Below, in pieces: positions 1 to 47,044 of a stretch of DNA of 47,044 bases. The notes beneath the pieces were generated by a model. That model worked only from the letters and a program-made list of their open reading frames with translations, searched no databases and was not told the origin of the DNA. Position 1 is the stretch's first letter. Each line of letters begins with the position of its first letter. A program made the translations under genes and the position numbers. Origin of the DNA: an uncultured Apibacter sp. (GTDB lineage Bacteria > Bacteroidota > Bacteroidia > Flavobacteriales > Weeksellaceae). The DNA lies in contig CALYQD010000018.1 of the NCBI GenBank assembly GCA_945280365.1, positions 1 to 47,044 on the forward strand. Direction: 5' to 3'.

Positions 1-38
1 GTTAGTTTTAAGCCCCATTTTTATTATGGGGCTTTTTT
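1..38 (+). ncRNA. Small RNA unit 0, 3' end only
   Basis: The window opens inside a copy of the repeated RNA. Positions 1-11 match the end of the core, followed by a perfect 9-bp terminator stem (10-18 with 26-34) and a T-run to 38. The promoter and 5' part would lie about 40 to 60 bases before the window start. Confidence 0.6.
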
Positions 39-100
39 ATTCTTATATATTTTTTAATTTGATCTTATTAAAACTAATTATATCTTATTTAACATCCAAA

Positions 101-120
101 AATATTATATTTATAATATA
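101..120. promoter_or_regulatory. Inverted repeat upstream of small RNA unit 1
   Basis: AATATTATA and TATAATATA flank a TT centre, about 60 bp before the predicted transcript start. The same element appears at 302-321 and 503-522 (perfect 9-2-9 repeats) and at 704-723 (two changes). Its position is constant relative to the promoter in units 1 to 4. It could be an activator site, although sigma-54 activator sites usually lie further upstream, or it could be repeat background in AT-rich DNA. Confidence 0.35.
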
Positions 121-143
121 TATATAATTAATAATTAATATTA

Positions 144-159
144 TGGCATAAATTTTGTT
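144..159 (+). promoter_or_regulatory. Sigma-54-like promoter, unit 1
   Basis: TGGCATAAATTTTGTT fits the -24/-12 consensus TGGCAC-N5-TTGC: GG at 145-146 and TTG at 155-157, with the canonical spacing. The predicted start is about 170, two bases before the invariant core. The TTTTG also gives a 6 or 7 of 8 match to the housekeeping -7 element TAnnTTTG, so the sigma factor is not certain. Confidence 0.55.
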
Positions 160-169
160 TTTATTCAAT

Positions 170-237
170 TGTTCATAAGGCAGTGAATTTTCATAGTAGT
201 TAGTTTTAAGCCCCATTTTTTATTATGGGGCTTTTTT
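170..237 (+). ncRNA. Small RNA unit 1, about 68 nt
   Basis: Predicted transcript from the sigma-54-like start to the end of the T-run. The core at 172-209 can form a 5-bp 5' hairpin closing an eight-base loop that contains AAGG, followed by an unpaired stretch rich in U, A and G. The terminator stem is AAGCCCCAT paired with ATGGGGCTT, then six T. There is no credible reading frame: stops occur in all plus-strand frames. Function is unknown; multicopy sigma-54 small RNAs (Vibrio Qrr) and tandem small RNAs (cyanobacterial NsiR1) are formal precedents, not homologues as far as can be seen. Confidence 0.65.
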
Positions 238-345
238 ATTCTTATATATTTCTCCCAATTCAATTTCATTTAAGCTAATTATATCTTATTTAATACCAAA
301 AAATATTATATTTATAATATTTATACATATATAAAATAAATATTA

Positions 346-361
346 TGGCATGAATTTTGTA
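346..361 (+). promoter_or_regulatory. Sigma-54-like promoter, unit 2
   Basis: TGGCATGAATTTTGTA, with GG and TTG at the same spacing as unit 1 and 14 bases between the -12 position and the invariant core. Predicted start about 372. The inverted repeat at 302-321 is centred 60 bp upstream of it. Confidence 0.55.
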
Positions 362-371
362 TTAATACAAT

Positions 372-438
372 TATTCATAAGGCAGTGAATTTTCATAGTA
401 GTTAGTTTTAAGCCCCATTCTTATTATGGGGCTTTTTT
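372..438 (+). ncRNA. Small RNA unit 2, about 67 nt
   Basis: Core at 374-411 identical to unit 1. The 5' hairpin closes with an A-U pair instead of the G-U pair of unit 1. Terminator stem 410-418 with 426-434 is a perfect 9 bp, followed by a T-run to 438. Confidence 0.65.
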
Positions 439-546
439 ATTTTTATATATTTTTTTGAATTCAATATATTTAAAACTAATTATATCTTATTTAACATTCA
501 AAAATATTATATTTATAATATTTATACATATATAAAATAAATATTA

Positions 547-562
547 TAGCATAAATTTTGTC
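547..562 (+). promoter_or_regulatory. Degenerate sigma-54-like promoter, unit 3
   Basis: TAGCATAAATTTTGTC: the first G of the nearly invariant -24 GG is changed to A, while the -12 TTG is kept. This would be expected to weaken a sigma-54 promoter. Confidence 0.4.
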
Positions 563-572
563 TTTATATAAT

Positions 573-639
573 TATTCATAAGGCAGTGAATTTTCATAGT
601 AGTTAGTTTTAAGCCTCTTTTTTATTATAGGGCTTTTTT
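573..639 (+). ncRNA. Small RNA unit 3, possibly decaying
   Basis: Core at 575-612 is still identical, but the terminator stem has shrunk to five Watson-Crick pairs plus one G-U (611-616 with 630-635), and the promoter -24 element is mutated. It may be a weakly expressed or dying copy. Confidence 0.5.
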
Positions 640-747
640 ATTTTTTTATATTTCCTCCAATTTAATTTTATTTAAGATAATTATATCTTATTTAATATCC
701 AAAAATATTACATTTATAACATTTATATATATATAAAATAAATATTA

Positions 748-763
748 TGGCATGAGTTTTGCT
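748..763 (+). promoter_or_regulatory. Sigma-54-like promoter, unit 4 (best match)
   Basis: TGGCATGAGTTTTGCT matches the -24/-12 consensus at both dinucleotides, including the GC at -12 that the other units have as GT. Predicted start about 774. Confidence 0.6.
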
Positions 764-773
764 TATATATAAT

Positions 774-840
774 TATTCATAAGGCAGTGAATTTTCATAG
801 TAGTTAGTTTTAAGCTCCATTTTTATTATGGGGCTTTTTT
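774..840 (+). ncRNA. Small RNA unit 4, about 67 nt
   Basis: Core at 776-813 is identical. One stem base has changed from C to T at 816, which leaves a G-U pair, so the 9-bp terminator stem (812-820 with 828-836) is preserved. This fits selection on structure. Confidence 0.65.
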
Positions 841-1161
841 ATTTTTTCATACGATTTAAAAATGCTTATTATTAAACATTTTATAATTTATTCCCAATAA
901 TTATATATATTATATAATTATATATACTATTCTTTTATTTTTGTAATAAATAATATATCAAATTATTCAGATTTTATTTTATTAATAATTAATCCTGATC
1001 TTAAAAAAATAATAATATCATCTTTAAATAATATCACTATCGTCAATCGAAATGTTGATTATTTATATTATTTTTTATTAAAAAGTAATTTAATTATATT
1101 AAATTTAATATTTATAAGTTATTTTTACAATAAATTACATTTATAGCAAAAAAAAACATTA
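841..1161. other. Long spacer before unit 5, possible decayed sequence
   Basis: This spacer is about twice the normal length, so one unit may have been lost here. On the plus strand one frame is open from 901 to a stop at 1144-1146. In the same frame an ATG at 862 is separated from it only by a TAA at 898-900. The encoded sequence is dominated by I, L, N, Y and K, as expected from AT-rich DNA, but includes a less biased stretch around 990-1070. I do not recognise it, and it may be chance. Confidence 0.3.
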
Positions 1162-1177
1162 TGGCATGAATTTTGTA
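1162..1177 (+). promoter_or_regulatory. Sigma-54-like promoter, unit 5
   Basis: TGGCATGAATTTTGTA, identical to unit 2 and again 14 bases from the core. The sequence further upstream is unrelated to the other units, so the match survives where the background has changed. Predicted start about 1188. Confidence 0.6.
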
Positions 1178-1187
1178 TTAATATAAT

Positions 1188-1254
1188 TGTTCATAAGGCA
1201 GTGAATTTTCATAGTAGTTAGTTTTAACCCCGCTTTAACGCGGGGTTTTATTTT
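1188..1254 (+). ncRNA. Small RNA unit 5, with a different terminator stem
   Basis: Core at 1190-1227 is identical. The terminator stem is replaced: AACCCCGC (1226-1233) pairs with GCGGGGTT (1240-1247), a perfect 8 bp with a new sequence, followed by a T-rich tail. Core and promoter are kept while the hairpin changes sequence but not structure. This is the best evidence that the array makes discrete terminated RNAs. Confidence 0.7.
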
Positions 1255-1313
1255 ATAAAAAAACTACAATTTATTTTTGTTATTTTATAACATTATAACA
1301 ATATTATACTATA

Positions 1314-1916
1314 TTATTCAAAAAGATTAGTAATATTCCCATTATTAATTACAAAGCTCTCTTTAATAAGATCAAAATTAACAGCATCTATTGCTTTGGT
1401 TGCATTCTCAATTATAAAAGTTTTAAACCCTAACTCTAACGCATCCTTTGCTGTATAATAAACACAATAATCAGCAGCAAGTCCACATACATATACTTCA
1501 CTTATTTCTCTGCCTTTAAAAAAATCCCCTAATCCGGTACATTTTAGTTTACCATTGTCGAAAAATCCACTGTAACTATCAATATTTTTATTCATACCTT
1601 TTCTAAAAATAGCCTCAATTCTATTTTGACTTAGATCTGAAGATATTTCTGCGCCAAATGTACCCTGTATACAATGATCCGGCCATAAGATCTGCTCCAT
1701 ACCTAGTAAATCTATTTTTTCATAAACATTTTTGCCTTGATGTTGAGAGGCAAAACTTCTATGATCATTAGGATGCCAGTCTTGAGTAGCTACAACTAAA
1801 TCGAATTTTCCCTGAATTTTATTGATTATCGAAATAATTTCATTTCCACCATGTACAGCTAACTTCCCCCCTTGAAGAAAATCATTTTGCATATCGACAA
1901 TTATTAATGCTTTCAT
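1314..1916 (-). CDS. pncA: Nicotinamidase (isochorismatase family)
   Basis: Hydrolyses nicotinamide to nicotinate and ammonia in NAD salvage; cytoplasmic. The 200-residue length is normal. The expected catalytic triad is visible as D8, K106 and C151 (in GLAADYC), and the metal ligands as D46 and H48 (in TQDWHP) and H81 (in WPDHC). The gene is divergent from pncB, which uses its product, across a 160-bp shared upstream region; a TAnnTTTG element for this strand lies at 1939-1946. Its 3' end faces the last small RNA unit. The identification is secure; pyrazinamidase activity is an expected side reaction of the family. Confidence 0.93.
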   Translation of the reverse strand: MKALIIVDMQNDFLQGGKLAVHGGNEIISIINKIQGKFDLVVATQDWHPNDHRSFASQHQGKNVYEKIDLLGMEQILWPDHCIQGTFGAEISSDLSQNRIEAIFRKGMNKNIDSYSGFFDNGKLKCTGLGDFFKGREISEVYVCGLAADYCVYYTAKDALELGFKTFIIENATKAIDAVNFDLIKESFVINNGNITNLFE

Positions 1917-1938
1917 ATAAATAAGTTTTTTAACGCAC

Positions 1939-1946
1939 CAAATATA
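1939..1946 (-). promoter_or_regulatory. -7 element for pncA
   Basis: TATATTTG on the minus strand, 22 bases before the ATG, matches the Bacteroidota -7 consensus TAnnTTTG. No clear -33 TTG is seen. Confidence 0.45.
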
Positions 1947-2035
1947 ATCCTTTTATTTTTATCCTATTTATAGTAAAATTTTCAAGTTTTATTCATTAAA
2001 TACCTTATAAATAATAGATTTAATCATAAAAATTG

Positions 2036-2043
2036 TAACTTTG
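2036..2043 (+). promoter_or_regulatory. -7 element for pncB
   Basis: TAACTTTG, 33 bases before the pncB ATG, is a perfect TAnnTTTG match. The -33 element is not obvious. Confidence 0.45.
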
Positions 2044-2076
2044 AAAAATCTCTTTTTAGAATAACAAATTATAATC

Positions 2077-3246
2077 ATGATAATTAAGCATTTTACAGAC
2101 AACGATTTATATAAATTTTCAGTAATGCATGCCATTCAAAGATTATATCCATGGGCATATGTTAGATACGATTTTATCAATCGCGGTAAAAATAATTTTC
2201 CAGATGGTTTTGCAGATAGGTTGAAAGAAGAAATTAATAAAATGATCAGCTTAAAACTATCAAATGATGAAAAAAATTATATTTTAAAAAGATGCTACTT
2301 TTTAGACCCATTTTTTGTTGATTTTTTAGAGGGTTATAGATACAATCCTAATGAAGTTCATGTATCTCAAGAAGGTGGAAATCTTAACCTATATGTAGAA
2401 GGATATTGGTATAGAACTGTGTTATGGGAAGTTCCTCTAATGGCTATAATTTCAGAATTATATTTTGAAATGATTGGCTCAAAACCTAAAGATATTGAAA
2501 TAAAAGCTAAAGAAAAGGCTAAAGGACTAAAAGATTTACAAGCAGACTACTCTGAATTCGGAACCCGAAGACGTTATTCATTTGAAGTACAGGATAAAGT
2601 AGTGGGGGTATTAAAGGAAAATTCTGATAAATACTTTAAAGGGACCAGTAATGTTTATCTAGCTATGAAATATAATACTACTCCTATCGGAACTATGCCT
2701 CATGAATGGTTTATGTATCATGGAGCTCTATTTGGTTATCGATCCGCTAATATTAAAGCACTCGAAGCATGGGTAGATGTTTTTCAAGGTAGCTTGGGGA
2801 TTACTTTAACAGATACCTATACAACTCAATCATTTTTTAAATCGTTTAATTTAAAACTGGCTAAATTGTTTGATGGAGTCCGTTGTGACAGTGGAGATCC
2901 AATAGAATTTACAGAAAATACTATTAATTTTTATAAAAAAAATAGAATTGATCCTTCTTCTAAAACTATTGTGTTTAGCGATTCATTAAATTTAGCTGAA
3001 GTAAAAAAAATAAAAGAACATGTCAAAGATAGAATCCACGACACTTATGGTATTGGAACGTATTTATCTAATGATGTAGGCGTAAAGCCTCTTAACATGG
3101 TGATTAAATTAACCCATGTAAAAGAAAAACCAAATGATGAATATTTAAATGCAGTGAAACTATCTGACGTTTTAGGTAAAAATACAGGTGACGAAAATGA
3201 AATTAACTTTAGTAAACTATCATTAGGATTAAACGAAAATTATTAA
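2077..3246 (+). CDS. pncB: Nicotinate phosphoribosyltransferase
   Basis: Joins nicotinate with phosphoribosyl pyrophosphate to make nicotinate mononucleotide, the second salvage step after PncA. The 389-residue length is typical of the bacterial form. Landmarks are the N-terminal TDNDLYKFS, the SEFGTRRRYSFE block near residue 160, and GTMPHEW with H209, the position of the histidine phosphorylated by ATP in this family. A conserved CDSGDP motif binds the phosphoribosyl group. With divergent pncA the pair recycles nicotinamide. The ATG start follows a -7 element at 2036-2043. Confidence 0.95.
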   Translation: MIIKHFTDNDLYKFSVMHAIQRLYPWAYVRYDFINRGKNNFPDGFADRLKEEINKMISLKLSNDEKNYILKRCYFLDPFFVDFLEGYRYNPNEVHVSQEGGNLNLYVEGYWYRTVLWEVPLMAIISELYFEMIGSKPKDIEIKAKEKAKGLKDLQADYSEFGTRRRYSFEVQDKVVGVLKENSDKYFKGTSNVYLAMKYNTTPIGTMPHEWFMYHGALFGYRSANIKALEAWVDVFQGSLGITLTDTYTTQSFFKSFNLKLAKLFDGVRCDSGDPIEFTENTINFYKKNRIDPSSKTIVFSDSLNLAEVKKIKEHVKDRIHDTYGIGTYLSNDVGVKPLNMVIKLTHVKEKPNDEYLNAVKLSDVLGKNTGDENEINFSKLSLGLNENY

Positions 3247-3360
3247 TTTAATTTTTATATTTGGAAGTTTCTAACTTAAATCTAATATCATTTTAAATTC
3301 TTTATTCTTTTTAATAACATATTAGATAAAATTCTTTTATATACCAAGAAAAATAAAATT

Positions 3361-3807
3361 ATGAAAAAATTTTTTATAATTACATTAATGACAGGTACTT
3401 TAAAATTATTTTGTCAATCATCAAGTCATGGAATTGCATTAAATGTAGGTGATACCTATATCAATACTAATGCAGGATACGCAGGCATTGAATACGCTTA
3501 TCGCATTAATCCTCATCGAGGGTGTGGATTAGATCTTGGAGTTGGAACTTATTATGGAAGTTTTAATAATAATTTTAAATTTATACCGGAATCCCATCTT
3601 ACTCTTTCATATGGAATTTTTCTTGGTGAATATTCAATGACTCCACATAATATTAATCCCAGCTTAGGAATACATTTTCTAAATGTAGTTAGACTAAAAG
3701 TAGGTTACAGTTGGGAAAAAGGAAATGAAAATCGAGGAATGAAAGGTATAACATTCGGAATTAATTGTTTATTCGGCTCTTCAGGATTTTACGATATTTT
3801 GAAATAA
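3361..3807 (+). CDS. Small exported protein of unknown function
   Basis: 148 residues with a signal peptide of about 19 residues (basic MKK, hydrophobic core, polar CQSSS after it). The rest is rich in G, Y, N and S with alternating hydrophobic residues and repeated turns, as in small outer-membrane beta-barrel or periplasmic beta proteins. The cysteine near residue 18 could be a lipobox cysteine, but LKLFC is a poor match. It lies 114 bp after pncB and could be co-transcribed, though nothing links it to NAD metabolism. I do not recognise the family. Confidence 0.7.
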   Translation: MKKFFIITLMTGTLKLFCQSSSHGIALNVGDTYINTNAGYAGIEYAYRINPHRGCGLDLGVGTYYGSFNNNFKFIPESHLTLSYGIFLGEYSMTPHNINPSLGIHFLNVVRLKVGYSWEKGNENRGMKGITFGINCLFGSSGFYDILK

Positions 3808-3897
3808 AATATTAATTTTTCCTATTAAATAAAAGAAAAACTTATATCATACTTTAAAATTTATTATCCGTTAATATTCCTAAAAATCATTATTTAT

Positions 3898-4782
3898 TTA
3901 GGATCTATCATAAATTCCTGATAAATAAATGAAAAACAAACCTAAAACTATAATTGACATCCCAATTATAGATGATATCCATTCTTTTTTAGTTTTCTTT
4001 TCATGATTAATATATACCCCAGCTATGATAGCAACAATTATCGATGCTTGCCCCACCGGATAAGCCACTGATAAACCCAATTTAACTTGTGAAACTAATA
4101 TAGCTATATTACCTATCGCCCATAATATTCCGACTATGCTATTCTTGAATGAAATTTTAGTATAAGGATTGTTTTTAAAAAATAAAAAGGCTAAAACATT
4201 AATTCCGAATATTTGCCCTATGGATTGAGGTAAAAGACTTGACCATCCATCTATTTTAAAATATTTTAAAATTCCTACATAGAGAGTAAAACCTAAAGAA
4301 GAAAGTAAATTAACCATTATCCCCTTCCCCCAATTTGACTTTTCATTTTTTTTATCTTTAGATGATTCTTTATAAGATGTAAAAACAATACCGATTATTA
4401 TTAATGCTAAAGCTGTAAAACCAAATATTTTAGAATCAACTGAGCTCCAATCTCCTAACATCACTCCTAGTAAAGAAGTTCCAATAATTTGTGTACCATT
4501 TGAAATAGGCATGGATTTCGACACTCCTAAATATTTTAATCCCATTAATTGCCCTACGGATCCTATAGCCCAAAAAATACCAGATGCTAAACTAATTCCA
4601 ATAATATGAGGACTAATTGCCGGATGTTTTATTGCATAGACTAAACACGCAAATATAAAACTCCCTATTGCAATTCCAAATGACTGCTCAATGGCTTTTC
4701 CTCCTATAAGAGTAGCAATTACAGGAAGAAAACCCCAAGATAAAATTGGAATACAGGCTACTAAAAAGTCTACTATACTCAT
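3898..4782 (-). CDS. GRP-family sugar uptake protein (GlcU-like)
   Basis: 294 residues with about ten hydrophobic segments, fitting the glucose/ribose porter family of drug/metabolite superfamily transporters. Visible family features are the GFLPV segment near residue 17, the G-rich SGIFWAIGSVGQ stretch around 67-78, and a second similar GILWAIGNIA in the C-terminal half, showing the internal duplication. It follows the SDR gene by 28 bp on the same strand. That order recalls the Bacillus gdh-glcU pair, which suggests glucose as substrate. Family confident; substrate inferred from the neighbour. Confidence 0.8.
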   Translation of the reverse strand: MSIVDFLVACIPILSWGFLPVIATLIGGKAIEQSFGIAIGSFIFACLVYAIKHPAISPHIIGISLASGIFWAIGSVGQLMGLKYLGVSKSMPISNGTQIIGTSLLGVMLGDWSSVDSKIFGFTALALIIIGIVFTSYKESSKDKKNEKSNWGKGIMVNLLSSLGFTLYVGILKYFKIDGWSSLLPQSIGQIFGINVLAFLFFKNNPYTKISFKNSIVGILWAIGNIAILVSQVKLGLSVAYPVGQASIIVAIIAGVYINHEKKTKKEWISSIIGMSIIVLGLFFIYLSGIYDRS

Positions 4783-4810
4783 ATTTAAAAAATACCGTAA
4801 AGAAAATTAT

Positions 4811-5590
4811 TTAAGCGTTTTGTCCAAGTATAGATAGAGCACCATCTACAGTATAGGTAGCTCCCGTAACATATGAACTTGCTTGCGAAGCCAAAAATAA
4901 TGCTACATTCGCAACTTCTTCAGGGGTACCTCCTCTTTTCATAGGAATAATATCTTCTTTTTCTTTTAATAATTTAGCTTCATCAGTAAATTGCTTATTA
5001 ATAGGTGTAAGGATCATTCCAGGTGCAATATTGTTAACTGTTAATTCCTTAGGTGCTAATTCTATAGCGAGTGTTCTTGTCAAATTTCTCATACCCGCTT
5101 TAGCTGTATTATAATCAGCATCCCCTGGACGACATACAAATTCATGTATTGAAGTAACATTTATAATTCGGGATCCTTTATAAGAATTATTTTTTTTCTT
5201 AAGATTTAAAAATTCTTTAATGCAATAAAAAGGACCATATAAATTAGTTTTTATAGTTCTATCCCAATCTTCAAGATTCATATCTTCAACGTACGTATTT
5301 TTCCCATTAATACCTGCATTATTTACTAAAATATCAATATCCTCAAAATCCTTATTTATAAGATTGAAAAAATTTTGAGTTTCATTATAATTTGAAATAT
5401 TTACCTGATATGCTTTGGCCTTAATATTCAATCCGGATAAATCGTTTACCAAATTTTCAGCCCTATCTTTTCCGGAATGGTAAGTAATAATAACATTTGC
5501 TCCTTCACGCGCAAATAGCGCTGCTATTGACTTTCCAATACCTGAACTAGACCCAGTAACTAACGCAGTTTTATTTTGTAAAATTCCCAT
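4811..5590 (-). CDS. SDR oxidoreductase, probable glucose 1-dehydrogenase
   Basis: 259 residues, a classical short-chain dehydrogenase: TGSSSGIG cofactor loop (12-19), NNAG (90-93), and the catalytic S147, Y160 and K164 in the YxxxK arrangement. Full-length with the usual C-terminal GATYTVDGA. Glucose 1-dehydrogenase is proposed because it sits directly upstream of a GlcU-like porter and opposite a lactonase gene, so glucose could be taken up, oxidised to gluconolactone and hydrolysed to gluconate. Other SDR activities, for example on sugars or fatty-acyl substrates, cannot be excluded from sequence alone. Confidence 0.75.
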   Translation of the reverse strand: MGILQNKTALVTGSSSGIGKSIAALFAREGANVIITYHSGKDRAENLVNDLSGLNIKAKAYQVNISNYNETQNFFNLINKDFEDIDILVNNAGINGKNTYVEDMNLEDWDRTIKTNLYGPFYCIKEFLNLKKKNNSYKGSRIINVTSIHEFVCRPGDADYNTAKAGMRNLTRTLAIELAPKELTVNNIAPGMILTPINKQFTDEAKLLKEKEDIIPMKRGGTPEEVANVALFLASQASSYVTGATYTVDGALSILGQNA

Positions 5591-6093
5591 GTTTATAAAT
5601 ATTTAAATTATTTTATTATTATCTTTTGATTATTAAATTTCATTTAATTTTAAAGTAAAAACTTAATTATTCACTCTATCTATCATTAGACAGTAAATAG
5701 TTTAATTTAAATAGTAATTATGGGTTGATAAATGTTTATTAAAATAAAAAAGAAATAACCTATTTTACAATTAATGTGCTTTTAATTATAATAGATTCGA
5801 ATTCTTAATTATTAATAATAAGTGAAAGAATAGCTAAGTAGTTATTTGCATAAAATCACAAGTCATCTAATAAGATAAGTCACTTGCTTTTATAAAGTTT
5901 AAATATTATTATAGTCAATATACTCTTAGAAGCACACAAATAGTCAATATTACTCTATTATAATTCGTGAATTAAATTCCTATTTAAAACATTTATATAA
6001 TATTTATATTTCAAAGTTATAAAAATAATTTATAATTTTATATAAATATTTTTCACTAATTTAAATTAATTATTTTAATACCTAAAAAAGAAA
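5591..6093. other. Divergent intergenic region, SDR gene and lactonase gene
   Basis: No gene seen. It holds a direct repeat, ATAGTCAATAT followed by ACTCT, at 5911-5926 and 5940-5956, which could be a regulator site. A minus-strand TAACTTTG at 6012-6019 matches the -7 element but is about 420 bases from the SDR start, so it is doubtful. The rest is AT-rich without clear structure. Confidence 0.4.
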
Positions 6094-7146
6094 ATGAAAT
6101 TCTATTTAGTAATAGGTACTTATACCGAAGGAGAGAGTAACGGCATCTATATTTATGATTTCGATTCTGAAACCGGTAATACCTCTTTTATTGATAGTGT
6201 ATCTGTAAATAATCCCTCTTATTTGGTAATTAACCATAAAAAAGATCATATATACTCAGTGAGTGAAAATGATGACAAAGAAAGTTCTATAGTTAATTCT
6301 TTCTTTTTTAATAAAGCAACAGGAAAAATTTCATTCCAAAATTCTCAATCTGCATTTGGTGCGGCTCCCTGTTATATAACCATTGAACTTCAAGATAAAT
6401 ATATAGTAACAGCAAATTATATAGGGGGAAGTATTTCCGTATTTAAAACAAAATCCGACGGAAGCTTAAATCCTATGATCCAACAAGTTAACTTTTCAGG
6501 CAGCAGCATACACGATGTAAGACAGAATCAATCACATCTTCATTGTACCGTTTTTTCACCAGATTATGATTATCTTTTTGCTACAGATTTAGGTAGTGAT
6601 AGAATTTATAAATTCAAAGTAAATTATTCTGAAGAAAGTAATTTCCTCACATTTTGCACCCCTGCTTATATTAATGTGGCTCCTGGTTCAGGTCCACGTC
6701 ATCTTGTTTTCCATCAAAACAAAAGATTTGCTTATCTTATAAATGAACTTGGAGGGACTATAGTTGCCTTTAGATATACAAATGGTAATTTAGAAGAGAT
6801 TCAAACAACAATTTCAGATGAATATAAAGCTGAAGGTAGCGCGGATATCCATATACATCCTAACGGGAAATTTTTATATTCATCTAATCGTTTAAAAAAA
6901 GACGGTATTTCAATTTTTAAAATTGATGAAAATACAGGGAAATTAACTCCTATAGATTATGAGAGAACCAATATTAACCCTAGAAATTTTGTAATTTCTC
7001 CTAATGGTAAATTTTTAATAGTAGCCAATCAAGATAGTGACACCATTCAAGTATTTTCGATTGATCTAAAATACGGATTATTGCATGATACCAATCAAAA
7101 CATTAAGTTAGATATGCCTGTATGCTTAAAATTTATTTCACCTTAA
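6094..7146 (+). CDS. Beta-propeller lactonase family protein
   Basis: 350 residues with repeated blades of the seven-bladed lactonase family (6-phosphogluconolactonase/YbhE type): GTYTEGESNGIY at the start, then recurring patterns such as YLVINHKKDHIYSVSE, GPRHLVFHQNKRFAYL and PRNFVISPNGKFLIVANQ. No signal peptide, so cytoplasmic. Members hydrolyse 6-phosphogluconolactone or related sugar lactones. Beside the SDR and GRP porter it may hydrolyse the lactone formed by glucose dehydrogenase. Family is clear; the exact substrate is inferred. Confidence 0.82.
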   Translation: MKFYLVIGTYTEGESNGIYIYDFDSETGNTSFIDSVSVNNPSYLVINHKKDHIYSVSENDDKESSIVNSFFFNKATGKISFQNSQSAFGAAPCYITIELQDKYIVTANYIGGSISVFKTKSDGSLNPMIQQVNFSGSSIHDVRQNQSHLHCTVFSPDYDYLFATDLGSDRIYKFKVNYSEESNFLTFCTPAYINVAPGSGPRHLVFHQNKRFAYLINELGGTIVAFRYTNGNLEEIQTTISDEYKAEGSADIHIHPNGKFLYSSNRLKKDGISIFKIDENTGKLTPIDYERTNINPRNFVISPNGKFLIVANQDSDTIQVFSIDLKYGLLHDTNQNIKLDMPVCLKFISP

Positions 7147-7208
7147 AAGCCTAAAGTGTTTTACAATAAAAAAACGATTATTCATATCTCTTATATATTA
7201 ATAAATGA

Positions 7209-8543
<1,335 letters not shown>

Positions 8544-8570
8544 TTTAATTTTAAATTAAACATAAATAAA

Positions 8571-8605
8571 AAAACGGGAGGGTTTAATAAATCTTTCCGT
8601 TTTTT
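8571..8605 (+). terminator. Intrinsic terminator after eno
   Basis: AAAACGGGA (8571-8579) pairs with TTCCGTTTT (8595-8603), with one G-U pair, and is followed by more T. It lies 28 bases after the eno stop. Confidence 0.7.
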
Positions 8606-8851
8606 ATTATGATAAATTGAAAAATTTAACTTATATCAGAATTAACAATAGTTGAAATTTTTCAATTTTATTAAAATTAAATTTTTTACTTACTGTTAAT
8701 TAAAAAGAAATTACCTCTTAACAATTGTTTAAAGATTCGTTATTTATGCACGTATTTTTTAATATTTCAACTATAATTTTTTTTTCGAATAATATAATTT
8801 CATATATTTCACAAGCATAAAACAACTAATAAAATAAGAAAGAACTTAAAT
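8606..8851. promoter_or_regulatory. Upstream region of gltA with a TTGAAA palindrome
   Basis: No gene. TTGAAA-TT-TTTCAA at 8652-8665 is a perfect palindrome with a two-base centre, and a half-site TTTCAA recurs near 8765-8771. A related TTGAA-TAT-TTCAA palindrome lies before dnaA. It could be an operator; the evidence is symmetry only. Confidence 0.3.
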
Positions 8852-10135
8852 ATGTCAGACACAGTAAAATTATCCTATGAAGGCAAAGAATATGAATATC
8901 CGATTGTTGAGAGTGTTATAGGGGACAGAGGTATAAATATTTCTAAACTACGAGATGAGACTGGACTTATTACTTTAGATGTTGGCTTCAAGAATACAGG
9001 TGCCACAAAGAGTAAAATTACATACCTCGATGGAGATTTAGGTCAATTATATTATCGAGGTTATCCCATTGAACAAATTGCAAAAAAATCAACCTTTACA
9101 GAGGTTATGTATTTATTATTAGAAGGCGAGCTTCCAACGTTGAAACAATTAAATCAATTTGAAGCAGATATAAAAAAGAATAGCTTGGTAAGTGAAGAAA
9201 TGAAACAAATTTTAAAAGCATTTCCTCGCTCTGCGCATCCAATGGGGGTATTATCAACACTTACAAGTGCTTTAACTGCCTTCAATCCTCATGCTGTAAA
9301 TGTTAAATCAGAAAGAGACTTATATAATGCATATACATTACTTTTAGGTAAATTTCCTGTTTTATGCGCCTGGACTTATCGCCTAAAACTAGGTTTACCT
9401 CTAAATTATTCCAATAATAGATTAGATTATCCACATAACTTCTATCAAATGATGTTCAGAATGCCTACTGAAGATTTAGAAATTGATGAAGTTGTGGTAG
9501 ATGCCATTAATAAGCTGTTAATACTACACGCAGATCATGAGCAAAATTGTTCTGCTTCTACTGTTAGAATGGTAGGATCTGCTCAAACAGGTTTATTTGC
9601 TTCTATCTCCGCAGGAGTTTCTGCTCTTTGGGGACCATTACATGGGGGGGCAAATCAAGCGGTAATCGAAATGTTAGAAATGATTAAGAATGATGGCGGA
9701 GATCTTCAAAAATGGATTGATAAGGCTAAATCTAAAGATGATAGCTTCCGCTTAATGGGATTTGGACATCGGGTATATAGAAATTTTGATCCTAGAGCTA
9801 AAGTAATTAAAAAAGTTGCTGATGACGTATTCAGTAGATTAGGTGTTGAAGATGAAACTCTTGAAATTGCCCAAAAATTAGAAGAAGTAGCTTTAAATGA
9901 TCCTTATTTCATTGAAAAGAAATTATATCCAAATGTTGATTTTTATTCAGGAATTATCTATAGAGCATTAGGCATTCCTACAGAAATGTTTACCATCATG
10001 TTTGCTTTAGGACGATTACCTGGATGGATTGCACAATGGAAAGAAATGAGAATGAATAGTGAGCCAATAAATAGACCAAGACAAATTTATATAGGTAGTC
10101 CAAAACGCGATTACGTAGATATTGAAAAAAGATAA
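8852..10135 (+). CDS. gltA: Citrate synthase
   Basis: Condenses acetyl-CoA and oxaloacetate to citrate, the entry step of the TCA cycle. 427 residues, the length of the large bacterial type II (hexameric) form. Catalytic residues fall at the expected places: H264 (LHGGANQAV), H306 (GFGHRVYRNFDPRA) and D363 (NVDFYSG). The N-terminal LDVGFKNTGATKSKITYLDG is typical. It has its own terminator (10161-10195) and sits after eno without sharing its transcript. Confidence 0.97.
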   Translation: MSDTVKLSYEGKEYEYPIVESVIGDRGINISKLRDETGLITLDVGFKNTGATKSKITYLDGDLGQLYYRGYPIEQIAKKSTFTEVMYLLLEGELPTLKQLNQFEADIKKNSLVSEEMKQILKAFPRSAHPMGVLSTLTSALTAFNPHAVNVKSERDLYNAYTLLLGKFPVLCAWTYRLKLGLPLNYSNNRLDYPHNFYQMMFRMPTEDLEIDEVVVDAINKLLILHADHEQNCSASTVRMVGSAQTGLFASISAGVSALWGPLHGGANQAVIEMLEMIKNDGGDLQKWIDKAKSKDDSFRLMGFGHRVYRNFDPRAKVIKKVADDVFSRLGVEDETLEIAQKLEEVALNDPYFIEKKLYPNVDFYSGIIYRALGIPTEMFTIMFALGRLPGWIAQWKEMRMNSEPINRPRQIYIGSPKRDYVDIEKR

Positions 10136-10160
10136 TAATATTTATTCTACAAAAATCACT

Positions 10161-10195
10161 AAAAAAGTTTTAGCTTATTGGCTAAAACTTTTTTA
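10161..10195 (+). terminator. Intrinsic terminator after gltA
   Basis: A perfect 14-bp stem, 10161-10174 with 10181-10194, six-base loop, and a T-run. It is 26 bases after the gltA stop. Confidence 0.8.
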
Positions 10196-10238
10196 TTTTT
10201 TATTACTTTTATCTTATTAATTACTTTGAACTACTTCC

Positions 10239-11510
10239 ATGATAAAAGAAAAATTACTGCATCATATATGGCAATTTAAAAAATTTAATACTCTACATTT
10301 ATATACTATAGAAGGGAAAAAAATTGATATTATTAATGTCGGTACTTATAATACGAATGCCGGACCTGATTTTTTATTTGCTAAAATAAAAATTGATTCT
10401 GTTGAATGGAATGGTAATATTGAAATTCACGTAAGATCATCTGATTGGATTAAGCATAAACATGATCATAACAAAAGTTATAAAAATGTAATATTACATG
10501 TAGTATATGAGTTCGATGACAAAGATTGTAAAATTCATAACTCATCATTTCCAATCCTTGAATTGAAAACTTATATATCTGATGAAATTAAGAATAATTA
10601 TACTTTTTTAAAAGAAAATTCATTCGATTTTATTCCTTGTGAAAAGTTAATCAGTAATTGTTTAGATTCAGAATTTTTAAATTTCTCTGAAAATCTGTAT
10701 TTAGAAAAACTCAAAAGTAAATGTGAGCATATTTACCAAATTCTCAAACTAAAAAAGAATGATTGGGAAGCCACCCTTGGTGCTGTTTTAGCATACACAT
10801 TTGGTCTAAAAATTAATGCTGAAGCTTTTGAACAGATATTTTTATCTATAGATTATAAGATCATCCGAAAGATTTCAAAAAATAAATTTAATATGGAATC
10901 CTTATTATTTGGAGTCACTCATGAATTAAACAATTATATGGATGATTATCCACAAAATTTATTCAATGAATATAAATTTATACAATCAAAATATAACATT
11001 CCAACGCAATTAATCGAAATAAAATACATGAGACTGAGACCCTTTAATTTTCCTTCTCTCAGATTATCTCAACTTGCAAATTTACTATCCATATATCAGA
11101 ATTTATTTTCTTATGTAATAGGAATAAAAACAGTTCAGCAATATTATCAATTACTAGACGACGTAAAAGCTTCTATATATTGGAATGATCATTATGTATT
11201 CGATAAAAAAACAACAAAATATTTCGAAAAAAAATTATCTATATCTCAAAAAAATTTATTAATTCTTAATGCTTTTTTACCTATAAAATTTGCTTATTCT
11301 CAAAGCATTGGAAATTCCTTAGATGAAGAAATCTTTGAAATCCTTTACGAGATTGAACACGAAAATAATTCGATCATATCCAATTATAAAAATTTAGGTA
11401 TTAAATGTAAGTCAGCTTTAGATTCTCAGGCATTCTTATATTTATATAATAATAAATGTTTAAAAAGACAATGCTTAAATTGTGAAATAGGATTTAGAAT
11501 TTTAAAATAA
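10239..11510 (+). CDS. DUF2851 family protein
   Basis: 423 residues. The N-terminal HHIWQFKKFN, the NAGPDFLFAKIKIDSVEWNG block (residues about 47-66) and IEIHVRSSDWIKHKHD are hallmarks of DUF2851, a family found mainly in Bacteroidota with no assigned biochemical role. A short cysteine-containing tail, CLKRQCLNCEIGF, is also typical and might bind metal. No signal peptide or membrane segment. It follows gltA after a strong terminator, so it should have its own promoter. Function unknown. Confidence 0.85.
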   Translation: MIKEKLLHHIWQFKKFNTLHLYTIEGKKIDIINVGTYNTNAGPDFLFAKIKIDSVEWNGNIEIHVRSSDWIKHKHDHNKSYKNVILHVVYEFDDKDCKIHNSSFPILELKTYISDEIKNNYTFLKENSFDFIPCEKLISNCLDSEFLNFSENLYLEKLKSKCEHIYQILKLKKNDWEATLGAVLAYTFGLKINAEAFEQIFLSIDYKIIRKISKNKFNMESLLFGVTHELNNYMDDYPQNLFNEYKFIQSKYNIPTQLIEIKYMRLRPFNFPSLRLSQLANLLSIYQNLFSYVIGIKTVQQYYQLLDDVKASIYWNDHYVFDKKTTKYFEKKLSISQKNLLILNAFLPIKFAYSQSIGNSLDEEIFEILYEIEHENNSIISNYKNLGIKCKSALDSQAFLYLYNNKCLKRQCLNCEIGFRILK

Positions 11511-11611
11511 TATTTTTGAACTTTTTTTATTTTTAATTTTAGCCTTGTGTATTTTCTTGTATCTAACACCTTATTATTCAATAATTACAGAAATTTAAAG
11601 TTATGATATTT

Positions 11612-12283
11612 CTACTTATTTTTATCATTGAAAAAAGAAATAAAGACCAAATAAACAAGAGGTATCATCATTAATAAAAAATATAAAGGATTAAAATATA
11701 TATAAGGATGGTTGGGAAACAAAAATACAAACCCTAGTCCACATAAAATACCAAAGATTGCTCCCCCTAAATGCGCATCATGACCAATATTACCTAATTG
11801 AGTCTTCATTCCATATAATGAATATGTCAAATAAATAATACCAAAAATCCATCCTGGAATTGAAAAAGGCAAAGGAAAAATTCCAATTGGAATTTGAGAA
11901 TCTAAAATGATAGATGCAAACAAAATCCCAGACACTCCTCCAGACGCTCCTATAGCGCTATAATACGGATTATTTTTATGCATCAACAATGCTAATGTAT
12001 TACCCCCAATAATTGACCCGAAATAAGTTAGTATAAATAAAATAGTACCGTAATTTAATACTAAACTTGAAAAGAAATAAAAGGTATACATATTAAAAAA
12101 AAGATGAGCTATATCTCCATGTAAAAAAGCAGAAACTATCATTCTATCCCATTGCTTATCTATTAAGATTGCTCTTATATTGAATTTGTATCTATCAAAA
12201 AATTCTTGATCATTAAATCCTTTGATACTGATTATACTAGTAATAACAATAATACCTATTACAATAATATTTGAATTTCCCAT
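11612..12283 (-). CDS. Rhomboid family intramembrane serine protease
   Basis: 223 residues with six or so membrane segments. The catalytic dyad is visible: S114 in GASGG and H171 in HDAHLGG. H60 and N64 (HLFFN) match the oxyanion-site residues of GlpG-type rhomboids. It would cleave membrane protein substrates within the inner membrane. It begins 5 bp after the FAD oxidoreductase stop, so the two are likely co-transcribed. The substrate is unknown. Confidence 0.9.
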   Translation of the reverse strand: MGNSNIIVIGIIVITSIISIKGFNDQEFFDRYKFNIRAILIDKQWDRMIVSAFLHGDIAHLFFNMYTFYFFSSLVLNYGTILFILTYFGSIIGGNTLALLMHKNNPYYSAIGASGGVSGILFASIILDSQIPIGIFPLPFSIPGWIFGIIYLTYSLYGMKTQLGNIGHDAHLGGAIFGILCGLGFVFLFPNHPYIYFNPLYFLLMMIPLVYLVFISFFNDKNK

Positions 12284-12288
12284 TTATA

Positions 12289-13329
12289 TTAATTAAATCT
12301 TTTAATATTGACCTCAGAAAGTAATTCTTTTGAATTCTCCATGAATTCATAGAGTTCATTAGCCATCGTTGGTGCTAACATCACCCCCCTACTTCCTAAT
12401 CCATTAAGAATAAACATATTTTCGTATTCAGGATGTTCTCCTAAGAGAGGTCTTCTATCAACTACTGTTGGTCGTATTCCTGCAAATTTTTTTATTATCT
12501 TATAATCTATTTTTAAAAATTTATTTAAATTAGTAATTAATTCATTTTGTCCTTCTTCAGATATTTCATCATTAATTTCACGATAATGATAGGTAGCACC
12601 CACATAATAGTAATCTTTTTCCATAGGCATAATAAAAACCTTAGATTTCACAATATCAGTAAGTTCTAATCCATTTGCATGAATAACCATAGTTTCACCT
12701 TTGACGCCTTCCATAGGAAGATAGCTAAAATAAGGATTATATTTTAAAGCATATCCATCACAAAAAACAATTTTTAAAGCTTTAATTCCTTTATAATTAT
12801 AAAATCCATTATCTTTTTTTAAAAAACTAAAATCAAAAATATCATCTATCAAATTATTATTTTTAAGTAAGAATTTTCTGAATTCTCTTAAAAGTTCTCT
12901 AACAAATATTTTACCTGACTTAAATACTTTACCCATACCGAAATCTGCTTTAATATATGGATTTATAGAATTATAAATTTGTGTATCTAAAAAAGGTTTT
13001 AAATTTTCATTTCTTTCAGACTTTTTTTTCCAGGTTTTTACTTCATCTTCATTGGCAAAGATTCTATATAAATCTGAATTATATACTAACTTAACTTTTA
13101 ATAAATCTTCAAATTCTCTAAATACTTGATATAATTTTTCTATCTCGGGTTCAGCATTCCAAACGGGTGTAAACCTTTTTAATACTACAGGATTATACAT
13201 TCCTGAGGATACAAATGATGCAGAATTTGAAACAATATCAATGATTTTATATGATTTATTTTCTTTATGAAGTTTGTGAGCCAAACATGAACCAGCTAAT
13301 CCTTGTCCGACAATAAAGTAATCTACCAT
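12289..13329 (-). CDS. FAD-dependent oxidoreductase (DAO/ThiO-like)
   Basis: 346 residues. The N-terminal VDYFIVGQGLAGSCLAH is an ADP-binding GxGxxG fold for FAD, and the C-terminal FAGIRPTVVDRRPLLGEHPEYENMF...NGLGSRG is the typical second FAD-contact region of the D-amino-acid oxidase superfamily. Substrate cannot be read from sequence; glycine or D-amino acid oxidases and tRNA-modifying MnmC-type oxidases share the fold. It lies downstream of gldN but beyond a terminator, with its own -7 element at 13343-13350, so it is probably not part of the gliding operon. Confidence 0.8.
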   Translation of the reverse strand: MVDYFIVGQGLAGSCLAHKLHKENKSYKIIDIVSNSASFVSSGMYNPVVLKRFTPVWNAEPEIEKLYQVFREFEDLLKVKLVYNSDLYRIFANEDEVKTWKKKSERNENLKPFLDTQIYNSINPYIKADFGMGKVFKSGKIFVRELLREFRKFLLKNNNLIDDIFDFSFLKKDNGFYNYKGIKALKIVFCDGYALKYNPYFSYLPMEGVKGETMVIHANGLELTDIVKSKVFIMPMEKDYYYVGATYHYREINDEISEEGQNELITNLNKFLKIDYKIIKKFAGIRPTVVDRRPLLGEHPEYENMFILNGLGSRGVMLAPTMANELYEFMENSKELLSEVNIKRFN

Positions 13330-13342
13330 AATATTTTATAAT

Positions 13343-13350
13343 CAAAAGTA
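13343..13350 (-). promoter_or_regulatory. -7 element for the FAD oxidoreductase-rhomboid pair
   Basis: TACTTTTG on the minus strand matches TAnnTTTG, 14 bases before the ATG. A TTTG at 13365-13368 is somewhat close for the -33 element. It lies between the gldN terminator and the gene. Confidence 0.45.
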
Positions 13351-13370
13351 GTGTTAATCATAAGCAAATT

Positions 13371-13405
13371 TAAAAAAAATCCTGAATCAAAAATTTGATT
13401 CAGGA
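13371..13405 (-). terminator. Intrinsic terminator after gldN
   Basis: TCCTGAATCAAA pairs with TTTGATTCAGGA (13380-13391 with 13394-13405), followed on the minus strand by a run of T at 13372-13379. It ends the gld transcript. Confidence 0.8.
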
Positions 13406-13433
13406 CTATATATACATTTAAAAAAAATTATCA

Positions 13434-14369
13434 TTAGTAATTCCACATATTATTTTCTTTCTGTAGAATTTCATTTTTAATCCTATTGCTCTCTTCAAGC
13501 TGAGCTTTTGCATCACCTGGAATGTAATTTGTAATCAATCCATCTCCATATTCAGATTGAGATTTATATATAATGGAACTAAATCTTCTAGCATTTAATA
13601 CATCATCATAAGTAATATATGAAGATCCATTTTTAGGATTAAACACTGTACAACTTGATAATACTTCTCTAGCTCCAGGATAAAATATCCAGAATAAATC
13701 AATCATCTCATCATCTCCTTGATAGCCTAACATGGTAGCCTCAGTTAAACCAAGCACTTGTGGATCAGGCCCCATCGGAGCGAGCCCTAACAAACGATAT
13801 TTCATTTGCCCAAGTCGCTTATCAATATACCACATTCCTTTAATCTTAATCAATTTTACACTACGAGTATCAGTCTTATAATTATCCACTCCTTCAATCA
13901 AATCTTGCGCAGTAATTTCTTCACCAGATGCCCTTTTATCTTGAAGCCATTCCGATTCTCTTATAGCTTGAATCTTATTTTGGAGATTTTCTGGAGAAAT
14001 CCTTGATGTGAAGTTATCATCGTCATAAACTTCAGTAATTTTCCCTGAATCTATTCCATTAAAAAGAGCATCATATAAAGAGATATAAGTTGTTGATACA
14101 TCGTCGTGTGCATAATAATATGGTTGATTTAATTTTTCATTTAAATCAATAATCTCCCATACTACTTTAGACCATAGAATATCTTTATCTTCAATATATC
14201 CATAAGGTAATACAGTAGGAGCAGTAGAGATTGTATCTGTACCATTTACAATATCATACCTTTCTTCTCTCATTTCTCTTAATTCAACAGGTGATTTAGC
14301 ATTTAATATATTTTGTGCGAATGCTCCTGAACATGTTAAGATTGCCAAACTAATTAGTAAAGATTTCAT
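13434..14369 (-). CDS. gldN: Gliding motility/type IX secretion protein GldN
   Basis: 311 residues with a signal peptide (MKSLLISLAILTCSGAFAQ, cleavage after about residue 18). The body begins NILNAKSPVELREMREE and contains the VDNYKTDTRSVKLIKIKG region seen in GldN/PorN proteins. GldN is periplasmic and forms rings with the lipoprotein GldK beneath the outer membrane, in contact with GldM. It is the last gene of gldK-L-M-N, 27 bp after gldM, and is followed by a terminator. Confidence 0.93.
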   Translation of the reverse strand: MKSLLISLAILTCSGAFAQNILNAKSPVELREMREERYDIVNGTDTISTAPTVLPYGYIEDKDILWSKVVWEIIDLNEKLNQPYYYAHDDVSTTYISLYDALFNGIDSGKITEVYDDDNFTSRISPENLQNKIQAIRESEWLQDKRASGEEITAQDLIEGVDNYKTDTRSVKLIKIKGMWYIDKRLGQMKYRLLGLAPMGPDPQVLGLTEATMLGYQGDDEMIDLFWIFYPGAREVLSSCTVFNPKNGSSYITYDDVLNARRFSSIIYKSQSEYGDGLITNYIPGDAKAQLEESNRIKNEILQKENNMWNY

Positions 14370-14396
14370 GTTAAAATAGTATTATTAATTTCTTTA

Positions 14397-15923
14397 TTAT
14401 TGAACATTGATAAGTATCGGTGAAATACTTTGTTGAGATATTCCTGAAGCAGTTGCAGCGATATCAAATATTAATACTTGATCTCCCGATTTTAAACCTT
14501 TAAGATAATCAGCAGCAGCTCTCAATGAATTACCAGAATATGGTCTTGCAGCCGCACCTGGTCTTTTCAATTTGAATCCTGTTACATTAAATGTAACCGG
14601 GAATTCGAAATCCGGTATAGCAGCAGATACAGTTTGATTAGGTACAGAGCTACCTGGCATACTTACAACATTTGCTCCACGTATAGTTCCTTGTGCTTTT
14701 GGTACATTTTTAATTCTAAACCCTACAGTAGTAGAAACTGTTTTTCCTGAAGATGTTTTTCCTGAAATTGTAAATGATGTCGTTGTGCCTGATCCGGCTT
14801 TATAAATCCACCCTTTACCAGATTTTGATAGACTACCATTAGATGTGGTCATACTTATTGTTGATGCATCTACACCGGTAACCGAACCACTCATTGGATT
14901 ATCAACTCCCCTATAAACAACATTCATTTTATCTGCAACAACTGTACCGCCTGTCGGTAAATCCTTAACAACATCTTGAACAACTTCGTAAGTTTCATTA
15001 AATTTTTCAGTTTTTATCCCTCCTGGAGTTTGATAAGATATATTTCCTGATAAACTTTGTTTTCCTATACCCGAAGCTACCATATTAACAACCGCTTTTC
15101 CACCTGATAAAGGAATATTACGTCCGTTTAATGTAATTGATCCTTTAAGAGTGTTATCATAGGCTCCAAAACCGATTACAACATTGAATTTTTCTCCTGC
15201 TCTAACGAATTTTGGAGCGGATACTATAGGTACAAATGCTTTCAATTCTATTTCATCTTCAAGTTTATTAGCTAATAAATCTCTAACCCTATTTCCTTCT
15301 TCCGTTCTAATATTAGATTCTAATCTTGTTAGATTTGTTAGTGCAGAAATCATAGGTTGATCATAAAATTGATTTACAACCCAAGGTTTATTTTGTTTAT
15401 CTGAAAAATCGAACAATTGCTCAATTCTCATTTTTGCATTTTCTCCTGCTCCTTGAAGTATAAATTTTGTAAAGTTTTGAACTTTCGTAATCATCTCTTG
15501 TACCTCCTTAGTTGGAGTGTTATCATTAACAAAGAATACTTTATTAACTACATCTGTATTTTGAAGAGAATTATAGTTTGTTTCTTCTCCCGCGGAAGGA
15601 GGTCTATAGTCAGCTATTTCTGTAAGATTCTTTTTAACATTTTGAATCGCATCTATAGCTTCTTTTGCTTGATTTTTTACTTCATCGGACTTTTTAGCTA
15701 TTTCCTCATATCCTTCTTTTCCTTCAGCTTTTTTAGCCTCTATCTGTTCGTAAAAGGTTTTATTATTTTCATCAGTTAATTTTGTGGATAATTGCAAGGA
15801 TTCATTAATTCCTTCAAAAGAACGCAAAATTTCTCTATCCACATTCATTGCCAGCATTGATATAAACACTAAATACATTAGGTTTATCATCTTCTGGCGT
15901 GGTGTCTGTTTTCCTGCTGCCAT
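14397..15923 (-). CDS. gldM: Gliding motility/type IX secretion protein GldM
   Basis: 508 residues. The single N-terminal membrane helix is visible in MINLMYLVFISMLAMNVDRE (about 12-31), after a short cytoplasmic KQTPRQK stretch. A long helical segment (to about 210) and beta-rich domains follow, as in GldM, which spans the periplasm as a dimeric shaft linking the GldL motor to the GldK-GldN ring. The length is close to the usual 510-520. Spaced 31 bp from gldL and 27 bp from gldN. Confidence 0.95.
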   Translation of the reverse strand: MAAGKQTPRQKMINLMYLVFISMLAMNVDREILRSFEGINESLQLSTKLTDENNKTFYEQIEAKKAEGKEGYEEIAKKSDEVKNQAKEAIDAIQNVKKNLTEIADYRPPSAGEETNYNSLQNTDVVNKVFFVNDNTPTKEVQEMITKVQNFTKFILQGAGENAKMRIEQLFDFSDKQNKPWVVNQFYDQPMISALTNLTRLESNIRTEEGNRVRDLLANKLEDEIELKAFVPIVSAPKFVRAGEKFNVVIGFGAYDNTLKGSITLNGRNIPLSGGKAVVNMVASGIGKQSLSGNISYQTPGGIKTEKFNETYEVVQDVVKDLPTGGTVVADKMNVVYRGVDNPMSGSVTGVDASTISMTTSNGSLSKSGKGWIYKAGSGTTTSFTISGKTSSGKTVSTTVGFRIKNVPKAQGTIRGANVVSMPGSSVPNQTVSAAIPDFEFPVTFNVTGFKLKRPGAAARPYSGNSLRAAADYLKGLKSGDQVLIFDIAATASGISQQSISPILINVQ

Positions 15924-15954
15924 TTTTACTTATTTAATTTTTAATTTAAAATTA

Positions 15955-16629
15955 TTAAGCTTTCATGGCATTAAGCATACCACCATATACTTTGTTTAAA
16001 TTATTTAGATTTGCTGTTAATTCAGCTAATTGTAGTTGGAATGTATGTGAATACTCTCCAGCTTTTGATAAATCATCAACAAATTTTTGATTTGCTTCAG
16101 TATAAATTTTACCATTATCTAATTGTAACTGATACAATGCATTTAGGCGTTCCAAATGTGAAGAAGCTATACTTAACTGATTTTTGTATTTTTCTGTAAC
16201 TGAACTTGCTTCCACTGTTTTGTTTATGCCTTCAACAGCATTACCAAAGTTTTCAATTCCTCCGCGGAGTCTTTCTAGTAATCCTGCATCTAATTTAGCT
16301 TGAGAAAGCATTTCATCTAATTTATTAGATAATGAGATTTCTGCTTCTTGCATTTGCGGCTGCGGCTTTGATTTTTTTCCTGCCGGTGCACCATTTAATA
16401 ATTCAGGATATGCTTTTTCCCATTCATATTCTGCTGGAGGTGGATCGAATGCAAATACTACAAATATAAATGCTTCTACAATTAATCCTATTGCAAGTAT
16501 AGTACTTCCTGTAATAGGCCCTAATCCCCAGTGATTAATTTTAAATAATGCTCCAACGATAACTACTGCTGCACCCAATGAGTACACCATATTTAATACC
16601 TTATCCTTCGTTTTTGTTTTCAATGCCAT
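15955..16629 (-). CDS. gldL: Gliding motility/type IX secretion motor protein GldL
   Basis: 224 residues. Two membrane helices, about 12-31 and 39-58, then a cytoplasmic helical tail. The second helix carries E52 (GLIVEAFIFVVFAFDPP), which by a three-residue shift corresponds to the proton-motor glutamate E49 of Flavobacterium GldL; K30 and H33 match K27 and H30 by the same shift. With GldM it converts proton flow into rotation that drives type IX secretion and gliding. The gene lies between gldK and gldM with short gaps, so it is translated from the same message. Confidence 0.95.
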   Translation of the reverse strand: MALKTKTKDKVLNMVYSLGAAVVIVGALFKINHWGLGPITGSTILAIGLIVEAFIFVVFAFDPPPAEYEWEKAYPELLNGAPAGKKSKPQPQMQEAEISLSNKLDEMLSQAKLDAGLLERLRGGIENFGNAVEGINKTVEASSVTEKYKNQLSIASSHLERLNALYQLQLDNGKIYTEANQKFVDDLSKAGEYSHTFQLQLAELTANLNNLNKVYGGMLNAMKA

Positions 16630-16682
16630 CTTTTTAAATTTAATTATTTATATTTAATATTTATTTATTTTATAATTATATT

Positions 16683-18095
16683 TTATCTTACCGGAGCTTG
16701 TTTTTTTATAGGTGGAAATTTTCCTTTAGCTCCTTCCGGTATGGTTTGAACTCTTCTGAATCCAATAAAACTTCTCGCAGAATCTTTATGTTCCCAATCT
16801 CTTTCGTTAACCATTAACATGTATCCGATATCTTTCCATGAACCGCCTTTAATAACTTTTCTCGGGTCTTCAATTCTGTTACCTAAATAAGGATTTAATG
16901 TGGATGATATAATATAGGAGCTATTGTTATAAGCTGAAATGGTCCATTCAGATACATTACCTGCCATATCATAAAGACCGAATCCATTTTTAAGAAAAGA
17001 TTTTACAGGAGCTGTATATAAGAATCCATTCTCACTTTCCATATAATCACCTCGCTTAGGTTTAAAGTTAGCCAAATAACAGCCTCTATCGTCAATTAGA
17101 TAAGGGCCTCCCCAAGGATAAGGAGCATTTTCAAGACCACCTCTTGCTGCGTATTCCCATTCCACTTCTGAAGGTAGTCTATAGGGAAATATTTTATCAA
17201 GTTTTCTTTTTCTACTTTGATTAAAATCGTTTTTAGATTTTGTACTATAAGCACAGAAAGCTCTTGCCTGATCCCAAGTTACACCTACGACAGGATATTT
17301 AGAGTAGGCCTTATGCCAGAAATATTGCTCAAATAAGGGTTCATTAAATGAATAATTAAAATCTCTTAGCCAAACAGTAGTATCAGGATAAATAGCTATC
17401 TCTTCTCTTTTTAAGAAATCTTCACCTCTTCCTTTATTTTTCACAGCTTCAAGTTGGTCTATCCAGGTAAATTGATAAATTAACTTTCTTGGATCAATAA
17501 CTCTTTCGTAGTTAAATCTTTCTTCAGGTGGGTAATATAAAGATTCCAATACTTCTGCATAGGCAACGTCAGGATATCGTGATGTATTCCATTCTAATGG
17601 AACCGACCAATCCAATTTTTTAGATTCATCGTAACCATCTCTCCCTCCCTGCTCTTCTAACATCTGTTGATATGCAGTTTGTTCTTTTTCTGATTTTTTA
17701 TTTAAATATGAATATTTCCCAATTCCTTCTCCGCCTTCTTCACCTCCTCTTTCTGCTAAAAGTGAACGAACAATTGAATCTCTAACATATTTAACAAACA
17801 CTCTATATTCTGCATTTGTTACTTCCGTGTCATCCATATAAAAGGCTGAAACTGTAACGGTAGTTAAAGGCGCTTTAGTATTTGTTCCTGTGAAATCCAT
17901 ATCTGACTGTCCTAAAACAAAAGCTCCACCTGGAATAGGTACCATACCATAAGGTTTTTTATTATTCCATTGTTGACCTTTTTCTGTAATTACAACCTCT
18001 CCTTTAACTCCCGGCTTTCCTGCTTTACCTTTCCTGGTCGATTTACAAGAAATTATTGTTGTTGCTGCCAATAAGAGTAATAATATTTTTCTCAT
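16683..18095 (-). CDS. gldK: Gliding motility/type IX secretion lipoprotein GldK
   Basis: 470 residues from the ATG at 18095; an in-frame TTG nine bases upstream is less likely because the signal peptide then starts MVIMRKI. Signal peptide with lipobox ending IISC (C20), so an outer-membrane lipoprotein. The body is a formylglycine-generating-enzyme-like (SUMF1) domain with PYRLPSEVEWEYAARGG, MAGNVSEWT and KGGSWKD, used structurally here. It forms the periplasmic ring with GldN. First gene of the gldK-L-M-N run and 112 bp after the arginase-fold gene. Confidence 0.94.
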   Translation of the reverse strand: MRKILLLLLAATTIISCKSTRKGKAGKPGVKGEVVITEKGQQWNNKKPYGMVPIPGGAFVLGQSDMDFTGTNTKAPLTTVTVSAFYMDDTEVTNAEYRVFVKYVRDSIVRSLLAERGGEEGGEGIGKYSYLNKKSEKEQTAYQQMLEEQGGRDGYDESKKLDWSVPLEWNTSRYPDVAYAEVLESLYYPPEERFNYERVIDPRKLIYQFTWIDQLEAVKNKGRGEDFLKREEIAIYPDTTVWLRDFNYSFNEPLFEQYFWHKAYSKYPVVGVTWDQARAFCAYSTKSKNDFNQSRKRKLDKIFPYRLPSEVEWEYAARGGLENAPYPWGGPYLIDDRGCYLANFKPKRGDYMESENGFLYTAPVKSFLKNGFGLYDMAGNVSEWTISAYNNSSYIISSTLNPYLGNRIEDPRKVIKGGSWKDIGYMLMVNERDWEHKDSARSFIGFRRVQTIPEGAKGKFPPIKKQAPVR

Positions 18096-18207
18096 TATAA
18101 CCAAAATATTTCTTTTTAAAAATTGTAAAACTACTATTTTTTTATTTTATTTAAAAATTTTTTTGTCACTTAAATAAAATTAGAGGTATTTTAATCTTCT
18201 CATCTTT

Positions 18208-19326
18208 TTATAAAAATTTTTTAAAGGTTTTCCAATAGCGTTCTGGAACATTTCCTTCTAAAGCATCTTTATAATCATTCAACGAGCAAGGAACTAAAAA
18301 AACCGCATTTCCATCGCCTTCAATATCTATAGATAACCACCATTTATCAACATACTTATCTTTTAAAAAAACCAGTTCTTTATCTTCATGTATGACTGTA
18401 TATTTAATATATTCATCATTCTCATAATACTCTTGCTGATTTTTACCATCAATGAGATACCATAGCATTTGTGAAACTAACTTTTCATTCATTTTATTGT
18501 ATGAATATCCTAAAAAATTATAAATACCGATTATTTTAATTTGCTTGGACAAGCCTACATACCTTGATATACTGCATATTTCTCTATTTGTAAATCCATT
18601 TACCGTACTTCCGGTTGAAAGGGTTCCATCATAGGATTCTACCGAATCTAAATTAATTCCTACAAAGTCGGAACTTCTAAAGACCGGTTCTGAATCTTTT
18701 ATATTACTAGCAATATTTCCTAAACGTATTCCCTCAAAATCAAGGGTATTGAATTTTTTTAATGTGGATTGAGATACATAGTAACTTTGATAGCCTATAT
18801 TGGTAAAATTGAACAACAAATTTACATCTTCCACTATCATCTTAGATAGATAATTTTTATCGGTTAATTTTCTCTTCGCGTTTTCAATTTCAATTTTATT
18901 ATCAACCGCAGTATAATTTAAGGGTTTATTTAGTATGGAAAGTGCTTTATAAACAGTATAATTCAATCCCATATTTCCTCCTAAAACTATGGGTTGAACT
19001 TTCATTTCCAATAACTCTTCCAAGACCTTTTTTAAAGCAAAATCTGTATCTTCCCATTCATCTCCTGGTATGATATCGCCTAAATCATATAATTTTATAT
19101 TCCAGTCATTCCATATTAATCGATAGAACTCTTCACGTATCAATCGTAAGTTAGAAAATTCTTTACTATGTCCGGTTCCCCGTAAATCAGGGCAACCGAT
19201 AATTACTATACTGTTCTCTTCTAATTTATCATCCCAGTAGAATTGTATCTTACTTCCTACAGAATCAGGCAGCCCATATAACAGAGATTCATCTACCGGA
19301 TGCAAAAAATGCCGTAATGCCTCCAA
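18208..19326 (-). CDS. Arginase/formimidoylglutamase-fold protein, degenerate metal site
   Basis: About 372 residues from the TTG at 19326, two bases after the topA stop. An ATG at 19401 would give 25 more lysine-rich residues read from inside the topA tail; I reject it because homologues begin near the FLHPVDESLLYG stretch. Arginase-superfamily layout is recognisable, but the metal motifs are changed: GGNMGL stands where GGDH is expected (about 18968-18985), VDNKIE where DAHxD is expected (about 18897-18914), and NLDSVESYD for DxDxxDP (about 18634-18660). Likely catalytically dead; homologues near gldK are often annotated as formimidoylglutamase. Role unknown. Confidence 0.7.
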   Translation of the reverse strand: MEALRHFLHPVDESLLYGLPDSVGSKIQFYWDDKLEENSIVIIGCPDLRGTGHSKEFSNLRLIREEFYRLIWNDWNIKLYDLGDIIPGDEWEDTDFALKKVLEELLEMKVQPIVLGGNMGLNYTVYKALSILNKPLNYTAVDNKIEIENAKRKLTDKNYLSKMIVEDVNLLFNFTNIGYQSYYVSQSTLKKFNTLDFEGIRLGNIASNIKDSEPVFRSSDFVGINLDSVESYDGTLSTGSTVNGFTNREICSISRYVGLSKQIKIIGIYNFLGYSYNKMNEKLVSQMLWYLIDGKNQQEYYENDEYIKYTVIHEDKELVFLKDKYVDKWWLSIDIEGDGNAVFLVPCSLNDYKDALEGNVPERYWKTFKKFL

Positions 19327-19327
19327 C

Positions 19328-21643
19328 TTATTTCTTTTTTGTTTTGCTTTTTGACTTAGCTTTACTTCCTGTTTCTGAGATAATTTTTTTAACATCTTCA
19401 AGGGTTAATTTATCTACTTCAACCTCTTTAGGTATTTTAAAGTTTTCTTTCCCTTGTTTTATATAAGGTCCCCATCTTCCATTTAAAATCTCTATGATAG
19501 GATCTTCGGTTTCAAAAGCTTTAATAAATTTATTCTTATCAGCCTCTCTTTTAGCTTCTATTAATTCTATCGCCCTATCTAATGTTATGGTAGCAATTTC
19601 GTCTCCTTCTTTAGGTTTGAGAGAAAAAAATTTGTTATTATGTTTTACATAGGGACCAAATCTGCCTGTATTTACTTCCACTTTTTTATCTTCGTAATCC
19701 CCTAAATACCTTGGAAGCTCAAATAATTTAAGTGCTTCTTCTAAAGTAATTGAATTTATATGTTGCCCTTTCATTAAACCGGCAAACTTCGGTTTTTCTT
19801 CCTCTTCTGTTTCTCCCATCTGAATCATTGGTCCAAATCTCCCAATTCGTGCATAGATATTTTTTCCGCTTATCGGATCTTGTCCTAGCAATCTTTCTCC
19901 AGTAGCTCTTTCGGCTGTTTCTTTAACCTCTTCTACATGCGGGTGAAAGTCACTATAAAATCCGGATAGCATCTCTTTCCAATTCTCATTTCCGCCTGCA
20001 ATATTATCAAAGTCTTCTTCTACTTTTGCGGTAAAACCATAATCTAGAATAGTGGGAAAATGTTCAGTTAAAAACTCATTCACTACCAATCCAATATCGG
20101 TAGGCATAAGTTTTCTTCGATCTCCTCCGTAATTTTCCACTTCTATTGTTTCTTTAATATTATCATTTTTTAATAATATTTTCTTTACTTCTCTTTGCTT
20201 AGGATCTAAATCTCTTATTTCAACATATTGTCTTTTCTGAATGGTGGAAATTGTAGGTGCATAGGTAGAAGGACGACCAATACCCAGTTCTTCTAATTTT
20301 CTTACTAAAGATGCTTCGTTATATCTTGGTGCAGGTCTGCTGAATTTTTCTTCTCCTATGATTTGTAATAATTGTACTATCTCACCTTTTTCCACTTTCG
20401 GCAATAGACCTTCATTATCCTCTTCTGGAGAGTCTTCATCTTTTTGGATCTGATAAACTTTTAAAAATCCGTCAAAAATAATTACTTCGCCTTTTGTAAT
20501 AAATTTTTCTTTTAAATCCGAAGCGGATATATCTACAATGGTTCTTTCTAATCTTGCATCAGACATTTGTGAAGCTAAAGTTCTTCTCCATATTAAATGA
20601 TATAATTTTTTTTGAGAATCATCTGCCCCTGCCTCCTGCATAGATAAATTTGTTGGTCGTATGGCTTCGTGAGCTTCTTGTGCTGATTTATTTTTAGTGG
20701 TATATTGACGTGTGTGTAAATATTCGTTACCAAAATTTTTTACAATAACACTTTTAGCTGAATTAATTGCTTCTTCGGATAAATTTACACTATCGGTTCT
20801 CATATATGTAATGTATCCCGATTCGTATAGTTGTTGAGCAATCATCATAGTCCTACTTACTGAGAATCCTAACTTTGAGGCTTCCTGTTGTAAGGTAGAT
20901 GTTGTAAAAGGAGCTGATGGGCTTCTTTTACTTGGACGAGTTTCAACATTGGAAATGGAAAATATTTTTCCTTTTGCTCTTTGTATAAAATCTAATGCTT
21001 GCGAATAATCAGCAAAATCTGTGTTTAATTTACTTTTTAATAAATTTTTTGATTTGTTATAAAAATCTGCCTCTACTTTATAAATGGGAACCGGAATAAA
21101 TTTCTCAATTTCCTTTTCTCTTTCACAAATTAAACGAACTGCTACGGATTGGACCCTGCCTGCAGATAAACCTGCTTTTACTTTAGACCATAGAATAGGC
21201 GACATTTCAAACCCTACTAATCTGTCTAATACTCTTCTAGCTTGTTGCGCATTTACTAAATTAATATCAATGGTTCTGGGATTTTGAATGGCTTTTTGAA
21301 TGGCATTTTTGGTTATTTCATGAAAAACTATTCTTTTAGTATTTTCAGATTTTAAATTTAATTCATTAAATAAATGCCAGGCAATGGCTTCTCCTTCACG
21401 GTCTTCATCGGAAGCCAACCAAACTGTATCCGCTTTTTTTGCTAAAGATTTAAGTTTCTTCACGACTTCTTTTTTATCCGTGGAAACCTGGTATATAGGT
21501 TCTAAGGTTTTCATATCTATCCCCATATCCTTTTTAGCCAGATCTGTTATATGACCATAACTTGATTCAACTTCAAAATCTTTTCCTAAAAATTTTTTTA
21601 TTGTTTTGGCCTTTGCAGGCGATTCAACAATTACCAGATTCAT
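19328..21643 (-). CDS. topA: DNA topoisomerase I
   Basis: 771 residues. Type IA topoisomerase that relaxes negative supercoils. TOPRIM domain with E7 and D79, D81 and E83 (SDEDREGE); catalytic Y280 and R282 in ITYMRTDSVN. The C-terminal part carries three Topo_C repeats of the GRFGPMIQ, GRFGPYVKH and GRWGPYIKQ type instead of zinc fingers, then a lysine-rich tail. The downstream arginase-fold gene starts immediately after its stop, so the two are probably translationally coupled and perhaps co-transcribed with gldK-N. Confidence 0.96.
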   Translation of the reverse strand: MNLVIVESPAKAKTIKKFLGKDFEVESSYGHITDLAKKDMGIDMKTLEPIYQVSTDKKEVVKKLKSLAKKADTVWLASDEDREGEAIAWHLFNELNLKSENTKRIVFHEITKNAIQKAIQNPRTIDINLVNAQQARRVLDRLVGFEMSPILWSKVKAGLSAGRVQSVAVRLICEREKEIEKFIPVPIYKVEADFYNKSKNLLKSKLNTDFADYSQALDFIQRAKGKIFSISNVETRPSKRSPSAPFTTSTLQQEASKLGFSVSRTMMIAQQLYESGYITYMRTDSVNLSEEAINSAKSVIVKNFGNEYLHTRQYTTKNKSAQEAHEAIRPTNLSMQEAGADDSQKKLYHLIWRRTLASQMSDARLERTIVDISASDLKEKFITKGEVIIFDGFLKVYQIQKDEDSPEEDNEGLLPKVEKGEIVQLLQIIGEEKFSRPAPRYNEASLVRKLEELGIGRPSTYAPTISTIQKRQYVEIRDLDPKQREVKKILLKNDNIKETIEVENYGGDRRKLMPTDIGLVVNEFLTEHFPTILDYGFTAKVEEDFDNIAGGNENWKEMLSGFYSDFHPHVEEVKETAERATGERLLGQDPISGKNIYARIGRFGPMIQMGETEEEEKPKFAGLMKGQHINSITLEEALKLFELPRYLGDYEDKKVEVNTGRFGPYVKHNNKFFSLKPKEGDEIATITLDRAIELIEAKREADKNKFIKAFETEDPIIEILNGRWGPYIKQGKENFKIPKEVEVDKLTLEDVKKIISETGSKAKSKSKTKKK

Positions 21644-21920
21644 ATGAATAATTTTTCGCGAAATTAGAAATTTTTTACCAATATTATAATTAATGTTTCC
21701 TTTTTTATTTTCTAATATGCAATTTTTTCCATCTATAAATGTTTAATTTTCATAGTATTGCAGTTTATTAGATTGAATTTGCACATTCATATTTACCATT
21801 TTAGCTAATTTTATGAAATCATTTAGTTTTCTCCTAATTTATGTACACTTTTACTATTTTTTGCTATATTTTTTCGTTAGTTTTTTATTATAGAATAGTG
21901 GAATATTTTTAGATAAAATT

Positions 21921-22577
21921 CTATTCTATATTTTGCATGACATCCGACTCAAAAATATATATTCCTTTTAAGCCCTTTTGAGCTTCTATATACATAGCTT
22001 TTGCTACTTGTGTTGCCAAGATAGGTCTGTATTTTTTTAATTTCCCTAATAATAAAAATGAAAATATAGATAAAAATATTTCGCTTATTTTTTCTTTAAG
22101 TCGAAGTTCATTTCGATGACCTTTTAAAATCGATGGCCTAAAAATGAAAGTTCCATGAAAAAACAACTCTTTGATTTTATCCTCTAATTGCCCTTTAGTT
22201 TTAATGTAATAATTACCTGATTCTGAATTAGCACCAATAGAAGATATTAATAAAAAATTTTTCACCTTATTGGTTTTAGCTATTTGGGCAAATTGCAATG
22301 GATAAATAAAGTCAACCTTTTTAAAGTTTCCAATAGTATGAGCTTTTTTTAATGTTGTTCCTAAACAACAAAAGAAATCATCTCCTGTAATTAAATCTTT
22401 GTAGGATTCAATTGAATCAAAATCAATTTGGTAGCAAATTAGTTTTTGATGTTTAATTTCAATATTTTTTCTAGCTAGAATAATTACTTTCGTATAATTT
22501 GAACTTTTTAACAGATAATTTAATAAACTACTACCTACTAATCCGGTTGCTCCTATTATTATTGCCGTTTTATTCAA
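21921..22577 (-). CDS. NAD(P)-binding Rossmann protein, HTATIP2/TIP30-like
   Basis: 218 residues from a TTG start at 22577; no ATG or GTG is available upstream before an in-frame stop, and MNKTAIIIGATGLVGSSLL is the usual family N-terminus. GATGLVG (9-15) is the dinucleotide-binding loop. CCLGTTLKKA, LLISSIGA and YIKTKGQLE match the TIP30-like atypical SDR group, with the Y and K of the active site. Substrate and pathway are not known. It is separated from upstream lysC by a strong terminator. Confidence 0.75.
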   Translation of the reverse strand: MNKTAIIIGATGLVGSSLLNYLLKSSNYTKVIILARKNIEIKHQKLICYQIDFDSIESYKDLITGDDFFCCLGTTLKKAHTIGNFKKVDFIYPLQFAQIAKTNKVKNFLLISSIGANSESGNYYIKTKGQLEDKIKELFFHGTFIFRPSILKGHRNELRLKEKISEIFLSIFSFLLLGKLKKYRPILATQVAKAMYIEAQKGLKGIYIFESDVMQNIE

Positions 22578-22634
22578 CTTAATAATGTATTTGATTTATA
22601 CTTAAATTAGTATAAAATTTTATTTATAAAGATA

Positions 22635-22670
22635 AAAAAAGCTATTAAGGCGTTTCTTAAAAGCTTTTTT
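22635..22670 (-). terminator. Intrinsic terminator after lysC
   Basis: A 15-bp stem with one mismatch (22635-22649 with 22656-22670), six-base loop, and A/T runs on both sides, so it could work in both directions. It lies 40 bases after the lysC stop. Confidence 0.8.
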
Positions 22671-22709
22671 AAAGACGTAATTCTTTATAGTTAATTTATA
22701 TTGAATATT

Positions 22710-24029
22710 TTAATATCCGAAAAGTTTAGTATTAAGTGCTTGTAAAGCTTCTTTTTTATTTACACTATCTATTACTACAGAAATATTATGTTCACTTCCT
22801 CCATAAGAAATCATATGCAAAGGTATGTCTTTTAGGGCATCGAGAATTTTAACTGCATACCCCGCTTCATTTTTAGCAATATTTCCTACTATTGCGATAA
22901 TTGTTTGATCTTTTTCAACTTCAACATTGGCAATTTCATTTAACTCTTTTAAGATATTATCCAAGTTAGATGAATTGTCTATAGTCAAAGAAACGGCAAC
23001 CTCCGAAGTTGTAATCATATCAATTGAGGTTTTGTACTTATCGAATATTTCAAATATGGTTTTAAGAAATCCATAAGCTAATAGCATTCTAACGCTTTTA
23101 ATGGTAATAGCGTAAATACCATCTTTTGCCGCTACGGCACGAATACCTTCAGGGGTATTTATATTACCTATTAAAGTACCTTTAGCCTCAGGCTGCATTG
23201 TATTTTTTAAGGCTACGGGTATTCCTCTTTTTTGTGCGGGAAGAATGCATGTTGGATGCAAAATTTTTGCTCCAAAATAAGCTAATTCTGCTGCTTCTTC
23301 AAAACTTAATTCGCTTATTGGATGGGTTTTGTCAACAAATCGTGGATCATTATTATGCATTCCATCTATATCTGTCCAGATTTGTATTTCTTCTGCGTCT
23401 ATAACTGCTCCGATTATGCAAGCCGTATAATCACTTCCTCCTCTCTGTAAATTATCAATGTCTCCTTGGGCATTTCTACATATGTATCCTTGAGTAATGA
23501 AATAATTTATATCTGGATATTTTTTAAGTTCTTCTTTAATATGCTCTTCGATATAAGGAAAATCAGGCTCCCCATCTTTGTTTATTCTCATAAAGTCTAA
23601 GGCTGGAAGAAGTAGAGTCTTCTCTCCTATTTCACTCATATAGAAATGAAACATATGTGTACTAAGAAGTTCTCCTTGTGCTAAAATTATTTTTTCTTCC
23701 TTCGAAGTAAATAAAGGAAATTTTAGAAATGAAGATAAATAACCAAAATATTCATCTAGTAGTTCATTACCTTTTTTTAAGATAGTTTCATTCTTATATA
23801 AGTCTTTTACTTCGTTTCTATATTTATTTTCCAGAGTGTCTATAAGTTCTTTTGCCTTTTGTATATTTTTCTCATATAATGCTTGAGAAATTTCCACTAA
23901 GGAATTTGTAGTACCACTCATTGCTGATAAAACAACTATTTTAGGTTTTTTCCCTTTAGTTAATTCAGCCAAATTCTTAATACGTTCGGCACTTCCTACA
24001 CTTGTGCCTCCAAATTTTAATAGTAACAT
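22710..24029 (-). CDS. lysC: Aspartate kinase (monofunctional)
   Basis: 439 residues from the ATG at 24029; an upstream TTG at 24056 lies inside the -7 element and adds nine residues before the family start MLLLKFGGTSVGS. Phosphorylates aspartate, the first step to lysine, threonine and methionine. KFGGTSVG (nucleotide loop) and QGYICRNAQGDIDNLQRGGSDYTA are kinase hallmarks; two ACT domains follow (ending MISYGGSEHNISVVID), which usually bind the feedback inhibitor. No fused homoserine dehydrogenase. Confidence 0.93.
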   Translation of the reverse strand: MLLLKFGGTSVGSAERIKNLAELTKGKKPKIVVLSAMSGTTNSLVEISQALYEKNIQKAKELIDTLENKYRNEVKDLYKNETILKKGNELLDEYFGYLSSFLKFPLFTSKEEKIILAQGELLSTHMFHFYMSEIGEKTLLLPALDFMRINKDGEPDFPYIEEHIKEELKKYPDINYFITQGYICRNAQGDIDNLQRGGSDYTACIIGAVIDAEEIQIWTDIDGMHNNDPRFVDKTHPISELSFEEAAELAYFGAKILHPTCILPAQKRGIPVALKNTMQPEAKGTLIGNINTPEGIRAVAAKDGIYAITIKSVRMLLAYGFLKTIFEIFDKYKTSIDMITTSEVAVSLTIDNSSNLDNILKELNEIANVEVEKDQTIIAIVGNIAKNEAGYAVKILDALKDIPLHMISYGGSEHNISVVIDSVNKKEALQALNTKLFGY

Positions 24030-24053
24030 TTTTATCTTATTAAAGGAGAGATA

Positions 24054-24061
24054 CAAAAATA
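24054..24061 (-). promoter_or_regulatory. -7 element for lysC
   Basis: TATTTTTG on the minus strand, 24 bases before the ATG at 24029. It supports the later start codon. Confidence 0.45.
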
Positions 24062-24212
24062 CATATTTTATGAGTTATTTGATATTTTTATATAAAAAAG
24101 ATTCCATTTATTACTATTATCACTTCATAGCTTCTACTATTTTAAAATTATGTTCCTAAAATTGAGGTAAGTGTTAAATTCAAAATATTATTCTAGCCTT
24201 ACTAATATTAAT

Positions 24213-24240
24213 AAAAAAGGAAGCTTAATAATAAGCTTCC
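24213..24240 (-). terminator. Intrinsic terminator after the 96-residue protein
   Basis: GGAAGCTTA (24219-24227) pairs with TAAGCTTCC (24232-24240), followed on the minus strand by six T. Confidence 0.75.
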
Positions 24241-24263
24241 ATGGCATTTGTTGATATACTCCA

Positions 24264-24554
24264 TTAGTCTTTATCTTTAGATACGTCTCTTATTTTCCGT
24301 TTGGTTTCTGTAGTCAAATCATCAACCTTATCTCCTATTTTATCGCTCCAGTCTTCAACCTTATCTCCTACTTTACTAAAAAAAGAAGTAACTGTATCTT
24401 TAAAATGTTCATATTTTCCTTTAAAAAACTTTTCCCAATCTACATGAATATTTTCATTATCCATATAGTCTTTTATAATATGTAAGGATTTTATAGCTTG
24501 TTCTTCACTTAATCCTACTTCTTTTTGAAGTTTTTCAATAATATTATTTTCCAT
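24264..24554 (-). CDS. Small charged helical protein
   Basis: 96 residues, no signal peptide. The N-terminal part (LQKEVGLSEEQAIKSLHIIKDYM) looks like a compact helical domain. The C-terminal part carries a repeated pattern, KVGDKVEDWSD then KIGDKVDDLT, that would form an amphipathic, strongly charged helix, as in small stress or YtxH/CsbD-like proteins. It is a single gene with its own terminator and a possible -7 element (TATGTTTG at 24603-24610). Function not recognised. Confidence 0.7.
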   Translation of the reverse strand: MENNIIEKLQKEVGLSEEQAIKSLHIIKDYMDNENIHVDWEKFFKGKYEHFKDTVTSFFSKVGDKVEDWSDKIGDKVDDLTTETKRKIRDVSKDKD

Positions 24555-24918
24555 GCCATAGGTTTTAATTACTTTTTAGAATAAAATAAACAAAAATGAT
24601 TCCAAACATATTGTCATAATAAAAACTTTAATTGAAATTAGATTTATATTTTAATTACTTTTTGAATAGAACAATTTTATTTTTTAAGAACTTTTCAATT
24701 ATAAAACAAGAAACTAATAATTCTTTCCATATCTCTTATACATTTTATAAAATATAAAATTTACATTTATTGCCTTATATTTACATAAAATAGTTATTAG
24801 TTAGCATTAAAATTTAACTTAACTAATTTCTTTATTATTAAAATTTATATCATTTTAAAGTACTGTATTTGCCGTATTTATAATCAATAATTCATTAGGA
24901 AATCACTAACTTTGTATC
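24555..24918. other. Divergent intergenic region before dnaE
   Basis: No gene seen. It contains candidate -7 elements for both sides: TATGTTTG at 24603-24610 on the minus strand and TAACTTTG at 24907-24914 on the plus strand. The middle is featureless AT-rich DNA. Confidence 0.5.
24907..24914 (+). promoter_or_regulatory. -7 element for dnaE, nearly leaderless
   Basis: TAACTTTG is a perfect TAnnTTTG match with only four bases between it and the dnaE ATG. The transcript should start at or next to the start codon. No clear -33 TTG. Confidence 0.5.
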
Positions 24919-27900
24919 ATGAAATTCTTAGTTTTTGATACTGAAACCACTGGTCTACCGGCTAATGCAAATGCTCCTGTTTCTGATACTGAAAATTGGC
25001 CAAGAATGGTTCAAATTGCCTGGCAATTGCATGATGAAAATGGTAATTTAATTGAAAACTATGATTATATTATTAAACCTGAAGGATATGACATTCCGTT
25101 TAATGCCCAGAAAATTCATGGAATCAGTACTGAAAAAGCATTAGCTGAAGGGCATGACCTTACTTCCGTACTTGAGCAATTTAATGCTGTATTAGACAAA
25201 AATCCAATTTTGGTAGGACAGAATATTGCTTTTGATATTCCTATTGTCGGAGCCGAATTTTATAGAAAATCTATACAGAATAAGATTGCTGATCTTTCTT
25301 TAATTGATACTGCTCGTGAAGGCGTAGACTTTTGTGCGCTTCCCGGTGGGATGGGAGGTGGTTTCAAATTTCCAAAACTTTCCGAATTATATGAAAAATT
25401 ATTCGGGCACAGTTTTGACGAAGCTCACAATGCTGCTGCAGATGTGAATGCTACTGCTCAGGCTTTTTGGGAATTAGTTAGGCTAAATCAAGTGAGTGCA
25501 AATAAATTGAATTGTACCGAAGAAGAGCTTAGTTCTTTTATTAAAAACCATCCTGAACCTTTCCAACCTTTTGATATAGTAATACGTACTCAGGTTAAAG
25601 ATTTTAACAAACAACGTAAAGAATTTTCTGGAGGTACTAAAAAGTCATTGGATGAAATAAATTATACTTCTTATTTTCATTTTCATAATCATTCCGTTTA
25701 TTCAATTCTTACTTCCACCAGTAAACATGCTGATCTGATAAAAAAGACTATTGAATATAATATGCCTGCTTTAGGCATAACGGATACAGGTAACTTAATG
25801 GGAGCTTTTGCTTTTCTTAATGAGATTAAAAAAGCCAACGGAACTATTAATGAACACAATGCCAAAATTTTAGAAGATGGTAGTACGGAACCTTTAAAGA
25901 GAGAAATATTACCCATTATTGGGTGTGAATTGTATATATCTGAATATTATAAACAAAATAAATTTACAAAGGATAATCCAGATCGTAGATATACTCAAAT
26001 TTTAATTGCTAAAAATCATGAGGGATTTAAGAATCTTTCAAAATTATCTACTTTAGGATACAAAATAGGATTGTATGCTGGATATCCTAGAGTTGGAAAA
26101 GAGCTTATAGAACTATATAAAGAAAATTTAATAGCTACTACCGGAAGTTTAACTTCAGAAATTCCCAGCTTAATATTAAATGTTGGAGAAAAACAGGCTG
26201 AAGAAGCGTTTATTTATTGGTATGGTTTATTTGGGGATGATTTTTATGTAGAATTACTTAGGCATCATTTAGACGAGGAAGAACATCTAAACAAAGTTTT
26301 ATTAAAATTTGCAAAAAAATACGGGGTTAAAGTTTTAGCTCAAAACGATATTTATTATATAAATAAAAAAGAAGCTGAAACTCAAGATATTCTTTTGTGT
26401 ATCAAAGACGGCGAAAAACAATCAACTCCTAAAGGAAGAGGTTTCGGAAAAAGATTCGGTCTCCCTAACGATGAATACAATTTCAAATCGCAAACCGAAA
26501 TGGCTGAATTGTTTGCGGACATTCCTGAGGCTATTGAAAATTTCGAAGACTTTATAAAGAAATTTGAACCTTACCAATTAACAAGAGATGTTTTACTTCC
26601 GAAGTTTGAAATTCCAGAAGAATTTAAAAACCCAGAGGATGAGATAGATGGAGGTAAAAGAGGAGAAAATGCTTATTTAGCTTACCTTACTTGGGAAGGA
26701 GCTAAGAAAAGATATGGTAATGATTTATCTGCGGAAACCAAAGAACGATTGGAATTTGAATTGGAAACTATTGCTAAAACGGGATATCCGGGATATTTCC
26801 TCATCGTTCAGGATTTTACTTCTCAGGCTCGAAAAATGGGAGTTTCTGTCGGCCCCGGACGTGGTTCGGCTGCTGGATCTGCCGTTGCTTATTGCATCGG
26901 TATTACAAACATAGACCCAATTAAATATGATTTACTTTTTGAGCGTTTTTTAAATCCGGATCGTGTATCTTTACCCGATATTGATATTGATTTTGACGAT
27001 AGAGGACGTGAAAAAATTATACAATGGGTGGTCGATAAATATGGAGAAAATCAGGTTGCTCAAATTATTACTTACGGTACTTTGGCAGGTAGATCTGCTA
27101 TCAGAGATGCGGGGAGGGTGTTGGAATTGCCTTTGAGTGATACGGATCGTTTATCCAAAAATTTACCTTCTAATTTAAATCTTACCAAGTTGAAAAATAA
27201 GTCTGAAGATGAACTTATTAAGGATTTTGGTAAAGAAGAATCTATACCGGTTCTTCAACTTAAGCAAAAATTTGATGACAACGATCTGGAAGGAAAAGTT
27301 ATTCAAAATGCTTTTCAATTGGAAGGTAGTCTTCGAAATACTGGGGTTCATGCCTGCGGTGTTATAATTACTCCTGAAGATATAACCAATTTAATACCGG
27401 TTGCTGTTGCCAAAGATTCTTCTTTATTGGTTTCACAATTTGACAACTCTGTAGTGGAAAGCGCCGGTCTGTTGAAAATGGATTTCTTAGGGCTGCGTAC
27501 ACTAACAATAATAAGTGATACAATTGAAATCATCAGAAAGAGAACTGGAACAGTTTTAAATCCAGATGAGTTTCCATTGGATGATGAAAAAACTTATGAA
27601 ATATTTAAAAATGGAAATACCGTGGGGATATTCCAATATGAGTCGCCGGGAATGCAAAAGCACCTGAAAGCTTTACAACCCGATAAGTTTGAAGACCTGA
27701 TAGCGATGAACGCTTTATATCGTCCCGGTCCCTTACAGTATATTCCAAACTTTATTAACCGTAAAAATGGTAAAGAAGAAATTACCTATGATCTGAAAGA
27801 TATGGAAGAATATCTTGCCGATACTTATGGTATTACCGTATATCAAGAACAAGTAATGCTTCTCTCTCAAAAATTGGCTGGTTTTAGTAGAGGTGATGCG

Positions 27901-29286
27901 GATGTGTTGAGAAAAGCTATGGGTAAAAAGCAGATTCAGGTTCTTAATAAAATGGAAGCTCGTTTTCTTGAAGGAGCTATTGAACGTGGACACCCGGAGG
28001 ATAAGCTAAAAAAAATATGGGAAGACTGGAAAGCCTTTGCACAATATGCTTTTAACAAATCTCATTCAACTTGTTATGCTTTTATTGCTTTTCAGACCGC
28101 TTTTTTAAAAGCCCATTATCCGGCAGAATTTATGGCAGCTCTGCTAAGTAACAACTTAAATAACCTTACTACTTTAAGTTTTTTCATGGAAGAATGCAAA
28201 AATATGGGGCTTGAAGTACTCGGACCCGATGTTAATGAAAGTGATTATGAGTTTACTGTAAACGAAAAGGGAGCAATCCGATTTGGGATGGGAGCTATAA
28301 AAGGTATTGGAGAAAATGCTGTGGAAGCTGTGGTAAGTGAAAGATATAATAATGGAAAATACAAGAACTTGTTTGAATTTTTTGAAAGAGCTGACTTAAA
28401 AAATATTAATAAGAAAGTGCTTGAAAATTTAGTTTTGGCAGGTGCATTCGATGGATTGTCTACGAATCGTGCTCAATTTTTTAAAGAAGAAAATGGTTCT
28501 AGTACTATTGAAAAGCTAGTAAGATACGGTATGGCTTATCAAGATAATAAAAATTCTGCACAAAATTCTTTATTTGGTGATCTGGGAGACGACGGTTTTG
28601 ATGTGATGAAACCTGTAATTCCTGAAACCGAAGAATGGAGCACCATGTATAAGCTTAGCAGAGAAAAGGAAGTAGTTGGAATTTATATTTCAGCTCATCC
28701 TATGGATAATTATAAATATGAAATCGCTTTAATAAAACCTACAGATATTGCTGAGATTAATGAAAACAAAGATAAATATATTAACAAAGAGGTTTATATA
28801 GCTGGAATGATTTCTCGTTTTGAACATAAAGAAATTAATAATGGAAGAACAAGAATAGCATTTTTTGATTTGGAAGATAAAACGGGAACTATTTCGTTAA
28901 AACTTAAAAAAAATTATCTGGATTTACAAAAATATTTAATTCCTAATTTATTTGTTTTGGTTAGAATCACTGTTGGTATGATTAAAGATAATGGGTTTGT
29001 TTATATAAATGTGTTGAACATTGAGGAACTGAGCGATATAATAGGAAAACATGCTAAGAAACTAACTATCAAAATTAATTTGGAAAATTTAGACGAAAAT
29101 ACAATTACTGCCTTAAATAAGGTCTGTGATGAAAATTCAGGTTCTAAAGATATACATTTTGAAATTATTGATAAAAAGAATAATGTGTATTTAGAATCTC
29201 AATCCATGAATCGTAGGGTGAATATTAATAAAGAAATATTAGATGTAATAAAAAACGAATTGTATTTAGATTTCAAGTTAAATTAG
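24919..29286 (+). CDS. dnaE: DNA polymerase III alpha subunit with fused 3'-5' exonuclease
   Basis: 1455 residues, the replicative polymerase. An epsilon-like DEDDh exonuclease forms residues 1 to about 190, with D7, E9, D106, H170 and D175 all present. A PHP domain follows (HFHNHSVYS, H256 and H258), but the usual metal-ligand position in GITDxGN is T290, so the PHP site is probably inactive. Polymerase catalytic aspartates are D687 and D689 (PDIDIDF) and D855; GPGRGSAAGS is the nucleotide-binding stretch. QNSLF at 1215-1219 is a good clamp-binding motif. An OB fold lies near the C-terminus. Proofreading may be built into this chain. Confidence 0.95.
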   Translation: MKFLVFDTETTGLPANANAPVSDTENWPRMVQIAWQLHDENGNLIENYDYIIKPEGYDIPFNAQKIHGISTEKALAEGHDLTSVLEQFNAVLDKNPILVGQNIAFDIPIVGAEFYRKSIQNKIADLSLIDTAREGVDFCALPGGMGGGFKFPKLSELYEKLFGHSFDEAHNAAADVNATAQAFWELVRLNQVSANKLNCTEEELSSFIKNHPEPFQPFDIVIRTQVKDFNKQRKEFSGGTKKSLDEINYTSYFHFHNHSVYSILTSTSKHADLIKKTIEYNMPALGITDTGNLMGAFAFLNEIKKANGTINEHNAKILEDGSTEPLKREILPIIGCELYISEYYKQNKFTKDNPDRRYTQILIAKNHEGFKNLSKLSTLGYKIGLYAGYPRVGKELIELYKENLIATTGSLTSEIPSLILNVGEKQAEEAFIYWYGLFGDDFYVELLRHHLDEEEHLNKVLLKFAKKYGVKVLAQNDIYYINKKEAETQDILLCIKDGEKQSTPKGRGFGKRFGLPNDEYNFKSQTEMAELFADIPEAIENFEDFIKKFEPYQLTRDVLLPKFEIPEEFKNPEDEIDGGKRGENAYLAYLTWEGAKKRYGNDLSAETKERLEFELETIAKTGYPGYFLIVQDFTSQARKMGVSVGPGRGSAAGSAVAYCIGITNIDPIKYDLLFERFLNPDRVSLPDIDIDFDDRGREKIIQWVVDKYGENQVAQIITYGTLAGRSAIRDAGRVLELPLSDTDRLSKNLPSNLNLTKLKNKSEDELIKDFGKEESIPVLQLKQKFDDNDLEGKVIQNAFQLEGSLRNTGVHACGVIITPEDITNLIPVAVAKDSSLLVSQFDNSVVESAGLLKMDFLGLRTLTIISDTIEIIRKRTGTVLNPDEFPLDDEKTYEIFKNGNTVGIFQYESPGMQKHLKALQPDKFEDLIAMNALYRPGPLQYIPNFINRKNGKEEITYDLKDMEEYLADTYGITVYQEQVMLLSQKLAGFSRGDADVLRKAMGKKQIQVLNKMEARFLEGAIERGHPEDKLKKIWEDWKAFAQYAFNKSHSTCYAFIAFQTAFLKAHYPAEFMAALLSNNLNNLTTLSFFMEECKNMGLEVLGPDVNESDYEFTVNEKGAIRFGMGAIKGIGENAVEAVVSERYNNGKYKNLFEFFERADLKNINKKVLENLVLAGAFDGLSTNRAQFFKEENGSSTIEKLVRYGMAYQDNKNSAQNSLFGDLGDDGFDVMKPVIPETEEWSTMYKLSREKEVVGIYISAHPMDNYKYEIALIKPTDIAEINENKDKYINKEVYIAGMISRFEHKEINNGRTRIAFFDLEDKTGTISLKLKKNYLDLQKYLIPNLFVLVRITVGMIKDNGFVYINVLNIEELSDIIGKHAKKLTIKINLENLDENTITALNKVCDENSGSKDIHFEIIDKKNNVYLESQSMNRRVNINKEILDVIKNELYLDFKLN

Positions 29287-29326
29287 AATTATCTTTGAAT
29301 CTCAACATCGAAATACAATTCATTTT

Positions 29327-30004
29327 TTATTGTAACGTTATCTTTATATCTTTAAAAAATCCTTCCGTGCCGATGTCAACAAATAGTCCAATTGCACCTT
29401 TTTGATTTTCTCCCAATTTTAAATCGTTAATAATAAATGAAGGTTTTTTTGCATCATTTATATATAATTTAGCTTTTTCACCTTGCACTTCTATCCTAAT
29501 CTGGATCCATTCGTTAAGTGCTATATCTGCATAGGACTCGTATTTACCACAGAATTCTTGTCTCAATCGTTGATATTTAAAATCCGGATAGGAAAAATAT
29601 TGTATGCTTCGATTTCTTCGTGTCTGATCCTCAACGGTTGCATTTAAAGGACGAAGGTAAATACTTTCAAACTTAGAATTAGTATCATTAATGCGAAAAG
29701 CTATTCCAATAAATCCTCGCGCAAAATCAGGAGCATCGGCTAAGAGCCTGCTTAATACCTTAACTTCGATTATTCCGTTCGAAAAATTTATAGAATTAAT
29801 TCGTACAAAAGTAGGTTCGTCAAATTCTTTTACAGCCAAGTCTTTCACTGCTCTAACTACTTTTTCTCCCTCCCTATTTTCCAAATCCATAATCGTATTT
29901 ACGGCTTTCAAATTATGCAAAGATAAATCTACCGTTTTTTGAGATTTTAAATTTGAAGATATTAGTAGTAAATATATGGGTATTAGAAGTCTTCTTATCA
30001 TCAT
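29327..30004 (-). CDS. Exported DUF1080/concanavalin-like protein
   Basis: 225 residues with a signal peptide (MMIRRLLIPIYLLLISSNLKSQ). The body has the jelly-roll pattern of the 3-keto-disaccharide hydrolase/DUF1080 or LamG type: GIIEVKVLSRL, GFIGIAFRINDTNSKFESIYLRP, EWIQIRIEVQGEKAKLYIND and GAIGLFVDIGTEGFFKDIKI. Probably periplasmic, binding or processing carbohydrate. Convergent with dnaE, 40 bp apart, without a clear terminator between. A second ATG one codon later is an equally good start. Family assignment is moderate. Confidence 0.65.
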   Translation of the reverse strand: MMIRRLLIPIYLLLISSNLKSQKTVDLSLHNLKAVNTIMDLENREGEKVVRAVKDLAVKEFDEPTFVRINSINFSNGIIEVKVLSRLLADAPDFARGFIGIAFRINDTNSKFESIYLRPLNATVEDQTRRNRSIQYFSYPDFKYQRLRQEFCGKYESYADIALNEWIQIRIEVQGEKAKLYINDAKKPSFIINDLKLGENQKGAIGLFVDIGTEGFFKDIKITLQ

Positions 30005-30235
30005 GGTAAAAAATATTTTTGTTATAACTAATTTTTAAATTTAAATTTATTGTCATTTATCTAATGATTTTGATATCATTCAAAATTAGACTAATGAAGT
30101 TAACTGAACAATTAGGTTCTTTACGAACCTATAGAGTTAGAAATATTGAATATCAATTATATAATTTCGATACCTTAACATTTATTTAACTGAATTTATT
30201 ATTATATAGTATAGTATTATATATTTAGAATAAAA

Positions 30236-30577
30236 ATGGAAATTAGAAACCTTGATTTAAAATATCCTTCCTGCCCTATTAGAAATATATTGAGCAGGTT
30301 TAGTGATAAATGGTCCTTGTTAATATTGGTTGTACTGCAATCAGGTCTTCCTATGCGCTATGGGGAACTTAAAAAGAACATTCCTGATATTTCTCAAAAA
30401 ATGCTTTCAAAAACTTTAAAAAATTTAGAAAAACATAATTTAATTATACGAAAAGCATATCTAGAAATTCCGCCCAAAGTAGAATATTATTTATCTGAAA
30501 CGGGAAAAGGTGTACTTCCTATTATTCAGTCAATGATTGATTGGGTTGAAAGTCATAGAGATGAAATATTCAAATAA
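30236..30577 (+). CDS. HxlR-family transcriptional regulator
   Basis: 113 residues, the usual length. CPIRNILSRFSDKWSLLIL is the family N-terminus with the cysteine often used for redox or aldehyde sensing. The winged helix follows (GELKKNIPDISQKMLSKTLKNLEKHNLIIRK) with the wing at EIPPKVEYYLSETGKGVLPI. It is convergent with the FUSC gene 14 bp away and divergent from the DUF1080-like gene, either of which could be a target, but no operator is evident. Confidence 0.9.
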   Translation: MEIRNLDLKYPSCPIRNILSRFSDKWSLLILVVLQSGLPMRYGELKKNIPDISQKMLSKTLKNLEKHNLIIRKAYLEIPPKVEYYLSETGKGVLPIIQSMIDWVESHRDEIFK

Positions 30578-30591
30578 ATATAAACAATATT

Positions 30592-31614
30592 TTATCTATT
30601 CTTTTTTATTTTTTTAAGATGGAGGAAACTTAAACTCATTATCAAAATTGCAGATATTCCTCCTATTGATGTCGAAATTAGTCTTTCCATGGCTATTTCT
30701 TCACCAGATGAGCCATTTATTGAAAACATTAATACTGTACTTATGGTTAAGAATATTGTAAATATTGCATATTTACGATTAGCAAATACATAACATAAAT
30801 ATAATGATATAATGATTTCTATTACCATACTATATTTTGACGAATTCCACCTAATCAATCCATAGGCTATTAAAAATCCTATGAATGTACCTAACAATCT
30901 TATACTTGCTTTTTTTAAAGTATCAATAAAATCCGGTTTTAAAATAACCAAGGCTGTCATAATTACCCAATAATAGTATTTTATATTAAATATATGAATA
31001 AGTAGAAAGCAAACTATCATTGCTAAAGCCGCATAAATAATAGTTGTATTAAAACGTATTTTTTTATCAATATTTTCGTATATATTCTTAATAATTGATA
31101 AAAGATTATCAGGATCAATAATATTTCTTTGAAATGAAAATTTTTCTATTAAAAATATAATGCATACTGATTGAAATAAGCCACCTAACAGAATTAAAAT
31201 TCCTCTTTGTAGTGCTGACCAAACGTTACCTACATAAAACCCACCGACAAAAAAGGCAATAGACCATTGCAAAACGATCCACCAAGCGGTTTGATTAATA
31301 TTACCTACACAAGTGGCTAAACATGCTAGTAAAATACAACATATCATATAACCTATATAAGAATGTCCAATTAATGAACCTAAAAAAGCACATACACTCA
31401 TTCCTATAACTGAAATAATCATAGGAGCAAAAGGATATTTTAAAATTTTCTTATTAGCACCATATCCTGCAGTTACAGCTCCACCTACTGCAATGCTTGC
31501 ATAAATAAGATCCTTAAATATAAACCCGATGCTATAAATAATTAAGATACCAGGCAAGCAATATAATGCCATAGTTAAATCTTTTTTATCCTTTTCTTTT
31601 ATTGAAATTTTCAT
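30592..31614 (-). CDS. FUSC family membrane protein
   Basis: 340 residues with about ten membrane segments in two sets, matching the FUSC/YccS-type aromatic acid or fusaric acid exporter fold (NINQTAWWIVLQWSIAFFVGG and the second half TALVILKPDFIDTLKKASIRLLGTFIGFLIAYGL). The second half contains the RLLGTxxG signature. It is about half the length of the large YccS proteins because it lacks their big cytoplasmic domain. No partner membrane-fusion gene is adjacent. Substrate unknown. Confidence 0.8.
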   Translation of the reverse strand: MKISIKEKDKKDLTMALYCLPGILIIYSIGFIFKDLIYASIAVGGAVTAGYGANKKILKYPFAPMIISVIGMSVCAFLGSLIGHSYIGYMICCILLACLATCVGNINQTAWWIVLQWSIAFFVGGFYVGNVWSALQRGILILLGGLFQSVCIIFLIEKFSFQRNIIDPDNLLSIIKNIYENIDKKIRFNTTIIYAALAMIVCFLLIHIFNIKYYYWVIMTALVILKPDFIDTLKKASIRLLGTFIGFLIAYGLIRWNSSKYSMVIEIIISLYLCYVFANRKYAIFTIFLTISTVLMFSINGSSGEEIAMERLISTSIGGISAILIMSLSFLHLKKIKKNR

Positions 31615-31735
31615 TTATTTTTATTTTTCATTCAGTGTAACCTCATCGTTTCAATAAATTCATACCTCTCATTATTTAAAACCCATATTTAATTACTTTT
31701 ACTAATGGAATTATGCAAGGGTATTCTTTTACCGC

Positions 31736-32335
31736 TTAATGAAACCAAGAATGTCTTTTAAATGGTATATTTTTTCTTATTAAATAGGCATGAAAGAAAC
31801 TTGGAACATCGTGTTCCCATTTTGGCAATAGGAATAGTATTAATAAAATGTCTATATAAGAAATAAGTCCTACAATAACCGTAAGATAAAAGAAGAATCC
31901 TCCGTAATTAAATCCAATAATTGAGGTAAAGGCTAAAAGTAAAGTGATTCCCCACAATTTTGATGAATAGGCATGAGTACTGGTTTCTTTTTTAAATCGT
32001 ATAAAACTGATTATATAGCATAATCCTTCCAATAAAATCAAAACAAGTATAAGAATCAAATGATTTTCAATAATTTTCGGGCTTATAATCCATGAAGAAA
32101 TACCTATGGAAATCCAAAAAATCAGATCAATCAGACTATCCATTCGTCTTAGTTTTTCAGTAGCTACCCCTAATTTTCTTGCAATTATCCCATCCAAAAT
32201 ATCAGATAACAAGCCCAAATACATTAGAATAACAATATACAGTTTATTAGTCTCTTCAATTTTATAGGCCAAATAAATGATTACAGGTCCTAACAATAAC
32301 CTAAATATCATTAGAAGTTTGGGTATATAACACAT
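31736..32335 (-). CDS. CDP-alcohol phosphatidyltransferase family protein
   Basis: 199 residues, with about six hydrophobic segments. The family motif DGxxARx8Gx3Dx3D is present as DGIIAR then MDSLID, but the glycine position appears to be a leucine (EKLRRMDSLID), a variant that makes the precise substrate uncertain. Transfers an alcohol head group from or to a CDP-diacylglycerol-type donor in the inner membrane. A minus-strand -7 element, TATTTTTG, lies at 32364-32371. Phosphatidylglycerophosphate or phosphatidylinositol-type synthases are possible. Confidence 0.8.
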   Translation of the reverse strand: MCYIPKLLMIFRLLLGPVIIYLAYKIEETNKLYIVILMYLGLLSDILDGIIARKLGVATEKLRRMDSLIDLIFWISIGISSWIISPKIIENHLILILVLILLEGLCYIISFIRFKKETSTHAYSSKLWGITLLLAFTSIIGFNYGGFFFYLTVIVGLISYIDILLILFLLPKWEHDVPSFFHAYLIRKNIPFKRHSWFH

Positions 32336-32363
32336 GATAACTAACTTTATCTTGTGTTAAAAT

Positions 32364-32371
32364 CAAAAATA
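32364..32371 (-). promoter_or_regulatory. -7 element for the CDP-alcohol transferase gene
   Basis: TATTTTTG on the minus strand, 28 bases before the ATG, matches TAnnTTTG. The DMT transporter gene ends just upstream at 32388, so this would give a separate transcript. Confidence 0.4.
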
Positions 32372-32387
32372 GTGCAAATACTATTAT

Positions 32388-33272
32388 TTATTTAGTAATG
32401 CTTATTTTATTATTCTTGGATTTTAGATATCCATTTACACAAATCGCAAGAATCATAATGGAAGTCGATATATAAAAAACAGGACTCATTTTTTCTGAAT
32501 CTTTCCAAATTAAAAAAGCTATAAGTATAGCATACACGGGTTCTAAATTTACGGAAAGCATTAAAGTAAAAGGAGTTATATGTTTCATGAGCTTCATAGT
32601 CATTAATAAAGGAAAACTTGTTAGTAATCCTCCTAAAATTAACAGCCAAAATACATCCTCTATCTTTATTGTTGCTATGGCTTCCCAATCGTTACATACA
32701 GTCATTAAAGCCGTTAAGGTAAAAAAAGCTCCAACCATTTCATAAAAGGTTATGATATCTGAACTTCCTTTTTTATACATAATTCCATTAACTACAGAAA
32801 ATAATGCAGATAAAAATGCACAGCTGATTCCTAAAAGTATACCTTTCCAATAGCTTATTTCAGTATTGAATATAAAAAATATGCAAGTCATAATTACTAA
32901 ACTTAGAATTATTTCTGACATTTTAATTTTACGTTTAAAAAAAATTGGTTCTAGAAAAGCAACAAATAAGGTTCCTGTAGATAGTGTGGAGGTTGCTATT
33001 GATATATTAGATATTTTGATAGATCCGTAAAATAAAGACCAATGTATTCCTACTATTACTCCACAGCCCAAGAGTTGTAAAATCAATTTTTTAGATACTA
33101 ACAATTTTTTTTTTGTAAAAAGACTTACATAAAAAAATAATATAAGAGCAGCTACCAATGTTCTTCCCCAAACTAAAGGTATGGCGTCTAGGGATATTAG
33201 TTTTCCTATTACTCCTGTAAATCCCCATATAAATACAATAATGTGTAGTTGAACTATTGCTGGAAGTTTCAT
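32388..33272 (-). CDS. DMT (EamA) family transporter
   Basis: 294 residues, about ten membrane segments in two EamA halves: N-terminal FIWGFTGVIGKLISLDAIPLVWGRTLVAA and C-terminal PFTLMLSVNLEPVYAILIAFLIWKDSE. The conserved proline-rich VNLEPVYA motif is diagnostic. An inner-membrane exporter or importer of small metabolites; substrate unknown. It has a good promoter at 33300-33329 and no obvious operon partner. Confidence 0.87.
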   Translation of the reverse strand: MKLPAIVQLHIIVFIWGFTGVIGKLISLDAIPLVWGRTLVAALILFFYVSLFTKKKLLVSKKLILQLLGCGVIVGIHWSLFYGSIKISNISIATSTLSTGTLFVAFLEPIFFKRKIKMSEIILSLVIMTCIFFIFNTEISYWKGILLGISCAFLSALFSVVNGIMYKKGSSDIITFYEMVGAFFTLTALMTVCNDWEAIATIKIEDVFWLLILGGLLTSFPLLMTMKLMKHITPFTLMLSVNLEPVYAILIAFLIWKDSEKMSPVFYISTSIMILAICVNGYLKSKNNKISITK

Positions 33273-33299
33273 GGTATATATTTAGATAAATGTTTTGTG

Positions 33300-33329
33300 C
33301 AAATTTAATAACCTTTATTTATTTTTCAA
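33300..33329 (-). promoter_or_regulatory. Promoter of the DMT transporter gene
   Basis: On the minus strand a TTG (33327-33329), 19 bases, then TAAATTTG (33300-33307): both elements of the Bacteroidota housekeeping promoter at the expected spacing. The ATG is 27 bases further on. It is one of only two complete two-element promoters I found. Confidence 0.6.
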
Positions 33330-33604
33330 CAAAAATAGCTTTTCAATGAATTATTTATAATTATATATACTAAAACCACCATATAATTACATTATTGATA
33401 TATTCTACTAATTTATATATATTAGTTAACAGCTATAAGCTTAGATGTGATACTGATTCATAAATTATATCTAAATCACGATCTTATTAATTTTTTAATC
33501 TTATCTTCATAATACTTATAATATTAAAAAATATCTGTTTTAGTAAAAAAGGAAGCTTTTATTAAATAAAAACTTCCTTTTTAGTCAATAAGTTTACTTT
33601 GATA
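33330..33604. other. Intergenic region, nothing seen apart from a terminator
   Basis: AT-rich DNA between the DMT and Dabb genes. The only structure I see is the hairpin at 33545-33582. Confidence 0.5.
33545..33582 (-). terminator. Intrinsic terminator after the Dabb gene
   Basis: A 12-bp stem with one mismatch, 33551-33562 with 33566-33577, three-base loop, and T-runs on both strands. It ends the Dabb transcript leftwards. Confidence 0.75.
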
Positions 33605-33898
33605 TTATGCTTCGTAATCGATTGCTACTCTTTGTTCAACTACTGTTTTTATATAATTAACAACTGTAAGGTGTTCCGGATGGTTTGTATAGAGAGTTAA
33701 ATCTTCAAAATTCTTGAATTGAGATTCAAGAATTACATCAAAATTATTTTCAGGAGCAATATCCATATTAATGTGCACTTGAATATGCACTAATTCTTTT
33801 ATAATTCCTTTTAAAGATTCTAATTGTTGTTTAATTTTCAAAGCATTATTTTTTTTATCTGCTTCTTTTAATTTCCACATTACAATATGATGTATCAT
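33605..33898 (-). CDS. Dabb family protein (stress-responsive alpha/beta barrel)
   Basis: 97 residues, full-length for the family. MIHHIVMWKLKE is the standard N-terminus, and FEDLTLYTNHPEHLTVVNYIKTVVEQRVAIDYE is the standard C-terminal half, with the conserved H and the YxxHPxH-like stretch. Dimeric ferredoxin-like fold, cytoplasmic; bacterial members have no settled activity. It is a single gene with its own terminator. Confidence 0.9.
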   Translation of the reverse strand: MIHHIVMWKLKEADKKNNALKIKQQLESLKGIIKELVHIQVHINMDIAPENNFDVILESQFKNFEDLTLYTNHPEHLTVVNYIKTVVEQRVAIDYEA

Positions 33899-33997
33899 TT
33901 TATTTTTTTTAAAATTTTATTCAATTTACTATTATTACTAATATAAACAATTTTATAATTAATTTTTTTGTCAATGAAAAATGAATTCCGTATTTAT

Positions 33998-34492
33998 TTA
34001 ATCGAGTATAAACTGCCAAAATTCAACATCTATCAGCTTATTAAATTTTTTACCCGATTCTTTAAAATTTCCTATCAATTTAAATCCAAATTTATTATGT
34101 AATCTACGGCTCGGTTCATTGGGTAATGAAATTACTCCTATTAGGGAATGTATATTTATTTTCACTGACTCTTGGATTAATCTTGTAAATAATAAACTAC
34201 CGATGCCTTGTTTGGTTTCATAACGATCCACATAAATACTATTTTCTAAGGTAATATCATAGGCTGATCTTTCCCGCCAGTTATTTACATATGCATATCC
34301 TATTACTTTTTCGCCTTTTTCATAAACTATATAAGGAAAGCCCTTCTTAAGAATTTTTTGAATTCTTTGTTCTATATCTCGTTTGCTCACTTTTTCTTCT
34401 TCAAAGGTAATAACTGTATTTTCTATATAATAGTTATATATTTCAGCTATTCTTGGTGCATCCGACGGTTGAACCATTCTTACCATATTCAT
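33998..34492 (-). CDS. GNAT N-acetyltransferase, phosphinothricin acetyltransferase-like
   Basis: 164 residues. The GNAT acetyl-CoA motif is visible as SIYVDRYETKQGIGSLLFTRLIQ, with QGIGSLL as the pyrophosphate loop. VQPSDAPRIAEIYNYYIENTVITFEEE and YAYVNNWRERSAYDITLENSIYV are typical of the PAT/MnaT subgroup, which acetylates phosphinothricin or methionine derivatives. Exact substrate unknown. It lies 69 bp upstream of the Dabb gene start's region and downstream of the YifB gene on the same strand. Confidence 0.82.
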   Translation of the reverse strand: MNMVRMVQPSDAPRIAEIYNYYIENTVITFEEEKVSKRDIEQRIQKILKKGFPYIVYEKGEKVIGYAYVNNWRERSAYDITLENSIYVDRYETKQGIGSLLFTRLIQESVKINIHSLIGVISLPNEPSRRLHNKFGFKLIGNFKESGKKFNKLIDVEFWQFILD

Positions 34493-34561
34493 TAAATTTT
34501 GAGAAATAAAATTACAATTAATTTAAAAAATTTTTGCCAAAATTATCATTTTAATATTACT

Positions 34562-36097
34562 TTACTTTACCCATCCTTCCCTATCCAGACTTCGATATTG
34601 TATGGCTTCTGCAATATGATGCGATTGTATTGTTATAGATTTTTCTAAATCAGCAACGGTTCTTCCTACTCTTAAAATACGGTCGTAAGCCCTGGCAGAC
34701 AAACCTAGACGTTCAATTGCTGATTTCAAAAGTTTTTTAGATGAATCATCTAATAAACAATAATCATCCAGTTGTTTCGGTCCAATTTGAGCATTATAGT
34801 GTATCCCTTCTATTTTCTTATATCTTTCTGATTGTATTTTTCTTGCCTCAATTACCCTACTTCTTATTTCAGCACTAGATTCTCCTTTCCTTTTTGTCGA
34901 TAAATCATCAAAAGGCACAGGAGTAACTTCAATATGAATATCTATTCTATCTAATAAAGGTCCAGAGATCTTATTCATGTATCTTTGCATTTCCTGAACT
35001 GAACTGGTATTTTTTGGATCATTGGGGAAATATCCTGAAGGAGAAGGATTCATGGAAGCTATTAACATAAAACTGGCTGGATAAGTAATCGTAAATTTTG
35101 CTCTTGATATAGTTACTATTCTATCTTCTAGAGGTTGTCTCATCACTTCCAGTACCTGCCTGTTAAATTCAGGTAATTCATCTAGAAAAAGAACTCCATT
35201 ATGTGATAGAGAGATTTCTCCCGGTTGAGGATAACTCCCCCCTCCTACTAAAGCTGCGCCCGATATTGTATGATGGGGATTACGATAGGGTCTTACGGTC
35301 ATTAACGAAGATTCAGACCCTAATTTTCCTGCCACGGAATGAATTTTTGTAGTTTCTAAAGCTTCAGATAAGGTTAATGGTGGCAATATAGATGGGATTC
35401 GTTTGGCAAGCATAGTTTTTCCACTTCCCGGAGGACCTATTAATAATACATTATGCCCTCCGGCAGCTGCAATTTCTAATGCTCTTTTTACATTTTCTTG
35501 ACCTTTTACTTCAGAAAAATCAAATAAAAATTTATTATTATTTTCAAAAAATTCTTCTCTCGTATTAACTACAACCGGTGTTAATTTTTCTTTTTTATCA
35601 AAGAAATTTATTACTTCTTTTATATTATTGATTCCGTACACCTCAAGGTCATTTACTATTGCTGCTTCTTTAGCATTTTGTCTAGGGAGAAAAAATCCTT
35701 TGAATCCGTCTTGTCTTGCTTGTATAGCTATGGGTAATACTCCCTTTATAGGTTGTAAAGAGCCATCCAAAGATAATTCTCCCATAATTAGATATTGTTC
35801 CAAACCTTCTCCTTTTATTTGTTCAGAGGCTGCCAATATGCCAATAGCAATGGTCAAATCGTAAGCAGATCCTTCTTTTCTTAAATCTGCCGGAGCCATA
35901 TTTACGGTAATCATTTTACCTGGCATTTTATACCCACAATTTTTAAGAGCAGCAGAAATACGATGGGCACTTTCTTTTATAGCTGTATCAGGCATTCCAA
36001 CCAACTGATATCCTACTCCTCTATCAACATTTACTTCAATTGTAATTAATTGGGCATTTACACCATAAACAGAACTTCCATAAGTTTTAGTTAGCAT
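34562..36097 (-). CDS. YifB/ComM family AAA ATPase (Mg chelatase-like)
   Basis: 511 residues, full-length. The N-terminal ChlI/LonC-like domain has VNVDRGVGYQLVGMPDTAIKES and AYDLTIAIGILAAS. Walker A is GPPGSGKT with K227; the AAA core has NPHHTISGAALVGGG and LSHNGVLFLDELPEF (Walker B). The C-terminal Mg_chelatase_C domain ends with ADLEKSITIQSHHIAEAIQYRSLDR. ComM homologues are hexameric helicases that promote branch migration during natural transformation. No competence genes are nearby. Confidence 0.93.
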   Translation of the reverse strand: MLTKTYGSSVYGVNAQLITIEVNVDRGVGYQLVGMPDTAIKESAHRISAALKNCGYKMPGKMITVNMAPADLRKEGSAYDLTIAIGILAASEQIKGEGLEQYLIMGELSLDGSLQPIKGVLPIAIQARQDGFKGFFLPRQNAKEAAIVNDLEVYGINNIKEVINFFDKKEKLTPVVVNTREEFFENNNKFLFDFSEVKGQENVKRALEIAAAGGHNVLLIGPPGSGKTMLAKRIPSILPPLTLSEALETTKIHSVAGKLGSESSLMTVRPYRNPHHTISGAALVGGGSYPQPGEISLSHNGVLFLDELPEFNRQVLEVMRQPLEDRIVTISRAKFTITYPASFMLIASMNPSPSGYFPNDPKNTSSVQEMQRYMNKISGPLLDRIDIHIEVTPVPFDDLSTKRKGESSAEIRSRVIEARKIQSERYKKIEGIHYNAQIGPKQLDDYCLLDDSSKKLLKSAIERLGLSARAYDRILRVGRTVADLEKSITIQSHHIAEAIQYRSLDREGWVK

Positions 36098-36562
36098 ATA
36101 AATATAATTTATCCGTATAAAGATAAAAATATTTTATTTTATATTATTACATCTTAATGCAGTGCTACTATTCTCCAGCTATTTTACAATATTTATATAA
36201 AATGAAAACAGTTATTAACTTAAATAATTATATATCAATAAGTAATTCTTTTATTTATATTCATTTTGATGCTATTAGCTCCTTAAAAAGAAGAATGTTA
36301 AAAAAAATTTAACAATGTTATCAATTGGATTAACTTGCAAAGAAAATACTTATATAATTCTAATTTTTAAAAATATTTCTACTTATAATAATTTTTTCAT
36401 TTTCGAAATTCATCCTGAAATAGTGCAATTATTAAATTTAATATGTTATGTGCTGAATAATTAAGTAGATTATTTATGAATTATATATTAGGTAAAGATC
36501 ATTATATTGTTGGTTTGAGTCTAATATAAATTAAAAAATAAGAAATTTATTACGAATAAATC
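36098..36562. other. Intergenic region with two small open frames
   Basis: No established gene. On the plus strand an ATG at 36202 opens 36 codons, ending at 36312, and an ATG at 36315 opens 49 codons, ending at 36464. The second product, beginning MLSIGLTCKENTYIIL, has less composition bias than typical AT-rich noise. Neither has a recognised relative, a clear promoter or a ribosome site. They could be unannotated small genes or chance. Confidence 0.3.
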
Positions 36563-36970
36563 CTAGTTTGAAGCAGCTTTAACCAATTGCATATACCAAG
36601 TCGTAAGCTTTTCCTGTTGTTTTGGGTCTAAACTTTCTTTGACTTTTTTAAATTCTGTATCAAAATCGTTTGCTTTTAATTGCAATTCCAAAATTTTATC
36701 AGTTTCTCCTTTTCGGGAAGCTTCAGCCATTTGTTCAAAATAAGATTTTATGTCAACTACAAACTGGTTAGCATATTTAGTATCAAATGTGGGCATATCT
36801 TTAATAGGTTCTAAACTTATGACATCCTTATTTATAGATTTCTTGTCTACAAGATTAGCACTATCATTATAATTTATTTTTTCCGGTTCATTTTGAATCT
36901 TTTTTTTCTCTTTACAAGAATTCATTGTTATTGTTATACCTAATAAAAAAAGGATATAAGCTATTTTCAT
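36563..36970 (-). CDS. Putative lipoprotein
   Basis: 135 residues from the ATG at 36970; an in-frame TTG two codons earlier is unlikely. Signal peptide MKIAYILFLLGITITMNSC with a lipobox cysteine at residue 19, followed by a charged KEKKK stretch. The C-terminal half is helical, with SYFEQMAEASRKGETDKILELQLKA and a K/E-rich segment. A minus-strand -7 element, TAATTTTG, lies at 36994-37001. No family recognised; probably anchored in the outer or inner membrane. Confidence 0.75.
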   Translation of the reverse strand: MKIAYILFLLGITITMNSCKEKKKIQNEPEKINYNDSANLVDKKSINKDVISLEPIKDMPTFDTKYANQFVVDIKSYFEQMAEASRKGETDKILELQLKANDFDTEFKKVKESLDPKQQEKLTTWYMQLVKAASN

Positions 36971-37092
36971 ATTCAAATCTTTTTATTTGCTATCAAAATT
37001 ACAATAAATCTTGTTTTTAACTAAATATTTTAATTACTATTATTATAATTTAATTTAATATCACAAAACCATATATTTAGTAATAAAAAACT

Positions 37093-37100
37093 TACATTTG
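37093..37100 (+). promoter_or_regulatory. -7 element for typA
   Basis: TACATTTG matches TAnnTTTG, 22 bases before the typA ATG. No obvious -33 TTG. Confidence 0.45.
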
Positions 37101-37122
37101 CACCTGAATTTTAAAATCATAT

Positions 37123-38883
37123 ATGCAATCAATTAGAAATATAGCAATTATTGCCCATGTCGATCATGGAAAGACAACATTGGTAGATAAAATTATTCAA
37201 TCCTGTAATGTTGTTGAGAAAAATGACGGGGATTTAATTCTAGATAATAATGATCTAGAACGTGAAAGAGGAATAACCATTTTGTCAAAGAATGTTTCTG
37301 TAAATTATAAGGGAATAAAAATCAATATTATTGATACTCCCGGACATGCTGATTTTGGAGGAGAAGTTGAACGAGTACTTAAAATGGCTGATGGTGTTTT
37401 ATTACTTGTAGATGCTTTTGAAGGGCCTATGCCTCAAACACGATTTGTATTAAGTAAGGCGATTGAGCTAGGTTTAAAACCGATTGTAGTAATCAACAAG
37501 GTAGACAAAGAAAATTGCCAGCCAGAGCATGTTCACGACCAAGTATTTGAACTGATGTTTAATTTGGAGGCTACAGAAGAGCAATTGGATTTTGAAACCG
37601 TATATGGGTCTTCTAAACAAGGATGGATGTCGGGAGATTATAAACAACCAACAGATAATATTACCTATTTATTAGATAAGATCATCGAACTGATACCGGA
37701 AGCACCTTATGTTGAAGGAACTCCTCAAATGCAAATTACTTCCCTTGATTTCTCTAATTTTGTCGGTAAAATAGCAATAGGCCGTGTATATAGAGGAGAT
37801 TTAGTCTCCGGAAAAGATTATACTCTATGTCAAGAAGATGGTAAAAATAAAAAAATACGTATTAAAGAATTACAAGTCTTCGAAGGGTTAGGAAGAAAAT
37901 CAGTAGAATCTGTAAGAAGTGGCGATTTGTGTGCTGTGATCGGAATTGATAATTTTGAAATCGGAGATACCATTGCAGATTTAAATGAACCAGAAGCACT
38001 CCCTCGTATTGCGGTAGATGAGCCAACTATGAGTATGTTATTTACCATAAATACATCTCCTTTTTTTGGGAAAGAGGGTAAATATGTTACTTCGCGCCAT
38101 TTAAGGGATCGCCTTATGAAAGAAACTGAAATTAATTTAGCTTTACGAGTTGAAGAAACAGATTCTGAAGATAAATTTAATGTATTTGGACGAGGAATTT
38201 TACATTTATCAGTCCTCATTGAAACTATGAGACGTGAAGGATATGAATTGCAAGTAGGAAGACCTAAAGTTACTATTAAAGAAATAGACGGAGTAAAACA
38301 TGAACCTTATGAACATTTGGTAATTGATGTTCCGGATGCAGTAGCAGGTAAAGCAATTGAACTAGTTACTCAACGAAAAGGAGAATTAAAAGTGATGGAG
38401 CCTAAAGGAGACTTGCAACATTTAGAATTCGATATATCTTCTCGTGGACTTATCGGATTGCGAAATCTATTACTAACAGCAACTTCCGGAGAAGCTATCA
38501 TCAATCATAGATTTAAAGATTTCGAACCGGTTAAGGACATAATTCCACAAAGACAAAACGGATCAATGGTTTCATCTGAAACGGGTCAAGCTTTGGCTTA
38601 TGCAATTGATAGACTACAAGATAGAGGTAAATTTTTTGTAGAACCCGGAGATCAGATATATAAAGGTCAGGTAGTAGGTGAGCATAGCCGAGATAACGAT
38701 TTAGAGGTAAATCTAATTAAAGGAAAGAAATTGACTAATGTGAGAGCCTCCGGTTCTGACCAAGCAGCCAAAATTTTCCCAAAAGTTGAATTCTCATTAG
38801 AAGAAGCTATGGAATATATTAAAGATGATGAATATCTTGAAATAACTCCTAAAAGCTTACGAATGAGGAAAATCAATTCCTAA
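37123..38883 (+). CDS. typA: Ribosome-binding GTPase TypA/BipA
   Basis: 586 residues, slightly shorter than the usual 600-610. G1 [10 protein letters not shown] (11-20), G2 RERGITI, G3 [10 protein letters not shown] and G4 NKVD are all present, followed by the elongation-factor-type beta barrel and the TypA-specific C-terminal domain ([21 protein letters not shown], then [22 protein letters not shown]). A translational GTPase that binds the ribosome and aids assembly and stress or cold adaptation. It is single, with a bidirectional terminator shared with trxA. Confidence 0.96.
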
Positions 38884-38914
38884 TTTAGAATAAATATTAT
38901 ATTTTATTATAAAT

Positions 38915-38946
38915 AAAAATATCCTGAATAAATTCAGGATATTTTT
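38915..38946. terminator. Bidirectional terminator between typA and trxA
   Basis: A perfect 14-bp stem, 38915-38928 with 38933-38946, four-base loop, A-rich on one side and T-rich on the other. It serves convergent typA and trxA. Confidence 0.85.
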
Positions 38947-38972
38947 ATTTTTTTTAATTTTTACTAATTGTC

Positions 38973-39293
38973 TTAATCCAATAATGCATTCATTTTTTCT
39001 GCAAGTTGTTCTTTAGGTTGAACCCCCACAACTTTATCTACAACTTGTCCATTTTTAAAGAATAAAAGCGTTGGAATATTTCTGATTCCATATTCTACTG
39101 AAATTTCCTGATTTGCATCAATATCAATTTTAGCCACTTTTACTTTACCCTTAAATTCTTCAGATAATTCATCCACAATTGGTTTTAAACTTCTACATGG
39201 CCCACACCATTCTGCCCAAAAATCCACTAAAACAGGTTCCTTGGAGCTTAATACTTCTTCTTTGAAGGTTTGATCATTAATTTCTAAGCTCAT
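38973..39293 (-). CDS. trxA: Thioredoxin
   Basis: 106 residues. Active site WCGPC (C30 and C33), with the buried D24 in VDFWAEWCGPC and the cis-proline in RNIPTL. A full-length single-domain cytoplasmic thioredoxin that reduces disulfides and feeds ribonucleotide reductase and peroxiredoxins. No signal peptide. Minus-strand -7 element TATTTTTG at 39329-39336. Reductase not in the window. Confidence 0.95.
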   Translation of the reverse strand: MSLEINDQTFKEEVLSSKEPVLVDFWAEWCGPCRSLKPIVDELSEEFKGKVKVAKIDIDANQEISVEYGIRNIPTLLFFKNGQVVDKVVGVQPKEQLAEKMNALLD

Positions 39294-39328
39294 ATAATTA
39301 TATTTATTTGCATCATTAAATTATTGAA

Positions 39329-39336
39329 CAAAAATA
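39329..39336 (-). promoter_or_regulatory. -7 element for trxA
   Basis: TATTTTTG on the minus strand, 35 bases before the trxA ATG, matches TAnnTTTG. Confidence 0.45.
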
Positions 39337-39529
39337 ATTTAAAAATTTCATTTTACACTATTAATAAAAAAGCATTTTAAATGATTTATATTTAAAAAAA
39401 ATTAATATATGCTAAGTTTATTAAGAAAAGTTAAAGAAAAAATTATTTATCTCAAATTTTATCCTTAACATAATAATATCAAGTTTAAAGATTTTATTAA
39501 CAATTTTTACCTAAATCTGTAATTTATTT

Positions 39530-39558
39530 TTGTTTTTAAGAAAAAAGATGTATATTTG
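39530..39558 (+). promoter_or_regulatory. Two-element promoter of a candidate small RNA
   Basis: TTG (39530-39532), 18 bases, then TATATTTG (39551-39558): a good match to the Bacteroidota promoter. No start codon with a sensible reading frame follows; a hairpin does. The predicted transcript start is about 39563-39566. Confidence 0.55.
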
Positions 39559-39562
39559 CATC

Positions 39563-39637
39563 AATAATTAGTTGTTCTTTAATAAAGTTTTTTAGTGTTA
39601 ATGAACCCTTTCATAGTTTCTATTGAAAGGGTTTTAC
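39563..39637 (+). ncRNA. Candidate small RNA or terminated leader, about 75 nt
   Basis: The promoter at 39530-39558 is followed by a non-coding stretch containing GTTGTTCTTTAATAAAG (39571-39587), which resembles a boxA sequence, and then a perfect 10-bp hairpin, AACCCTTTCA (39604-39613) with TGAAAGGGTT (39624-39633), plus a short T-run. lipB begins 130 bases later behind its own -7 element, so this is more likely a free-standing small RNA than a lipB leader. The T-run is short, so termination could be partial. Family not recognised. Confidence 0.5.
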
Positions 39638-39753
39638 ATGTTATAACATTTTATAATATTTTTCACTTACTTTCTTCGTCTCGACTTAGCTTATATTAGT
39701 TTATTAATAAGTCTGACTTTCTTTTCCTATATATTTATTTATATTTATAAAAT

Positions 39754-39761
39754 TAAATTTG
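39754..39761 (+). promoter_or_regulatory. -7 element for lipB, nearly leaderless
   Basis: TAAATTTG is a perfect TAnnTTTG match, with four bases between it and the lipB ATG, the same geometry as at dnaE. Transcription should begin at or beside the start codon. Confidence 0.5.
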
Positions 39762-39765
39762 CCGA

Positions 39766-40479
39766 ATGTACAAAATTCAAAATAAAAAAGTCATATATAA
39801 AGATTTGCATCAAGCTGACTATCTTAAAACCTGGAAATTACAAGAAAAATTATTAGAACACATTATTTCAATTAAGCTAAATAATAAAAAACTTAGTAAT
39901 AGTAAATCACTACTTACGCCTAATTATTTTTTAAGCGTCTCCCATCCTCATATATTTACTTTAGGAAAAAACGGTAATTTTCAAAATCTTTTAATCACTA
40001 ATTCTAAACTCCAAGAAATTGATGCTCAGTTCATTAAAACTAACCGAGGGGGTGATATTACGTATCATGGTCCAGGACAAATTGTAGGTTATCCTATTTT
40101 AGACCTTGATAATTTTTTTAACGATATACATATGTATATGCGGAAGTTGGAAGAAGTAATCATTAAAACTATAAATCATTATGGAATAAAAGGGGAAAGA
40201 TCAACTGGTGAAACAGGAGTTTGGATTGATGCAGATAAACCTTTTGCTAGGAAAATTTGTGCAATTGGCTTAAAAGCAAGCCAATGGGTTACTATGCATG
40301 GTTTTGCATTGAATCTCTCTCCTAACCTTTCGTATTTTGATTACATAATTCCTTGCGGAATTAAAGACAAATCAGTCACATCCTTAGAAAAAGAGTTAGA
40401 AAGGAATGTGGATCCTTATGAAGTAAAAAAACTTATTAAAAAAAATTTTTCTGAAATATTCGATTTTGAATGGATTTAA
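39766..40479 (+). CDS. lipB: Lipoyl(octanoyl) transferase
   Basis: 237 residues. Moves octanoyl from acyl carrier protein to lipoyl domains of 2-oxoacid dehydrogenases and the glycine cleavage system. Landmarks are RGGDITYHGPGQIVGYPILDL, K170 in AIGLKAS and C197 in IIPCGI, which match the catalytic lysine and cysteine of LipB. The length is slightly above the family norm because of an insertion near residues 38-47. Single gene; lipA is not in the window. Confidence 0.93.
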   Translation: MYKIQNKKVIYKDLHQADYLKTWKLQEKLLEHIISIKLNNKKLSNSKSLLTPNYFLSVSHPHIFTLGKNGNFQNLLITNSKLQEIDAQFIKTNRGGDITYHGPGQIVGYPILDLDNFFNDIHMYMRKLEEVIIKTINHYGIKGERSTGETGVWIDADKPFARKICAIGLKASQWVTMHGFALNLSPNLSYFDYIIPCGIKDKSVTSLEKELERNVDPYEVKKLIKKNFSEIFDFEWI

Positions 40480-40878
40480 TACTTTATAATTTTTCCAACT
40501 CTTATAAAAATTAGACCTAGAATTAGTTTTTTACTACTATTTTTTCAATAATCACTCCATATAAGTATTAATATTTCTCGTTTTATAACAGTTATATAAA
40601 ACCTTAGATCCTTTAAAAACAAATTTTTAAAAAATTATATTTTAATTGAGGCTAGGATTGAACATATATTAGCTAATTTAACATATATTTAATGAATTTT
40701 AAATTTTATTTTTTTACTATTTTATTTATTAAACTACTCTTAGGTTTTTATAACTAATTTATCTTATAATATAAAAATTAATTTTCTTTTAATTATTTAA
40801 ATCATTTACATTTTATTATTACTTATATAGCACATATGCAATATTTTTTATATTTTTGTTTGGAAAAATATCAATAAT
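40480..40878. other. Intergenic region before the DUF349 gene
   Basis: No gene I can support. An ATG at 40692 opens a 21-codon hydrophobic frame ending at 40757, which is probably chance. TATTTTTG at 40851-40858 is a candidate -7 element for the downstream gene, 20 bases before its ATG. Confidence 0.4.
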
Positions 40879-42807
40879 ATGGGCACTGAATCGGATAACC
40901 TGCATCATGCAGAAGGAAATGAAAAAAATGTAGAATCATTACAAAATGATGTAGAATCATCCTATCATCAAGACTCTGCTAAGGAAGATTCTATTGATGA
41001 GCTTAATTCTGAAAACAATAAGGCGGATCATTCCGTTGAAGAAACAACGATCCCGGAAAAAGATTATGAGTCTTTTTCATTAGACAAACTTATTGATGAA
41101 GTTAAACACCTCCTTACTAAATACCCTGTTTATTTAATTGGAGAAAATATAAACTCAATAAGAGATATATTTACGAAAAAATTTGATGAGCATGAGGTTG
41201 CAAGAAAGGAAAAGTTTCTTGAAGAAGGGGGCGATGAGTTAAGTTATCAACCGGATCTATTTTTAAAAAACAAATTTAATTCCGTATATCATGATTACAG
41301 AGCAAAACTTAACTCATATTATAAAGAGCAAGAAAAAAACGAACAAAACAATCTTACTAAAAGACTTCAAATTATTGAAGAATTAAAAGAGCTTTATACG
41401 ACTCCCATGGAATCCATAAGTTCTTTCTTTAAAAAGTTCAGAGATATAAAAGAAAAATGGCATAATGCAGGTAAAATTCCAAAATCAAAAGCTGGAGATG
41501 TATTCAGAACATATTTTCATCACTTGGATAATGCGCATGAGTTTATTAAATTAAATAAAGAGCTTGAAGAGTTAGATTATGCTCATAACTTGGAACAAAG
41601 AAAAGCTATAATAAGCAGAGCTAATGAACTAATTACTGAACCAAGTGTACAAAAAGCATTAAACGAACTGCAATATTTACATAAGCTTTGGAAAGAACAA
41701 GCTGAACCAGTAGCTGAAGAATTTAGAGAAAGTACTTGGCAAGAATTTAAAACCATTACTCAAAAAATTCATGAAAGAAAATCTGAACTATTCGAAAAAA
41801 TAAAAGAAGAACAACAAGCTAATTTAGAAAAAAAGCAAACTATCATTTCTCAGCTTGAATCAATAGCAACAGTAGAAAATCCGGATCATTCTTTCTGGCA
41901 GAATAATGTCAAAAAAATTGAAGAATTACGAGAAGCTTTTTTTACAACAGGTAGAATTCCGAAAGAAGTAAGTGGCGATACATGGAGCAAATTCAAAAAT
42001 CTTCTTCATGAAATAAACGGTAAAAAAAATACTTTCTATAAAGACTTAAAAAGGGTACAACAAGAGAATCTTAAAAAGAAAAACGATTTATTGGAGATTG
42101 CCAAAGCAAATAAAGATAGCGAAGACTGGGATGTGATCTTAAATCTTTATAAAAAGATTCAGAACGAATGGAAAAACATTGGTCATGTTCCAAGAAAATA
42201 TTCTGATAAGCTATGGGATGAGTTTAGAGAAAATTGTAATTACTTCTTTAATAGATATAAACAAAGAAATAACAAAGTAAATGAAGAATGGACCGAAAAT
42301 TTGAAAAGAAAACAAAACCTTTTGTCAGAAATATCTTCATTTACTGCGAACAATAAAGAAGAGGCGCTAGCTAAAATCAATGAATATAGCATTCAATGGA
42401 ACTCTATCGGAAAAGTCCCAAGAGAAGAAATGAGTATTAACAAAGAATTTAATCAAGCGATAAAAAATATTATCAAAAAGTTTGATATAGATAAGAATGT
42501 TGTTGATGAAATTCAGTTAAATATTAAGGTTGAAAATTACAAACAATCTAAAGACGATAAAAAGCTGGATGAAGATCTTAGAAAGATGAGAAAGCAAATA
42601 CAAGATCTTGGACATGAAATTGTACAGCTTGAAAATAATTTATCGTTTTTTTCAAATGCGAAACAAGATAACCCTATTTTACAAAATACTTTAAATAATA
42701 TTGAAGCAAAAAAAGCAAAACTTGAAGAATTAAAGCAAACATATTCTAAGCTTGTTAATCTGAATTTGTCTGGCGATGAATCAAACGAAGAGGACAGTGC
42801 AGATTAG
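40879..42807 (+). CDS. DUF349 repeat protein
   Basis: 642 residues, no signal peptide. After an acidic, low-complexity N-terminus (1 to about 70) come about five DUF349 repeats of roughly 70-75 residues, marked by pairs such as EKWHNAGKIPKSKAGDVFRTYFH, LREAFFTTGRIPKEVSGDTWSKF and IQNEWKNIGHVPRKYSDKLWDEF. The C-terminus is a long coiled coil. It should be an elongated helical protein; the function is not established. It is the first gene of a likely run with ribD and a YigZ-family gene (gap 27 bp). Confidence 0.88.
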   Translation: MGTESDNLHHAEGNEKNVESLQNDVESSYHQDSAKEDSIDELNSENNKADHSVEETTIPEKDYESFSLDKLIDEVKHLLTKYPVYLIGENINSIRDIFTKKFDEHEVARKEKFLEEGGDELSYQPDLFLKNKFNSVYHDYRAKLNSYYKEQEKNEQNNLTKRLQIIEELKELYTTPMESISSFFKKFRDIKEKWHNAGKIPKSKAGDVFRTYFHHLDNAHEFIKLNKELEELDYAHNLEQRKAIISRANELITEPSVQKALNELQYLHKLWKEQAEPVAEEFRESTWQEFKTITQKIHERKSELFEKIKEEQQANLEKKQTIISQLESIATVENPDHSFWQNNVKKIEELREAFFTTGRIPKEVSGDTWSKFKNLLHEINGKKNTFYKDLKRVQQENLKKKNDLLEIAKANKDSEDWDVILNLYKKIQNEWKNIGHVPRKYSDKLWDEFRENCNYFFNRYKQRNNKVNEEWTENLKRKQNLLSEISSFTANNKEEALAKINEYSIQWNSIGKVPREEMSINKEFNQAIKNIIKKFDIDKNVVDEIQLNIKVENYKQSKDDKKLDEDLRKMRKQIQDLGHEIVQLENNLSFFSNAKQDNPILQNTLNNIEAKKAKLEELKQTYSKLVNLNLSGDESNEEDSAD

Positions 42808-42834
42808 GATTATTATCTTTTGTTATATAAATTT

Positions 42835-43887
42835 ATGACTAAAAATGAGGATGAGATCTACATGCATCGTTGTATAGAACTAGCTAAAAATGGATTAGGA
42901 ACTACCTATCCTAATCCTTTAGTTGGCGCTGTAATTGTTTATGATCACAAAATTATTGGCGAAGGTTGGCATAAGAGATCCGGTGAAGCTCATGCAGAAA
43001 TCAATGCTATTTCTTCTGTAAACGATCAAAGTTTATTAAAAGAAAGTACACTATATGTTTCTTTGGAGCCTTGTTCCCATTATGGTAAAACTCCTCCCTG
43101 TGCTTTAAAAATTATTGAATTAGAGTTTAAAAAAGTTGTTATAGGTACTTTAGACCCCACCGGTAAGGTGAATGGAAAAGGAGTTGAATTGATTAAAAAT
43201 TCTGGAGCCGAGGTTATTATCGGCATTTTAGAAAAAGAATGTAAAGAACTAAATAAGAGATTTTTAACATATCATACAAAAAAACGACCTTACATTATCT
43301 TAAAATGGGCCGAAACATTAAATAAAAAAATGGATAATGGAGTGGAAAGAAAACACCCCTTCTGGATCAGTAACCCATTTTCAATACAGAAAACTCATTT
43401 ATTAAGATCCCAAGAACAATCAATTTTAGTCGGTAAAAATACTGCATTAATAGATAACCCCAGTTTAACAACAAGAACTATTTACGGCAAAAATCCGATT
43501 AGATTACTCATAGATAAAGATTTAGAAACCCCCTCCTCTTTTAATATATTTAATCAGGATGTCGTCACTTATGTTTTTAATAAAAAAATGACGAGTTCGG
43601 AAGAAGGAATAAATTATTTTAAGATAAATTTTGATACGGACATTCTTCCACAGATAATGAAAATTCTATATGATAAAAATATTCAATCAATTATAGTAGA
43701 AGGAGGTAGACAAACTTTACAGCATTTTATTGATTCGGAATTATGGGATGAGGCAATTATTATATCTTCTCAAATTATCGTCAAAAATGGCACTAAATCT
43801 CCCAATCTCTTTGGTGAAATCACTGAACAGGAATATATAGGAAATAATCTTATCTCATACATAAGAAATATATCCTCCATATTGTAA
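42835..43887 (+). CDS. ribD: Riboflavin biosynthesis deaminase/reductase RibD
   Basis: 350 residues from the ATG at 42835; an in-frame TTG at 42820 is less likely. Bifunctional: deaminates and then reduces the pyrimidine intermediate of riboflavin synthesis. The deaminase zinc site is H53 with E55 (HAEINA), C80 (EPCSHYGKTPPC) and C89. The reductase half begins near residue 145 (RPYIILKWAETLNKKMD) and contains SIIVEGGRQTLQHF. No FMN riboswitch is seen upstream; the gene follows DUF349 by 27 bp and precedes the YigZ gene by 31 bp. Confidence 0.94.
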   Translation: MTKNEDEIYMHRCIELAKNGLGTTYPNPLVGAVIVYDHKIIGEGWHKRSGEAHAEINAISSVNDQSLLKESTLYVSLEPCSHYGKTPPCALKIIELEFKKVVIGTLDPTGKVNGKGVELIKNSGAEVIIGILEKECKELNKRFLTYHTKKRPYIILKWAETLNKKMDNGVERKHPFWISNPFSIQKTHLLRSQEQSILVGKNTALIDNPSLTTRTIYGKNPIRLLIDKDLETPSSFNIFNQDVVTYVFNKKMTSSEEGINYFKINFDTDILPQIMKILYDKNIQSIIVEGGRQTLQHFIDSELWDEAIIISSQIIVKNGTKSPNLFGEITEQEYIGNNLISYIRNISSIL

Positions 43888-43918
43888 GCACGAAATATAC
43901 TTTATTTTAAATTTATGT

Positions 43919-44539
43919 ATGTCTGATAAATTTATTTATAAAACTATAGATTCTGAAATAACTGATGCACTTTTAAAAATAAAGGGAAGCAAATTTTATG
44001 GTCTTTTATTTAATGTAAGTAATGAACAAGAAATAAAAAACTATTTACAATATAGCCAAGAACTTTACCCCAATGCTACTCATTATTGTTATGCGTATCG
44101 TCTTGGAATTTCAGGAGAACTTTATAGGGCAAATGATGATGGAGAACCATCCGGAACAGCAGGATTACCCATTTATAATCAATTACTTTCTTCGGAACTT
44201 ACTAATGTAATTTTAATTGTCGTACGATATTTTGGCGGAACAAAACTTGGCGTAGGCGGACTAATTAAAGCTTATAAGGAAAGCGCCCAACATACCATAG
44301 AATCAGCAAAGATTATTATAAGAGAACTTAGCGAAAAATATGAACTAACTTTTGATTATACCCATCAATCTTCCGTAATGATGCTATTAAAAAAATTAAA
44401 TATTGATATTTTAAATTCTAATTTTAATGAAAAGTGTAATCTATGCATTGAAATACCTATGAAGAAAAAGAATTTATTTTTTGAAAAATTCGATTCTCAT
44501 ATTGCTCAACATTTTGTTTCTATAAATATGATACCATAG
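43919..44539 (+). CDS. YigZ/IMPACT family protein
   Basis: 206 residues. The UPF0029 domain has the diagnostic DDGEPSGTAGLPIYNQL and VVRYFGGTKLGVGGLIKAY, followed by a DUF1949-type C-terminal domain. Related to eukaryotic IMPACT, whose domain binds GCN1; bacterial YigZ function is not settled. The last gene of the DUF349-ribD-yigZ run. The upstream ATG at 43915 is out of frame. Confidence 0.9.
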   Translation: MSDKFIYKTIDSEITDALLKIKGSKFYGLLFNVSNEQEIKNYLQYSQELYPNATHYCYAYRLGISGELYRANDDGEPSGTAGLPIYNQLLSSELTNVILIVVRYFGGTKLGVGGLIKAYKESAQHTIESAKIIIRELSEKYELTFDYTHQSSVMMLLKKLNIDILNSNFNEKCNLCIEIPMKKKNLFFEKFDSHIAQHFVSINMIP

Positions 44540-45035
44540 GCTAAATTTTTAAATCATTACAATTCTTTTATATTAATTTTAAAAAATATTATTAACATTA
44601 AGCTTGATTCATCTTTTCATATGAATATTTTACTTACTTAAACAAACCTTTTATTTTTAAAAAAAATTTTATATCCTGACATGAAAAATAGTCAAATTTC
44701 ATTATTTTATATAGAAGCATTTATATTGATTGTTGGAGACTATTTTTATTAATTTACTCCATATAAAAATTAATTGAAATTTATAAATAAATCTTAGCAT
44801 TCTATTTCCTAAAATATTGCAATTAATTAGTTCACCTTTGTTTTTTATATTACTTTCACTTACATTACGCCCAAAATTAGCCTTTATATAAATAAGATAA
44901 AACTTATATTTATTTACTTACTAATAAATTTCTTAAAATACAACAGCAAATACTCTTTTTTTTTCTAAAATAAATTAACAATTTTGTGATCTAAAAAACT
45001 GTTGAATATTTCAACATATATTTACCATAATTAAG
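44540..45035. other. AT-rich region upstream of dnaA
   Basis: 496 bp without a gene. Being next to dnaA it was examined as an origin candidate, but I find no TTATCCACA-like DnaA box on either strand, so origin function is not supported. The one feature is a perfect 7-3-7 inverted repeat near the dnaA start, listed separately. Confidence 0.5.
45000..45016. promoter_or_regulatory. Palindrome upstream of dnaA
   Basis: TGTTGAA-TAT-TTCAACA, a perfect seven-base inverted repeat, 19 bases before the dnaA ATG. Its place suggests an operator or a 5' hairpin acting on dnaA expression. A similar TTGAAA-TT-TTTCAA palindrome lies before gltA at 8652-8665. Confidence 0.4.
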
Positions 45036-46460
45036 ATGATAAAAACGGCGATTTCAATATGGGAAGCTTGTCTACAGTATATCAAAGATAATATCTCTGA
45101 GAAATCTTATTTCACATGGTTTCAACCGATAAAAGCCGTAAAGCTTCAAGATAAAATTTTAACAATTCAAGTACCTAGTAAATTTTATTACGAATATCTT
45201 GAAGAAAATTATATTAAAATAATCAAAAGTGCTTTAACTAAAAATCTTGGAAAAGATGCAAAATTGGTTTATTCCATTATGATGGAAAAGAACCAACAAA
45301 CAGATGCTTCTTTTACAGTAAATATACCAAGTTCGCAAAAAGCACAAATCAAGCTTCAGGAAGTTGAAGCTCCTCTATTTATTGAAAGAGGATCTATAAG
45401 TCCATTTGCAGTTCCCGGGTTACAAAAAGTAAAAATTGATAGCCAACTCAATACTAATTATACTTTCGAGAATTTTATTGAGGGAGATTCTAACCGTCTG
45501 GCTCGATCAGCAGGAAAACAAATTGCAAAAAGACCTGGTGGAACTTCTTTCAATCCATTATTTATTTATAGCAGTGTTGGATTAGGTAAAACTCATTTGG
45601 CCCATGCTATTGGCTTAGAGGTAAAGAAAATACAATCTGAAAAAACAGTTTTGTATGTTTCAATGGAAAAATTTTGTCAGCAATTCCAAGAGGCTACTAA
45701 GTCAAATAATAGAAATGATTTTATGCACTTCTATCAAATGATTGACGTTCTAATAGTTGATGACATTCATTTTATATCTGGCAAAAAAGGTACACAAGAA
45801 GTTTTTTTCCATATTTTCAATCACCTTCATCAAAACGGAAAACAAATTATTTTAACTTCTGACAAATCCCCTGTTGATATTCAAGATGTCGAACAACGGT
45901 TAATTTCACGTTTTAAATGGGGACTTTCCACTGAAATTCAAATTCCTGATTATACTACAAGACTTGCAATTCTTCAGCAAAAAATGGAATTTGATGGGAT
46001 TGAGCTTTCTGAAGAAGTATTAGAATATATTGCTAAAAATATAAAAACTAATATAAGAGAGCTTGAGGGATCTTTAAATTCAATTATTGCTCAGGCTACT
46101 TTTAATAAGAAGGAAATAACATTAGAACTTGTTGAAAAGACACTATCAAACCTTATTACCAATTCGAAAAAAGATATTACAATTGAATATATTCAAAATC
46201 TAGTTTGTGACTATTTTAAAGTATCTATAGATGCATTACAGTCTAAAACTAGAAAAAGGGATATTGTACAGGCAAGACAGTTAGCCATGTATTTTGCCAA
46301 GAAATATACCAATGCGTCTCTTTCTTCAATCGGATTTCAAATAGGAAAGAGAGATCATGCTACTGTACTACATGCCTGTAAAACTGTTGACAATTTATTT
46401 GAAACTAATAAGTTATTCAAATCCTATGTTGACGAATTAAATAAAAAATTGACATCTTAG
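45036..46460 (+). CDS. dnaA: Chromosomal replication initiator DnaA
   Basis: 474 residues. An N-terminal domain (1 to about 90), then the AAA+ core with Walker A SSVGLGKTHL (K185) and Walker B VLIVDDIHF, the sensor region ISRFKWGLSTEIQ, and the C-terminal DNA-binding domain with RDHATVLHACKT. The first two glycines of the usual GGVGLGKT are serines here (S179 and S180), so the GxxxxGK pattern is broken at its first position. Otherwise full-length. It overlaps a possible operon with the phosphatase gene two bases downstream. Confidence 0.95.
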   Translation: MIKTAISIWEACLQYIKDNISEKSYFTWFQPIKAVKLQDKILTIQVPSKFYYEYLEENYIKIIKSALTKNLGKDAKLVYSIMMEKNQQTDASFTVNIPSSQKAQIKLQEVEAPLFIERGSISPFAVPGLQKVKIDSQLNTNYTFENFIEGDSNRLARSAGKQIAKRPGGTSFNPLFIYSSVGLGKTHLAHAIGLEVKKIQSEKTVLYVSMEKFCQQFQEATKSNNRNDFMHFYQMIDVLIVDDIHFISGKKGTQEVFFHIFNHLHQNGKQIILTSDKSPVDIQDVEQRLISRFKWGLSTEIQIPDYTTRLAILQQKMEFDGIELSEEVLEYIAKNIKTNIRELEGSLNSIIAQATFNKKEITLELVEKTLSNLITNSKKDITIEYIQNLVCDYFKVSIDALQSKTRKRDIVQARQLAMYFAKKYTNASLSSIGFQIGKRDHATVLHACKTVDNLFETNKLFKSYVDELNKKLTS

Positions 46461-46462
46461 AT

Positions 46463-46915
46463 ATGAAAATTTTAATGGTATGTTTAGGAAATATTTGTCG
46501 TTCTCCAATGGCAGAGGGAATTCTACGATCAAAGCTTCCGGATAACTATATTATTGATAGTGCAGGAATTGCCGATTATCATGTTAATGAAAAACCTGAC
46601 AAACGAGCCATTGAAATTTGCAAAAAAAACAATATCAATATTTCTCAATTAAAAAGTAGGCAATTCGTAACTTCTGATTTTGATAAATTTGATATTATTT
46701 ATGCTATGGATCATGCTAATTACAGTGATCTGATTTTTAAAGCAAAGAAAGAAGTCGATAAGAAAAAGGTTAGATTGATTATGTCTGAATCACCCAATAC
46801 AGAAAAAAAAAGCGTTCCTGACCCTTATTATGGCAATATTGAAGATTTTGAGAAGGTTTTCGACCAATTAAATGATGTTTGTACTTATATCGCTGAAAAA
46901 ATTGTTAAAGATTAA
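46463..46915 (+). CDS. Low-molecular-weight protein tyrosine phosphatase
   Basis: 150 residues. The phosphate-binding loop CLGNICRS gives C7 and R13 of the CX5R motif, and VPDPYYG near residue 115 carries the general-acid aspartate. It would dephosphorylate protein tyrosines, often opposing tyrosine kinases of capsule export. It starts two bases after dnaA and is probably translated from the same message; the same order occurs in other flavobacteria, as far as I recall. Confidence 0.92.
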   Translation: MKILMVCLGNICRSPMAEGILRSKLPDNYIIDSAGIADYHVNEKPDKRAIEICKKNNINISQLKSRQFVTSDFDKFDIIYAMDHANYSDLIFKAKKEVDKKKVRLIMSESPNTEKKSVPDPYYGNIEDFEKVFDQLNDVCTYIAEKIVKD

Positions 46916-46974
46916 TGGATAATTCCACTACGATTTTCTAGTTGATTGAGTTCTATTCTGACTATCATGGTTTT

Positions 46975-47044
46975 TTAATCTTTTTTAGTAAGCCGATGCT
47001 TCAAGTCATTTGGTAAATATTTTTCTAAAATATTTTCATCATCA
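46975..47044 (-). CDS. 3' end of an unidentified gene (partial)
   Basis: On the minus strand a frame is open from the window edge to a TAA at 46975-46977, giving the C-terminus DDENILEKYLPNDLKHRLTKKD. It faces the phosphatase gene. Too short to identify; the start lies outside the window. Confidence 0.5.
   Translation of the reverse strand, partial: DDENILEKYLPNDLKHRLTKKD

Follow-up and report, generated by a model that had tools for sequence, protein, structure and literature searches.

What is encoded by the short repeated units that open the window, a 47,044-nt stretch of DNA (contig CALYQD010000018.1) from an uncultured Apibacter sp., and what could their product do? We read the region most likely as a tandem array of terminated small RNA (sRNA) genes, each specifying a predicted trans-acting RNA of about 65 nt.

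Layout of the array

The first-pass annotation had described at least five full units and a partial one, and the coordinates bear this out (Table 1). The 38-nt core (TTCATAAGGCAGTGAATTTTCATAGTAGTTAGTTTTAA) is identical in all five complete units, the core-to-core distances are 202, 201, 201 and 414 nt as had been claimed, each core is followed by a hairpin and a T-run, and a further unit is cut by the start of the window. Judged by its sequence, the RNA of a unit has a short hairpin at its 5′ end (6 bp in Apibacter), followed by the unpaired linker UUUCAUAGUAGUUAGUUUUAA and closed by an intrinsic terminator, with a transcription start placed by inference 12 nt past the −12 box. The fold of unit 3 (−8.3 kcal/mol) is the weakest of 40 Apibacter units. 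A covariance model matches the five units with E-values of 2e-14 to 4.6e-11 (two of the five are among its source sequences), and a 32-nt core pattern with up to three mismatches gives 8 matches in the window genome, against 0 for the reversed-letter control.

Contig C6 of the same genome carries three more cores at its end, at 124864 (one mismatch), 125577 and 125779 (in a unit cut by the contig end), together with two decayed cores at about 124556 and 125393. This indicates that the array continues beyond the contig break. Assembly error does not account for arrays of this kind, since the single-contig genomes G006 and G007 hold 6 and 11 copies, respectively. A gene related to the isochorismatase-domain neighbour also stands beside the array in three other genomes (G006, G007 and G008); for G004 the same was judged by eye.

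Table 1. Features of the array and its surroundings in the window, and start-codon sites complementary to the sRNA in genomes of other genera
Feature	Position	Strand	Remarks
3′ remainder of another sRNA unit	1–47	+	end of the core with terminator hairpin and T-run; truncated by contig start; unit sequence 1–41, covariance-model match 1–47 (model positions 60–106, 5′ cut)
Unit 1 sigma-54-type promoter	144–158	+	TGGCATAAATTTTGT
Unit 1 predicted sRNA	171–237	+	core 172–209, terminator hairpin 210–231, T-run 232–237
Unit 2 sigma-54-type promoter	346–360	+	
Unit 2 predicted sRNA	373–438	+	core 374–411, hairpin 412–432, T-run 433–438
Unit 3 sigma-54-like box	547–561	+	TAGCAT for TGGCAT (one base off)
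Unit 3 predicted sRNA	574–639	+	core 575–612, weak terminator 613–633, T-run 634–639
Unit 4 sigma-54-type promoter	748–762	+	
Unit 4 predicted sRNA	775–840	+	core 776–813, hairpin 814–834, T-run 835–840
Unit 5 sigma-54-type promoter	1162–1176	+	
Unit 5 predicted sRNA	1189–1249	+	core 1190–1227, hairpin 1228–1245, T-run 1246–1249
Isochorismatase-domain protein, nicotinamidase-like	1314–1916	−	convergent neighbour of the array
NAPRTase gene	2077–3246	+	after the isochorismatase-domain gene
Lipoprotein-like gene, G049	start-codon site		21-nt complementarity to sRNA
63-aa peptide gene, G104	start-codon site		20-nt complementarity to sRNA
LuxR-type response regulator, G039	start-codon site		20-nt complementarity, one wobble

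Conservation and promoters

Conservation of the core in relatives, on which the reading had been made to depend beforehand, is extensive. With the covariance model the sRNA is found in 9/9 Apibacter genomes, in 1 to 11 copies, and across the Weeksellaceae in 264 of 296 genomes and 27 of 33 genera, while a search of 296 genomes of the order with model R2 matched 48, all of them Weeksellaceae. Weak matches in genera g10, g18 and g21, given by model R1 at an E-value of 0.05, are absent with R2 at 1e-4. Outside Apibacter the copy number is 1–7, with three copies falling inside about 1–2.3 kb in some genus-g20 genomes.

The core is 98.1% identical between genomes (40 units, 8 Apibacter genomes), whereas the 80 nt upstream are 39.0% identical, compared with 37.6% for shuffled letters. 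The earlier argument that an unchanged core amid varying flanks denotes function as RNA is thereby upheld: the spacers are no more similar than shuffled letters, and the RNA body stays constant across the Weeksellaceae matches although the promoter type in front of it varies. The 5′ stem pair 37–54 is C-G in 19 of 28 rows, U-A in the other 9 and broken in none. In the terminator stem both sides have changed in six of seven pairs, but its count of pair types is ordinary (291 of 500 shuffles are equally high).

A promoter had been assigned to every unit; four of the five (units 1, 2, 4 and 5) have a strict TGGCAY-N5-TTG box, and that of unit 3 is one base off. The strict box precedes 36 of the 40 units in the eight Apibacter genomes, and four of five decayed cores (4–8 mismatches) are without the promoter. 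Array units account for 6/11, 6/10 and 10/15 of all matches to the sigma-54 pattern in G000, G006 and G007, where the reversed pattern gives 2, 5 and 1. Control of the sRNA by sigma-54 is therefore likely in Apibacter. Over 64 distinct matches, 29 promoters are of the sigma-54 type, 13 have a −24 box with TTTC at −12, 16 are sigma-A-type and 6 are of other kinds; all 16 sigma-A-type boxes come from g20, a genus in which many copies have a promoter of this type.

As to the signal, the first-pass annotation had hinted at nitrogen limitation, which the sequence context does not favour. Other sigma-54 boxes common to these Apibacter genomes stand before envelope and transport genes, no nitrogen-assimilation gene was recognised by eye behind the 13 non-array boxes inspected (seven of the proteins were tested against Pfam), and the sigma-54 set described for Flavobacterium psychrophilum comprises chaperones, envelope stress and gliding functions (PMC9723704). 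More tentatively, the sRNA may answer an envelope-type signal in Apibacter. Of two sigma-54 activators in Apibacter, one is of the Fis-HTH type and stands beside an lptE-like gene; the other, receiver-type and lacking an HTH, is encoded in the window genome, and a relative of it adjoins the single sRNA copy of G004. By eye, no common activator site was seen upstream of the units, the stretch compared being just 17–27 nt before the promoter for one unit of G002 and five of G006.

Pairing of the linker with translation starts

The linker is likely to be the pairing region of the sRNA. It is complementary to translation starts of the form AACTAATAACC-ATG-AAAA, or AACTAACTACT-ATG-AAAA in the Apibacter version, and pairing would probably keep ribosomes from loading onto a set of mRNAs, many of which specify exported proteins.

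In 20 non-Apibacter genomes, a search with the linker complement AACTAATAACCATGAAA (up to two mismatches) gave 137 matches, against 56 for the reversed pattern. Of 31 exact matches, 26 are sRNA loci according to the model, and three of the five remaining span the start codon of a gene with 17 nt exact (Table 1). Locus L238, also an exact match, is probably a decayed antisense copy of the sRNA (35 bits), and the frame that begins at L239 is just 4 codons long. We inspected 58 loci: 18 with an exact or one-mismatch site that the model had not listed, and 40 out of 43 with two mismatches, at most one of them non-wobble. In these, 20 of 60 matches coincide with the ATG of an open frame (50 aa or longer), many with signal-peptide-like starts by eye. 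No orthologue recurs among these loci, with the exception of a phage-coat-like gene in two genomes, where the site lies before the ATG.

Ordinary ATGAAA starts account for part of the excess of AACTAATAACCATGAAA matches. When linker shuffles preserved UUUUCAU, the real linker beat 57/60 and 60/60 of them in the number of pairings of −8 kcal/mol or better (samples of 288 and 318 starts, respectively), and it paired better at starts than within genes. A lean of pairing towards exported proteins (p = 0.12 in G007 and 0.0009 in G049) was rejected, since it was gone once only MK- starts were compared.

The corresponding search in six Apibacter genomes, with AACTACTATGAAAA and one mismatch, gave 102 matches, of which 46 fall in the array region, and the 56 left compare with 68 for the control. 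We read 18 matches in 16 regions and confirmed no Apibacter target among them; the sole gene recurring in four genomes, which we take to be dnaN, is matched internally. As a separate observation, members of a repeated G002 gene family also begin with AACAACTATGAAAA. Starts of G007 pair less well with that genome's own linker (mean −7.13) than with the version found in the other genera (−7.65), so no fine co-adaptation of linker and targets is seen, and by two further measures 7/60 and 8/60 shuffles are equally strong. The best sampled match in G007, a LacI-like gene, was set aside as a target, its pairing being good in G007 and G008 only.

Taken together, we consider it fairly probable that the tandem genes produce RNAs of about 65 nt whose linker would block translation starts, and which would form a sigma-54-dependent, envelope-type arm in Apibacter with an RRM-1 protein as partner. 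In such a scheme a sigma-54 activator might fire the sRNA as the RNA arm of the response, and tandem duplication might raise the RNA dose, both of these steps being less secure than the pairing. The candidate partner in Apibacter would be the RRM-1 protein and not Hfq: RRM-1 is encoded in all nine Apibacter genomes (one match in eight, two in one), and the Hfq family was found in 0/9 of these and in 0/40 genomes overall, with a control positive in 5/14.

Alternative readings and relation to known sRNAs

The RNA could instead be a protein decoy, its copies soaking up an RNA-binding protein such as RRM-1, with mRNA pairing secondary, much as CsrB-type RNAs sequester CsrA. We regard this as unlikely. 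The many copies in some genomes, the invariance of hairpin and unpaired linker and the presence of RRM-1 throughout Apibacter would suit a decoy, as would the binding of FopS sRNAs by the RRM-1 protein RbpB (PMC11697453). However, among the matches listed nearly all matched non-Apibacter genomes have one to five copies, each RNA offers a single linker without repeated sites, and RRM-1 was not found in four of seven non-Apibacter genomes of the family, although the sRNA is present in three of the four (G009, G010 and G013), a result that counts against the main reading too. The 20-nt complementarity of the linker to some start codons also speaks against it, and the exact start-codon matches in other genera strengthen the pairing reading and weaken that of a decoy.

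Qrr sRNAs, which act on quorum-sensing regulator mRNAs, are sigma-54-controlled and Hfq-dependent, and a Qrr-like RNA serving quorum sensing or nitrogen limitation would be another reading, Qrr having been one comparison drawn in the first-pass annotation. We hold this to be improbable. The likeness stands for promoter type, intrinsic terminators and copy number, the Qrr RNAs of Vibrio being present in several copies per genome (RF00378; PMC4211561), and the receiver-type activator and its relative in G004 would fit. It fails on Hfq, on the genes behind the other sigma-54 boxes and on RF00378, which has no match in the window at the gathering score and none up to an E-value of 1 in positions 1–1300; a single match, antisense to L096, is sub-threshold (24.5 vs 50 bits). 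Membership of Qrr was rejected on the gathering score and the absent Hfq, and the Qrr genes are distal (PMC4211561) and belong to another phylum, whereas the Apibacter units are tandem.

Two other readings are very hard to sustain. That the conserved product is a short peptide (MNFHSS, read from a GTG, in Apibacter and MFNLSFHGY in the majority of other genera) has in its favour that both frames share, by eye, the end TAG, but we rejected it because an altered loop or a missing ATG breaks the frame in five loci (L077, L080, L087, L095 and L096) where the stem arms are intact by eye. Equally implausible is a mere DNA element, such as a family of repeats or a sigma-54 promoter trap that yields no functional RNA: tandem repeats within an AT-rich gap and the assembly break inside the array would agree with it, yet the conserved block begins past the promoter, ends at the terminator and persists behind unlike promoters, and changes come as matched pairs.

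The predicted sRNA has closer parallels, which we draw by description. NsiR1 of Nostoc is about 60 nt long and its 12 copies stand in tandem, every one behind a promoter of its own, as in the Apibacter array; its seven central copies are identical and the edge copies diverged, and pairing at the translation initiation region was predicted and tested (PMC9045159). It differs in phylum, in its HetR-dependent DIF1 promoter and in having one copy antisense to hetF (PMC9045159), and the neighbour genes of the Apibacter array are unlike those of NsiR1. FopS of Bacteroides thetaiotaomicron is likewise a paralogous Bacteroidota family, with 14 members that are reported to pair near start codons and have RbpB as RRM-1 partner, a protein type that is the candidate partner in Apibacter; its genes are reported as intergenic, antisense or in 3′-UTRs with sigma-ABfr promoters, unlike the boxes of the Apibacter units, and not as a tandem array (PMC11697453). 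The statement that no such array is known in Bacteroidota must be narrowed, given the FopS paralogues and the three-copy clusters of g20. Rfp36 of F. psychrophilum, of the same order, is a putative regulatory RNA with a sigma-54-type (SM4) promoter (PMC9723704), and model R2 had no match outside Weeksellaceae in the 296 genomes of the order. The Brt RNAs of Bartonella are genus-specific and nine related copies are clustered in the genome, but they measure 194–203 nt and each is followed by a DNA-binding-protein gene (PMC5387305).

No Rfam family matches the sRNA at the gathering score (relaxed thresholds gave sub-threshold matches only), and no report of it was found in an open-access library, most items being judged at record level. 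A broader and more speculative possibility is that this family-wide, Rfam-absent Weeksellaceae sRNA plays in Bacteroidota the part that sigma-E envelope-stress sRNAs play elsewhere: fired by sigma-54, independent of Hfq, and lowering exported proteins and chosen regulators through an anti-start linker. The Apibacter arrays might then serve as a dose dial, and a Chryseobacterium-like lineage might have moved the RNA to housekeeping promoters.

To our knowledge, few Bacteroidota sRNAs have a known function, and the present one is common to most Weeksellaceae, easily recognised and marked by a clear promoter signature. In Apibacter, a genus that includes bee-gut symbionts, it would give sigma-54 a concrete output, with array units making up the majority of sigma-54 pattern matches in the three scanned genomes. 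As copy number runs from 1 to 11 within this one genus, sister species can be used to compare the effects of sRNA gene dose. The start-codon matches in other genera provide testable candidate targets, and the occurrence of one RNA body under sigma-54 and sigma-A-type promoters represents the rewiring of a conserved RNA.

The array and its units

The window opens on a row of head-to-tail units, five of them complete, spaced core to core by 202, 201, 201 and 414 bases and each laid out as a −24/−12 box, core, hairpin and T-run. Their 38-nt cores are identical, as claimed in the first-pass annotation, which had also given each unit a promoter; a strict TGGCAY-N5-TTG box is present in four of the five, and that of the third unit is one base off. 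At the end of contig C6 of the same genome (G000) lie additional cores, three plus two decayed. Since C6 stops within a unit and the window (contig C18) begins within one, the assembly of this genome probably broke inside the array. The units are almost certainly small-RNA genes.

In minimum-energy folds, 37 of the 40 Apibacter units by our count form a 5′ hairpin, NUUCAU-AAGGCA-GUGAAU; an unpaired linker, UUUCAUAGUAGUUAGUUUUAA, and the terminator come after it. Counted from the −12 box, the transcript would start at about the base before the core, for an RNA of about 65 nt. Core identity between genomes is 98.1% and that of the promoter-to-start stretch 62.8%, while the 80 nt upstream reach 39.0% versus 37.6% for shuffled letters. 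Five cores in Apibacter arrays are decayed, four of them without promoter. The terminator has changes on both sides in six of seven pairs and a covariation score reached by 0 of 500 shuffles, with an ordinary pair-type count (291 of 500 as high), in an alignment where its two registers are partly misaligned and 81.1% of cells are paired. A short encoded peptide was rejected, the sole candidate frame being disrupted by loop changes in five loci.

Within the genus, the 32-nt core (up to 3 mismatches) was found in eight of nine genomes, and in none of 90 other genomes in the same search. Named matches are Apibacter adventoris, A. muscae, A. mensalis and two MAGs labelled Flavobacteriaceae; Apibacter is classified in Weeksellaceae, Flavobacteriales, and PMC5913662, in its available part, describes strains of the genus that were obtained from honey bees and a bumble bee. 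In the ninth genome (G004) a covariance model detected a single copy, flanked by the genes for a sigma-54 activator and a nicotinamidase-like protein. The first model had been built on 40 units, omitting a 41st, inside which C6 ends. The second, R2, counts 11 copies in G007, 8 in G000, 7 in G008, 6 in G006, 5 in G003, 4 in G002 and 1 each in G001, G004 and G005, G006 and G007 being single-contig genomes. There is roughly an even chance that gene dose is the reason for the array.

Coordinates and particulars of features (aa, amino acids; C, contig; G, genome; L, fetched locus)
Feature	Location	Particulars
3′ end of additional, cut unit	window 1-47	covariance model
GldM gene	window 14397-15923	type IX secretion/gliding; Pfam
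dnaA gene	window 45036-46460	Pfam
Further cores	G000:C6 124864, 125577, 125779	first with one mismatch
Array continuation, intact and decayed units	G000:C6:124556-125826	L017 12557-13827
Perfect sigma-54 box	G007:C1:458617 (L021)	2.7 kb before the G007 array; no long frame directly after; stretch resembles broken coding sequence (by eye)
Receiver-plus-AAA sigma-54 activator	L026 1261-2442	ends right after AAA lid; no DNA-binding domain recognised
Weaker model hit in g20 clusters	L229, L230, L231	near 2254, 2113, 3067
Shared sigma-54 site	G000, G006, G007	before Transgly_assoc gene
Shared sigma-54 site	G000, G007	before outer-membrane-barrel-like gene, below Pfam cut-off
Shared sigma-54 site	G000, G007	before Asp-Al_Ex permease
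Fourth shared sigma-54 site	G000, G007	intragenic
Single sigma-54 sites	G006	before ExbB/ExbD genes; before ribulose-phosphate epimerase gene
Start-codon match	G049	76-aa lipoprotein-like frame; 21 nt complementary
Start-codon match	G104	63-aa peptide frame, adjoining two paralogues with weaker sites; 20 nt
Start-codon match	G039	response regulator with LuxR-type HTH; 20 nt, one wobble
Complementarity at starts, wobble allowed	L246 (G016), L259 (G104), L258 (G104)	22, 22 and 20

One RNA behind several promoters

Relatives carry the same RNA. The first model matched 219 of 296 family genomes at E 0.05; R2, built on 28 sequences and applied at 1e-4, matched 264, in 27 of 33 genera and including all nine of the genus, so that the core's presence in related genomes, proposed as a check, is confirmed. 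The 20 listed of its 32 misses fall in genera g8, g10, g18, g21, g28 and g29. An order-wide search (296 genomes, E 0.01) matched 48, all within Weeksellaceae. Outside Apibacter a typical copy reads GATTCTCATGTTTAATTTGAGTTTTCATGGTTATTAGTTTTTA plus terminator; across a 28-row alignment, a stem pair that is C-G there is U-A in nine Apibacter rows and never broken, and the pair just outside it does not form in 11 rows. The same 138-139 aa gene, recognised by eye and taken by us to be nucleoside diphosphate kinase, adjoins the sRNA in 11 of 21 non-Apibacter loci, divergently in all 11 (L077, L078, L080, L083-L089, L092).

The promoter survey took in 56 fetched loci, made up of the best hits of two model searches and seven chosen clusters. 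They hold 66 model hits (64 distinct), and the counts are not population shares: 29 hits have the strict sigma-54 box, 13 a −24 box with TTTC at −12, 16, all from genus g20, a TAnnTTTG box, and 6 fit none of the expressions, with L104 and L114, which resemble sigma-54 boxes one base shorter, misplaced in these classes. TAnnTTTG is the sigma-A box in F. psychrophilum, according to the accessible part of PMC9723704. Three copies can fall within about 1-2.3 kb in g20, where a weaker recurring hit (ATCTGAGAATATTTTTAAAG...TTTTTTCATTTTAATCCTC...) is perhaps a diverged sister RNA. The 20-nt linker is identical behind all promoter types, with two exceptions: one L231 copy differs by a single base, and L075 has the Apibacter form. 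This argues that the conserved object is the RNA and not the DNA.

Sigma-54 setting and comparison with known sRNAs

Sigma-54 pattern sites number 11 in G000, 10 in G006 and 15 in G007, array units contributing 6, 6 and 10, versus 2, 5 and 1 for the reversed pattern; control of the sRNA by sigma-54 in Apibacter is very probable. Two strong activator domains occur in every genome of the genus; in G005 one is incomplete, close to the end of a contig. In G000 they belong to a receiver-AAA protein of 393 aa, in which no DNA-binding domain was recognised, and a 440-aa AAA-Fis protein, whose flanking genes are presumably miaB-like and lptE-like. No shared activator site is visible upstream of the units and some leave scant room for one; an activator that lacks a DNA-binding domain would be compatible with this.

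The first-pass annotation had hinted at nitrogen limitation. The non-array sites (compared between genomes by eye, with Pfam on one copy each) and the F. psychrophilum sigma-54 set, given in the part consulted of PMC9723704 as chaperones, envelope stress, gliding and Rfp36, lend this no support, and we tentatively prefer an envelope-type signal.

The comparison with Vibrio Qrr holds for the sigma-54 promoter and the multiple copies. Rfam matched no family in the window at gathering score, and relaxed settings gave sub-threshold matches only (array and eight relatives' loci); Hfq was absent from all 40 genomes searched (control positive in 5 of 14). Qrr membership is excluded by these two results, and the sRNA belongs to none of the known families tested. 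An RRM-1 protein occurs in all nine genus genomes and 14 of 25 overall, and was not found in four of seven non-Apibacter family genomes. As far as the excerpts used go, the array can be likened to NsiR1 (PMC9045159), and the sRNA to FopS (PMC11697453), a set of Bacteroidota paralogues reported to pair near start codons, with an RRM-1 protein as partner.

Candidate targets

The linker complement reads AAAACTAACTACTATGAAAA for Apibacter and AAAACTAATAACCATGAAAA for the other genera, with ATGAAAA at the centre of each. When up to 2 mismatches are allowed, AACTAATAACCATGAAA has 137 matches in 20 non-Apibacter genomes, versus 56 for the reversed pattern. There were 31 exact matches, 26 of them model hits; of the other five, three span the start codon of a longer frame, L239 opens a 4-codon frame and L238 is probably a decayed antisense copy. 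Among 58 fetched non-Apibacter loci, 20 of 60 matches lie at an ATG that opens a frame of 50 aa or longer, and the one orthologous gene to turn up more than once is phage-coat-like (G043 and G012; site 17 nt before the ATG). L241 (G104) holds a trio of short paralogous peptide genes (MKNKKL...) that by eye resemble precursor-peptide genes; in all three, sequence complementary to the linker sits at the start or just ahead of it. In Apibacter, 56 matches lie outside the array region versus 68 in the control, and the search yielded no target.

Sampled at 288 and 318 predicted starts, the linker pairs more strongly there than inside genes, and pairings at or below −8 kcal/mol exceed those of 57 and 60, respectively, of 60 shuffles preserving UUUUCAU. 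Against this, the G007 mean and 5th percentile are equalled by 7 and 8 of 60 shuffles, and other genera's linker pairs better in G007 than the genome's own. The best hit in G007 is a LacI-like gene (−16.3; −18.6 in G008, −10.1 to −12.6 in four others), with no match in three genus genomes. Pairing is slightly better for exported proteins in G049 (p 0.0009) and not clearly so in G007 (p 0.12), a bias absent once matched for MK- starts. Pairing at start codons seems a reasonably likely main action of the sRNA.

Multicopy sRNAs are already known. The open-access literature searched held no report of this one, and what is new relative to it is the combination of sigma-54, tandem arrangement, absence of Hfq, a family-wide RNA and promoter switching.
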